From Cladocopium goreaui (Eukaryota > Sar > Dinophyceae > Suessiales > Symbiodiniaceae): a DNA stretch of 64,000 nucleotides. Of the stretch, positions 1 through 64,000 are shown in pieces (position 1 is the stretch's first letter; each line of letters opens with the position of its first letter). Location of the stretch: the NCBI GenBank assembly GCA_947184155.2, contig CAMXCT020000253.1, positions 155,050 through 219,049 on the forward strand, written 5' to 3'. The notes beneath the pieces were generated by a model that worked only from the letters and a program-made list of their open reading frames with translations, did not search any database and was not told the origin of the DNA. The position numbers and the translations under genes were made by a program.

Positions 1-383
1 AGCATGATTTAACCAGCCTTGAACCAGCCTTAAATACACCAAATACATGGGAAATACATGGAAAATCAATAAACATCATACGCTTTGAGAGTTTGACTCA
101 GTTTGACTCATTGAAAAATCAATGGAAAACTGGTAAAAAAGGAAACCGCACGCCTCGGTCCCCCAAACATCAGATGTGTTGGTTTCCTGCAGGTTTTCCA
201 ACCAATCCATTGAACATCCTTTTGTTTTTCTGGATGTTGATGCTTAGCTCCCCATATTTCTGACGGTTCCCAATTTTTGATGCTTGGTGCGCTCTGGCAG
301 TTTAACATAGCGAACTGGAAAATCACAAAGGGTGTCGTAGCGAAATTTAACCTACTTTCATGGGTCAAAAAACATAGCTGTGT

Positions 384-445
384 TAGTTTTCTGGCGGGTA
401 AATCCCCATTGAACTTTCATGTTTCTTCGTTCAATCTGGTCAAAC
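384..445. repeat. Dispersed repeat copy, shared with 25464-25520
   Basis: The segment containing AAATCCCCATTGAA followed by CTTTCAT and TTTCTTCGTT matches a segment at about 25464-25520 with a few changes. Both lie in non-coding DNA close to MITE-like sequence. The family is not identified. Confidence 0.5.
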
Positions 446-1009
446 CCTCGGTCTTTGATGATTAATTCACCATCTTTGTTGGTTAACTGGCTGGATCCCC
501 ATTTTTGATTGTCCACTCCCAATTTTTGATGGATAAATCGGGTGAACTCCCCCAATTTTTGATCACCAGCCACTTCCCACGCTACGCCAGGCCTATCACC
601 AGTGATGCTGCTCCAGGTTCCACTGCCATGAATCCTGGCATGAAGTGCATATGATGGTACCATGATAAATATGATAATATGTATATTTATGTATATGATA
701 GCCATATCATGATATGTATATGTTTATGATAATTATGATATGTATCAAGTATCATAGATATCCTCTATATACATATCCAGTATATATATACCCAATATAT
801 ATATATATGGTATATATGTGGTATGTACATACTGTTATTATATACTTCGCATATCTTCGCATACACCACCATTTAAATGTAAAACTATACGAGTGTATGT
901 GTGCCATGCTGCATAGTCAGGCATAGTCCTCAAACCATCTATGGAGCATCATGGCATGCGATTCTACACGGATAAATAGCAATAGAATGCAATAGATGCC
1001 ATTACAAAA

Positions 1010-1104
1010 TACCCTCTGGCAAACGTTTACACAGCTGTAGAACATCACGATTTTCAATAGGTAAATCAACTATAAAAATGGCTTCTTAAATTACCAGAGG
1101 GTAT
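1010..1104. mobile_element. MITE family 1 copy (TACCCTCTGG termini)
   Basis: The element starts TACCCTCTGGCAAA and ends ATTACCAGAGGGTA, so its ends are inverted repeats. It has no coding capacity. The same termini occur in at least six further places between 21 and 36 kb. Confidence 0.7.
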
Positions 1105-1188
1105 CTACTAGCTCTACAACTTGAGTTCAGACAAAACACTACATTGGATCCTCCCACACTTCAGGATCAAACCAGAACCCACAGTCAC

Positions 1189-1241
1189 ATATCCCAAACA
1201 TATCCCAAACATATCCCAAACATATCCCAAACATATCCCAA
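1189..1241. repeat. 11-bp tandem repeat
   Basis: About five direct copies of ATATCCCAAAC in a row, nearly identical. No coding function is apparent. Confidence 0.85.
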
Positions 1242-1415
1242 GCGGATTCGTTGAGTTTCAACTCATGTCTTTCCACCGGGGTCCACCGTCAAAAAACTGG
1301 AGCTCCTGTTGCGCTGGAACTGGCCAGTGAATTTGGAGCCATCTGGCCAGGTGTATTCCTTGGTGAAATTCCCCGTCGCAACTGGAAAGATCTCCCGAGA
1401 TAGTTCCGTATCTGT

Positions 1416-1503
1416 TTATATATATATATATAATGTGTATATATATATGTGAATAGATATAATGTGTATATATATATGTATATATATATATATAATGTAT
1501 ATA
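1416..1503. repeat. AT microsatellite with AATGTG interruptions
   Basis: Runs of TA are broken by AATGTG and AATGTA. The pattern resembles the longer array at 20565-20888. Confidence 0.8.
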
Positions 1504-2059
1504 AGTCAATTTCATTGTAATCGATACCCTTTTCATTTTATTTGATACCTTGTGCCTTTTGGTATCACTATCAGGAACCTTGAGTTTCTGGATGGATTTT
1601 GGAGAATCAAGTGGAGAATAAGAGAGAGCGGCCAACATTGATCAACCAGGGTTTCCAAGAGCCCTTGATTTTTCTCTCTCCAGCTTCCACCCGGTTTGCA
1701 ATCTCGCTCAAGCCTTTTTGGCCAAGTGAACGCATACCCAGAGCCATTAGATGACATGTCCCAGAAGAGATGCAACTAAGACCAATGGAACTGTCTAGTG
1801 ACATCTCAAGTGATTAAAGGTTATAGATTGTAAAATGATAAAGTGTTTTTGAGAGCTAAGATGTTGACAGAATGGGTCCACATCATCATTGGCAACCCAA
1901 ACACTCCAATTGAGTGACCATTGATCCACTAGCAGCCCAGCGAACTAAAGCAAACGCAGGATTTCATTCGCTGCAAGCGAACAAGGCTTTCGAAGAAAAT
2001 ACAAGGGTTTTCCTCAGATAGAGACTCGACAAAAAGAAATTGCAAAAGGGCTACCTACC

Positions 2060-3196
2060 TTCCATTGTAGCTTCAGCAAGCCCCTCTGATAATCAGACTC
2101 TGATATACCACATTTGTCCAAGTTTCGTGGCCGAACTTCCTGAGGAGCTCACGGATGAGACAGCTTATGGTGCGATTGATTTTATCCAAGTATTCATATA
2201 ACATGAGTATGATGTGATCCTAGCAAAAAAGTTTAGTAGTTTGACAGTGTCTGACAGCTAAGTTGAGGTGAACCAACAAACCAGACAGTCCTTCTCAGCT
2301 TTCAAGTATGCAACCCGCCAACATGTCACCAACGTGCGGCTGGCTTCCAACACCTGCCAAGCTAACAGGAGCCAAGAGACAGAGAATCAGCTAACATAAT
2401 AAATTGTGTTTATGTTCTTTTCACTTCACGTACTTCAAATAGTTTGATCAACATGTTTCAGATGTGACCAAGAGATACCAAACCAGTCAATTTGGTTCAA
2501 ACTCATTCAGCTGAACCCAATTCAACAGAAACCTTAGACATGCCTGGTTTGTAAACCCGCTCGCAGCAGTGGAGAACTTCATGTTGCCCAGGCCAGGGGT
2601 GTAGGAGAAGATGGGCACCGACTTCTCTGGGGTCACCACGAAGTAGTCTTTTTCTGGCAGGTGATGAATGCATGTTTCGCTTCAGTAAGTAGTTCAATTC
2701 AAACAAGAAACACATGGTAAACAAAAAATACTTCACTGAATAGTAGTGTCTTTGTGGCAGAACCTTCTCAATAATTCAGCCTAATTACTAAGCAAATATA
2801 CTTGGTATACTTTGGTAATAATACCGATTGTGATATACCCTCGATATGGTACCAGCCTGTGGACACATCAGCACCTGGACGGTCACACGTGTGCTGATGC
2901 AGGCAAACCTCCACGATGCCAGACTCTTCGAATTCGATCAAGAGCTGTCGAATCGTGCAAGGAGCCGCGTCCTGTGTGGCCTTGCTACTCTCGCTAGGTA
3001 GTTCAAGAACGACTCGGCATTGATCAGATGTCCATTTGGCTGGGACCGTGTGGGCCATGGGATCCCCTGCCAAAGAGGCATGAATTCAAATGTAGGATTA
3101 CTTTCCACTGAATGGTGAGCTGTATTGATTTTCAACTGATCATATTTCATTTGGTTTGCATACTTGGTAGACATGCTCGATTTTCATCGTTGCCAT
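2060..3196 (-). CDS. Gene C: unrecognised multi-exon gene, partial model
   Basis: I do not recognise this protein. The putative start ATG (3196-3194) opens a 33-nt exon coding MATMKIEHVYQ, followed by a GTATGC donor. A second exon begins after CAG at 3066 and reads well to about 2835 in the frame containing WTSDQCRVVLELPSES and LLIEFEESGIVEVCLHQH; its phase does not match exon 1 directly, so the join is unresolved. A third exon (2653-2544) follows a CCAG acceptor, encodes KDYFVVTPEKSVPIFSYTPG and ends at a GC donor (GCATGT). A further exon near 2185-2065 encodes LIRELLRKFGHETW. The 3' end is not found. The gene starts only about 330 bp after gene B stops, on the same strand, which fits a unidirectional gene cluster. 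Confidence 0.45.
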
Positions 3197-3526
3197 TGTC
3201 AGTAGCACCGGAAACCCTGAGAATCTAGCCTAACGAATCTCAAACATCCTTCCACTACCGACTGACATGTAGTCAGACCCCAAAATGACGAATCATTGAC
3301 ACAGCACCCACTGCATAGCCTGGCAGTATGGAATCCAATTTGAAAACAAATTTGTATAAGAACATTGAGTCATCAAAGATGCTTCGGATATGTTTTCATA
3401 TCAACATCGTTTTGGTGGCTTTGGTATTTGGATGTACCTGCTAAGGTTTGCATGTAATCCCCATCAATTGATCCAGGCATGCAGGCAGGAAGGTGTCTCT
3501 AAGATTGATCTAAGACATCTAACACT

Positions 3527-6500
3527 CTAAGACTGAGTCTTTCTGACTCGGGTCTTCTTGGAGGCATCAGGCATCAAGCGACGCTTAGAGAGATCATTCT
3601 TCGACATGTTCTTGATGATGTTCAAGCGCTCTGGATGTTCGTTCCACCTCAACAGGATTTGGAATGGAACCAATCAAGAAGTATCATAAATTTATTTTGG
3701 GGGAACATAGTTCAGATAAGTAGTACAAGTCTGAGCATACAAGCCATGAAACACAATATTTTGATGTATCATATTTTAATTCTTTCTGACACTATTCGTA
3801 TGAAAAGGATTGAATGTCCAACCACATGACAGTGCCCGTTGAAACTCTAAGTGAAGGTAAGTGCAGTCAGAACGCTCTGCTCGGGCCAACTTGAGGACTT
3901 CGGCAGCTTTCATCTTGGGGTGGGCCTTGCGAATCCTGGTCTGAGCCTCATGAACGACCTTCCAGTAGAGCTCTCTCATATTCTGTGTGGGTTCGGACTT
4001 GGGGACATCAGGTGCAACCGGCTCGTTCTGGGGGTCATCACCATCAGATTCACCATCATCACCCTTCCCTGGCAACACCAAAGTCTCCTGGGACAGTATG
4101 CTATCAGACTCACCCCCATTCTCCTCTTCACCACCTTCATGATCATCCTCCACCAAGTCAAGGATCTCCTCGTTGTCCTGTCAAGAAATGGGTCATGATG
4201 GCACTGACTATGATATTCCTTGGTTTGTAAACATTGAGAACACAGTTGAAAGTTGAAAGTAAAACTTGTCATATCTAGGCATCAGAAAAGATACATATTA
4301 TCATATAGCTAATATAGCTCTCCTGATTTTTTTGAAGGATAATGATATGCTTGTAATACATCCTGCTAAACCCACCATCCATAACCTGAAACACTCAAGC
4401 CACATGAGGCATTGCATGCCTGGTTGGCAGCAGCCGCAATGGCAGCTTTGCGAGACTTGGCACGGGCACCCTGAGGGCAGCAAGGTTTCGAGGTCAAGTC
4501 TTGGCTAAATCAGAGAAACCATGGTATCCATGCTACTGACCATCAAAACATAAAGATAGGAACCCAAATGGAAACTTGTGCTTGATGGAGCTGTATGTTG
4601 TTGTCAACCATCTAAGATACTATCATGCACCATTCAATCAATGTTTTGAAGAATGTTGACATAATATCAAGAATTTGTGGGTCCCTAAAGAGTCTTTGGA
4701 AGAAAGAAATCAACCCAAGACACCTAGCCTTGTTGGTATGGCTCTTGTCTTTCTTGGAAGAACTCGCTTTGGACTTGGCCTTGGCCTTGGCCTTCCTGGT
4801 TCTGTTCGTATTGGCAGCAGGTTTTTTCTGAGCACCAGGGTTGGCAGGGGTTGCCAAAGACTCCAAGTATTGTCGAGCAGCACTCGACTCAGCCTTTCTT
4901 TTCACGGTTGCTGCACTAGGCACATCAAGGGTGACCTCTGGTTTCACCTTCTCTGGGACAAACCCTTTCTCAATCGTGGCCTTGCTACCCTTCCTTTGTA
5001 ATTTGTTATCCTTCTTGGCTTCTGACACTTCTTTCTTCAATTCAGCCAGTTTCTCAGGGCCCAACGCAGCCTCTGCATTTCCACCCCCAGGTTTCGCACG
5101 GCGCATTGGAAGAGAACCGGCAGAAGGAGGAGAGACCTTTGGCTGGCTCTGCACGGATGCTGCATCAGGGCTGCGTAACACCTCAGACACCATACTGTGA
5201 TGAACTGTTGTTACGTAGCTGGAATTGAGATTGGAGGGCTGAGTAAGAGTTCAATTTTGGACTTTTATTGGGCTGAGTTTTGGGCTGGGGCTGATGGACT
5301 TGGAGTCTGCAGGGCGCCAGGGTCGGAGTCTATCATGTCGGACATATCCTGCCAATGGGTGAGACATTCAAACAACAAAAACTGTTGGGTCCAATAGGTC
5401 TTCGACTTCGTGATCATGAGACTGGTCATTTTAAAAAAATGATCATGAGATTGATCATGAACTTTAAGATCACTACCAACAGAACTTGAACCCACCCTTA
5501 GCAGAAATAGTCCTTCTGAAACCCATGCTGAGCCAAGATGTCGTTCAACGAAGTCATGGCGTTCAGGACCAAAGGAGGACACAAGCCACGAGTGCAAGGG
5601 ACCCAAGAACTTCTGAGCTGTCACTTGTCGGGGAAGGGGCAAGTAAGAGAGCACGACAGTTCCAAGAAGTATTTTTGATTCAAATCCATACTAGATACAT
5701 CTAGATACAAGACTTTATTAGCTTCATAGTAGCAGAAAAGATGTCCCAATGATGTCCCAATGGTATCGAATGTATATGGCTGCAATCTAGCCTGATCCAG
5801 TATGTTCACGTTGCATCTTGGCCACCTTCTCTGGTTTCAAGAAAGTGCTCTTACCATGGCAAATCTGGAATTGGTTGTCGTCAACGTCGACATCCTGGTG
5901 TGCAACCTTAGTTTGTTGATAGCGATGGAGGCATCAGTCTCATCTGCTGACTTAGATTCAACATGAGCCTCAGCATTTTCAGTCGGGTAGAGGATGAGAC
6001 ATAACATCTATATAATAATATGACTAATATATAATATAACCTGTTACTCTTTTTGATATCAAACGAATGGGACTGGGTGCAGATAAAAAACCAGGAAAAG
6101 CTTCAAGTGTTGCCCTTCCAAGCATTCAGTGGTTTCTCCATTCCTTTTGCGTGCCTGAACAACATACAATGATGTGCCAGGGGCACGCCCTGGGAACTTG
6201 TTTTCGATGATGTACTCATCCATCAAGGCAGACAGCAACTTTGGCTCTGACACCCAGGGCTCAGGTTCCTTACTCACCTCATCCCCATCCTCCTCTGATG
6301 CCACCAGGGCTGTCGATTGGGTGACCATGTTCCCACAAAACCTGCAAGCTAACTGAATTCAGATTCGGCTTGGTTTGGGACTGTAGCTATTGATCCAAGG
6401 AAGCTCCTAGCATGCAATACATAACAAAATTCCACACATTATTCCAGGATTTCAAGATGTTTTGCCACCTCATGGAATCAACCTGAATCACACCAGGTCA

Positions 6501-9500
6501 CTGAAAGTCCTAACGATTGTTGTGCTCAGGTTTGAAGATTTGCACCAAGTGGCTTCTTGTCAAAGTCCGTGATGAGATCCTTCCAGGCTGGGGCATTCAA
6601 AGGATCACTGAGATGAAGAGCTCGGACCTCGTTGCTCAAAGAGATTTGGAAGGATTGCCAACCCTTCTTGGTAGGATCCCTCGAAAGCTGGGCCATCTTC
6701 AGTTGAATGTTGTTCAGGTCTAGCTCTTCTTCAGCTGGTGGATTCGGGTCCCATCGACGAACATTGGGTCCCAGGATCAAGCAATCTGACTTCCAATCCT
6801 CATATGTTTGTATGATGTGAGGGTGTGTGTGTGTGTGTATGTGTATGAACTGAAGTCTTTATGAAAGGAATCAGTAGCATGTTAGTGATGTTCATCAGCC
6901 ACCTGGGTATATCTTGATAGTAAAACATTGTGAATCCACTCAATAGATTTCTTTCAAAATCAGTCCTCCAAGAGATGCATGGCACATAGTTTCTCCGAGT
7001 AGGAGACTGTAGCTAAGCTGAAGCCCAGGCTGAGAGATTTGATCTCGCGATCAGGATTCCCAATTGACCATTCCATGCAAGCACGCTCTAACCAGGCATC
7101 ATAGGGAGACAGGTTGACCACCATGACCGACTTCCCAACCTTGGTGCCTGTCAGCAAAGCTGCCAGCAATCTCTCTGGGAGGTCCTTGCCACAAAGAAGT
7201 TGAGCTTGCTCTTGAGGCACTGACAGCGCCCTGGGCTTGCGGTCCGGGGAGTGACAGAAACTTACCAAAGGGCAGAACAACACAATATGATGTTTTATTA
7301 TAAATAGAAGATGGGCTGGTTCTATGACTGTGTTCTTGTCATCAACACAAAATATAGATATCATATATTAATCTATGGTTTAAAACATAATAATGTTATT
7401 TCTAATTGCACTACAAACAACTGAACATTTTTTCTACCATCAACTGAACAAATTATGTAGCTATTTTCAGACTCTGCAAAGAACAGCCTAGCTTTGGGAA
7501 AACCGGCCTGGTTCCTTCCGAAGCATGTAGTGTGTCGGCGCCAGGAACCACGTACTGACTCTCAGGGGTCCAAGGAAGCAAATCCCGAAGACACCTTTTG
7601 GTCGGTTGAATTTCAACATAGGACATAGAAGCAAAGGTAAACAATTTATTATCAGTTTGGTCCACACACAAAACAGGCTTTCCGACCAAAACATTGTTTA
7701 ATCAAGACTAGTTACTTGTCTTGCTGAAGCTGAGACTGCCACCAGACATTGCCATCCCTGACGCCCCCATTGAATACGAGCCAACATGGGAAATTCAACT
7801 GGACTCGCTTTGTGGAAGGAGGGTTTTGGCATCGAAGATGGATCGTCTCAGCATCCAAACCTTTGGCATCGAGTTTGTTTTCGATGCGCCTACCAGGGAA
7901 GTAAGAAAACAATAATTACCACCACCCATGAACACTTTTCAAAATAGTGGGGTGCTGGAGTCCTGTTGGTAAACCTTGGGGCCTAACCTTCCACCCCTGT
8001 AGCCTAAGCTCTTCTCGCATGCCGCCCCGCCGGTCAGATGAACAATTGGGCCCAATGACGAACCCAACAGCTGCATCGGGAAGGCGACTGAGGGCCTTGT
8101 GGACCAACGAAACTGTGTTGTTGAGTTCATCCTTGCTCAGCACCCCATATTTCATGTAGTCGACCCAAACCACCATAGCAGAATCATCTCGCACTGCGCA
8201 GTCAATGGCCTCGGGTCCATGACTGTGAGATGTGAACCAAGAGACCCCAAGGGGTTCAATGAATTCTGTTATTAAGGTAAAGTTCATATAGCAGTTACTC
8301 ATACAGGGTCGTTATACTGATATGACATGAAATTTTATCAAGTTTTACCAAATACGTGAATCAAACTTTACCAAATACTTGAACCAAAAAGTGATGGGAA
8401 CCATTACAATCATCTTTTCGATGGTGGATGTGAAAACCAAGCGGTCCTTGTCGAGCGCTAATGCAAGATCAAGCATTGGGCCAGACACATGCTTGCTGTT
8501 CTTTTCCATGTATTGAACAACAATCCCTGACCCAATCTGGTTCTGCTGCTTGATATGCATGACCTTCGCAAGCCTTTGAGCCCGCTCGCTTTTCATCTGC
8601 TGCTTGTACAGGTTTGCCAGCAGAGAAGCGTCTCGTGCAAGCGTCAAGGCGTCAGCGTCGAATTGGAGCTTGTTCTGGGTCACCTGAATGGTTTCAATTT
8701 TTTGATCAGCTTGGATCAGTTGGTTTCCTGGTGTGTTGCCATTCTTGGTCACGTTCTCTGTCCATAGGGTGGTATGGTGAGGCTTATACATGGGGTCTCG
8801 GCACTCCACAATCGGCTTGAACTCTTCGTGGTAGTCCCTGACATTGCTTGACTCCCAAGAATTCATCAGATGTTTATGGGCTTGTTTTTTTGATTTTAGT
8901 GGTGACTATTGGTGATCAGAGTGCCTTGAAAGGAATCTGTTGCTAGAGGCTGGGAGTTAGAACAACTCGGAAGTCAAATCTGTTTTCCGCTGATTTCAAA
9001 AACTACTATTTAAAACAAGGTACCCCTCAAGGAAGTTGTTCAACAATGTCGTCAGAAGGTCTGTTGCAAAGATCTGCATGTTGTTTTCATCCCGAGCCAC
9101 CCTCATTGACTCCATGACATCAGCTGCAAAGCAACAAATGTCAGCTTCAACATCCCAATCACTAGGAGAAATTCGAAGGATCTGAGCCTTGCCTGCTTTG
9201 CGCTTGGCCACCTCATAGATGAACAAAACCCTCGAAATGAATATGTACTGTTTAGCCGAAGTCATTTTCAACACATCGTACCACAGCCCATCCACTCCAC
9301 TTGGGACGCCATCCAGGAGCCAACGTCCATTCAGCAACGTTTGCTGAGAGAAGGCTGCAGGGTGGCAGATGAGATGTGGCAAGTGTGGGACGGCATGGGA
9401 AATTTGACCCTTCAAGTTGCCCCTTATTTGGGTTGAAAACTGATGGATTTTAAATCAATAGCGGTTGAAGATATACAAGAACCCAACTGACTCAACTTGT

Positions 9501-12062
9501 TTCAAAAACCCGCACCACTGTTCTCGAACTTGTTCACGTGCAAATGCTTCTCAATCAAGCCCCATGCTTCTGGTGACACACCAACCTGTCTTTGTTAAGC
9601 TGAACCCTCGAACACAAATATCTTAAGCCCTTACTAGATATCTTAAAAATAGATATAATATCTTAATACATCTTACTAGATATCTCTTATAGCATCATAC
9701 GATCGCATAGTATTGGAAACAGGGGAGATGGTAATGAATAGATCAGAGCTCATTCCCGTTTTGAACATAACCCAAAGGATACATACTCATATCATATATG
9801 ATATTGTTTCATATGATCCAGACCTTGAAACCATACATCAACTTTGCATTCGATTGGTCAATCTGGTGCTTGAAATCGACAGCAGCCAGTCCATAGTTGT
9901 TGTACTCCACAATGGCCAGGTGCCATGCCGTCTTGTAGTCCTGCCCAGCTGACTCCTGGACGCTCGAGGCTTGCTCGGGCAAGGAAATGATTGTGAAACC
10001 GAAACCGATCTAGAAGATTAACTTATTGGTAAGACACATTGGACATATATGCATATAGGCCCAGGGACCCATATAACTCCATTTTGGTGGTAAATGAGAG
10101 TCCTTCATGATCTTCTCGGCTCTGCCATGGAAAATCATTGCCAGCTGCAAGATAGACTTCTTCTGTCTCTCTGCCTGGATCTGACTGACCTGAACCCGAC
10201 GCCACACATAGTCCTGCTCGGAAGCCTGTGGCACGAAGGTCCCTTTGATCACCACCGCCGTGCGAAGCCACCTTGGATTCGAGGCAGTAAAAGGGGCTGT
10301 GTGGGGGCATGTGCTAAGTCAGACATAAACCAACTGACTAGTTGTAACAGTTGTATGTTGTATCGCTACATTCTTTGGTGAGGAAATCTCTACTATGATA
10401 TACTCAAACATACTCAAACTATCTTCATTGTGGAGCCCCATTCTCAGAAAACATGAAAGTTGTGGCTAGGCATTCTTTATGTCCATTGGTGAATGCAAAC
10501 GCCCTGGTATTTTTTTGGATGAATTTGGGGGATAGCTTGTGGTGGCTCAGAGTGGACATACCTGTTAGCAAGGGGTATCAAGTCTCATGAATTGATGAAA
10601 AAAACACTTTTAGATTCACATTGCCAGCCGGCTGAAACGGAACTTTTACCATCCATGGAAGAGATCAGGTTTCGTTTGTTAGAGTTGAGCTTGATGTTTC
10701 AAGAAACATATTATGGCCTCATCTCTTGGGTGCTAATCCAATGAATCATGTCCCCATCAAGTTGAACCACACTGCTCAAACCCTCAGTTAAAAAAAAACA
10801 ATTGTGCTCAAGTAATGTCAAAAGTCAAAGGTGTATTTTTTCAAAAAAATGTAATCAATTGGAAACATAGTTGGAGGATATAAATGCACCACCTTTGGCA
10901 AGTCCAAGTTCCATGATTTTCAAAGGCGACGCTCTCGGTAAGAACATCACCTTTGGGGTCTTGATGATATCCAAATTTATCCCAAAGACGACGTTTTTGA
11001 TTGTATCAAATAGGCTACCTGATATTGTGGGACTAGTCCAAAGACGACGTTTTCTATCGGAGCATCACCTTGCCATACTTTATCCAGTTCAGGCTTTCCC
11101 CAGGCTTTCCCCAGGCTCTCCCACTGGTATCTTGAAAGGCGACGTTCTTACTGAAAGCATCACCTTTGAACTTCCTGAATTTTAGATGTCTCAAAGGCGA
11201 CCCATTTATGTATAAGTACCTATATCTACCTAAAGTCTTCTGAAATCTACAGCTTTGCTTTCAGGAAACCTGGTGAAACCCTTCAACTCTTCCTCAGAAA
11301 GGGAATTCTTGAGCTTCAAATAGGTGTAGGTGACCGTGAACAACAGAATTGAAGCCCTCCCAGCTCCTTTGACCACTTCGCAACCCGCAAAAACCATGGG
11401 TTTGCCACTTTCGCAGACAGGGAGGGGCTTCAGTTCAAGCGCCTCTCGCCAGGCCTCAAAACCTACGCTCCAAATTGAGCTGGCATGAGTCATCCAGTCG
11501 GCCAGACATGGAAGGCCATCGCCGGGGATCTTGGGAGCCAGGGTGAGGACTGGGATCTCCAAGGCTTTGACACATCCATCTGACAGGTCCTAGCCAGGAA
11601 CCACCAGAAATAATATTTTGGTTATTTTTTGGAGATGCAAACATGGGACAATAAACTATCAATATTATACGATCCCCCTTTCCCAAAACAACCCAACTTT
11701 TGGTCCGGCATGATGATGTCACTTGGGGCCAGGGGAATTTCCCCAAGTACTTCTGCAAGCCAGTCATTCATTGGTTCATAAGTGGTTGGCTTCAAGTGAT
11801 CCACCACCCACTGTGCTGGATGCTGGTTGGACATTGGGTCGAAGGTCCTGGGCACAGCTGAAGTACGAAACTCCACCATTATTCACACTTACTTATGTAA
11901 TGGTGGAAAGCCCAAAGTGGTCATGGAAAGAAAGAAGTAGGGACGTAGGTTTCAACCTAGATACTCAGCACAAAGCTTCATCTTGTGGGCCCACGGTGAC
12001 AGGTGGCATTTCTGCACTTTTGCCGATGGAGGCGAGGACTTGGGAGCACCCCGCTTACCCAT
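3527..12062 (-). CDS. Gene B: unrecognised intron-rich gene with charged basic C-terminus
   Basis: About twenty short exons read on the minus strand. Exon 1 (12062-11957) begins MGKRGAPKSSPPSAK and ends at a GTTGAA donor. Later exons lie near 11880-11690, 11600-11240, 10255-10060, 10010-9840, 9415-9010, 8866-8400, 8290-7930, 7910-7720, 7680-7460, 7260-6965, 6790-6530, 6330-6090, 5610-5480, 5370-5260, 5193-4720, 4500-4400, 4190-3840 and 3640-3527. The 7260-6965 exon contains VMVVNLSPYDAWLERACMEW. The 5193-4720 and 4190-3840 exons are Lys/Ala-rich and then acidic (DDHEGGEEEN), followed by RIRKAHPKMKAAEVLKLARAE. The last exon ends KKTRVRKTQS and stop (TAG at 3529-3527). The basic tail suggests a nuclear or nucleic-acid-binding protein, by inference only. 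I know no assigned domain, and individual exon borders may be wrong. Confidence 0.5.
10905..11205. repeat. Degenerate tandem repeat inside a gene B intron
   Basis: The motif AAAGGCGACG (or AAAGACGACG) recurs at about 10920, 10982, 11038, 11135 and 11193, usually followed by CATCACCTTT or a close variant. The spacing is irregular (about 55-100 bp). The segment lies between two gene B exons and has no coding sense of its own. Confidence 0.6.
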
Positions 12063-12320
12063 AGCTGTAGCACAACCACCTATCTCTCCCTGTGATCAAA
12101 ATGCTGTTTTGTCATTGGAAGAAATAGGTAGCATCAGTGATAAAGTCATGACTGATTCCATTGGTTGACACCTTCCAATCCAAGTTGGCAAAAGTTACAC
12201 ACATTTTTTTTGGCACAGCTTTGATTCTTCTGCTGCAAGATCACCCAAAATTGGGGCCATGCTTTGAATTTCAACGCGCACATCGAATTTTGAATTTCGG
12301 CTTTAAATTGTAAACCACCT

Positions 12321-14200
12321 TTAGCGAAGCTCTAAGGCCAACATGGCACACAACAAGAACACCCCAACGCACGGTGTATGCATCCCATTGCCAGCCATGC
12401 GAACCACCGTCCGCTCCGATGCATCTCCCGTGTCGAGGCGTGGTGCTCCGCACAGCTGCGACTGTGCAGGCGTCACGGGCACAACTTGGGAAGCGAGACA
12501 CTCATCGGCTGTCAGAAATCTGCGATGCACCTCTGGGGAAACCATAGGATGGGGCAACATCATATAGACTTTTGGAATCTTTTGGATATTGAACCCCTAC
12601 ATTACATGAATATAACACAAAACAAACATTTGCACCCAATCACCTTGGACCACAAATACCCTGAATTTGTTGTCAATGTAGGCAGCGACCCATCCACACA
12701 ATTTGTGCGGCCACGGCCAGTCCTGACCAGTTGCATTAAATCTGCCACCTCCCAGGGCTTCTCCAACTTCTCATAGTGCTCCAGGTTGGTGGCCTCAAGT
12801 GTGGCATATCGGAAACGGTTGGAAACTGTGGGTACCATTACAACTAACTTTTTACTGAACTTGATTTGTATGGGGGTGAAGTAACTTATCAAAACTCTTT
12901 GTGCTATCATGTGCTATCAAAAGGCCACTGATGGAGTCAATGTTGGCTGGGGGAGTTTTCGCCAGAAGTAGTCTTTCGCAACCATCATGGGACGAGCTTT
13001 CAAAGCTTCCACTGTCTTCATGAGTGGAAAGTTCACATCCAGCTTGATTCTATCACGTCTCCAGCACAACGCATAGTGACGGGCCCTCGAAGTTCCAAAC
13101 CCGAAACAACGTGGGTCAATCACCATAGCAAGGCAGCTCCAAGACGGTCCAAGTTCATGTGCTACCACAGCTTGCATATCATATTCAGGAACATTTTCTA
13201 AAATCAGTACATCAGCACACGAAGGTACAACATCCTTGTAGTACTTTTTGTGAACCTGGTACTTGGGGTCCTTGTCCTTGAGACCCTTTCCCATGTTTGA
13301 GAAGGGCTGACAAGGTGCACCTCACAGGGGGTCAGTTTGTTACCCAAAGTTATTCAACATGATATCATATAAATATATTACATAAGTATCATAGTCAAGA
13401 AGATTAGACACCATGAAGATTTTTCGTCCCCGAACGCCCGAATCAGGCCTGCTATGTTCAGCCGGATTCCTCAGAGGGAAAATGATCAAGAGACAGCTGA
13501 GTGGATGAACAGGCAAGACCTCAAATGATAAAATGGTAGGGTCCTATCTCTGGTTAAAAAAGCTTGTACTTGAAAGAGCTGAGTTTCTGCCATTCTTTGG
13601 CACTGCGCATGGGCATGCTTGATTGTGGGTAGTGCAGTGGGAGTACTTCTTACCGTAGCCCAAGTGCATGATATCATCAAACACACAGATTCCATGTGTG
13701 CGTTTGAGCACATCTTGGCAATGCTGATCTTTCTCACATGCCCACAGTGTTCGCATGAACGCACACTCGCTCTCCACTTGGGTGAACCGCGACTTCGAGG
13801 TGAACCTTCGAGCTGCATAGTCCAAGCTCTTCATTGCCTCAGAGTATGAGAGAAAGGCTGATGGAACCTTGTTAGGGTGGCTGTTAAGCAGTGAGTGTTA
13901 CCATATTTATTATCTCATGGTGTGTTGAAAAGCTGCTGCATCATATATTGAAACACTGACTCATTTAGACATTTGCTGGGTTCGCTACCGTTTCAGCGCA
14001 ACCGATGCCACTGAAGCATGTTGTGACATCCACCTTCCACTGTGCAAGTTTCTGTGTGACTCTCTCCTTTCCATAGAAATTGGCTACCCTCTCCAAGAAG
14101 TCGGTGGCCCATCGAAACATCTCTAAAGGCTTTCGGGGCCCACTAGGATCAGTTCCAGACGGCTTCGTGAGAGAGGTCTTTGGATAGCATTTCCTCACCA
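12321..14200 (-). CDS. C5 cytosine DNA methyltransferase exons (C-terminal part of gene A)
   Basis: Five exons carry the C5-DNMT motifs in the normal order. Exon about 14200-13985 has motif I (TTCFSGIGCAETV), the S-adenosylmethionine site. Exon about 13862-13655 has WACEKDQHCQ (motif II) and VFDDI (motif III). Exon about 13322-12945 has motif IV GAPCQPFSNMG, with the catalytic Cys codon at 13312-13310, then motif VI LILENVPEY and motif VIII (SRARHYALCW). Exon about 12832-12640 has CVDGSLPTLTTNSGYLW (before motif IX-X). Exon about 12548-12321 has RRFLTADECLASQ and motif X-like AGNGMHTPCVGVFLL, then stop. All catalytic residues I can check are present, so the enzyme could be active. It would transfer a methyl group to C5 of cytosine in DNA. 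It has introns, unlike the retrotransposon DNMT at 58.6-59.7 kb, and its motif I and IV sequences differ from that copy. Confidence 0.75.
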
Positions 14201-17200
14201 AGACACAAGTTGAGGATTTTAGCCATTATGTTTGATTGATGAACCTAGGTTTCAAGCAACCATTATAGTTGGTGTCCTGTTATCGGTGAATGTTTTTTTC
14301 TCCTTCTTCTTGTCCTTCAAAGTAGCCTTTTTCACAGACCTGCCAAAATCACGCAAGGAGAGTCCAAACTCTCATGGGTTGACTCCTTTTCAAGCCTTGT
14401 AGGCGAAGTGAGAATCATTTTCAACGCTGACTTCAAAGATGCCATTCAGGTCCTCAGCCGAGCGGGATAGTGAGACAAGTATATGTTTGGGGAAGACTTC
14501 ACAGATTGGTTGAGAATCCTGTCATTTTCAATAATTCTGAATCAATTTGATATTGTATGCATTCGAGACTCAGTAGTAGATCAAAGGAGCCGTTGGTGAA
14601 ACGCACAGAGCCAACAAAAAAGAAATCTTCCAAACAGCATCAAGCGTAATATATTTTTTTGGATCCGATGTTACAAGACTGATCATGAAAGATGTCGCAT
14701 GCATTTGCCATCAGTTTGAGACACGTGATTGTTTTTCCCCCATTTCAGCGTCGCTTCACTGAATTGCGAAAAGGTCAGCCACGCCTGCTGTGACATGAGC
14801 TGCTAATTGCAGTAGCCTAACCTCAGAGTCCATATTGGGTTCCTCGAGGATGCGGTGAGCCTGCAGCGGTGCAACATAGTTGATCAGTTCTTGTTGATGT
14901 TGAAAAGAATTCAATTCAAGGTTTTGGTATTGCCTAGCCTGGAGGATGACCTTTTCAGCTTTGGCTGCTCGCCTCTGGGCCTTTGCAACCGAATGGAGTC
15001 ACAATGATTCCAATCTTGTTGGAACTCAAGCTGGACACTTTTGAACGTATTTAAGACTCAATTGCCTGCTGTTGCCCATTGTGTTCATTGCGTTCAGCTT
15101 TTTCTAGATGCTAGGAATCCAGCAAGCACATCCACCTCAGAAAACCAAAACAACCATATTGCGGAGTAACTGCTGAATCACTTTCTTTTTGCGAATTCGT
15201 TTCTAACTTTGCTGAGCCAATCACGCAAAGTGTAGTGTGGCCCATCGTCATGGTTACCCCAACATGACTGGTCTCCTGTTTGCAGACAAAGCTGCACGAT
15301 AGTAGGAACAACATGTGTTGGTAAATTACATAGTGCCACTCCTTCGTTCCCAATATCTTCGATCTCTTTGTGCCGGAATCATCACCATCATCCTGGTCAA
15401 GTTGATTTGGACAGATTTGAACCACATATATCACTGAACATTGCAAACGGGTTCTCATGGGTTCTCCTTTAGACTTGGTGGTTCAGAGCTCAGCTCGTCC
15501 AGGGAAACCTTGTAATTTCAAAAAGTGTGGGGGCTTGCAGATTTGAATTAGAGAGATCTATGCAATATGATCAACTATAGAGATAGTATTACATACCATC
15601 AAAGAGTAGGGTCCTAAACCCTGAGGATGCTGAGAAGGAGGCAGGTTTGTCATCCTCAGATTCGTCACGTTCGGTCGGTGAGTCCTGGCATCGTGGCCGA
15701 GCGAGGGTGACAGAATATTTTTTGTGAAACTTAGCATGTTTGTAGGGGATGCCTAACTCCTGCCTTGTCACTGTCCCAATAGTCTGATGGAGGTTGGGCA
15801 TCAGTCCAATGTTGGGGGTCCACTGAAGAATAATATTCAGCCTGTCAAGGGTTGAAGACTTTGTTTGTCATCAAGAGTAGAGTAAAGTGAACTGAGATGG
15901 CATCAGCTGCACCTCTCGTCTGAGCCTTTTAGCCTTCCTGCGGCCAGAGCGTATCAGAGTGGATGAATCAGCAAAGTGGGGGCACACAAAAACAATAATT
16001 ATAATAATACTCTTTCGGTGTCCTGTCGCTATCCATGACTGACGAATATACCCCAAATGGCTGTGGTTGAAACGGCTTTGGTTTGAACCAAAGGAAATCA
16101 GGACATTGAAGTATTTTTTTGAAGCCCTTTGCATTCATCCAATCTGATTTATTCTTGGACGTTTGCTGGTTTGCAACATCTGCAACGTTTCTTTACCGTC
16201 GGTGAAGTCTGGCATTAAACCTCATTTGAGGTAGTAACCTTTGCATTGGTCTGCAATGGTTGGGGTCAAAAGCTTGCAAAAGATCTATATCAGAGCGAAC
16301 CCTTGTGGATTGCCATGGTAAGGTGCAAACAGGATCAGGAACAGCATTCCTAGAAGTCATTTTCAAAAGGAAATTCACCGTTCTCTCAGTTGATTCAACT
16401 GGATCGGATTCCATTAAGAATGTTGCAAGATCCAACAATTTCTTACGGCGGTCTTCATCAAACACCTTCAAGGACCTAGGCACCATTGGAATTGCTCCCA
16501 TTAGTCCAAGAAAGCAGTGTGGAAAGATGACCACAGGCTCCTGCAGTCTAAGTTCTGAACATCATTGCTGAATGTGATGCGAGTCTTTGATTTCAAACAT
16601 GTCATACTAAATGAACCTTGTTGCAACATGCTCATGCAAGGCAATTCAGTCCTGACTCAAATGGGGATCGCAAGCATACCGCTTCACTAAGCAGATTACG
16701 TCGCTTGGATCCTCACCCCAATGATTCCGACCAGGGCCTTGTGCCACCACACCGACGTCAGCTGGTGCATCTGGCAGGGGGCTGCAATAGGATGGGGATT
16801 ACAACAATCCAAATGTGTTCATGTTAGCATCCCCGAACAATTCAAGTAGTTCAACATAGTATGATAGCCTCTTCGTCGAAGAAACATGAATGAATGGGCT
16901 CCCGTAGAGTCGTCTTTCAGGCCACCGGCTAGGGTGACTGGAGCTTTTTGTAGCCTTGGCTTCAAGTCCAATCACAGAAACACAAAGTTACTTTTTTCAA
17001 TTGATTTGTCTTACATGATCTTGCTGTTCCATGTGAATTTCATTCAGGGACAAACCATGACACACCTATTTGTCACCAAAGAACCACTCTTTCCAGGGCC
17101 TCACTGTTCGAAGCACCTCGACACTAATCTGCGCAGCCCCCAGCCACTTCTTGAGCTCGAGTTTCTCCAAAATGACTCGGAGTTTCCTGGCTGCGCGAAA

Positions 17201-20200
17201 GCTGGATGAAAAAATGGTTTCATATACTGTGGGTGTGGGGTGTGTGACATCCTGGGAAAAGTGTTCACATTTAATAAAACAAGTTACTCACAGATGTCGT
17301 CATCATCCGCCATGATGTCGATCCATCTAATGGAGCGAGATATAAGACCATATATCTGATCTTAGTGCATCAGGTGATGGAATACACCCAAGGAACTTTG
17401 GAGAAATCAAACACTAACTGTCAGTTCTGAGCAATGTAATTGTGCTTTCAAACCAGGCTACCCAAACTGCCATGTGTATGGCCAACTCTGGCCATACACA
17501 CGCCAGTCATGTCGAGGCCTTTTTGAAGAAGCAACCAGCACAACCACTTCAAGAAGCTGTTGTTTTTGCACTCCTTGACAGTATTGTCAACCTTAGCTTT
17601 TGATGATTCAAACAAAGTAGACCCGTTGTTCACTATAGGCTGTCAAATCCCCAGAAATATAATATGTTTCTACAAGAAAAACATTTTGAAAACCTCTTGC
17701 AACCAGGAAACCCAGCATAGAATTCTACGGGGTGGTTGTTTACCCTTTTCCCTACACACCTTGTACATTTGCTCCAAGTCCTGTGATAAACACTCGATCA
17801 CCATTGCTGCATCTCCTGATTGTCGTACGTCAATCACGTGCAGGGTAAGGAGAATTGAATGCAACCAGCATCCCTGAATCTTTACTCGAGGTCGTTCATA
17901 CTTGGCCATGCTCTTGGTGGTCACCCCTCCACGGCATCGTGGTATACAAAATTTCGCTTGGTCCATTCCGTCCTTAAGATGCCAACATGGTGAACTTGCT
18001 GACACTACGATGGAAAAAGTGAGGCACATAATATGCAAGAACAAGCGCACCCCCTTTTCAATGCAAACAAGTCTCTGTATGGATGAACAGGCAAGCAGAA
18101 TCAGAACTAAAAGGGTCTGAAGCCTCAAGCAGCCAAGAAGGGCCCCCAATAAAAGTACAACTAACACATGTCCTTACTCTCAAACTCTCCCAATATTCCT
18201 AATTGCCTTCATCCCTCCCCCCCAGCCTCAAAAAACGTCTCCAGGTGTCTGTCTTCTGTCACTGCTTGAATGTGAGCCTTGTACTGTCGTGCTATCTCAA
18301 ATTTGTCGAGGGCATCCTGGGCGTGACGGTTCTTAACAATATATTATATTGGCCTAATGTTGTGTCATGCTACTTTGCATTCTTGCTGAAACTACTTCAG
18401 TTAGGTGTCTCGGGAATCATGGAAGGCATCCTTGTATGCTTGGCAGTCATCACATGTAGGGAAGTTTGTAGGAGCTGCAAAACGGATCAGGTTACACCAT
18501 TTCATCCGATATCTTCGTGCAAAGTGGGAGTACCTTGGGGCACAAAACGAAACAGGATTTCACGATTTTGAATTTGAAAAACAAATCAATCATATCCAAC
18601 CGCAACTCTGAACACAAAACTGGGTGTGAGACTTATTAATGAGCCTAGGAACGAACTCTTACCAGAGAACTGACAATACAACATACGAAGGCTACCAGGC
18701 GGTAGGTACCGGGTAGGTAAGTCGCTCACTGACAGCCCATTGTTTGTCTCCACGAGCCTAGGATTCGCTCACATGCTTTGCTAAGATACTGCCCGTCTCT
18801 TGTGTTGATGATTTTTGATAAAAATAAAACTAACAGCACTAGGATCATGACCGTGTCCACAGCCGTTTGCTGCCCATGATATGCAACTTCAACTCAATAT
18901 CTGACTCGATCGATTCCGCAGGAACAGTTTCTTCCAACTCATCCCCAGGCTCAGAATCCGATTGTCCTAAGCTCTCATGAACTTCTAAAGGAAGAAAATG
19001 CAAAATGCAAAAACATTGTTTGAAGACTGAGCCACATCTAGCTTGTCATTTTGAAGTCTTTGAAGATAAGCTACCATCGTTTACATCCGAAGTATGGCCC
19101 AAAGAGGCAACCAGCGTTCCAAACCCAGAACCTTGTTTTGCAGACTCCCTCAATCGAGCTGCCCTTTTGAACCTCAGCAAGCTAAGGCCCCTTTTACAAT
19201 GGATGAACATCAGCAGTAACAGTAAAAACCTACTATATAATATCTTATCTTTCATGAAAACTTCCAAGTTTACACCGAAGCACTGGGTGGGAAGCATTCC
19301 AGCTTGATTGATATAGACTTCCAGGAAAAAGATGTCAATTTGCCGATATCCCAGTGGAGCCCTTTTTTTGTCCTTATTGCATGTCAAAGCTCGGTGCGCT
19401 GTGTTTAGTCTTTTTTGTTTGAAACCCAAAATTAAAATCCAAGTCCCACAACACTTTGAAATTATAAGACTAAGTTTCAGCCCCAAACCGTCCAAACCTT
19501 TGATCCAAATGCCCAGACGATGCTGTCCCAAAGCGCTGTGGTCGGCACCCCAAGAGCGTAGCAAGGCAATGCCGCGACACACGTTGGCCTAGAAAATGCC
19601 AGGTTCGATTGCCCTTCTGCGTCCCATCCATCACCGAAGCAATCTCAGTCACGAGCATGGGTGTGGCTCTCAAGGTAAGACAAAGGGAAAAATACATATT
19701 TTGACTACATCAGTAAACCCTTCTCTGACATGATTTGTAACCTTGTTCAGTCGGTATACCCCACTAAGGTTTGGTCAAGCGCATCTTGAGCAGGCTTTTC
19801 AAGACCCCAGAACATCTCCAAAAATTGCATGATCTCGTTCTCCAAAGGCTTGAAGCGTTTGAAACAACTTGCACGTGGACAATGACACACCGCCCTGGTA
19901 AGTACACCTTTGACTCTTGAAGGATCAGCTCCGTTCTCTGAGTGCCTCATGATCAGTCAGATTGGATTGGAAAAAAAGTTAACACTTAAGGGCCTACTTC
20001 ATTGAGATCCTTTCCAAAAACCAAAATCAAACGTAAACAAACTCAATTCAGTTGTGGTACTTTACCCTTTGCGTTGGATTGGCAAACATCTTCCTCTTCG
20101 TGCTATCATAGTTCGGTCTTTTTCTGGGGGCTTCTGGCTGTACTTTGAAACTTGTCGATGCCAAATGGGTGCCCTTGAACTCCCTAAGTTTCTTCATTGA

Positions 20201-20392
20201 AAAGTCTACCAGTGAAACCGCTGCACATTTGGATGAAGATTCCTGGGGAGCCAATGATCCCAGAAACAGTCTCCTCTCATTCAATGCCTCTCCATCTTCA
20301 CCATTGCCGCTGCCCCCCGCACGGAGAGTCTTGCCTTTGGCAACCCCCCTTTGCTGAGCAAGTTTCTGAAAAAAAGCCTTACGATCGGCCAT
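12321..20392 (-). CDS. Gene A: dinoflagellate-type multi-exon protein with C-terminal DNMT
   Basis: The start ATG at 20392 opens an exon beginning MADRKAFFQKLAQQRG (to about 20069). Then follow exons near 19895-19750 (CHCPRASCFKRFKPLENEI), 19600-19460 (WHFLGQRVSRHCLATLLG), 18975-18840, 18100-17720, 17633-17460 (KVDNTVKECKNNSFLKWLCW), 17220-17085, 16990-16880, 16800-16640 (PSDVICLVKRYACDPHLSQ), 16540-16220, 15830-15600, 15430-15325, 15310-15175, 14985-14765 and 14480-14290, then the methyltransferase exons below 14200. From memory, the first half resembles a large uncharacterised protein family expanded in dinoflagellates (a DNT-x-x-E-x-K-NN block followed by GHTH). This needs a database search. 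I see no clear stop or start between that half and the DNMT part, but the two could be neighbouring genes. Candidate introns use GT or GC donors. Function of the first half: unknown. Confidence 0.5.
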
Positions 20393-20564
20393 TGAACCCA
20401 AAGGGCTAGTGGGCACACATACCCAACCCTGTTGTCTCAACCAAACCACTCCCAACCTGTCACCACTGGTCTGCGCACACATGCACACACCCCTTCCCAC
20501 TAACAACTTAACAGAAACAGGGATCAATTAAAATGGAATGGGGATCATTTACAACGAAATCTAC

Positions 20565-20888
20565 TTATATATATATATAATATATATATATATATAATGT
20601 ATATATATAATGTATATATATAATGTGTATATATATAATGTATATATATATAATGTATATATATAATTTGTATATATATAATGTATATATATAATGTGTA
20701 TATATATATAATGTATATATATATATAATGTGTATATATATAATGTATATATATAATGTGTATATATATATAATGTATATATATATATATAATGTGTATA
20801 TATATATAATGTATATATATATAATGTGTATATATATATATAATGTATATATATATAATGTGTATATATATAATGTGTGTATATACAT
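20565..20888. repeat. TATATAATG-type microsatellite array
   Basis: About 320 bp built from TATATATA runs punctuated by AATG, with TG sometimes inserted. It lies just upstream of gene A's start codon. Long open frames here only reflect the repeat. Confidence 0.9.
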
Positions 20889-21126
20889 GTAGAATGTTTC
20901 CCAGTGTCTGTTGGATTTCCTTCCACTTATATGTTTAAACTATTGTTTTCATGATGTTGTATCTCATCCCCACAATTGCTAAGTGTTGTTGCAGTTTTAT
21001 TGTTCATGATATCCCAGTGTTGTGTAGATAACTTCCATTTCCCTTGCTAAAACCATCATTCTCGTAGCTACACCTCACCTGTTACTGATCAAAGTTCCAT
21101 GCCACAAAAAGCCGCGCTGCAGCGAG

Positions 21127-21692
21127 TCAAGTGTCTCCTGCGCCATGTTTTGCGCCCCTCAGGAAGTTCCCAGCATATCTGGACCTGACAGCGACTCACC
21201 CTCTGGGTGACCCATTCAAGGGGGTACCACAAAAATGGATGGCTTACCCTCTGGTAATTAAACATAGCTATGGAAAATCACAATTTTTAGTGGGAAAACT
21301 CACTGTAAATTGCCATTTTCAATAGCTATGTTAAATTACCAGAGGGTATAATGGAAAATCCCAAACAAAAGTGGATGATTTGGGGGTACCCCTATTTTAA
21401 GAAACCCCCCATATTGAGAATAACTAGTTTTAGTCGGACCTAAGCGGATGCATCTACCGTAAATCTATATGGTAAAATATAATGATAAGAATTAACTATG
21501 AAAATGGCAACACACTACTCCCAAAAAATAGAACTATACTTAACTATAACTATAACTACAACTCGCAAAAAATATGGTGGTGTACCTATAAATCCAAGTA
21601 ATCACGTGAAATCCGTACGCAATCCTTGTTGTACAAATGAAAGTCAATCCGTATATAGCACCATACACTCTACAATATCAGGAAGTATACAC

Positions 21693-21728
<36 letters not shown>

Positions 21729-24700
21729 ACATGTATGTCATACAAATTCAACATTCTATACGTGTTATACATTTACACATATTACACATGAGCCATGTTC
21801 TAAATGTCTTACATCCTGGATCCTCCTGGCACCAAATAAGGAAATGCTTACGCCACACCCTTACAAGGGGCCCCTTGCTTAACATGAACACAAGGGTTTA
21901 GAACGTGGTTCACATGTTCATATGGTTTCTACATTTCATCTTATACATAGTATTTATTATATTACACATATTATTCATGTTCTTCAATTTATTCACATTA
22001 TACATATTATAGATATCACACATGCTACACATATTATACATGTTATACCTCTGCATGCTTGTGTAAATTCGAAACACCAACCCCCAGTCGCAACGTGCAA
22101 CGTGCACCGGGCTCCCCAAGCGAGTCAGTCCATGTGGCTTCACCTTAGCAGGTCGGTAACCTTGCGGCAAAAGTAGCTGACACTTTTAGGGGAAGTTTGA
22201 TCCAACATTTGATGGAGAGCAATGGGAATATGAATCTATATATATATAGTAATAGTTTTAGATATATTACTATAATAATTATTATTATTGTATATATATA
22301 TATATTATATATATATATATATTTATTATTACTGGGAAGACGAGAGCAACTTCAGGGGAGACGAGACAAGAAACGACATGAACCCAGTATCATTATGCTT
22401 ATCATAATATATATATATATGTTTTTTGATGTTTTTTGTATAAATGGGTGATTTAGGGAAGGGGTTAATGGTGATCTGCCATCCGGTAATTTAACGTGGC
22501 TTGCTGGAAAATCCACCAGCAATAGTCCGTTGTTATTCCAGCTAGAAGCTTCCTAGCCACGTTTGATTACAGGAAGGTCTCTTTTGATGGATTATCTTCT
22601 TAGTTTCCCTTTGGAATTTTTGGATGGGACATGATGGGACAATGTTTGATGGGAAAATGTTGGCAATGTTTAATGATTATAATGCTTGCCAACAGAAAGG
22701 AAGCATACAAAAAAAACACTCCCTGGTTGGTGGTTTCAACCCCTCTGAAAAATATTAGTCAAACGGGAGTATTATTCCCAATATATGGAAAAAACAAGTT
22801 CCAAACCACCAACCAGATATCTCATTAACCATTATTAACCATCATTAACCATCATTAACCATCATTAACCATTAATATCCCTTAATATCCCATTGGTTAC
22901 AGAAAAAACAACTCCATTTTCAGACCCATGTTGGAATGCGCCTCCAGAGAAGCTGATGTGGATACGTTTGGTCCAAACCCTAAGCACGTCCAAGTGTGGG
23001 GATGCCTGCCGTTTAACGCAGAAAATGAGGAATGGGGAACCATCAATGCCACTCATTTCATAAGAGGTACCCTGACTAAAGAAATTAACAGAAAGGCCGA
23101 GATCAAGACAAAGCATACCTTTCATGTAGAAACGTATCATGTATTCAATGTTGATCAAATTCAGCCAAACAACTCCCCAAATTTGTGTGTTTTGGGAGCG
23201 AAAAGCAAACATTTTGTTTATATGTGTATCTGTATGTATATACTGTAAACATGTATATGTGTGTATATTGGTGTATATTTGTGTATATCTACATATCTAC
23301 CTATCGATCTCTCTGTCTATCTGCCTGTCGATCTAAGTATCTGTCCATCTATCTGTATATTTGTATTTGCCTCCAGCCATGTTGAGTCTCTAAAGCATCA
23401 TTCAATGGATTGGTTTAAGGGAAAATCTACAGGAAACCATGGATTTTCCCATTAAATATGAGTTTTTCCTGTAACTTTTCCCTTAAACCAATCCATTGAA
23501 TCATGTTGAATGACCTTCTTCTGACTATGAAATGGCCTTTGCATTCAATCCAAGATGCAAAAGCCGACGCTTTTCGCACTAAAATGTCATGGCAAAGGAA
23601 GTCACAGGAAGGGCCCCCGAGTGATATCTCAAGGTGGACACAGCTTCCAAAATGGGGATCTAAAATGGTTAATATCCATTCATAGTCAGTAATAGTGGGA
23701 TGATATCAAGTTACGCTCTGGTAATCAAACATGGTTTGCTCGAAAATCCTGAATCATAGATGCTTTTCCCAGCTAGCAATTTTTCATTATCGGAGGATAT
23801 AGCCTCATCTAACTAGTTTGATATATCCATGAAATGAAATCACACCCGACTTGCCGTGGCGCAAAAAGAAATTGACCACCATCGCTTCGTTTTGCGACCC
23901 ATTCCAATTCTACCCCAGGAAAGCAACAATAAAAAATGACCAACCAATAGTGCCTTGTGCAAGACTTATATAATTGTTCACGTCTACATACTTTTACTAT
24001 CTTCTACTTGGATTATAAATAATCATAAATAATCTGCGTAAACAACCATTTTCGAAACTGAAAACTACCTAGACCTAGACCTTCCTAGCGACACATACCG
24101 TTGGTAGCCATCAACATATCTAGACATGCTGTTTTCAATGGCCATGACTCAGGAACCGATTCATTGGAGATACCTACCATATATAAGGCCTATATAAGGC
24201 CTATGTAAGGCCTATGTACCCGGCCTGGTAAACGTTTACATAACTATGGAACATCACCATTTTTAATGGGAAAACTCACTATAAATGGCCATTTTCAATA
24301 GCTATGTTAGTCATTGCCAGAGGGTAAGGGAAGATGGCCTTCTATGGTACAGTACCTTCATAGGATCCTGAAGATCTCCCGTTGACGTTTGGTCAGATGC
24401 TGACGAAGTTGCCAAGACCTCCAGGTTGGTCATCCATCCATTCACCTCGCCAGGTAAGGAACTGAAGGATCCGTCATGAAATCCACAGTAGAATATAGAT
24501 CTATATATATATATAAATGGATATATCATGGATATAAATTAATGGGATTATATATATATGATATATGAGATTTATATATATATATATCCTAGAATGGGAT
24601 AGATATGGGATTTCATAGATCTATATATAAATGGATATATATATATAATGGAATATAAATATAATGAGATTCTCACTGTATGATATCTACTATAGAGTGG

Positions 24701-27700
24701 GATAGATATGGGGGTTTCCACAAATGGAGGTAGTACCCCAAAATGGATAGTTGATCATGGAAAATCCATGTATACATGGATGATTGTTCGGGGTACCCCC
24801 ATGACTTAGGAAACCTCCATATGGATTAAATGAGATAACGGGATATATATAATTGGATATATAATGGAATACAATTGGAATACATAATGGAATACCATTT
24901 AGATATGTAATGGTTCCAACATGTTCCACAGAATGGCGGTGACCACAAATGTTCATGTTGACAAAGTTGATGCCGAGATATTAAAGATTGCCACTATGAA
25001 AGTGTCATGGTCAAAAGATGGGAATATATCCATAAATAGTGGCTAATATCTGTTAATACCTACTAATCTGTAGCGATTCATAATGAAATCATCATATTAA
25101 TATAATATAATCCCATTTAATATGTTTATATATATAATATCCCATATTAATATAATATTATAATCATTCCATATTAATATTATATATATAATATGGCAAT
25201 CCATCCCATTTCATAGGAATCCCAACATCATGGGATTCCTAATCATTTTAAATTCATGTTTTCAGAATCCCAAGCAAGAATGAAAGACTGATGACCATGG
25301 CACAAGTTAAGAGATGAACATGATATAGAATATAGAATTTTGAAGACCTATGCCAATGAATGATAGGCTCTCTGGTAGTTAAAATTGCTATGTAAAACTC
25401 CATTTCTAGTGGGTAAGTCATCCCACTAAATAGGCCAACAAACCACAGCTTATATGTTTGTTTACTGGAGGATAAATCCCCATTGAATCTTCATTTTTCT
25501 TCGTTAAATCCGGTGAAATTCCAATTCTGATGCTAAAATCATGTCAGTTAAATCACCAAATGTTTGGTGACATGGGGTCAAAAATCACCATAAATCACCA
25601 TAAATCACCATGTTTTTTTTCTGGTTTTCACCGGTTAGATCCCCATCATACGACGAGTTGGCACCTGCATAGGTGATGTGTTCTTCATCATAGTAGATCC
25701 CCAAGCCGTGCGCCTGGGAGTGCCTCGCTCACAGATTTTTCCCATGGAACAGATGTTGTTCATGTTTTTTTGATGGAATGTATGTTTTCTTCGTGGTTTT
25801 CATGTGATATCATCGGGCTATATATAATATCTAAACTAATATGTGTTTAAATATATATATATATAATATAATATATAAATGTAAATATATATATATATAA
25901 CATATCATGGTTAATAGGGAGTTATATAATTGGATATTATTGGGATTTAGTGGGATTAAAAAGGGATATCCCAATGGTTGTTTAATAGAGATTTACTGTA
26001 ATGGGATATAACGGTTAATATCCATAGCGATTAAAAGTGGAATGAATACGAAGTTACATAAGTTAGCCTCTGGTGTCATCAGCTCTATGTCTTGCGGAAT
26101 GGAATATAATATCCATCAGCTCCTGTAATATAATAAAATAAAAGCGGAAAATCGACAATTCACTGCCAGATTCGTTGATTTTCCCAGTTATAAACCTCCA
26201 TGGTCCATGGCTGGATTTTCAACTGCCATGTTGCTTGATTACCGATCCGGGATACCCATGAACATAGACGTCTGGCGACTGACGACTGAATGTGAATAAC
26301 GTCCCAACGTCCCAAGCTGAGTTTGCAAGTTCCAGGTGGTTTTGAATGGTGACCTCACTGACCTCTCCTACTCAAATCAATTCAGTTTGCACCTCCACTG
26401 ACCGACATAGAAAACGCCATTGGAGTGTTTGAACCTCAGTTTGCGCCGAATGGAAATAGTCCAAACCTAGATCTTAAAGTCTTAGGCAGGATATTCCAGG
26501 ACTCTTGTTGCCAGTTTCCTTTGCAAAGTTGTGTAATTAGCACGGCTCTGTTCTACATGAATGAAACGGTTTTGCCAGAAGTTTTTTCGGCTTTGGGCTC
26601 TGTCTGGAAATGAAGTATTCCAAAATCCTACGGTCCATCAATGTTCATCTCTTCATCATTTTACCCACTCCAATTGCCATTCAAAGCCGGGATAGCCGGG
26701 ATAGCCCATTTCGAGACGCCATTTTTCAGCACTCAGAGCCAAACGTTCCTTTGCCGCTGGCCATGTTATTCTTCCAGAAGCCCTGGCAGCTGAAAAATGA
26801 TGAAAAATGTGTGACCTGGATTCAGAGTCATCTGGTTAGTGGTTGAGCCCTACCCCTCTGAAAAATATGCTCGTCAGTTGGGATGATGACATTCCCAACT
26901 GAATGGAAAAATACAATTCATATTCCAAACCACCAATCAGCCATGTTTCATGTTGTGATCTTTGTTCTATGTGCACTATGTGCACTTACCCTTCAGCAAC
27001 CTGACTCACATAGTTTTTGTTACACATGGCCCACTTATAGATGATTTGCTTGTCAAAGATGGTGATTTCCCCTAGCTATGTTAAATTGCCGAAGGCTATG
27101 TGAATGCTTATTAGATTCATTAGATCTCATAAGTGTATCTTACCTTAGGCGTCTCCGATGCGGGCGCTAAAATGCCTTCTCAGCTGCATCTCACATGACT
27201 GGGATAGGACGCTCCGACCAAGAAGTCATGTCGTGTTTCCCCCAAAACTAGATTTTTGTTGGTGTGTTATGTTTGTTCTTCCATTCATTTCTGGTTGATA
27301 CTTGGGTTCCAATGACTAATTAGAGTCATAATTAGAGTAGTGGGCTTCCGCCAAAACAACTTCTTCAACGCTTCCTGGTTCAACCTGGTTCATTGTGCAA
27401 GGTTCCCAACCCTTCACCAGTGTCCCCAACAAAAATCCTTGGATCCGACCTTGTAGTAAGCGCCATCTGGCCACACCTGCAGCTTCACCACAAAGAGATA
27501 TGGCTGGGGCATCGCTGCAAGCTGCTCTGTCCACTCCAAAATATTCATACTTCATTGGTATAAAGTCTACAAGTAAGATCCAGTAAGTACAGCATCCCAA
27601 CACAAGCTCTGTTTTAGCAAACTGAAAATCATGGTTCAAAACCTCATATTCCCGTGAAACTCCCAGAGAGTTTCACCCCAAAAAACGTACCTGAAGTCCA

Positions 27701-28440
27701 AGTCCACTTCTCTCGGCACCTGATGAGATCAGGGTCAACCATGACTTTTAACTGACAAACAAATGGTATTTAGCTCAGCAACGATGGTTACCATCTTGTT
27801 ATTTAACATAGCCATGGAAAATCCCCATTTTTAATAGGCAAACCATCTATAAATGGGCCATTTTCCATGGCTATGTTAAATAACCAGAGGGTAAGAGAAT
27901 TGAGCAACCAAACACGGCAATGTTCTGCGCCCCAGTCCCTGGGGACTGCGCAATAATGGTGACAAGCCGCCAAAAATGAAGATATTATCTCGTCAACAAA
28001 CATGAGGAAACCTCTCCTAAGCAATCCTTCCAGCTATGTTAGGAAACATCAGGGATAAACAACGAAATCATCTTATGTTCGCCCTCGTCGTCGCTCCATG
28101 AAATACTGCTTGCTTCATATACGTTACCCTCTGGTAATGACTAACATAGCTATTGAAAATGGTGATTTATAGTGGATTTTCCCATTAAAAATGGTTCCCA
28201 TTAAAAATGGTGATTTTCCATAGTTATGTTAGTTTACCAGAGGGTAATATCGTAAAGATTCCCAGTTCGCGGATTATGAAAATATATGAACCTCAAACTC
28301 ATCGGGGCCGCAAAGCCCCCGAATCGAAGTTGCTGGTCCTGTTTTCTTTGTGACATATCCATATAAATACGCAATATTCATATCAGGTTATCAACATAAC
28401 AGCTATAATATATATATATATATACATAGCAATATATATA

Positions 28441-28472
<32 letters not shown>

Positions 28473-28616
28473 CATGTGTATATATATATGTATTGTATAA
28501 ATTATATAATATACACAGATCATATATAGAATTCATTTCTTTCTTCTCCTCCCACTGGGCTCCCCAGGCCCATCCACTCGCCATCGTAATAAGCTCCGCT
28601 TCGGAAGACGTATTTC
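21127..28616 (-). CDS. Gene F: MORN-repeat protein, partial exon chain
   Basis: Five very short exons join in consistent phase on the minus strand: 28616-28570 (ends with a GC donor), 27719-27691, 27476-27450, 26782-26740 (GC donor) and 25727-25665. Joined, the first two read GAYYDGEWMGAERSGLGLQ, the next two VWPDGAYYK and GFWKNNMASGKGTF, and the fifth includes SQAHGLGIYYDEEHITYA. These are MORN repeats (Y-x-G-x-W/F, then G-x-G), which usually bind membranes or scaffold cytoskeletal proteins. A probable last exon at 21184-21127 encodes RYAGNFLRGAKHGAGDT and stop. Two splice-bounded, phase-0 candidates (24445-24356, containing NGWMTNLEVLATSS; and 22143-22049) may belong here but lack MORN sense. 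Upstream exons are not found; the gene may continue into gene H. Introns carry MITEs. Confidence 0.6.
21245..21348. mobile_element. MITE family 1 copy
   Basis: A 104-bp element from TACCCTCTGGTAATTAA to TTAAATTACCAGAGGGTA. The two halves (AACATAGCTATGGAAAATC and the CATTTTCAATAGCTATGTT arm) pair as a long hairpin. Ends in TA, as expected for a TA target duplication. Confidence 0.85.
21697..21725. repeat. TA microsatellite
   Basis: An uninterrupted TA run of nearly 30 bp in non-coding DNA. Confidence 0.9.
22230..22345. repeat. AT-rich microsatellite region
   Basis: TATATA and TTATTATTA runs in a row. No gene is seen. Confidence 0.8.
22485..22577. mobile_element. Degenerate hairpin MITE
   Basis: GGTAATTTAACGTGGC on the left pairs with GCCACGTTTGATTAC on the right. 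The layout resembles family 1 but the outer TACCCTCTGG end is eroded. Confidence 0.4.
22723..22816. mobile_element. MITE family 2 copy (CTGGTTGGTGGTT termini)
   Basis: Inverted ends CTGGTTGGTGGTTT and AAACCACCAACCAG enclose about 94 bp with the conserved inner word CCCTCTGAAAAATATTAGTC. Non-coding. Confidence 0.85.
22865..23230. other. Unassigned stretch, open on both strands
   Basis: Both strands stay open for about 100 codons, and neither translation is recognisable. The minus strand has a weak MORN-like run (FSGGAFQHGSENG), so an exon of gene F is possible, but I cannot find matching splice sites. Confidence 0.2.
23250..23365. repeat. Degenerate tetranucleotide repeat (TCTA/TCTG)
   Basis: Successive TGTA, ATCT and CTGT units. 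Low complexity, non-coding. Confidence 0.8.
23401..23500. mobile_element. MITE family 3 copy
   Basis: A 100-bp near-perfect hairpin: TTCAATGGATTGGTTTAAGG at the left end is the inverse of CCTTAAACCAATCCATTGAA at the right end. A second copy lies at 54272-54370 and a broken one around 28650-28800. Confidence 0.85.
24217..24326. mobile_element. MITE family 1 copy
   Basis: From TACCCGGCCTGGTAAAC to TTGCCAGAGGGTA, with the conserved centre CATTTTTAATGGGAAAACTC. It ends 29 bp from a candidate exon donor at 24355, so it probably sits in an intron. Confidence 0.8.
24488..25210. other. AT-rich low-complexity stretch
   Basis: Repeated ATATATGG, GGGATTATAT and TAATATAA words. I see no gene. Confidence 0.6.
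25464..25520. repeat. Dispersed repeat copy, shared with 384-445
   Basis: Matches the repeat at 384-445 around AAATCCCCATTGAA and TTTCTTCGTT. A neighbouring CTCTGGTAGTTAAAATTGC at about 25370 may be a broken family 1 MITE end. Confidence 0.45.
25840..25905. repeat. AT microsatellite
   Basis: TATATA runs broken by AAATG. Non-coding. Confidence 0.8.
26832..26940. mobile_element. MITE family 2 copy
   Basis: CTGGTTAGTGGTTGAG at the left and CCAAACCACCAATCAG at the right, with the inner words CCCTCTGAAAAATATG and CGTCAGTTGGGATGAT. Terminal repeats have diverged by a few bases. Confidence 0.75.
27789..27893. mobile_element. MITE family 1 copy
   Basis: A 105-bp hairpin from TACCATCTTGTTATTTAACA to TGTTAAATAACCAGAGGGTA. 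The arms are nearly complementary around ATAGCCATGGAAAAT. Lies between MORN-gene exons. Confidence 0.85.
28125..28246. mobile_element. MITE family 1 copy
   Basis: From TACCCTCTGGTAATGACTAA to TTAGTTTACCAGAGGGTA, with a small internal duplication of CCATTAAAAATGG. Confidence 0.85.
28408..28520. repeat. TA microsatellite cluster
   Basis: Several TA runs separated by CATAGCAA, TATCATGTG and similar short interruptions. Confidence 0.85.
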
Positions 28617-28676
28617 CTCCATGAAGATCATGGGATTTTATGGGGCTTTCCGGTTAAACTGTTCCCTTAAACCAAT

Positions 28677-28790
28677 CTGGTTGGTGGTTCTAACATGTTT
28701 TAACCATCTTGAAAAGCATGAGTTCGTCAATGGGAAGGATTATCCCATATATTATGGAAAATAACATTCATGTTTGAAACCACCAACCAG
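28677..28790. mobile_element. MITE family 2 copy nested in a family 3 remnant
   Basis: CTGGTTGGTGGTTCTAAC to GAAACCACCAACCAG. It is flanked by CAAT on both sides, a 4-bp target duplication. The flanks joined without it give CCCTTAAACCAATCCATTG, the right end of family 3, so the insertion is nested. Confidence 0.8.
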
Positions 28791-29190
28791 CAATCCATTG
28801 ATCCAACTATTGCTGGATTTTCCAGCGGAACTGATGACAGAGGGTACCCTCTGGTAATCATCAATTATGAACGCCATGGCCCATGAAATGCCCATGAACA
28901 TAGATGATTTACCCAAGCGACAAAATAAGCTGAGAAGCAAGTGGGCATGTCATGATTCCAAGTAGTGTGCTAGGCCTGCTAGGCTCCTGTTGCTTCATGT
29001 CAACCTAAGAAAAACTGCTGACTTCACCCTTAAGATTTAAGCCCGTCCGGTTCTTGGGCCACTTGTGTCATCATACGATCCACATATGGTGAATTTACAG
29101 AATCAGTTTATCCCAAGCTTCAAACTTCAAATTGTTATTCATGATGTATCATTAATTTGAATCCCACTACCATGGTTTAAAAGTTTTACC

Positions 29191-29510
29191 TTAATGACTA
29201 CTCTGATTCGGACATATTATGTAGGTGAGCACTGGTGAAGCAGGGTCAGATCTTCTTGGCGCACAGATGATGTGCAAAAATCCCTGACTCAGAAAAATCT
29301 GGTTTTTGACCCAGTTTCCATCTTTTGTTGCCTCGTGTTGCTGTGAATACAGTACATACATAGTATAATAATACCATGTATATAAACATATATACATAAG
29401 TATTAATATGTTGTACATATATATATACATACCTTATGTAACAAAATTACATTCATATTATATATACATATTAAATACTATGTATATGTACATATTAAGG
29501 CAATGCACCG
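29191..29510. other. Unassigned stretch with AT repeats
   Basis: Minus-strand reading around 29330-29230 gives NWVKNQIFLSQGFLHIICA, which could be an exon, but no clear splice pair brackets it. The rest is AT-rich. Confidence 0.2.
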
Positions 29511-29639
29511 ACCAACTCCATCCCAGCTAGTGCGTCAAAGCATCTCATCTGCACTGGAAAACTATGGAAAACTATGCAAATATTGGAGCCAGTCATTGGC
29601 TGAACATTTCGAGAGTGAGAAACGTTCAGCAACAATCAT

Positions 29640-30310
29640 CGTCTTGACAAAAATCATCAAAATAATGAAAAATCATAAAAAATCATAAAAAATCATCAAA
29701 AATCATCAAGCATCATCAAAAATCATGACAAATCATCAAACATCATGAAAAATCATCAAAAATCATCAAACATCATGAAAAATCATCAAAAATCATCACA
29801 AATTCATCAACATCATCAAAAATCATCAAACATCATCAAATCATCAAACATCATCAAAAATCATCAAACATTATCAAAAATCATCAAACATCATGAAAAA
29901 TCATCAAAAATCATCACAAATTCATCAACATCATCAAAAATCATCAAAAATCATCAAACATCATCAAACATCATCAAAAATCATCAAGCATCATGAAAAA
30001 TCATGAAACATCATCAAACATCATGAAAAATAATCAAACATCATCACAAATTCATCAACATCATCAAAAATCATCAAACATCATCAAAAATCATCAAACA
30101 TCATCAAACATCATCAAACATCATCAAACATCATCAAACATCATCAAAAATCATCAAACATCATCAAAAATCATCAAACATCATCAAACATCATCAAAAA
30201 TCATCAAACATCATCCAAAAATCATCAAAAATCATCAAACATCATCAAAAATCATCAAACATCATCAAACATCATCAAAAATCATCAAACATCATGAAAA
30301 ATCATCAAAA
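29640..30310. repeat. 10-bp minisatellite (AATCATCAAA / CATCATCAAA)
   Basis: About 670 bp of 10-bp units, mostly alternating AATCATCAAA and CATCATCAAA with occasional GAAA or CACAAATTCA variants. It begins only about 10 bp past the stop of a putative terminal exon of gene H (30321). The long His/Gln/Ser-rich open frames across it are repeat artefacts. Confidence 0.95.
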
Positions 30311-30320
30311 ATCCCATATT

Positions 30321-33300
30321 TCATCCAAAGAATCCACGGCTTTTCCGAAGCTTGGCAGCTAGCTTTTTCTCCCAGGTCCTGCGCGAAGCTTCGATGGGCC
30401 ACTTCATCTTCCGGAGCTCTGGGATCTGACGATGGCATGCTTCCATGGCATGTTTCCATAGGGCCCCAATAGCTGGACGCTTTAAAACGTGGAAAATCCA
30501 TAGGAAAATCCATGGGAAAATCCATCTATAAATGGATGGTTTATAGTGGAAAATCCATCTATAAATGGATGATTGTTTGGGGGCTAGCCCTATGACTTAG
30601 GACACCCTCAAATGGTGAACGTTGGTTGATGTTACCACTAACCCCTATGGCATCCAGCCGTAGCTTCTATTCGGAAGCATTGCGGGTAGCATTTAGGACT
30701 TCTAGGTACCTGCTATAAGGAAGTGTTTAGATCCACAAAAATACATAATTGATATTAAATGATCATAATTGCATATCATGAGGCTTCAAGTAATACATTC
30801 GTGATGCGTCCAGAATTCTCCAGTATCATGGAACAAATGAAGACTGGACCCCCGGTGCATGCGGATTTGCCCTGCGGTCAGCAAATTTGGCAGTACAAAG
30901 AACCCCTTGTTTTTTGTTGGCAAACAAATGCAACAAACAATGCTCATGTGTATGTTCCTGAAAACTTGTATCGAGATGCATCGAGTACCAAACGCTCTGT
31001 TCACACGGCTTTGGTTTAGGATCAGATGTCCAGCTTGGATTTCAGGATGTTCTTACGGTAGACCATAGGTTGGTCCAAAAGCGAAGTAGGCAGTTCCCAG
31101 TATGAAAGTCGATGGTGGCTTCAAATTCAAGTTTGTCTGATGGGATTTTGATCATGGACATTGTGGACATCCAGCTGGAACAACTTGCGACTGACCTTGG
31201 TTTGGATCAGGGCTACTACTTTTTAGTTGGATGGTAAAGCAATTCATCTTCAAGAGATACAGTAATTCTAAGTTTAAGAAACACCCTTGTGATGCACTGC
31301 AGGCAGACCTGATATGACCCATCTGTAGCAGGATGTTCTGTGAACAAATCCTGGCGATCTTGTACTTCCATGTCCATCCCGGTTAGGGAACATCAGTACC
31401 CTCTGGTAAACAAACACTTCGCGAACTGGAAGCCATGGCCCAGTCGAAATAGTTGATTTACACATAAAAATAGCATGGTGATGTTTTCCCATGGTTTTCC
31501 CATGGTTTTCCCATGGTTTTCCTATTAAAAATGGTGATGTTCCATGGTTTTTTGTATGTTTACCAGGCCGGGTAACTTGACCCATCCATCGTCACCTCCG
31601 CCTTAAAGTAGTTTTCCCAGTAGGGACCCCCACTTCCTCAGATGAACAAGTGCTGTCAAACATCAGCCCATCTCAGGGTTATGTGACATGAAACCACACC
31701 CAAAACGGTTTGTTATCAAATGGGATGAGCTTCAAATGAGTTTCCATATCTTGTTTCTCATATGTAATTATATATAATAATATACAATCATATTTAATTA
31801 TATACAATCATATACAATAATATACAATCATGTATAATCATATAAAAACAAACAAAACAATATAATTAATCATATATATATATTATCAAATAATAATATT
31901 ATATATATTAAAAAAAACATAATATATATATATATATTATATATATTATAATCATAATATATACTCATATATACTCATATATACATATGTGGATAAATTC
32001 AAATAGAATCGGGAAGAAATGGGGCAAACAGAGGTAAAAATGGGTAAATCTTGGAATGCATTCCAGTCAAAAAAAAGAAATGATTCACCAAGCATCACCA
32101 AGCTATATCCTTTCCAGTGAATTCCTGATCACCCTTAGAGAGACCACAAGATACCAGCTATGGTAAGCTATGGTATGCTAGGTTGGTTTAGAGTTTAGAA
32201 CTAACATCTGGTTGGTGGTTGAGCCCTACCCCTCTGAAAAATGATGGAGTTCGTCAGCTGGGATGATGACATTCCCCAACTGAATGGAAAGTCATAAAAT
32301 TCATCTTACATATATGGATTACCAATATATGATTGGATTCTTGATATATAATAGACATCCAATTACATTATATCATTGGATATTCCAAATGTTCCAGTCA
32401 CCACCAACCAGCTTTAGGACGAACAAACCGATTTTGCGATTTGTAGATCTCGATTTCACCCGTGAAAAATGCTGAGATGTCCGACGGAAAAGCGCCCCTT
32501 CGCCATCACCTTCCGCTGGAGAAGGCCAGTCAGGAGGCCGGCTTTGTCAATGGCCAGGATAAGGCAATTTTCATGGCAATTTTCATCGGGAACATGATGA
32601 TAATCTATGATGATATCCTATGATGATAATCGATTTGGCAATTTCTATTGGGGGGTACCCGATTTTCATGATTATATGATATCCTATGAGGCCATGATGA
32701 TCTATGATGACAATCTATGGGAGTATCCCAATGATGATCATCTATGGTATCTTAGTTTTAAGACAAACTTGGGTTTTGAGCCACTCCCAAAAGCCTCCTG
32801 CTCGCAGGTTTGCTTCAGGCCACCCCGAACTGGTGGCTCCTGCGGTGAAAATGTTGCGGAGATGATGCAGCCGGAAGTCATCTTTTTTCACCCTCTAAAT
32901 TAAGAGTTCGACCCTGGCAGATAGGGGTTGGAAATGTTGTTTCCATGAAAAATGGAATATTTTCAGACTCTATATATTGCTTGGGATTATATGCGGATTT
33001 CCCAGCTAGCCATGTTTGATGAGACAGGAGGGTAGGTAACCAACATTAATTAACCATGATGATAATAGTTATATATCAATGTATAAAATGTATCATCATT
33101 TATCAACCATAATTTATATAATATAATTTATATCCATTAATCTGGGTAAATTATTCCATAATTCACTGCAACAGTTCGGCCATATTGGGACAATCCCCTT
33201 CTAACTAACTATGATTCCAGGCTTCGGTCACGACGTGAGGTCAGTTTCTATCAGGAGTTGCTACAGGCGAAAGGACCGTCCATGTGTGACATCGAAGCCC

Positions 33301-36300
33301 GGAATTAATGGTCCGGAAGATGAATTTCCCAATTTCCCATGGATTTTCCTGTGATGTAGCCATAACATTGCCATAAATATGTAATTACATATATATATAT
33401 ATGGTTTCCATGTGAAATTTAGGGGCTGTAATAAGCCATAGCGTTTGTTCATTGAAATTCTATACAGCTCCAACAGAACCCCCAGACTGTCCAGCCATAC
33501 CCCTGGCGCCGCGCCGCTCCTAGCATTTCAACCTTAACCAATGCAAAAGATGTGACAGCGCATTGAACGTTGGTGACTCCCGACAACGGTAAGGGTTTTG
33601 CATATGATTTGCGTTTTTGCCCATCTTATTGTTCCGTATTCCAAAAACCAAATGATGAAATCATTCAACCAGTCTGGATGTTGGTGAAATCTTGAATGTG
33701 TCTGCAATCGTTCAAAAGGCCTCGAGATTTCATAGAATTCATCAGCCCCCCAAAAAAACATGGCTGTTATTCCAATGGAATTTTTATGGCCAGGGTGGAA
33801 ACAACAATTTTTCGAACCGTGAACCGGCGCCTTTTTCATCCATTTTAACCGTTTTCGTATGGTGATTGTTTGTATATAGAACTAAAAACATCACAGATGA
33901 GGAGTTTCATCGCGATTTCCGTTGCGATACCCTCACTGCCTACAGTAGTGGTTTCAAGCCGGAAAATCATCAGCAATCGCACCTGGTCGCCCTCGCAATT
34001 CACATCCTTGGTTAGCCACCCCAGATGCTTTTGGGTGGGAAAAATAGCTGGGTAGAGAGATAGGCTATCATTGAAGTATGGGTTGGAGCAACCCTCTCTT
34101 ACCATCTCTTACCCTCTGGTTATTTAACATAGCCATGGAAAATCCATTATAAATGGAGGTTTCTAGCTGGAAAAATCATCTATAAATGGACCATTTTCCA
34201 TAGCTATGTTAAATAGCCAGAGGGTACCTTCCGGTAGATATACGGAAAAGCTACCATGTTGGGATCATTTTCGGGAAACCCATGGACTGAAAAAGATTAA
34301 CATCCAGCTCTCTTTGGAGCTTTCGATTTGGGCCTCCAAAGCGAGGTCCTTTCACTAAAGGACCTTATAGGGTCAAAAGGTCCTTTGGGCAAAGGCCCTT
34401 ATAAACGCTATATATATACATATTGTAGATTTTCATTATACTAGAATATATATACATATACATACACATAAGTATAACAATAATATGTATGTATATATAA
34501 TATATATATATATATATATTATATATATTATATATATATATTAATTATATATATTATATATATATAATTGTCAAAACTTGTTTTTACCTTGACCATTCAA
34601 CATGCACCTACCTAATTACCATGTTTCTGCCACTTGGGTCGGAGCAGTCGCATAAAAAAGCTCAGCTTTCAAGATTCAAAGGCGGATGGCACTTCAAAAG
34701 CAGCAAAAGACGCTTCATAGTGCCTTCAAAAAAGCGGCTAGCGGCTAGCGGACTTTCCGACATCTCAAAATGTCCCCTAACTCACGGTGCTTTCACGCTA
34801 TGGAAGGTCCTTTTCACCCTCATTCACGCGGATTCACACGCAAATTTGCTCGCCTCACACGTAGAACAAACAAAAACAATGCTATTTTGGACGTTCAAAG
34901 TAGCCATTAAAATTAAGTGTGGACTGACTGGCTGCAGAAGTGGATTAGCCAGCGTCAGTGCTCAGTGGAGGGTCATTAGGTTGTCCTTGGGAAGTCTTTA
35001 TGGGTCTGTGTTCCTATTTGCGCGCTGCTTGTATTGACAGGCCTTGGTTTTAAATAATGTGTTTATCTCTGGTAAACTAACAGTTTGCTATTGAAAATTG
35101 CCATTGAAATAGTGGATCTACCCGTTAAAAATGGTGGATCTTTCCATCGTTTTTTCTATGTTCACCGGAGGGTATCTCTGCCCATGTAGATATGGGCCAT
35201 CTGCCCAGGTGTCCGGAAAGTCATAGGTAACACTGGATCGCTACTGAAACATGTTAACCTGGTAACCCCCTCCGATGTCTATAGCTGGTTGGTGGTTGAC
35301 CTAAAAACTGGGATATCTGGTTATTATGGTTATTATGGTAGGTATATGGTTAATGATGATGGTTATTATTAATGGTTAATGATGGTTAATTAATAATAAT
35401 CTGGTTGGTGGTTGACCTACTCCTCTGAAAAATGATGGAGTGAGTTCGTCAGTTGGGATGATTTTTCCATTCCCCAACTGTTTCTGGAAAGTCATAAAAT
35501 TCCATGGTTCCAAACCACCAACCAGGATATCTATAGAATCCGGATATCTATAGATTGATAGTCCCATATCACATTCCCATGGTAACACATCATATTCCCA
35601 TGATTGAAACCTCATGAAAGCTCTATATTCATCAACCCTCTGGGGTAACCCACCTTCGTTACCTTGCAGCATGGCTCCCCTGGGTCCTCGCCGAAAGATC
35701 AGGATCGAAGAGGGACCAAGAACTCGTGTCAACACAATGATTTAACGATTATCTGAAAAACAAAAAAACATGTGTACATGTGTACATATATTTATTTCTA
35801 TATAATTATATATGTATAGTATTATATATATAGTATCAACTGTCATGGTAATTGGCTGCATCATGATCCGCGGCCGCGGCCAGCAAGTCCTTGCTCACAA
35901 GCTATTAACAAGTCCTAAAATCATCTAAAATCCCTATGAAAAAAAAAAAACATTCATTCACAAGCCTATGATCTGAGATGGGTCAAGCTTTTGAAACCAT
36001 CAATGAGGACACCAAGTTGGTGACGACGCTGGATCGATCTCCTTGGAGGCGTTGGGAAGGCCACACACAGCTTGGTCCTTCAGCACCTACGCTGGCGGTG
36101 GCTTCACAATGGAACTGGGGAAACGCGCGTTTTCAGCGTCATTCAGAAATCGCTGCGGCAAATTCTACAACTGGTTGGTGGTTTTTCGCCTACCCCTCTG
36201 AAAAATGAGGGGTTGTGAGTTCGTCAGTTGCGGTTATGAACTTCCCAATATGATGGGAAAGTCATAAAATTCCATGGTTCCAGTCACCACCAACCAGACA

Positions 36301-37437
36301 ATCTTAGTTACGGGACATGGGCCATAGATGTCCACAGTCTCGGCTTGCCGCGGCTGGAAAATGTCAGAGTCATCTTGGGCCTTGCAACTGGCCCCCATGG
36401 CGCCGAACTTGCTTTTCGGAGACAATTCTGGAGCTACAATAAGGTAACTGTTGTTCCATGTTCACATGGTACCTTGCAGCTAGGTTTCATGGCGCTGCAT
36501 GAAGCTGGAAGAAACCAAATTCATGAAGGTCTACTGCTGGGAGGTGACAAGGTACGGTTGAGTCTGTTGTTTGTAGGACTGTTCAAGGTAGAACGGTGCA
36601 ACGTGCTGCAGGTCTGTCGATGCGGCTCTGTTGCAATATGATTCGACACATTGAAAGACCGATGCTTGCTTTCAGTAGTTGGAGAAAGGCAGCGAAAACT
36701 TGCGAAACAAGGCTCTCTGACATACAAGAAATGTTGACGGATATGAAATTCTGATATTTCAAGTCGTTATTGTAGTCAATAATACAGTCATTCATATAGT
36801 AATGTGTATATATATATACACACTGTTCTGCACTTTAGACGACTGACCATTACTACCCATTAACCATGGTGCCAGCCAGTGCTGTCTTGAGCTTAATGCT
36901 GCAGAGCCGTGATTGTTGTGTTTACAAGTCTGTGCAGAAGTTATCATGCATTGACAAAAATTGGGTTACAAATGGTTATGATGTATAATACTAAGATATA
37001 ATTAATTAGGACAAACGAACAAACAACTATACAGACAATGGGAATGCTATGGGATTTAATTGCTTTAGTTCTAATGGTTCCACACGGGAAGCTCACTGAT
37101 CCAAATCTATGCAAGGCTTAACAGTGATGTGAACGTTGGTTTAGAAACAAAAAACAATGAATAGCTAATTGGTGGTTTCAACACCCCCCGAAAAATATTA
37201 GTCAGATTGGATCATCATCCCAACTATTGGGGAACATTAAAAAAATGTTCCAAACCACCAACCAGATAGTATAGTTACATTAAAACTTTATTCAACCCAA
37301 AAATGACCCAAGAGTTATGTCATATGGTCGACTTAGCTGTCGTAACCCCCGGACGGTAACCGCGGCACTTCCCAACCGTGCGGATCTTGTCAATGTCACC
37401 TTGGTTTCGCACCGTTTGACCGTCCGTTTGTAGCCAT
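30321..37437 (-). CDS. Gene H: unrecognised, tentative chain of minus-strand exons
   Basis: Several minus-strand segments look like exons but their order and phases are not fully resolved. A possible first exon (37437-37400) reads MATNGRSNGAKP and ends at AAG|GTGACA. An exon at 36433-36312 has a TTGTAG acceptor and a GTAACT donor and is open in two frames (one contains AQDDSDIFQPRQAETVDIYG). Further candidates: about 35717-35663 (LGPSSILIFRRGPRGAMLQ, donor GTAACG), 34027-33983 (HLGWLTKDVNCEGDQ, donor GTGCGA) and about 32839-32765. The last exon (30479-30321) follows an AAAG acceptor, encodes PELRKMKWPIEASRRTWEKK within a basic tail and ends with TGA. No domain is recognised. These exons may belong to one long gene with the MORN gene downstream. 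Confidence 0.35.
31397..31574. mobile_element. MITE family 1 copy, long variant
   Basis: From TACCCTCTGGTAAACAAAC to TTTACCAGGCCGGGTA. The centre contains four near-copies of CCCATGGTTTT, which explain its extra length (178 bp). Confidence 0.7.
31740..31990. repeat. AT-rich low-complexity stretch
   Basis: Units of TATACAATCA and then TATATATTA runs. No gene is seen. Confidence 0.8.
32208..32411. mobile_element. MITE family 2 copy, long variant
   Basis: CTGGTTGGTGGTTGAGCC at the left, CACCACCAACCAG at the right. Inner words CCCTCTGAAAAATGATGGAG and GTCAGCTGGGATGATGAC match the other copies. About 95 bp of extra AT-rich sequence sits in the right half. Confidence 0.75.
34110..34226. mobile_element. 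MITE family 1 copy
   Basis: From TACCCTCTGGTTATTTAACA to TGTTAAATAGCCAGAGGGTA, with strongly pairing arms around CATAGCCATGGAAAATCC. Most similar to the copy at 27789-27893. Confidence 0.85.
34395..34575. repeat. AT microsatellite cluster
   Basis: TATATA runs with short interruptions. Followed to about 35040 by non-coding-looking DNA in which one plus-strand frame (34621-35037) stays open for 138 codons without recognisable sense. Confidence 0.7.
35061..35175. mobile_element. Degenerate MITE family 1 copy
   Basis: ATCTCTGGTAAACTAAC at the left and TTCACCGGAGGGTA at the right, with the centre GTTAAAAATGGTGGATC. The left terminus has lost the TACCC end. Confidence 0.5.
35285..35303. mobile_element. 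Solitary MITE family 2 left end
   Basis: CTGGTTGGTGGTTGACCTA occurs here without a nearby matching right end, just before TGGTTATTA/TGGTTAATGA repeats. A complete copy begins about 115 bp further on with the same first 20 bases, so this may be a local duplication. Confidence 0.5.
35401..35525. mobile_element. MITE family 2 copy
   Basis: CTGGTTGGTGGTTGACCTAC to CCAAACCACCAACCAG, with the inner words TCCTCTGAAAAATGATGGAG and GAAAGTCATAAAATTCCATG shared with the copy at 36171. Confidence 0.85.
36171..36297. mobile_element. MITE family 2 copy
   Basis: CTGGTTGGTGGTTTTTCGCC to CACCACCAACCAG, flanked by ACAA on both sides (4-bp target duplication). It lies about 10 bp beyond the splice donor of the gene H exon at 36312, so within the intron. 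Confidence 0.85.
37165..37265. mobile_element. MITE family 2 copy
   Basis: CTAATTGGTGGTTTCAAC to CCAAACCACCAACCAG, flanked by ATAG on both sides (4-bp target duplication). Closest to the copy at 22723-22816. Confidence 0.8.
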
Positions 37438-37740
37438 CAAAATGGTGTTTTACCCGATAAGCTGGTACTTTTACCAATTTTTGGGGTGTATTTGGAGGGT
37501 CTAGGAGTCTAGGTATCTTAGTCTTAGTGATGTTATCATCATGTTCATGCACAATGTGAACACATATCATTTTGGTTCATTTTGCATAACAATAGCTGTC
37601 TGGGGCTGATGCTTGCCTGGAGAGTAACGGGCAAACACTGAAAATGACTCAAAAAAACTCAAATACACTCCAAAAACATCCAGTTGAGCTGGAAAGGAAA
37701 TTGCAAATGTGAGCTTATCTAAGAACTGGTCCATTCGTAC

Positions 37741-37769
<29 letters not shown>

Positions 37770-37771
<2 letters not shown>

Positions 37772-40700
37772 GTGGCAGGGACCTTTTGGTATAATGCGAC
37801 CGTCCTCCTTTCTGATCTTATCCAGTGGTTGTAGCTCTTTTCCTTCCTCTTCCTTTTCTTTCCTTACTTGTTCATCTATTCTTTCCCAGTGCTTTCTTCA
37901 CCCTCATTACAGTTGTTATCTCTGGGTGCTTTTGGGACCCAAGATTCTCCTTGCCTCCCATGTGTTCCAATTTGTGTCCTTATTCAGCTATTTTTTTCTC
38001 CCTTTTCTTTCTTCAATTTNNNNNNNNNNNNNNNNNNNNNNNNNNNNNNNNNNNNNNNNNNNNNNNNNNNNNNNNNNNNNNNNNNNNNNNNNNNNNNNNN
38101 NNNNNNNNNNNNNNNNNNNTATATATATATATGTGGCAGGGACCTTTTGGTATAATGCGACCGTCCTCCTTGTCTCCCCATATTGTATTGCTGTTCTTTC
38201 TCTGGCTGCTCTCTCTCTCTCTCTCTTTCTCTTTCTGTTTCTCTTTTTTTTGTCTCTCTCTCTCTCTCTCTTTCTTGCTGTTCTTTTCTCTGCGTGCATT
38301 TTTGGGCATACGATTCTCTTCGTCTCCCATCTGTGTCCCTACTTGTCTCCCTTGTTCTCTCCAATTTGTATCCTTAATTCCCTCACCATTGCTATTCTTA
38401 TCATTTCTTCTCTTAGGCTGCTTTCTGTACTTGTCTCTTAATTGTTGTGCTCGTCTCTGTGCGCTTTGGGACGAAACCTATTGTCCATTACATTCCCTTA
38501 TCCTCGGTCTCTGCTTCCTCTTGTCTTTCCTCTTCCCTTTCTTTCCTTACTTGTTCATCTATTCTTTCCCAGTGCTTTCTTCACCCTCATTACAGTTGTT
38601 ACCTCTGGGTGCTGTTAGGACCCAAGATTCTCCTTGCCTCCCATGTGTTCCAATTTGTGTCCTTATTCAGCCAATTTTTCTCCCTTTTCTTACTCCATTT
38701 TACTTTCCTACTCATTCTACTCTCTCCGTTGCTGTTTCTGTCTAGGCTTTAGAACCTTCAGGTGCTTTGGGGCCATAAACATTACCGAGTCCATCATCCG
38801 GGTCACCAGCATTTTGGGACGGAGAGGAGAGTGTTTCTCCTCTTTCCTTTCTTTCCTTACTTGTTCCTCTAGTTTTTCCCAATGCTTTCTTCGCTTCTCT
38901 CCTCATTAATTACTGTTGTTCTCTCTGGGTGCTTTTGGACCCTGGACTCCTGATTCTTCTCGTCTCCCATTTGTGTCCGTGTTTGTTCCCCTTGTTCTCT
39001 CCAAGTTGTATCCTTCATTTCCTTCCCATTGCCATTCTTGTACCAGGCTGCTTTGGGAAGAATGGATTTCCTGGTCTTTGTTTCTCCCTACTTGCCTTCC
39101 TTTGTGGAAGTCTGTGTGATTTGGGACGAAACCATACGAAACCCATTATCCGTTACTCCGTTACATTCCCTTACCCTGGGTCCCTACCATATGTTACCCT
39201 ACTTGCCTTTCTACTAGTCCCCAACTTGTCTCGGGATCATCTCTCCACTACCGTGCTTCTTTCCAGGTCTCCAGCATTTGGGACGGAGAAGAGAGCTTTT
39301 ATCCTCTTTCCTTTCTTTCATTACTTGTCGCCCTAGTCTTTCCCATTGCCTTCTTCACTTCTCTCCTCACTACCGTTGTTCTCTTTAGGTGCTTTTGGGA
39401 CCCAAGATTCTCCTTGTCTCCCACGTGTGTCTAGGCTTTAGGACCTCTAGGTGCTTTGGGGCCATAAACATTCCCGAGTCCTTCATTTGTGTTGCAGTCC
39501 TCCTCTCTCCATTCCTTTTGTCCATCCCTGTTACTGTTCTTCTTCCTGGATGCTTCTGGGCACAGGATACTCTTCGTCTCTTCGTCTCCCATTTGTTTCC
39601 GTGTTCGTTCCCCTTGTTGTCTCAAACTTGTTTCCGTACTTCTCTATCTATTGCTATTCTTTTCTCTGGGTACGTTTGGGACGCAAAGTTCTCCTTGTTT
39701 TCCACCTGTTTCCGTGCTTGTCTCCCGTGTTGGCTCCTACTCCCTGCCTGAGTTCTGTTTCTCTGGGTGCTTGATGGCAGCGGATTCTTCTTGTCTGTCA
39801 TTTGTTTCCATGCTTAGCTGCTTGTCTCCTTGTTTGTTCTACTACTCCCCCCCCCCCGCGCTCAGTGTTCTTCGTTTGGTTGCTTTGGGTACAGGACTCT
39901 CCTTGTGTCCCATCTGTTTCCGCGCCCGTCTCTCTGCTTGTTCCCAACTTGTTTTGACACTTCTCTCTTCATTGCTGTTGTTCTCTCTGGGTGCTTCCGG
40001 CGCACAGGATGCTCCTTGTCCCTTGTCTGTTTCCGTACTTGTCGTCCTTGTTGTCTCCATTTCGTGCCCTTCTTTCTTTCTTTCTTTCTTTCTCTCTCTC
40101 TCTCTCTTGCTGTTCTTCTTTCTAGGTGCTTGTTGGGACCCCTGATTCTTCTCGTCTGCCATCTGTTTCCGTACGTGTCTTCCTTGTTCTCTCCAAGTCG
40201 TATACTTGTCTCCCTTGTTCTCTCCAAGTTGTATCCTTAATTCCCTCCCCATTGCTATTCTTCTCTCAGGCTGCTTTGGGAAGAATGTTTCTCCCTACTT
40301 GTCTTCCTTCGTATAAGTCTCCTTGCTTGTCTCTCAATTGATGTGCTTGTCTCTGTGTGCTTTGGGACGAAACCTATTATCCATTACATTCCCTTACCCT
40401 CGGTTACTACCACATGTTACCCTACTTGCCTTCCTACTTGTTTCCAACTTATCTCCTTATCATCTCTCCACTACCGTCCTTCTTTCCGGGTCTGCAGCAT
40501 GTGGCACGGAGAGCAAGGTTTCTTTCCTCTTCCCTTTCTTTCCTTACTTGTTCATCTATTCTTTCCCAGTGCTTTCTTCACCCTCATTACAGTTGTTATC
40601 TCTGGGTGCTTTTGGGACCCAAGATTCTCCTTGCCTCCCATGTGTTCCAATTTGTGCCCTTATTCAGCCAATTTTTCTCCCTTTTCTTACTCCATTTTAC

Positions 40701-42215
40701 TTTCCTACTCATTCTACTCTCTCCGTTGCTGTTTCTGTCTAGGCTTTAGAACCTTCAGGTGCTTTGGGGCCATAAACATTACCGAGTCCATCATTTATGT
40801 CCCTTCCGTCACCTTGTTGCAGTGCTCCTCTTGGATCTTCTTGCCTCCCATCTGTTTCCATACTTGTCTCCTTGTCTGTTCCCAACTTGTTTCTTTATTT
40901 TTCTATCTCCATTGCGATTCTTCTCTCCGGGTGCTTTTGGTCAAAGGAATCTCCTCGTCTCCCGTTCCTCTCTCTCCATTGCTCAGTGTTCTTCGTTCTG
41001 GTGGCTTTGGGGACAGGACTCAAGTCTCATCTGTTTTCGTACTCGTCTCTCTACTTCACTCTCACATGTGGCTGTTCTCTCTGGGTGCTTCCGGGGGACA
41101 ATATGCTCCTTGTCCTCTGTCTGTCTCCGTGCTTATCCCCCTTGTTCTCTCCAACTCGTGCCCTTACTTCTCTCTTTCTCTCTCTCTCTCTCTCTCGCTG
41201 TTCTTCTCTCTAGGTGCTTATTTGGACACATGATTCTCTTCGTCTCCCATCTGTTTGCGTACTTGTCTCCCTTGTTCTCTCCAAGTTGTACTGTATCCTT
41301 AATTGCCTCCCCCTTGCTATTCTTCTCATTTCTTCTCTTAGGCTGCTTTCTGTACTTGTCTCTTAATTGCTGTGCTTGTCTCTGCGTGCTTTGGGACGAA
41401 ACCTATTATCCGTTACATTCCCTTACCCTCGGTCACTACCACATGTTACCCTACTTGACTTCCTACTTGTCCCCAACTTGTCTCCTTATCATCTCTCCAC
41501 TACCGTGCTTCTTTCCGGGTCACCAGCATTTTGGGACGGAGAGAAGAGTGTTTCTCCTCTTTCCTTTCTTTCATTACTTGTTGCTCTAGTCTTTCCCATT
41601 GCCTTCTTCGCTTCTCTCCTCACTACCGTTGTTCTCTTTAGGTGCTTTTGGGACCCAAGATTCTCCTTGTCTCCCACGTGTGTCTAGGCTTTAGGACCTC
41701 TAGGTGCTTTGGGGCAATAAACATTCCCGAGTCCTTCATTTGTGTTGCAGTCCTCCTCTCTCCATTCCTTTTGTCCATCCCTGTTGCTGTTCTTCTTCCT
41801 GGATGCTTCTGGGCACAGGATACTCTTCGTCTCTTCGTCTCCCATTTGTTTCCGTGTTCGTTCCCCTTGTTGTCTCAAACTTGTTTCCGTACTTCTCTAT
41901 CTATTGCTATTCTTTTCTCTGGGTACGTTTGGGACGCAAAGTTCTCCTTGTTTTCCACCTGTTTCTGTGCTTGTCTCCCTTGTTGATCCATTGCTCAGTG
42001 TTCTTTGTTTTGGTTGCTTTGGGGAAACGACTCTCGTTGTGTCCCATCTGTTTCTGCGCCCGTCTCTCTGCTTGTTCTCAACTTGTTTTGACACTTCTTT
42101 CTTCGTTGCTGTTGTTCTCTCTGGGTGCTTCCGGCGCACAGGATGCTCATCGGATGCTCCTTGTCTATTGTCTGTTTCCGTACTTGTCGTCCTTGTTGTC
42201 TCCATTTCGTGCCCT

Positions 42216-42251
<36 letters not shown>

Positions 42252-42850
42252 TGTTTCTTTCTCTCTCTCTCTCTCTCTCTCTCTTGCTCTTCTTCTTTCT
42301 AGGTGCTTGTTGGGACCCCTGATTCTTCTCGTCTGCCATCTGTTTCCGTACGTGTCTTCCTTGTTCTCTCCAAGTTGTATACTTGTCTCCCTTGTTCTCT
42401 CCAAGTTGTATCCTTCATTCCCTCCCCATTGCTATTCTTCTCTCAGGCTGCTTTGGGCAGAATGCTTCTCCCTACTTGTCTTCCTTCGTATAAGTCTCCT
42501 TGCTTGTCTCTGTGTGCTTTGGGACGAAACCTATTATCCGTTACATTCCCTTACCCTCTCTCTACTACATGTTTCCCTCCAAGCGGTCTCCTTATCCTCT
42601 CTCCACTACCGTGCTTCTTTCTAGGTCTCGAGCATTTTGGGACGGAGAAGAGAGCTTTTCTCCTCTTCCCTTTCTTTCATTACTTGTTCCTCTAGTCTTT
42701 CCCAGTGCCTTCTTCCCTTCTCTCCTCATTACTGTTGTTCTTTTTGGGTGCTTTTGGGACACAGGACTTTCATTGTCTGCAGTTTGTTTCCTTATTTTGC
42801 TACGTAGTTTAATATTGGTGGCTTTTTTGGGTGGATATATAGTTTAGTAT
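37770..42850. repeat. Pyrimidine-rich satellite with higher-order repeat
   Basis: About 5 kb in which the plus strand is strongly C+T-rich. The basic unit, roughly 110-130 bp, contains TTCTCTCTGGGTGCTTTTGG, GATTCTCCTTGTCTCCCA, TGTTTCCGTACTTGTCTCCC and TTGTTCTCTCCAACTTGT. A larger repeat is visible: 39389-39720 recurs at 41642-41973 (offset 2253) and 40126-40330 recurs at 42303-42510 (offset 2177). Stretches of pure CT and CTTT occur inside. Plus-strand frames of up to about 300 codons are open only because pyrimidine-rich DNA lacks stop codons; I do not regard them as genes. Confidence 0.9.
38020..38119. other. Assembly gap (100 N)
   Basis: Exactly 100 N. The sequence after the gap (TATATATATATGTGGCAGGG and the following 30 bases) repeats the sequence just before the satellite at about 37760-37808, so the gap sits in a local duplication or a misassembly. 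Confidence 0.98.
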
Positions 42851-43740
42851 TGATGATTTTTGGGGTCAACAAAGTATATAATAAGATTCTCAGAAAGGGA
42901 ACCACACACACACATGGTTTAGCATGTTTTTTCAAACATAGTTTAGTATGCTTTGAATACATCTTTTAGTATTGATTTTTTTTGCATATATAGATTACTA
43001 TTGGGAGCTCAGCTTCTCGTTTTGGGGTATGCATTTTTTTGTTTTAATTTGTTGAATTTTTGAATTCAAAAAAAAACAAAAAAATATGAAATTCCCAGAA
43101 AGAGAGCCAGACTTAGTTTAGCAGTAGTTTTTTTAAAATGAATACATAGTTTAGTATTGTTTTTTTAAATGCATAGTTACATAGTTTAGTATTGAGTTGT
43201 TTTTTGCATATATAGATTACTATTGGGAGCTAAGCTTCTCACTTTTGGGGTATTCATTTTTTTTTATTTTTGATTTTTTGATTTTGAAAAGATGAAGGCA
43301 TGGAATTAAAAAAATATTATAGAAACTAAGGAAAAGAAGAAAGATATATTTAAGAATTGATGGTGTTACGACAAAATATTAATAATGTAAGGATCAGAAA
43401 AATAACATAAAAGATAAAAAGTGAAAAAATGATGGATTAAAAAGACACCCCTATTAAAAAAAAATGAATTCAGAAAATTCAAAAAAAACAATAACAACAT
43501 GAAATTCCCAGAAAGAGAGCCAGACTTAGTTTACCAGTAGTTTTTTTTTCAAATACATAGTTTAGTATTCGGATTTTTTTAAAAAATAGTTTAGTATTGA
43601 GTTTTTTTCCACATACTGTATAGATTACTATTGGGAGCCCAGCTTCTCATTTTTTTCCACATACTGTATAGATTACTATTGGGAGCCCAGCTTCTCACTT
43701 TTGGGGTATTCATGTTTTCAATTTTTTATTAATTTTTAAA
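42850..43740. repeat. Tandem degenerate repeats of about 200-400 bp
   Basis: GATTACTATTGGGAGC followed by CAGCTTCTC occurs at about 42988, 43214, 43624 and 43672, and AATTCCCAGAAAGAGAGCC at about 43090 and 43503. Poly-T and ATAGTTTAGTATTG words fill the rest. No gene is seen. Confidence 0.8.
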
Positions 43741-46000
43741 TTCGGAAAATTCAAAAACATCAAAAAAAATATGCATTCACTTTTTGGTGATTTCATTATT
43801 TTTTGAATATTTTGAATTTTTTGAATTTCAAAATATTCAAAATATTCAAAAAAATTAGCCAATACAAAAATATTTTGAATATTTTGAATTTTTTGAATTT
43901 CAAAATATTCAAAATATAATGAACTTCTCCCAAAAGTCTCTCTGAACCTCGTTTTTGGTGATTTCAAAATATTTTGAATATTTTGAATATTTTGAATTTT
44001 TTGAATTTCAAAATATTCAAAATATTCAAAAAAATTAGCGAATACAAAAATATTTTGTATTTTTTGAATTTCAAAATATTCAAAATATTCAAATAATTCA
44101 AAAAATATAATGAACTTCTCCCAAAAGTCTCTCTGAACCTCTTTTATGTGATTTCATTATTTTTTAAATATTTTGAATATTTTCAATTTTTTGAATTTCA
44201 AAAAATTCAAAATATTCAAAAAATTTAGCCAATACAAAAATATTTTCAATTTTTTGAATTTCAAAATATTCAAAATATTCAAAAAATTTAGCCAATACAA
44301 AAATATTTTGAATATTTTGAATTTTTTGAGTTTCACAATATTCAAAATATTCAAAAAATTTAGCCAATACAAAAATATTTTGAATATTTTGAATTTTTTG
44401 AATTTCAAAATATTCAAAATATTCAAAAAATTTAGCCAATACAAAAATATTTTGAATATTTTGAATTTTTTGAATTTCAAATTATTCAAAATATTCAAAA
44501 AAATTAAGCCCATACAAAAATATATTTTGAATATTTTGAATATTTTGAATTTTTTGAATTTCAAAATATTCAAAATATTCAAAAAAATTAGCGAATACAA
44601 AAATATTTTGTATTTTTTGAATTTCAAAATATTCAAAATATTCAAAAAAAATAGCCAATACAAAAATATTTTGAATTTTTTGAATTTCAAAATATTCAAA
44701 ATATTCAAACTATTCAAAATATAATGAACTTCTCCCAAAAGTCTCTCTGAACCTCGTTTTTGGTGATTTCAAAATATTTTGAATATTTTGAATTTTTTGA
44801 ATTTTTGACATTTTTTTGATGACGGTTTTTGAATTTCAAAAATTTCAAAATATTCAAAAAAATTGGCCAATACAAAAATATTTCGAATATTTTGAATTTT
44901 TTGAATTTCAAAATATTCAAAATATTCAAAATATAATGAACTTCTCCCAAAAGTCTCTCTGAACCTCTTTTTTGGTGATTTCAATATTTTTTAAATATTT
45001 TGAATATATTGAATTTTTTGAATTTCAAAATATTCAGAATATTCAAAAAAATTAGCCAATACAAAAATATTTTGAATATTTTGAATTTGTTTAATTTCAG
45101 AAATTTCAAAATATTCAAAAAAATTTTTTTTTTTTTTTTTTTTTAGCCAATAATATTTTGAATATAGTGAATTTTTTGAATTTTCAAAATCATTCACAAT
45201 TTGTCAAAAATTAGGCCATACAAAACTATTTTGGAAAATATTTTGAAATTTTTGAATTTCAAAATATTCAAAATATCATGAACTTCTCCCAAAAGTCTCT
45301 CTGGACCCGAACCTCTTTTTGGTGTTTCAAATATTTTTGGAATCTTTTTGAATATTTTGAATTCAAATTCACATATTTCAAAATTTAGGCCAATACAAAA
45401 ATCTTTGAATATTTGTGAATTTTTTGAATTTCAAATCATGCAAAAATTTAGCCAATACAAAAATATTTTGAATATTTTGAATTTTTTGAATTTCAAAATA
45501 TTCAAAAAATTCAAAAAAATTAGCCAATACAAAAATATGTTGAATATTTTGAATTTTTTGAATTTCAAAATATTCAAAAAATTTAGCCAATACAAAAATA
45601 TTTTGAATATTTTGAATTTCAAAATATTCAAAATATTCAAAATATAATGAACTTCTCCCAAAAGTCTCTCTGAACCTCGTTTTTGGTGATTTCAAAATAT
45701 TTTGAATATTTTGAATATTTTGAATATTTTTAATTTTTTGAATTTCAAAATATTCAAAATATTCAAAAAATTTAGCCAATACAAAAATATTTTGAATATT
45801 TTGAATTTTTTGAATTTCAAAATATTCAAAAAATTTAGCCAATACAAAAATATTTTGAATATTTTGAATTTTTTGAATTTCAAAATATTCAAAATATTCA
45901 AAATATTCAAAATATTCACAAAATATACAAATGCGACCGTCTGTCTCCTAAAAGCCTCTCTGAACCTCTTTTTTGGTGATTTCATTATTTTTTTGAATAT
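43740..46000. repeat. Palindromic AT-rich satellite
   Basis: About 2.2 kb made of TTTTGAATATTTTGAATTTT and its inverse (AAAATATTCAAAATATTC), joined by TTAGCCAATACAAAAATA linkers, so each unit can fold into a hairpin. A conserved spacer, GAACTTCTCCCAAAAGTCTC followed by TCTGAACCTC, recurs at about 43920, 44112, 44726, 44938, 45278 and 45650, with a diverged copy near 45945. Open frames on both strands (FKIFKIF, NILNIL) reflect the repeat. Confidence 0.95.
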
Positions 46001-46097
46001 GAAATGGAATCAAATAGTCAACGGTCAAATAGTACATGAAGGTCCATCGTACATATATATATATACATACATACTACAGTAATATTATGTAATGATA

Positions 46098-46219
46098 TCT
46101 ATATAATGACATATAATGACATACAATGACATATAATGACATATAATGATATATAGTGACATATAATGACATATAATGACATATAATGACATATAATGAC
46201 ATATAATGACATATAATGA
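46098..46219. repeat. 10-bp tandem repeat (ATATAATGAC)
   Basis: About twelve near-identical copies of ATATAATGAC in tandem. Confidence 0.95.
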
Positions 46220-46229
46220 CTATAATGGC

Positions 46230-49000
46230 AACTGCCTATCTTAGCTTACGCCTCTTAGACCCTGGACGAGTCTCAAGTGACCAGGACATGTTTTCAATGC
46301 TGAAGGCTTCAGACGGGGAGAAGGCCTTTGAAGGGTAGGGTACTGACGGGGTACTGTATGTGCACACAGGGGCAAGGAAGATATTTAAGTCCCATTGTAC
46401 TGTATCCCAACATGCGAGTCTTCGACTTCGTTTACGTACATCTCCGCACATGCCGTCCATGTCAAAGGACACGACAGGACTTGGTGCAAACAATTGAGCC
46501 GGGAAAGGATGGAAAGGGGAACACAACAGGATGTAGTGATATTAGGAGGTGCTGCATCACTCTTGGCCAGTAAATTAACTGATATCTAGGTCCTACATGG
46601 TCCTACTACATGCAATACAGATTAATGCAGTGTGCAAGTGTGTCATTTGACTTTGTCCATCGATATTTTGATAAGTGCATTGGCTCTCGTTTGCTCTTTA
46701 AAGAGGCACGGACTTTGGTAAGATGCGTGTTTGAACAGGCACAGTGGACCGCACAGCGCACGATTTTTCCAGTTGTTGGAGCACTTGCAGGTGCTTGGGC
46801 CTGCTTCGGGAAGGGGATGGGTTCGTTCTTCCTCGGGCTTCCAATGTTTTATTGCAGTCAAAGAGTGTAGTTTGTCAAATTGTTTCACCATGTTTCACCA
46901 TGCCTTCTCCACGACAACCTTCGAGAACAATCCTCTTTTGCTTCCTGTTGACTACCACGCAACCTAGTATTCTTGTGCTGCACTTCAGACAATCGCCACT
47001 TTTCCTTTCGATCCAATTAAATACAATTTGCCAGTACCTGCCAGTCGTTGACAATCTTGTGATCCCTTTGTCCTCCCTTGAGCGGACGTGAAAATAGCAG
47101 GTTTTCTTCTCGGGCCTTGCTTCTTCAACAACCTGTGGCAATCGCAGGTTTCTCAATAGTACCGCTGGGGTCCTGGGGCTGGGGTGTTGACGACACCTAT
47201 TTACTATGCCTATGTGGAACAAAACTGCATATGTTGCATATTTTGTGCCCATACTGTCATGTGCCTTGCCGACTGCAATTGAAAGCACATGGCTTAATAT
47301 TATTAAGGAACACATTTGGACATAGAAGACAGCCCGTTGCACTAGTCATTGCTAGATTTAAGGGGCCTCTGTCAGATTCCAGCAAGTTGATGGTCTCACA
47401 TGAGGCTGCTGGGTTGTTTGTGATGACCCTCATGCTGCCCTTGCTGCTGCAGTTGCCGAATCCCGCGACCTGGCACAAACAACATGTCAGAGAACATGTC
47501 AGAATATGTCAAAATCTCATGAATTGAATGCAAGATAATGCAAGAAGAACGATGAGAAACTTGACATACTCAGTTCTGCGAGGGCTTGTTTCAGCATCCG
47601 CCATTCTCACAGTGGACTCATGCACATCACAAAAAACCAACCGTGGGTCGCCGCAGGTGATGTATGGTGACCATGGTGTTGTTCTGCTTTTGTTTTGCAT
47701 TTTTCCTGGTCAAGGCATCTACCTATCAGGCTCCTTCTGCCTGGAGCTTCAAGGATTTGAAATCTCCCAACATGAGACTGTGCTTTGCATGTCTGCTCCT
47801 ACAGGCCGAGCTTGGTTGGCGTTGGGGGATATTTGCCAAGTCGAGCCAAGTGGCATCTAAAGCCCCCATAATTCTACAACATTTTTAGCCGAAAAGGTGC
47901 ACAAAGAAGCAAAATGGATCAAAAAGGATCAAGAGGGTACAAAAGTCAACTGGCCAGAAACCACGCACAGTCCAGGATGAGTATGTTGAGTACACAACAG
48001 CCCTAGGCCCTAGTTGGAACTGCCCGCAGGTCACGCGCAACATTTGTCGCGAGACACTTTGGGGCCCTTCGATCACAAATCGTGGTCTTGACCCAACCTT
48101 TGGCTTTCCACTGGACAATGCCCTGCTTGGGTGGGAAGGGTCATGGATCCAAAGGCGCAGAGCTTCTCAAAGGTTTGATTGTTTGATTTGAGACATGCCA
48201 GCACACAAACTTTGCCATGAGCATTTGGGACATGTCCAAAGCTATTTTCTGGCCTCGTTCAGGCCTCGTTTTGGCCTTGTTTTTGGCCTCTTTCGGAACC
48301 CATTGCAGAAATATTGAGTTGAGATGCAAATCAGAACCCCATAGATTCGTTACCCAAACATACCACAACATATATGAATCATGCGTTCACATTGTGTTTC
48401 GAACCAAAAGATGACATTTTTTAGATGTACTTGTTATACTTTGAACATTAGAATTCGATGCGTCTTGCAACAAACGAGATATTTTACCCAAACATACATG
48501 AATCATGCGTTTACATGCTGGTGTTTTGATATTGAAACAAATCATCTTGTTAATAGTTTTCCATAGTTTGAAACCATTGGGATGACTTGCGTTCTCATGG
48601 TGTTTTGCACATTTGGGATGATAGTCTTTTTTTATGTTTTCTTTTGTACTTTTTTTCAATTTCGTGCTGCGTTTACAATGGGCAAAAAAGTTGGGGTGAC
48701 TTTTCCTAGCAGTTGGGGGGCACAGTTCCATGCGGGAATGACAGTTGACTGCAACGTTGGGAGACCTTCGCCGGCATTGAGTACTATCTTAAGAGCGGGT
48801 TAAAAAAATCAAAGAGGCGCTATGCAATCAAAAATCAATGGCCCAAGGTTTGGTGGGGAGAGGCAGTGTGCATTCCTGAGCGCTCCGGAATGCACACGGA
48901 GGGGGTGCAACTGACCCCTCTCCCGTGTGCAATGACTATCTTAAGAGCAGCTACGTACCACCCTTGACTATTTTCAACTTTTTCTGCATTTTCAAAGGTT
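46230..49000. other. Mixed stretch without a supported gene
   Basis: Several minus-strand segments have some coding appearance: 46325-46243 reads SIENMSWSLETRPGSKRRKL and stop, about 46510-46450 reads SFDMDGMCGDV before a GTACGT donor, and 47342-46875 stays open for 155 codons with RYWQIVFNWIERKSGDCLKC. I recognise none of them and could not join them. A short repeat (ACTATCTTAAGAGC) occurs at about 48782 and 48938. Confidence 0.25.
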
Positions 49001-49103
49001 TGAGCAGTGGTGGATTTGATAGTGTGAGACGAGAGTTGAACAAGCATTGGCTTATTACCTCATAGGGTGTTTTGGGTATTATGATTGATTTTGTTTTCGG
49101 GGG

Positions 49104-49717
49104 ATGGGGGCACCATCCCCAGAAAAAAAGCTCAACAACACCACTACATTAATAATTAAAACCCATGGTATAAGCCTGCCTGTCATGCCAATTCAATCCA
49201 TGTCCTGGTACTATTGGACTATGTTAAGCACAGCCCAGTACCAGAAATGCTTCGACAGAATCCATCCGGGACTTATACTCCATATCTTTCAAAGGGCCTC
49301 CCCCCCGCACTTGCATCACTTCTTTCCCATGTATGCGAGCAAGCCCAGCAATACATTCAACTGGGCACAGACATCGGACCACAACCAGCCACAGTCACCA
49401 CCTCACTCCCCCAGGGAGATGCACTTTGCCCAGCAGCATTAAACATCCTTCTCTCAGCAGTAGCACGACATGTTCACTATACGTTTCGCCATCAGGTCAT
49501 TTTCATCGACGACCGCACAATTCTTTGCAACAACCTGGCCACGCTCCAGGGCTGGAATGACTGGTCCACACTCCTTGCACTCAGTGAACATTTCGACAAA
49601 ACCACCATCACTAACAGAAATTCACAGCACCGCAAACAGCTACTCCAACGAGCCTACCGCAAGTATGTCAAACCATACACCAGAGTACTACTACCACCAC
49701 AAGGCCCATGGACCTGA
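49104..49717 (+). pseudogene. Non-LTR (LINE-type) reverse transcriptase fragment, frameshifted
   Basis: Two overlapping frames together carry RT blocks in the right order. The first has KCFDRIHPGL (motif A, at about 49246-49275). The second has LPPALASLLSHVCEQAQQYI, then TSLPQGDALCPAALNILL (motif B, about 49400-49455) and VIFIDDRTI (motif C with FIDD, about 49496-49522). The frame changes between 49255 and 49310, probably at the run of seven C. There is no endonuclease or complete 5' part. This is a decayed copy of a LINE-like element, not an active gene. Confidence 0.7.
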
Positions 49718-50744
49718 CGAGTTCATGGCGGCAGGACGCGCCCATGCTGCCAGGTTCCTAGAGTTGCCTTTGCACAGAGAAGAAGCAATGGGCGGGCCCC
49801 CACCCTCCTTCCCAACCTCCTTGCTGACGCGCGCTGGGAAGACTCTCCTCCCCAGCCGGCTGCTGCCCTAAACCTTGGAACCTGACGAGCAGCAAAAAAG
49901 AGTTTGGGTGAAAAAACTTATGTAGTTTTGGCATGGTTTTGCATGTCATTTTTTTGTGCTATCTCTTATCGATAGATTTTCACTGATTTTCAGCTTTCCT
50001 TGCGCAGTTCTGGTTACTAGCAATGTATAGAATCATCCAGCCAGTTTCTTTGGTGAAAATTTGGCTGCAGGATATCTGGTGCTGGGCCCAGCTGAACTTT
50101 CTGGCTGTTTTCGGAGGTGGAAGACGGGCGAACATGGGCGGTCTTGGTCTTTAGTGTGACTTAAGAAATGGCACGTTCAGATTCAGATTTCTGTTTTGGT
50201 TTAAATCAAGAAAGCACGCGCTTTCCTGGATTCCTGCTGCATTGTGTGCTACAGTACATACCAGTAGTATCAGCACAAGGCGGTGGCGGAAGTTTCAATG
50301 ATAGGAAACCTATAGGAGAGTTTGGTTGTTGTGAGCCACGGATGACAGAGCGAACCGGCTGATGGATCGAAAGGTGGTTGGAATGTCGGGCTATATACAG
50401 GCATCTGACAAAGTCGTACCTGTTTTAGGAATAAAAAATCGTTGTGCCTTGGGGAAGTGTGTTTCGCAAAAGTCGTGCCTTTAGCAAGAACGCATAGGAA
50501 CTCTGGAGTTTGGATATGTAACCCGTTTTCTTATGAGATCACGTAGCTGATCACTATTAGCATGCAGAATTCCAGGTTGTGGGTATGTTGATTAGTTATA
50601 GGTAAGATGGCGTTGAGCTGGTGATTTGATCATTTTGGATGTTCATCCCAGATTATCTTGTTTTTCCCGAATGCGTAGCGAAGGGTTCCCGTTTATAGTC
50701 TGGGGGTCTGGGGGCTGGACCCTTGTTCGCCTCGAGTGGCTCGT

Positions 50745-50806
50745 CGCGTCGTCGTCGGGTCGGCGTTGCGTCGTCGTCGGGTCGGCGTCGCGTCGTCGTC
50801 GCGTCG
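50745..50806. repeat. CGTCGT / GGGTCGGCG short tandem repeat
   Basis: Repeats of CGTCGTCGGGTCGGCGT and CGTCGTCG. Locally GC-rich, unlike its surroundings. Confidence 0.85.
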
Positions 50807-50812
50807 TTAATT

Positions 50813-50874
50813 CCGTGTCTATGGGGGAAGCTGCAAAACCTCTCCTTTTCGAAGGTTTCCAAGCAGGTTGTCAT
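50813..50874. repeat. 62-bp direct repeat, copy 1
   Basis: From CCGTGTCTATGGGGGAAGCT to AGCAGGTTGTCAT, identical to 51028-51089. Confidence 0.9.
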
Positions 50875-51027
50875 ATCGTTTTGCGTGGCAAGCGCGGCAC
50901 TTTGTCACATTCCAACCTGTTTGATAACGTGTCGAAAATGTCAAAATTGGAGGAAGTCTCGCACGAAATGCTCGTTTTGCTGCGCCCACGTGTCTCGTCT
51001 CGAGTCTCTGGTTTTCCTGTGGCGTCG

Positions 51028-51089
51028 CCGTGTCTATGGGGGAAGCTGCAAAACCTCTCCTTTTCGAAGGTTTCCAAGCAGGTTGTCAT
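51028..51089. repeat. 62-bp direct repeat, copy 2
   Basis: Second identical copy of the 62-bp block, 215 bp after the first. The 41-bp minisatellite begins right behind it. Confidence 0.9.
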
Positions 51090-51099
51090 GTCAGTTTGT

Positions 51100-51352
51100 A
51101 GCGCAAAGTAGTACTTGGAAGTCCTTTGTGCAAGCTGTGTAGTACAAAGTAGTACTGGGAAGTGCTTTGTGCAAGCTTTGTAGTACGAAGTAGTACTGGG
51201 AAGTACTTTGTGCAAGCTTTGTAGTACAAAGTAGTACTGGGAAGTACTTTGTGCAAGCTTTGTAGTACAAAGTAGTACTGGGAAGGACTTTGTGCAAGCT
51301 TTGTAGTACAAAGTAGTACTGGGAAGTACTGTGTGCAAGCTTTGTAGTACAA
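51100..51352. repeat. 41-bp minisatellite
   Basis: About six copies of a 41-bp unit: GTAGTACAAAGTAGTACTGG followed by GAAGTACTTTGTGCAAGCTTT. The unit contains the palindromic words GTAC, AAGTACTT-like and AAGCTT. The array ends shortly before an assembly gap. Confidence 0.92.
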
Positions 51353-51400
51353 AATAATGATGCAGAATCCCAGCGTTGACATGCAGGTTGCACACGAGAA

Positions 51401-51500
51401 NNNNNNNNNNNNNNNNNNNNNNNNNNNNNNNNNNNNNNNNNNNNNNNNNNNNNNNNNNNNNNNNNNNNNNNNNNNNNNNNNNNNNNNNNNNNNNNNNNNN
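51401..51500. other. Assembly gap (100 N)
   Basis: Exactly 100 N next to the 41-bp minisatellite. Confidence 0.98.
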
Positions 51501-51519
51501 ATCTGAGTTATCAAGCCCT

Positions 51520-51765
51520 TACCCTATGTATGTACATATATAGATAAGTATGGGTATATATATATATATATACACATCCAGACATGTGTGTCATGTGTGT
51601 GTGTGTCTGACTCTGTGTGTGTGTATGTCTGTATGCGTATGTATGTCTGTACGTGTATATATATATATATAGTTATTTATTTATTTATTATTATTACTAT
51701 TATTATTATTGTTATTCTTAATGTTATTATTGTTATTATTATTATATAATGCAGTGCCGTGCAAT
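51520..51765. repeat. Microsatellite cluster (TA, TG, TTA, ATGCC)
   Basis: TATATA, then TGTGTG, then TTATTATTATTA and ATGCCATGCCATGC-like units in succession. Confidence 0.85.
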
Positions 51766-51789
51766 GCCATGCCATGCAATGCAACGAAT

Positions 51790-52250
51790 GTCCATGCATA
51801 CGCCCCGTATGTATAAAGCTGGCAGTTGGCATCTGCTAAATGGAACGTACAACTCTCTCCCAATGAAACGTCGAGTATCACCACACCCACTTTCAGCCAG
51901 TAGCTATGAGGACCTCTTTCGAGATCGTAGAGCCCGGCCAGTCTCACAGTTTGAGGCCAGATTTTTGTCTGGGGTGTGCGGAAGCACGTGGAGAGATTGA
52001 AAAATCTCATGGCAAGTAATTCGTGAATCTGCACGGACTCAAAATGAATTGAGCTGCACTACAAAAATGTATCTTTCAGCATGGAGTCAACGCTCGAAAA
52101 CCGCAGAATTCCCAGACATGATTTTCAGAGGATCTCTTCGTCGGAATCTACGCTGCATTCACTGTTTTTCTCGTTGTGTTTACTGCGGTAACAAGGCAGC
52201 AAAAAAAACACTTTTTGCACCAACCAATTTCAAAACATGTTGATCAAGGT
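51790..52250. other. Unassigned stretch, open on both strands
   Basis: Minus-strand 52034-51760 encodes HSYWLKVGVVILDVSLGESC; the plus strand is open for 83 codons over the same region. Neither is recognised, so I call no gene. Confidence 0.2.
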
Positions 52251-52254
52251 GCTA

Positions 52255-52605
52255 CACTAACCAGCTGCACTGGTTTTTGCACAAGCTGCGGAAAAAATGC
52301 GCGCCTGTTTTTACACAAGCTTTACAAAAACTAGTTTTTACACCAACTACACCTTGTACACAAACTAGCTTTTGCACAATCTAGCTTTTACAAACACCAA
52401 CTTTTACACCACCTAGTCTTCACAAAACCTTGTTTTACACCAACAAGCTTTTACACAATCTATATAGCTTTTACACAAACCAGCTTTTGCACAGACTAGC
52501 TGCGACTAGCTTTTACAACTAGCTTTTACGCAAACTAGCTCTTGCATAACCCAGTTTTATACAAACTAGCTTTAACACAATGTCGCTTTTATGCCAACCG
52601 GCTTT
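52255..52605. repeat. Degenerate minisatellite of about 20 bp
   Basis: The words ACACAAACTAGCTTTTGCAC and ACAACTAGCTTTTAC recur with substitutions about fifteen times. Confidence 0.8.
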
Positions 52606-53330
52606 GCTTGGCCCACATCCATTTAGCCACTAGGCCAGAGGCCGTGGAATGGACGACGGCTTATAAATATTTATAAATAATTTACCATTTAGTTCGAGGA
52701 TGCTCCCATTACAGTCCTTTATAGAGGATTTCCCATACATCCCTGTTTGATTACAAGAGGCTAATCAAGATGATCATGCGCGTTCGGGTCAAAACATGGA
52801 AAAAAAGCGGAAATCTGGTCCCATACTCGGAATCCAAACACTTCAATACATTTCATGGATCTCTAAATCTCTCAGGGTCTGACTTTAGTAACTTTAGTAT
52901 CTACCGGTGATTTCACATATGGCAAATCCCTGAGAAAATCCCTGAGAAAACATTCAAAAAACCCACGCCCCACCATGGAAAGTGCGCCTCAAAACAGCGC
53001 TACCACCTCGCTGTGCAGCCTCCTCAGCAGCCAACATCCGTTGCGCGCTGCCACTGTCGGAAAGTGCGCCGGACTCGTCCACAGAGTTGCCAGAGTCCTC
53101 CGGAAAAATCCGTGGTCGGAAACGAAAAATCCGATTGAAATATTATTAGAATGATGTGAAATTGATGGTGATATAGTTATATAAACATCGCAAATATATT
53201 AGAATCATTTAGAATGATACAGACAACCGAGGTCAAGTAAAGAGTTGTATGTATGAAGTACGTACCACAAATGCAGGTAGAACCTACCCAATCTATCCCA
53301 ATCTCCAATCTCGAATGACATAAAATTGAT
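52605..53330. other. Stretch without a supported gene
   Basis: A GC-richer island around 52970-53110 is open in two plus-strand frames (one reads ESAPDSSTELPESSGKIRGR), but there is no recognisable domain or splice context. The rest appears non-coding. Confidence 0.35.
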
Positions 53331-53678
53331 GGTTAAACATCATTGTTGATGGTTTTTTTTCGCCATTTCTGGGATGTCGGCTTGTCTGAAAATCCTGGGA
53401 AGACCACTAGCTGATCATCAGGGTGATGGCCTTTCAGGAGTGTCCCCCATTTCCAGACGTGGGACATACCACAGATATTGGACTCACACGATACATTCAC
53501 TGTGTCGGTGAAGCTCCAATCTTCACATATCTTCAAAATCACCAGAATCACCAGCAATTAGCAATTGATAAGTGCTTCTTATCAAATTCAGTGGTTTTTG
53601 ATGGTTTTTGGGGGCCCAAAAAGCTGCTAGCTTCCACCAGTTCCATCTTGTTCCAACGTTTTCCAACGTGTTCAGTGC

Positions 53679-55569
53679 CTCCGCGAAGACGCTAGCGGAG
53701 GAGGTGAACACGCCAATCCCCCCCTCAACCAGATGCTCCAGGGCGTCTGTGACTGACTTCGCATAGTCACCGGCCTCACCCCTGCGTCGCGTCAGCCGAA
53801 GGACGTTTAAAAATGCAGCCGATTTGGAGGGCAAAGGATAGCTACATTGGTATCCACATTGTTTTTTTACATGTAAAAAAACATCGAGTTTCCACTTGCC
53901 GAGATCATCCCTGGATACCGTGCACGCGGCTACGGGTCCCCACAACATGAGCCACATCTTGCAGAGTCCGCAGCCGGGAATTCTTCCTTGATCATTTTTT
54001 TAATGACAGGTCCGAACAAAAGAAATGAATCATGTAACATTCTGAAGCATTCTGAATTTATGAAAGTTGATGAATATCCTCCCATTTGTAACGTTCCCGA
54101 AACATCCCGAAGCCCTTTTTTCGGGTTCCTCCCGTTCGCTGTTTTCCGAGATCTCACAGCGGCGCAGGCCTACTGGGAGGCGCACAAAACACCACCTGAA
54201 ACGAGTTGGCGGAAAACGCGGAGTCCGACACGTTGAATCACTAACTACCAGCAACATCCAGCAACCATACTTTCATTGGATTGGTTTGTGGGAAAATTTA
54301 CAGGAAAGCCCCATATTTAATGGTAAAAACCATGGTTTCCTGTAGATTTTCCCTTAAACCAATCCAATGATACTTATGTTCCAATGTCGATTCTACGGAC
54401 ATAGCAGAATCACACACTTGCATAGACAAGGGGAAAGCATGGAAAGCACACAGGATCCAGGCACCAGCCGTTTTGGCTGCACTCCGCTGGGGGACCAGGT
54501 GTGATCCGAGCCCTCCCCACCTGCGAAAACTTCAGCTTTGAAGCCTTCCTTGGCCGTGGCTCCAAAACCGTTACATTGGTTCATCTGCTTACTCTGTGTG
54601 GCCAACATCCCACAAAATAATGCAAGCCTTCAGCAGTCGAATCTCTGGTACACCACATGGATTTGTCAAGACTCCCCTCACAACCTTGCTACCACCAGCA
54701 ATGCCGCGGTCAAAACATTGTGTATGGAGTGTGTATGGTTTATGGTCATCCGATGGTATAGCTGACTGTGTGTGCAAATTCATTGATTCTTCCCATCTCC
54801 CAACATGGGTATAAAATCCAGTTTTATATAATTTGACCATGGATAATGGGTATATGGTCAACATATATATATATATATATATAACATATACATATACCAT
54901 ATATATATATACCATATACATATACCATATAATATATATATATACCATATATATACCATATAATATATATATACCATATATATATATACCATACATATAT
55001 ACCTGTGACCATAGCATATCTGTGAAATGTATTGAAATGTCTTCCAAGTGACAAGTCTGATGCCAAGATGGGATCAAGTCCTTCTTGGCGCAGCGCTTCA
55101 TGGGACTTCTCAGTCAGGGTGGCGGCTACCACCTGCGATTTCTGGCTCGGGAAGATCAGAATTACTTCAATTGATCATTTCCTACAAGGTGATACCATTT
55201 AACGACAATGATCATTCTTGTAATACCTTCGAATCATACGCGTGTATCATACAAATGCAAATCTATATATATATACTTGAAAAGCACCAGCAAGTTGCTC
55301 TGGGATCCCTCCGATGGGCCTTTCATCCACATATCATAGATATATCATAGATATTAGTATTTCCTAAGATGGAGGGTACCTCTAAATCATCCATGGATTC
55401 ATAGGATTTTCCATTAAATAAACCCTCCAGAACTCCCATATCGAAAAGACTGGTGGTCAACCAGTGGTCCAATGTCTGCCTTCGCCTTGGGCCCCTTGGG
55501 CTTCTCTCGCCAGAGCTGCGCAACCCGGCGACCCAAATATCCAGCGCCCACAATCAAAAGGTCCTCCAG
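53679..55569 (-). CDS. Gene E: NAD(P)-binding short-chain dehydrogenase/epimerase-like, partial
   Basis: Exon 55569-55486 encodes EDLLIVGAGYLGRRVAQLW, a Rossmann dinucleotide-binding loop (G-x-G-x-x-G), and ends at a GC donor. Exon from 55132 (CGCAG acceptor) encodes VVAATLTEKSHEALRQEGLD, the usual next strand and helix, to about 55068. Exon 53781-53679 encodes GEAGDYAKSVTDALEHL and GGIGVFTSSASVFAE, matching the FTSS-x-x-VY strand of NAD-dependent epimerase-like SDR proteins, and ends at a GC donor. A 22-nt exon at 53841-53820 (ILCPPN) would join it in phase, though the implied 38-nt intron is very short. The start codon and the remaining 3' exons are not found. Substrate unknown. The large intron holds a family 3 MITE and AT repeats. 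Confidence 0.6.
54272..54370. mobile_element. MITE family 3 copy
   Basis: TTCATTGGATTGGTTTGTGG at the left, CCCTTAAACCAATCCAATGA at the right, inner word CATGGTTTCCTGTAGATTTT. Same family as 23401-23500, in the opposite orientation. It lies in an intron of gene E. Confidence 0.85.
54855..55010. repeat. ACCATATA microsatellite in gene E intron
   Basis: Repeated ATATATACCATAT units. A related run in the opposite sense (ATATGGTATATG) lies at 55600-55675, so the two could pair. Confidence 0.85.
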
Positions 55570-55594
55570 CTGCCGTCATTGAGTCATTAGGAGG

Positions 55595-55690
55595 ATATGT
55601 ATGTATATATATATGGTGTTGTATATATATATATATATATGGTATATGTATATGTTATATATATATGTTGACCATATACCCATTATCCAT
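55595..55690. repeat. TA / GGTATATG microsatellite
   Basis: TATATA runs with GGTGTTG and GGTATATG interruptions, ending CCATATACCCATTATCCATA, the inverse of a segment at about 54837-54858. Confidence 0.8.
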
Positions 55691-55869
55691 ATGTTGATTG
55701 GCAAATCGAAATCATTGATTCCGGAAGTATAAGTGGCTATGAATAGTTTCAAGGATATTCCAAGATTCATGAAAATTTGCCCAGATGGAATAAGTGGGAA
55801 TTCTGGAAACCCTTGAAACTTCAAACCACTGGGTCTAGCTTCTGTGATCCAAAACCTTGTACCTTGCTC

Positions 55870-56437
55870 TGCAGATGTTCATGAAAAATGTTCTCGAAAA
55901 GTCCAAACAGAAAAGTCGCAGCTAACGAAATTTGAATCGCCACTGGGCACAGCCAGCCGAGTCAGTGAAAGATGTCTTTGGGTGAGGCCATCCCTTTCGC
56001 GAAATTTTCGTGGTAGTTGTTTCTTTCGCGGCATCCGTGTGTCTGCAATTTACTTTCGCGAGCTTTCGCGGAACTCCTGACAAGAAACATGGTTTTTCTC
56101 ATGTGTAACACATCATGTGTATTGAAATGCCAAAAAAACAAGCCTCTGTTGCCAAGCATTTTGCAACGCAGTTTTTTTTTGGAGTTACGGACCACATGGT
56201 AACATATGTATTTTTCACATGTTCGTCACCAGGGGGATGTACTTGGCCTTCCATGGATTTTCATCTGCCCATCTGGATGCCAGAAACATCCTGAAAAGGT
56301 AACCATTTTTACGTCCGAGAAGATACAACTGGATCCATGGTTTTGAGACGTGTCGACGTGTCGAAGCCATCTTGGAAATTTGCTTCGCATTTCCTCAACA
56401 TCTCGTAGAAGCCAGTCGCAGAAGCAAATCTTGGCAA
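55870..56437. other. Stretch without a supported gene
   Basis: Between gene E and the retrotransposon I see no coding sense. An island with TTTCGCG words (about 55995-56065) is not explained. The TA run at 56438-56452 abuts the element's end. Confidence 0.4.
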
Positions 56438-56452
56438 CATATATATATATAT

Positions 56453-56746
56453 AGGACTCAAGCACTTCTTTTCCGTTGTGCTAGACCCGATGGGTTTCAA
56501 ATCCAAACTGGCTTAGCCAGCACTTCATTGACATTTTCAAATTCTCAAAGACCAAATGGCATGGTCTATTGTTATGGACAGCTGCGATTTCTCAAATGGC
56601 ATGAGAAAATCAACAGCTAAAGACCGCCTTAGGACCCCAAGTGGCATGAGGTCTCTTTAGGACGGCTTTCACATGTATTTCACAGAAAAAGTTAAAGAAG
56701 GAAATGGAAATTGATCAGCAAGAATTGGAAAATGATCCCCCTTTCC
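56453..56746 (-). repeat. B2 terminal direct repeat of the retrotransposon
   Basis: 294 bp, identical base for base to 56833-57126 (offset 380). Its outer end borders a TA microsatellite (56438-56452), which marks the 3' boundary of the element. No target duplication is expected for a tyrosine recombinase. Confidence 0.92.
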
Positions 56747-56832
56747 GGGGGGGAGAGGTTGGGAAAGCTAAGAGCCTGGACAGCCCAACATGACGAAAAA
56801 GTGTCTCGTCCTAAATGTCGTGACGACTTTCA
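56747..56832 (-). repeat. A2 segment between the two B repeats
   Basis: 86 bp of unique sequence separating the identical B copies, starting with a run of eight G on the plus strand. In the split-direct-repeat model it should be a copy of A1, the 5' terminus of the element outside the window. Confidence 0.7.
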
Positions 56833-57126
56833 AGGACTCAAGCACTTCTTTTCCGTTGTGCTAGACCCGATGGGTTTCAAATCCAAACTGGCTTAGCCAG
56901 CACTTCATTGACATTTTCAAATTCTCAAAGACCAAATGGCATGGTCTATTGTTATGGACAGCTGCGATTTCTCAAATGGCATGAGAAAATCAACAGCTAA
57001 AGACCGCCTTAGGACCCCAAGTGGCATGAGGTCTCTTTAGGACGGCTTTCACATGTATTTCACAGAAAAAGTTAAAGAAGGAAATGGAAATTGATCAGCA
57101 AGAATTGGAAAATGATCCCCCTTTCC
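56833..57126 (-). repeat. B1 terminal direct repeat of the retrotransposon
   Basis: 294 bp, identical to 56453-56746. It begins 11 bp after the stop of the tyrosine recombinase ORF in element orientation. Confidence 0.92.
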
Positions 57127-57136
57127 ACGCCTCCAG

Positions 57137-58090
57137 TCATGGCCTAAAGGCCGTAGCTGGACATTGTTCAGCATATTTTTGAAGGCGTAATTTGTCATTG
57201 TCAGGCACTCTCAATTGGGGGACCTGTGCCAATCCATCTTCAAGATACAATCTTGCCACTCCCAGCGAGCGCCAACGCCCTCGCAGGAGAATGACATCGA
57301 TTGGCGTTCCTTCTTGCAAAAGGAACGTCGCGCCTCCGCGACGCAAGCTGTAAGGTTTCATTTTCAAATGTTGAATCCTGAAATATCGCATGTAATTTTC
57401 AAATTGATTTCGAAAATGCTGAGCTGAATAAGGCCAAAGTTTTTGACCTCTGAATTGACATTGCAAACACACCAAAGTGTTCAAAATATTGAGAACAAAA
57501 CTGTCACGAATTGAAACCGCTTCCTCTGTGCCCGTTCTCAAGCCAGACTTACTGCTCATCAAAGTAATAATACCTACAGAAGAAGAAAGTTCAAGATCTT
57601 TGTATTGAATTTCCATAAGCTCCCCTGTACGTAACATACAGTGAAAACCAATTGAAAAAAGTGCGGCAAAAGCAATATCCTTCAGTTCAACGGCCCTGGC
57701 GATAACAGCTTTAGCCAGAAGTAGAGTCATAGGTGGTGCTCTTTGCGGTGACTCTATACGTCGCCACGCTCGAAACATCTTCCAAGCTTGGCGGAGGATT
57801 CCTTTGATCTCTGGCCAGAAAAAATGCAAACCACTCAGACAGTCGGCGATTGAATTGACAGCTTCGCCTTTGCTCCATTCGAGCTCGATCCAATCGCAAA
57901 CTACTCCATCCAAATCATGTAAAGAATCATGTGATTCCAAAAATGGGAGGATTCTCCCCACTGCAACTTCATATCTTGACTTTGTCTTTGCTGTGACTGT
58001 AAAGTCTCGTAGACGTACCCCAGCTCTTTGCTGCTTTCTACCAGCTCTAGTTCTTGCTGCCAGCACAACCCTCGGAATGGTGCGCGGCAT
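57137..58090 (-). CDS. Tyrosine recombinase (YR) of the retrotransposon
   Basis: 317 residues from ATG at 58090. It would cut and rejoin the circular DNA copy of the element during insertion. The family's catalytic positions are visible: Arg154 in FHCMLRTGELMEIQ, Lys181 in SSKSG, Arg250 in KPYSLRRGGAT, Trp273 in RGRWRSLG (the His/Trp position) and the nucleophile Tyr282 in VARLYLEDG. The first residue of the usual His-x-x-Arg box is Tyr247 rather than His; I recall similar replacements in DIRS and Crypton recombinases. The N-terminal 120 residues match a core-binding helical domain. Its ATG overlaps the stop of the polyprotein (TGATG), so it is probably translated by reinitiation. One open frame without introns; probably intact. 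Confidence 0.9.
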   Translation of the reverse strand: MPRTIPRVVLAARTRAGRKQQRAGVRLRDFTVTAKTKSRYEVAVGRILPFLESHDSLHDLDGVVCDWIELEWSKGEAVNSIADCLSGLHFFWPEIKGILRQAWKMFRAWRRIESPQRAPPMTLLLAKAVIARAVELKDIAFAALFSIGFHCMLRTGELMEIQYKDLELSSSVGIITLMSSKSGLRTGTEEAVSIRDSFVLNILNTLVCLQCQFRGQKLWPYSAQHFRNQFENYMRYFRIQHLKMKPYSLRRGGATFLLQEGTPIDVILLRGRWRSLGVARLYLEDGLAQVPQLRVPDNDKLRLQKYAEQCPATAFRP

Positions 58091-58092
58091 CA
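58088..58092 (-). promoter_or_regulatory. TGATG stop/start overlap between polyprotein and YR
   Basis: The polyprotein stop TGA (58092-58090) and the recombinase ATG (58090-58088) share one base. Such overlaps allow termination-reinitiation. Mechanism inferred; the overlap itself is read directly. Confidence 0.8.
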
Positions 58093-61000
58093 AAGTCTGC
58101 TTCCCTTGTCAGTGGGGTTCTCTGCTGACCCCACGTGTGCATGGAGTAAAAAGGATCCCATTGCTAATTGAATTGCCCCAATCCGGTTCGCTAACGGCTG
58201 CAGGAGGTGGCTGCTAGTGCGACCTTTAGTTAATATATATAAACATACCATGCTGTCCTCAAGATGGAGCCATCTTTTCCTGATAGAAGTAATAGATCTG
58301 GATTTCCAAAGAAGAGTGTTAAGAACCATCTTCATCTCCAGGTAATTGATGTGTGATGTTTGGGACCATTTAACCGTAAAAAGTTGTTTCCATTGCCACC
58401 ACATTGCTTTAACAGATGCATGAGCTTGCGACTTTTGATTCAGTAAAGCCCCCGAGATTATCCTTACATCGGACCCTGTATGATTGACTGTAAGTCCCAG
58501 GTGCTGGACGATCTCAACGTCCTGAACTGGCTTGTCCACGTCGCCACCGTAACACAACCACCGCGTCAGCGGAACTTCCACCGACGGGTGAACTGTTGCC
58601 CCAGAGGCTAGTCCTAGTCTTCCAGCTATTTTGTCAGGGGTCATCCGAGGAACATACGCTTGCGCCATTGAGCTGGCAACAATTGCAAACGAAAACACTG
58701 AAAAAGAATCACCTACCAAGGAACAACGCACATCTTCCAAAAACCGCTTGCTTTTCTTTGCCTCTGAGGCGCTCATGCATGAAAGTGTATGACCAGGACC
58801 AAACCCCATAAGTAACTCCCGTTCAGAACTATCCAAGACTCTTGGGGGGAGAGATGCATGATGAAGTAGAAAAGCAGATTTGTATTGATATGGGGGGTAC
58901 CTGTATTCATCTGAGCGCCATCGCGACTGAGTTGCTTCGTCTGTCCTGGTCAAGCCTGCTGGCTTGGGAGGTGGTGCAGACCTTTTGATACATTTCATGA
59001 AAGTTGGAAATTTAACATTTGGGCCACCTTCCCAGGTCCACCCTGGGCGAATCCATTGCTTGGTGTCAATCTCCCTGCTGGTGGTGTAGGCTCTGAAATA
59101 ATTCTTTTCCGACCACAGCTGTAAGCCCTCCATCTCAAAAATAGGCTCCGACACCCAGGCAAAACGTGGTCTATTGTAAGGCAAACTATCACTAGGATCC
59201 AGTTTGACAGGGCAAATCCCCAGCTGGGAGGAGATTTCATCTCTAGCTGACTCATCCATCGACGCCACATTTTCAATGCAGAACTTTACCTTACAAAACG
59301 GGCTAAAAACTTGCTGGACCCACTGTAGCACCTCTAAAAGCTTCCAAAACAACTTTGAGCCTTCGCCCTCCAATTTTTTTCGAAAGGCGCGTGCCGAAGA
59401 CAAATGCACGCATGGAAAACCAGCGAAAAGATGAAGTTCCTCCACATGTGGCCACAGTGAAGCCCATCGTTGTACCTCAGCGTGATCAATCTTTTCGATA
59501 TCCAAAAGTTCCATTGTACCAGGCCAGGCAGTGCGCGTAACCCTGTTCGCATGCTTGCAGATTTCCACTGAAATGCGCCCTTCTGGCACCAAGCCCAAAA
59601 TATCATAAGCCCTAAACGAGCCGCCTATCCCATTAAAAAGAGAAACAACCAAAATAGGGCATTTAATAGGAAGTAGGCGAAGGTCATTTTTCATGCTCAC
59701 TAAGGAGCGGCCAGACCACGTCAACCCTTTGCTGACCGCTGCTGCTCCACCCGTTTCAGATGCGTCTGAACAGGTTACCTCTGAGTCATAAGTTGCTGTC
59801 AAATCCATCTGAATCAAGGGGGAAAGACATAGAAGCATCATCAATTCGCCATGTAAAATGTCCTTTTCTCTCGGGTTTGGCCAGGCCTTTTCTAGAACTT
59901 CCCAGGACCTTGATAGTGCTCCCATAGCTGCTCTCCGAAATTGCAACAAGAAAACCCACCTGCCCAAAATGATTTGTGCCTCCTTCTTACTCCACACTGG
60001 GTTCAGCAGATGGTGTATTGTAGCCAATGCCGTCCGCATGAAACGATCCGGGGATCCCCCCAATAATCCATTTTTGCCATCAACTCGGACTCCAAGTTCC
60101 GTGATACTATCACTACCCAAAACCTGTTTATCTTCAGCAGTTAAAACCCCCGTCATGCTCCATGCCTTCATGGCACGCTCCTGTAGCTCAACATCACCAA
60201 AGCCATGAGGTGGTCCACCAACGTCAGCAGACATAAAATTGTCCAGGTAGATTTGCCACCAGGACCGTGCCTCTGTACTTGCTGAAGTTACCTGAGCAAA
60301 CCACGGTGGCACAGCCCCGTCTTTCTTTAGCTCTAGCAGCGGGGGTAAGCCCTTAGAAAGAAGTATCTCCCGTGAAATAGCTTGCATTATTCCAACTGAA
60401 GATGACCATCCCATTGGCAATACCACGCATGAAGGCCTGAAAAACTTGTCTCTGTCACTCCCCGAAAAGCCCAGCAGGTCCCCTTTAACCTTAAAATTAA
60501 AACAGAAATAAGGGGACCAGCTTTCCGGGATAGAGAATAGATAGAACGCTGCGGACATATCTCCTTGTGACATAGTTATTTCTTCCCCCTCGCTAAGGCA
60601 GAGGGGGAGCCAGCCGGTTGCGCTTGGGAGACTTTGAATGTCACCCCGCAACACCGAAAAGATTCCGTTGACGGGGATAAGGTTCATGATTACTCTCAAA
60701 ACTGGCAAATTGGACTCTGTAAATTTTCCAGGTTTAATGACGCCGAACATGCCTGACAGATACTGACCCCGATCATCTGAAAAAACTTTTTCGTCGGGGA
60801 ACCAAGAAATAATGCCCCTGCTTGCTAAAAGGTTAAAAACTTCAAGCTCACTTCCCTTTGCAATATGAACCTTTGCTGAACATGGCGCATGACCCCTGTC
60901 CCGGGCATCAAGGAGGGACTCCTCAGGGTGTTCCATCAAAAAACGGGTCCTCCCTTTCAGAAAGGGCAAAATAGGGACAGACCCCCCATGACCTGCTGGT

Positions 61001-61845
61001 GGCAGGCCTTTCAGAATTTGCTCCGCTGTGAGAGGATAGGGGGCAAGAACTTCTTCCCCCGAATAAGAAACTTTCTTATCTTTTAAATCCCTTACAACTT
61101 CTTCAAAGGAAACCAGAGTGCATGGGTCACCTTCAAAAAACCGCCTTACCTTATCCTTAAGCTCCACCAGAATTGCTTTATGCACTTTTCCTGGCGCCCG
61201 TGCGAAGCCCGCGTTGGGGCTGTCATACAGCGCGTTGATGGCAGCGCAGCCGACAGCCACCCAGCAGTCGAGGGCCAGAGCATGGAAGTCGCAGGACTTC
61301 AAATCAGCGACACTCCATTTCAAGTTGCCTGGAAGTTGAACCGGCAGGGGGAACAAGCAGCCACGGTGGCCCGTGGCCGCTTGTGTGGGCCTAGCACGAG
61401 CAGGCTTGAAATAAAGCAGCTCTTCCCTCAACCCCCATGCCAGCTTTACTCCCAGTTCCAACAGGTTGCTCACGCCTGTAAGGCCCGCCAACCACTCGGA
61501 TTTGCTGCCAGGGTCTCTGCTTCCAAAAAGATGCGGCGCAGGTTGAGCACCGTCACATGCTGAATTCCTGCTTGAATTCGTATGGTCCGGGTGGACAGTT
61601 GCCAGCAGCTCCAAATTGGGTGCCTCGTTGCACGGCAGTCCAACCCCAGCCATCATAGCTTGAATCAAGGGCGAGGACGCTGACAAATCCAGCGCCGACG
61701 TTGCCAGTTCAAGACCGACACTCAACCCTCTGCTTCCGCCTTCTTGCTCTTGTCTCCTCCTCCTCTTTCTCCTTGATCTACCCAGGCACTCCACTGGCCC
61801 TTCTGGCCCTTTCCTTTTCCTTTTCCTTTCTTTCCTTTGCCCTTT
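58090..61845 (-). CDS. RT - RNase H (split) - C5 DNMT polyprotein of the retrotransposon
   Basis: Numbered from the first Met after Gag (ATG at 61656), this ORF has 1188 codons. RT motif A is SQGDMSAAFY (Asp366), motif B LPMGWSSS (413-420), motif C YLDN (470-473; the family norm is YxDD). A thumb-like region follows. RNase H starts with TCSDASETGG (Asp631). Then comes a complete C5 cytosine methyltransferase (about 665-1000). RNase H resumes with INYLEMKMV (Glu1107), LHLEDS (Asp1134) and SAENPTDKGSR (Asp1183). The frame is open upstream of 61656 and lies in -1 relative to Gag, so it is probably made as a Gag fusion by frameshifting near 61845, or by reinitiation at 61656. The still more upstream open part of this frame (to 63252) overlaps Gag and has no coding sense. 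Confidence 0.85.
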   Translation of the reverse strand, partial: KGQRKERKRKRKGPEGPVECLGRSRRKRRRRQEQEGGSRGLSVGLELATSALDLSASSPLIQAMMAGVGLPCNEAPNLELLATVHPDHTNSSRNSACDGAQPAPHLFGSRDPGSKSEWLAGLTGVSNLLELGVKLAWGLREELLYFKPARARPTQAATGHRGCLFPLPVQLPGNLKWSVADLKSCDFHALALDCWVAVGCAAINALYDSPNAGFARAPGKVHKAILVELKDKVRRFFEGDPCTLVSFEEVVRDLKDKKVSYSGEEVLAPYPLTAEQILKGLPPAGHGGSVPILPFLKGRTRFLMEHPEESLLDARDRGHAPCSAKVHIAKGSELEVFNLLASRGIISWFPDEKVFSDDRGQYLSGMFGVIKPGKFTESNLPVLRVIMNLIPVNGIFSVLRGDIQSLPSATGWLPLCLSEGEEITMSQGDMSAAFYLFSIPESWSPYFCFNFKVKGDLLGFSGSDRDKFFRPSCVVLPMGWSSSVGIMQAISREILLSKGLPPLLELKKDGAVPPWFAQVTSASTEARSWWQIYLDNFMSADVGGPPHGFGDVELQERAMKAWSMTGVLTAEDKQVLGSDSITELGVRVDGKNGLLGGSPDRFMRTALATIHHLLNPVWSKKEAQIILGRWVFLLQFRRAAMGALSRSWEVLEKAWPNPREKDILHGELMMLLCLSPLIQMDLTATYDSEVTCSDASETGGAAAVSKGLTWSGRSLVSMKNDLRLLPIKCPILVVSLFNGIGGSFRAYDILGLVPEGRISVEICKHANRVTRTAWPGTMELLDIEKIDHAEVQRWASLWPHVEELHLFAGFPCVHLSSARAFRKKLEGEGSKLFWKLLEVLQWVQQVFSPFCKVKFCIENVASMDESARDEISSQLGICPVKLDPSDSLPYNRPRFAWVSEPIFEMEGLQLWSEKNYFRAYTTSREIDTKQWIRPGWTWEGGPNVKFPTFMKCIKRSAPPPKPAGLTRTDEATQSRWRSDEYRYPPYQYKSAFLLHHASLPPRVLDSSERELLMGFGPGHTLSCMSASEAKKSKRFLEDVRCSLVGDSFSVFSFAIVASSMAQAYVPRMTPDKIAGRLGLASGATVHPSVEVPLTRWLCYGGDVDKPVQDVEIVQHLGLTVNHTGSDVRIISGALLNQKSQAHASVKAMWWQWKQLFTVKWSQTSHINYLEMKMVLNTLLWKSRSITSIRKRWLHLEDSMVCLYILTKGRTSSHLLQPLANRIGAIQLAMGSFLLHAHVGSAENPTDKGSRL
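58650..59660 (-). other. C5 cytosine DNA methyltransferase domain inside the polyprotein
   Basis: Motif I LVVSLFNGIGGSF (S-adenosylmethionine binding, 672-679), then VEICKHANRV (motif II position), HLFAGFPCVHLSSAR (motif IV, catalytic Cys749, codon 59412-59410), FCIENVASM (motif VI, Glu795), YNRPRFAWVS (motif VIII, Arg829-Pro-Arg831), a target-recognition stretch, LLMGFGPGHTL and LVGDSFSVFSFAIVASSMA (motif X, Gly982-Asp-Ser). All residues I expect for catalysis are present. It would methylate C5 of cytosine, possibly in the element's own DNA copy. It has no introns, and its motifs differ from the gene A enzyme. Confidence 0.9.
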
Positions 61846-63401
61846 TGCTCCTTTCCCTTTCCTCTCGGCCTGTTGTCGTAGGCCCATTCTCCTCCTTGCC
61901 AAGGCGATCTGGAAGGCCAACTTCCCTTTCCGCCAGCCTTTTCCACCTGTCGCGCGTGGCGCTGGGCCGACAGCAACACGTGTGGGGGCGCGGCGGAGTC
62001 GTCCTCCTCTGCAAACACTTCCAGATGCCTGGCTGTCTGCCATCCCTGCTTTGTCGCTGTATGGATCGCCATGAGACGGGCGGCCATCACATCGGCTAGT
62101 TCCGCCAGCCGCCCATCTCTCAGCAGATCTAGGGATCTGGCTAACATCGCCAGCTCCTTGCAGTCGCGGCCCTTGCTGTCCATCTGAGGCTTCAATACCA
62201 ACTGGAAGTAGGTCAGGATTTTCGGCCTCTGACCGCGTAATCCCAAGGCTTCGTAGCCTTCTTCGACAACCCCATCCACCGACAGCCGCTCGACGGCCAG
62301 CTCCTCCAACATCTTGTAGACGGAGCCCGGCGATCGTTGCGACCTTTTCCGGAGGGGCGCCATCAGGCTCTCGTCCCCTGAGGAACTTCGACCCCTGCTC
62401 GACCTCTCGCTGTCTGAGTCCGTGGAGTTCTCCTTCTTTTTGTGCCGCCGTCTCCTGCTGCGGGATCGACTTCGGGATCTTCTCTTCTTCTTCTTCTCGG
62501 ATCTCTCCTCCACCGCATTCCTGAGACGTGCGGCCTTGGCCAACGTGTCGCCCAGGGTCTTCTTCTTCTTCTTCTTCGTTTTCTTTACCTCCTCCTGATC
62601 TGTCTCTGAGTCTATTGTCTGTACCTCCTCCTTCACCTTCTTTAAGGGGACCAGTGCCTGTGAGGCTGAGGCGGCCGGTCTGCCACCAGCACCAGCCCGG
62701 GGCTCCCGTGGGGAGTCTGCCCGTGCCGTGCCTGGCGACACCACTGGCTCTGCAAAGGAAACCCTTCGGGCTCTCAGCGCGCTCAACCTCTTTTCCACTG
62801 GAGTTTCGCCCAAAGGCGCGCCACGTCCAGCTCCTCCCGTAGGAGAGCGCGGATCTTTGCGCTTCTTTTTCAACTCTTCCAGTTCCATCTCCTTTCCCTT
62901 TGCAATGGCCTTCCTTGCAGTCGCATTCAGCCACTCTGCTTCTAGCTCTCCAGGTGGATACCATCTGAATTTGCGCAAGTGAAGACCAGCTTCTTCGTCC
63001 AAAGGGCAACCCCCCTCTGCACTGGGGTAACAAATATGTACGCGGTGACGACCATCCTTGAAATACTTCTCCGCCTTCTTCTTCTCGGCCGCGGATTCGG
63101 ATCCAAGCACCTTCACTTCCACCCAAATTCCTGTGTCGCGGGAAACCGTTCCCAGCACTAGGAGGGCGACCAGCGGTGGAAGCTCTTCTTCCGGTGTCTC
63201 TGGATCCTGAAACTCGATGACCGATCCTGCAGGTAGATGTCGGGTCCTCCAAAAAGCAGCCTCCTCTACATTGTAATCCGTGACCCTGTTGGGTTTTGGT
63301 TGTTTCTCCAGGGCCTCTTGGATGTCATCTACTGTCGGATGACGCCCATCTTCGTCGTCTGAATTCAGGACAAGGGACGGGTGCTCCAGCACAGTGGCCA
63401 T
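61722..63401 (-). CDS. Gag-like protein of the retrotransposon
   Basis: 559 codons from a true ATG (63401) to TGA (61722). The N-terminal third is acidic, then contains LPAGSVIEFQDPE and VSRDTGIWVEVKVLG, which could form an SH3-like barrel. Next is a Lys/Arg/Ser-rich part including RRSRSRSRSRRRRHKKK (about 310-330). A helical region (YKMLEELAVERLSV to RLMAIHTATKQGWQ, about 370-460) could be the capsid core. The tail is a Gly/Lys repeat (KGKGKKGKGKGKGQKGQW) that probably binds RNA in place of a CCHC zinc knuckle, which is absent. I assign Gag from position and composition, not from a recognised domain. It precedes the RT frame, overlapping it in the -1 frame. Confidence 0.7.
   Translation of the reverse strand: MATVLEHPSLVLNSDDEDGRHPTVDDIQEALEKQPKPNRVTDYNVEEAAFWRTRHLPAGSVIEFQDPETPEEELPPLVALLVLGTVSRDTGIWVEVKVLGSESAAEKKKAEKYFKDGRHRVHICYPSAEGGCPLDEEAGLHLRKFRWYPPGELEAEWLNATARKAIAKGKEMELEELKKKRKDPRSPTGGAGRGAPLGETPVEKRLSALRARRVSFAEPVVSPGTARADSPREPRAGAGGRPAASASQALVPLKKVKEEVQTIDSETDQEEVKKTKKKKKKTLGDTLAKAARLRNAVEERSEKKKKRRSRSRSRSRRRRHKKKENSTDSDSERSSRGRSSSGDESLMAPLRKRSQRSPGSVYKMLEELAVERLSVDGVVEEGYEALGLRGQRPKILTYFQLVLKPQMDSKGRDCKELAMLARSLDLLRDGRLAELADVMAARLMAIHTATKQGWQTARHLEVFAEEDDSAAPPHVLLSAQRHARQVEKAGGKGSWPSRSPWQGGEWAYDNRPRGKGKEQKGKGKKGKGKGKGQKGQWSAWVDQGERGGGDKSKKAEAEG
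61806..61860 (-). promoter_or_regulatory. Candidate -1 frameshift sites at the Gag/RT junction
   Basis: In Gag frame there are three heptamers of the X-XXY-YYZ type: A AAG GGA (61860-61854), A AAG GGC (61845-61839) and A AAG GGC (61812-61806). A -1 slip at any of them enters the RT frame, which is open from here to the recombinase. Which one works, and whether a downstream structure assists, is not visible. Confidence 0.5.
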
Positions 63402-63430
63402 TGCGACGTCTCAAAGACGGCAACGTCCAC

Positions 63431-64000
63431 CTATGCACGGCGCTCCAACCCCGCTTGCAGGTTGTCTGCAAGCTCCAACCGTTCCTGATCAAGACGTCTG
63501 TGGCTCCTCCGGAAAGGGTCTTCCCTTTCACGATAGTGCTTCTGGTGACGAGTCCCGCCTCGACGTCGCTTCGCACCTTTACCTTTCTTCTTCTTCTTTT
63601 TCGGATGAGGTGGTGGATGATTAGGCTCTGGAGGCTTCTCGCCCCTGCGTCTATCCCTCCTGTGATCCTCTTCTTCCTTAACAACCTCCTCTCTCTCGAG
63701 CTCTTCCTCCTCTTCGCTCTCCTCTGTGTACTCGTAGTCGGAGTCTGGCCTTTTGTTGTGATGAACTCCTTCTGGGGCTTCTCGCTCTCGAGGCTGCACA
63801 CTGCGCCTAAGAGGAGGTCTGTGATCACTTGGGCTCCTGTCCCTCTCGCGCCTTGGACTCCTTGACCTTTCACGGGCCGCCTTCCTCTTTGGAGCGGTCT
63901 GCAAGGCGGAAGTGCCAGCAGGACCTGCTCCCTGAGAGGAGTCCAAGTTGTGCAGCGCCCGCACGTAGCGAGCGCAGGACAGGGCACTCTCCTCAGCTAT
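63431..64000 (-). CDS. RS-rich first ORF of the retrotransposon, cut by window edge
   Basis: Open from the window edge to a stop at 63431, at least 189 codons; its start lies outside. The sequence runs AEESALSCARYVRALHNLD, then RERSRSPRRERDRSP, a Glu-rich block (YTEESEEEEELEREE), and a Lys-rich block (HPKKKKKKGKGAKRRR), ending LADNLQAGLERRA. It stops 29 bp before the Gag ATG. Such SR-type and acidic-basic composition suggests RNA binding or contact with splicing or nuclear proteins, by inference. It could be the C-terminal part of a larger Gag or a separate protein. No catalytic motif. Confidence 0.6.
   Translation of the reverse strand: MAEESALSCARYVRALHNLDSSQGAGPAGTSALQTAPKRKAARERSRSPRRERDRSPSDHRPPLRRSVQPREREAPEGVHHNKRPDSDYEYTEESEEEEELEREEVVKEEEDHRRDRRRGEKPPEPNHPPPHPKKKKKKGKGAKRRRGGTRHQKHYREREDPFRRSHRRLDQERLELADNLQAGLERRA

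Follow-up and report, generated by a model that had tools for sequence, protein, structure and literature searches.

SymbioDIRS-Dnmt3 retrotransposons carry a cytosine DNA methyltransferase (DNMT) in Pol, occur in two domain orders and display purifying selection (de Mendoza et al. 2018, PMC5890265). Their DNMTs are described as intronless, and isolated DNMT domains from other SymbioDIRS copies methylate CG in yeast. The available text of the same paper also gives no CpG deficit for the SymbioDIRS type, states that retrotransposons without a DNMT expand as well and already proposes methylation of element cDNA (PMC5890265). KnitGypsy-Dnmt3 of Klebsormidium is an independent capture of a Dnmt3 into a retrotransposon Pol, but it is of the LTR/Gypsy type, unlike the tyrosine recombinase (YR) element considered here (PMC5890265). 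A different methyltransferase is found in DIRS1-like elements, in which a Dam-like methylase of adenine type, structurally unrelated to the DNMT (PMC5890265), follows reverse transcriptase (RT) and RNase H in a row (RT-RH-MT), and the ends are formed by inverted repeats with internal complementary regions (PMC3266345). Both published precedents, DNMT capture by dinoflagellate retrotransposons and a Dam-like methylase placed after RNase H in DIRS elements, had been named correctly in a first-pass annotation of the locus. Among other YR elements, PAT can carry an inverted YR, and Ngaro is without a methyltransferase (PMC3266345).

The window, the whole stretch of 64,000 nucleotides of Cladocopium goreaui DNA that was analyzed, harbors on its minus strand a SymbioDIRS-Dnmt3-like retrotransposon with a tyrosine recombinase, its host being a member of the Symbiodiniaceae. 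The Pol ORF (58090..61656) encodes RT, a first piece of RNase H, the DNMT, a spacer and a second piece of RNase H; its start was set at the first ATG after the Gag stop, and the reading frame stays open further upstream of this ATG (61656). The upstream part of the open frame is overlapped by a basic, K/R-rich ORF (61722..63401, minus strand), in which no Pfam family scored above the cut-off and for which we infer a Gag role from its position. On the other side of Pol lies the tyrosine recombinase ORF (57137..58090, minus strand; Pfam Phage_integrase, 2.1e-7), whose ATG shares one base with the Pol stop (TGATG). This overlap was considered as a conserved coupling signal and dropped, because the junction differs in most other copies.

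The recombinase ORF is followed, on the minus strand, by the split direct repeats B1 (56833..57126), A2 (56747..56832) and B2 (56453..56746). B1 and B2 are 294 nt long and 100% identical, B2 forms the 3' end of the element, and the 86-nt A2 sits between them. The window ends short of the element's own A1, which is known from the near-identical copy L010, where a 5' A1 matches 69 nt of the piece between B1 and B2 at 98.6%; L010 is complete, with the order A1-coding-B1-A2-B2 over 7752 bases (L010 positions 1468-9219). Among 22 near-complete genomic copies, 18 loci contain B-type repeats (93.9-100% identical) and 14 contain A-type 5'-3' matches of 64-86 nt. Self-comparison of L010 on both strands revealed no repeats in the element other than the direct A and B repeats; the inverted matches fall in the 5' flank. 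Of the 36 inverted pairs in the window, the 25 listed all map to AT-rich repeats that are not part of the element. The Phage_integrase ORF together with the split direct repeats bears out the earlier assignment to tyrosine-recombinase retrotransposons. Ngaro elements have split direct repeats and a Gag-Pol-YR order. Split direct repeats are likewise shared with PAT (PMC3266345).

The element resembles SymbioDIRS-Dnmt3 in its host, Cladocopium goreaui in Symbiodiniaceae, its DIRS-like nature, a C5 DNMT within Pol that shares an ORF with RT, a separate tyrosine recombinase ORF and A-coding-B-A-B repeats. It also shares an apparently intronless make-up and, on limited evidence, purifying selection. 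Like the DIRS1-like elements bearing a Dam-like methylase, it is a YR retrotransposon whose Pol includes a methyltransferase; it differs in that a cytosine DNMT lies inside RNase H, that Pol ends with the second RNase H piece, and that inverted terminal repeats and internal complementary regions are absent from the complete copy L010. The available text of PMC5890265 mentions no position of the DNMT within RNase H, and its Figure 1e drawing may show the DNMT between RT and RNase_H; the literature searched, including the accessible parts of PMC3266345, PMC6338049, PMC12344493 and PMC11453091, holds no statement of such nesting. DNMT capture is therefore already known, while its location within the b2-b3 loop of RNase H seems to be new as judged from the literature searched.

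Within Pol, the RT region (residues 226-620; 59806..60990, minus strand) was recognized by hhalign to DNMT-less DIRS-like Pols (E 3.7e-50) and has the active-site motif YLDN at residues 473-476, which departs from the usual RT motif YxDD. The DNMT (residues 667-1006; 58648..59667, minus strand) was identified as a C5 methyltransferase, probably Dnmt3-like, by Pfam DNA_methylase, fold matches and the motifs FNGIGG (677-682), FPC with C752, ENV (798-800), RPR (832-834) and GDSF (985-988). In an alignment of 61 proteins, comprising P0001 and 60 sequences from the 120 listed of 462 matches (37-62% identical), P751, C752, E798, N799, V800, R832, G985 and D986 are each present in 61/61. A spacer of about 80 residues (1007-1089; 58399..58647, minus strand) separates the DNMT from the second RNase H piece; it holds a conserved NHTGSDVR stretch, G1064 and D1066 are invariant, and model confidence is low at residues 1065-1072.

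The first-pass annotation had claimed that a complete C5 DNMT occupies a 476-residue gap between the first Asp and the Glu of RNase H. Indeed, D634 (codon 59766-59764) and E1110 are 476 residues apart, compared with 43-136 in DNMT-less relatives, and the DNMT described above lies between them. Recognition of the RNase H itself required more sensitive methods than Pfam, which found DNA_methylase alone in the query Pol, RT and RNase H being revealed by profile-profile comparison. In 30 family members at E <= 0.1, RVT_1 was detected in 8 and RNase H in none, nor was RNase H detected in the query; with Pfam, the profile check suggested earlier succeeded for DNA_methylase in Pol and for RVT_1 in those 8 members but not for RNase H. 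In 30 DNMT-less relatives, the search for a curated RNase H profile turned up only DNA_pol_viral_C, in 14 (best 0.0025).

Since Pfam is blind to this RNase H, DNMT-less relatives were sought for comparison. A DNMT-free query (residues 151-642) retrieved 107 proteins. The weakest match was P0221, a DIRS-like Pol of 706 residues that has no DNMT and aligns to 68% of the RT query at 28% identity. A search with P0221 yielded 106 DNMT-less Pols (P0221-P0326). Among the proteins found that have no DNMT, these are the nearest to the query in RT and RNase H, and some include a YR domain (PF00589) in the same protein. They differ from the query in their contiguous RNase H, with a D-to-E spacing of 43-136 residues in the 102 having both, and in an RT motif that is mostly YIDD/YVDD. 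The first Asp is kept in 103 (3 gaps), the Glu in 102 (one Ser, 3 gaps), and the third and fourth Asp in 102 (4 gaps). A DNMT profile built from the query's family matched none of the 106, including P0278, which a motif pattern had flagged as possibly DNMT-bearing and which was rejected as such on this basis.

Compared with these Pols by hhalign, the first RNase H piece (strands b1-b2, residues 628-648; 59722..59784, minus strand) gave 89% (E 2.2e-6, 29 columns), and the second (b3-aA-b4-aB-aD-b5, residues 1090-1191; 58093..58398, minus strand) gave 99.8% (E 1.9e-28, 101 columns); the controls reached 0.2% for the DNMT and at most 0.3% for five column shuffles. At full length, the DNMT-less RT through SDASSSG aligned to residues 226-641 (E 3.7e-50), and the part from b3 to the end appeared on 1090-1191 only as a secondary alignment (0.1%, E 0.7). 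Moreover, an HMM of the DNMT-less RNase H matched P0001 at 1084-1190 (3.1e-22) and 102 of the 220 proteins P0001-P0220. These profile comparisons demonstrate that the pieces on either side of the DNMT are both homologous to a single contiguous RNase H in DNMT-less relatives, and they uphold the earlier reading of 58090-58400 and 59700-59780 as RNase H.

RNase H type I enzymes carry the catalytic residues D-E-D-D on b1, aA, b4 and the last helix. D634 in the first piece and E1110, D1137 and D1186 in the second follow in this order at matching structural elements, and H1177 joins them as a further conserved residue of the second piece. In the 61-protein alignment, D634 is present in 60 with one gap, E1110 in 61/61, D1137 in 60/61, H1177 in 61/61 and D1186 in 61/61, and the later RNase H residues follow as the first reading had stated; the D-to-E spacing is 466-481 in the 60 members having both residues.

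An AlphaFold model of Pol (mean pLDDT 88.1, pTM 0.85) placed strands 631-635 and 639-648 (b1-b2) before the DNMT and b3-aA-b4-aB-aD-b5 after it, with confidence on both sides. This arrangement has the RNase H type I order (three strands, helix, strand, helices, strand), and the secondary structure of the two-piece RNase H equals that in the model of a contiguous DNMT-less relative. The latter was modeled because DNMTs fill the fold-search listing of the full model, in which the matches listed were DNMTs plus two RT chains among 50 from Foldseek. The prediction is that the two pieces together form a single RNase H fold and that the DNMT is a separate domain. The domain-in-domain fusion first proposed from the DNA letters is thus backed by profile homology of both pieces, the predicted structure, the conserved residues and limited evidence of selection, and it is likely that both RNase H and DNMT work as nested domains of one polypeptide.

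The 1.17-Gb assembly contains at least 44 matching stretches, 37 of them without stops and several being pieces of one copy. The 22 near-complete copies were picked from the rows without stops, so their open frame (22/22) is a matter of choice; they include the near-duplicate pairs L009/L010, L012/L013, L022/L023 and L027/L028. L007 encodes the Cladocopium goreaui protein P0018 (955 residues; 735 at 100%, a further 228 at 97.4%). The five RNase H residues named above, as well as F677, P751, C752, E798, N799 and R832 of the DNMT, are found in 22/22 chosen copies and G985 in 21/22, with a D-to-E spacing of 473-478. Effectively, a single informative pair, L011/L012, underlies the selection test, with dN/dS values of 0.010/0.142 for RT, 0.009/0.181 for DNMT and 0/0.211 for the second RNase H piece (12 synonymous and 0 nonsynonymous changes); the value for the first piece, 0.015/0.087, comes from three changes only (2 synonymous, 1 nonsynonymous). 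The near-duplicates L012/L013 are separated by 6 changes in the regions counted, every one of them nonsynonymous. The L011/L012 pair gives limited evidence of purifying selection on the region, against which the counts for the first RNase H piece and for L012/L013 stand.

A 448-residue insertion into a catalytic domain could disrupt it, and the RNase H might be inactivated, with a host RNase H used in its place and the DNMT as the sole working part of the region. The failure of Pfam to recognize an RNase H and the gene models of some relatives, which are without most of the second piece, would fit this explanation. Nevertheless, it appears highly improbable, given that D634, E1110, D1137, H1177 and D1186 each vary in at most one of the proteins having them and in none of the 22 chosen copies, that the second piece has purely synonymous changes in the one informative pair, and that model confidence is good both before and after the DNMT.

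A near-identical copy on C835 was considered as a recent transposition; its 3' flank is also shared (99.2% over 2.5 kb), and it is therefore a duplicate region or a second haplotype. The identical B repeats are a better sign of the element's youth. Such a second copy with a shared flank does reveal duplicates in the assembly and could raise the suspicion that an assembly or annotation artefact had fused unrelated genes. However, the same arrangement recurs in many contigs of the genome and in 125 of the 219 retrieved proteins, where the DNMT is followed by the second RNase H piece (many of the rest being fragments), and the number of separate sequences effectively refutes an artefact, leaving it a negligible chance.

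The insertion point is equally constant. In 148 of 153 readable database proteins, namely the members of P0002-P0220 in which an [SATVC]DAS motif is followed by 60 or more residues (P0002, from the window itself, is counted; nine proteins with shorter tails past the motif are left out), the DNMT match begins 23-50 residues past the first-Asp motif. Among the exceptions, P0035 and P0080 are motif artefacts, in which a chance DAS precedes the true one and the DNMT comes later; inspection by eye suggests a frame shift in P0172 and P0181 and a cut after motif I in P0205. RT and DNMT identities are correlated (r 0.906 over 54 of the 61 sequences; 0/999 permutations as high). An unrooted RT tree of 45 proteins, with P0018 dropped for length and the DNMT label of P0205 and of P0216 (which ends three residues after the Asp) assigned by presumption, splits 28 DNMT-family from 17 DNMT-less proteins by one branch with 100/100 support. 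Owing to the shared insertion point, the RT-DNMT correlation and the tree split, one ancient insertion into the b2-b3 loop, without confirmed loss, fits these sequences best. A viral contig scan with P0001 found no relative.

Predicted gene models of several relatives match Pol to about 58450 and then continue into the recombinase, so that most of the second RNase H piece is missing from them, which tells against a simple picture of Pol. Models labeled Skav, a prefix we take to denote Fugacium/Symbiodinium kawagutii, are among the relatives.

Gene models also bear on whether RNA splicing, protein cleavage or protein splicing takes out the DNMT segment first and leaves an end product that is not nested. 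Those of eukprot relatives often cover only part of residues 600-1188 (53-97%), which would be compatible with splicing in the region, yet the skipped parts seen belong to the second RNase H piece, outside the DNMT. The 22 copies (chosen without stops) read through the DNMT in frame, Pfam reports no protease or intein domain, and the DNMTs of SymbioDIRS-Dnmt3 are, as mentioned, described as intronless (PMC5890265), all of which makes prior removal very unlikely.

For the nested protein, a pathway can be proposed in which Pol would reverse-transcribe the element RNA, RNase H would remove the template, the tethered DNMT would add CG methylation to the new DNA, and the recombinase would then integrate it. 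The self-methylation step by itself is slightly favored. The DNMT may instead act mainly on host chromatin, RNA or competing DNA, which is compatible with the nested anatomy and would leave the nesting without functional meaning. As a methylation footprint, CpG depletion was not seen in Pol, whose observed/expected ratio of 0.59 falls between two other window parts (0.53 and 0.70); this agrees with another target, as do the published absence of a CpG deficit in SymbioDIRS and the expansion of DNMT-less retrotransposons (PMC5890265). On the other hand, the DNMT is tethered to the enzyme that makes the cDNA, its divergence parallels that of RT, and related DNMT domains methylate CG in yeast (PMC5890265). 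Another target is accordingly regarded as possible but rather doubtful.

The coupling of minus-strand completion to methylation through the split RNase H, suggested in the first-pass annotation, is a conjecture. The RNase H loop that holds the DNMT naturally varies in length in DNMT-less relatives, so tolerance alone can explain the position, which probably reflects it. Nesting may nonetheless entrench the DNMT, because many deletions would break RNase H too, in line with the absence of a confirmed DNMT-less member in the clade. A stronger proposal is that RNase H and DNMT form one machine on the same nascent duplex, in which RNase H closure would place the DNMT on fresh DNA, methylation would precede integration and the DNMT would have been locked in since the origin of the clade; such functional nesting is considered unlikely.

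These results describe a retroelement Pol in which a whole catalytic domain is carried inside another, an arrangement apparently kept through deep divergence. How an insertion accident of this kind could be tolerated is suggested by the loop, which already varies about three-fold in DNMT-less relatives. They also serve as a warning that Pfam can miss both pieces of such a split RNase H. With one polypeptide and two separable active sites, the idea of a self-methylating retrotransposon becomes testable.

Eight proteins (P0198, P0205, P0206, P0210, P0211, P0212, P0214, and P0216) represent deep reverse transcriptase (RT) branches, with 26–33% identity to the window RT. A DNMT match was detected shortly after the first RNase H Asp in six of the eight; in P0205, DNMT motif I was recognised by eye, and the sequence of P0216 stops three residues past the first RNase H Asp. 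The second of the two SymbioDIRS-Dnmt3 architectures in the literature (PMC5890265) may be represented among these eight proteins.

Downstream of the DNMT, the window Pol carries a spacer of about 80 residues (window 58399-58647, residues 1007-1089) containing the conserved stretch NHTGSDVR, of which G1064 and D1066 were present in all 61 aligned sequences. Despite this conservation, model confidence was low at residues 1065-1072, and NHTGSDVR is possibly a nucleic-acid-binding loop. In the predicted gene models of several relatives, including P0050, the Pol was matched to approximately 58450 and followed by the recombinase (window 61656-57137). Most of the second RNase H piece is left out of these models, reflecting either a gene-prediction error or a distinct transcript form.

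The 3' flank of the element (window below 56453; genomic locus L031) is common to the window copy and the near-identical C835 copy over at least 2.5 kb at 99.2% identity, and the two therefore represent either two haplotypes or a segmental duplicate rather than separate insertions. Elsewhere in the window, base composition differs extremely between the strands at 37825-42624, where GC skew is near -0.3 and AT skew near -0.55; this stretch, with a pyrimidine-rich plus strand and long plus-strand ORFs, is perhaps a tandem array. The segment 44001-46000 is very AT-rich (18% GC, with flanks of 34% and 44%).

In the window RT, YLDN (window 60238-60249, Pol residues 473-476) stands where YxDD is usual. 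With the motif placed by spacing, YLDN replaced YxDD in 141 of 150 family proteins, the window's own sequence being counted twice, and YLDD placed likewise occurred in five (P0131, P0198, P0205, P0206, and P0210). Unlike the DNMT family, the DNMT-less relatives carry YIDD or YVDD (83/89). In the DNMT-bearing elements, the second catalytic Asp of the RT is altered in nearly the whole family.
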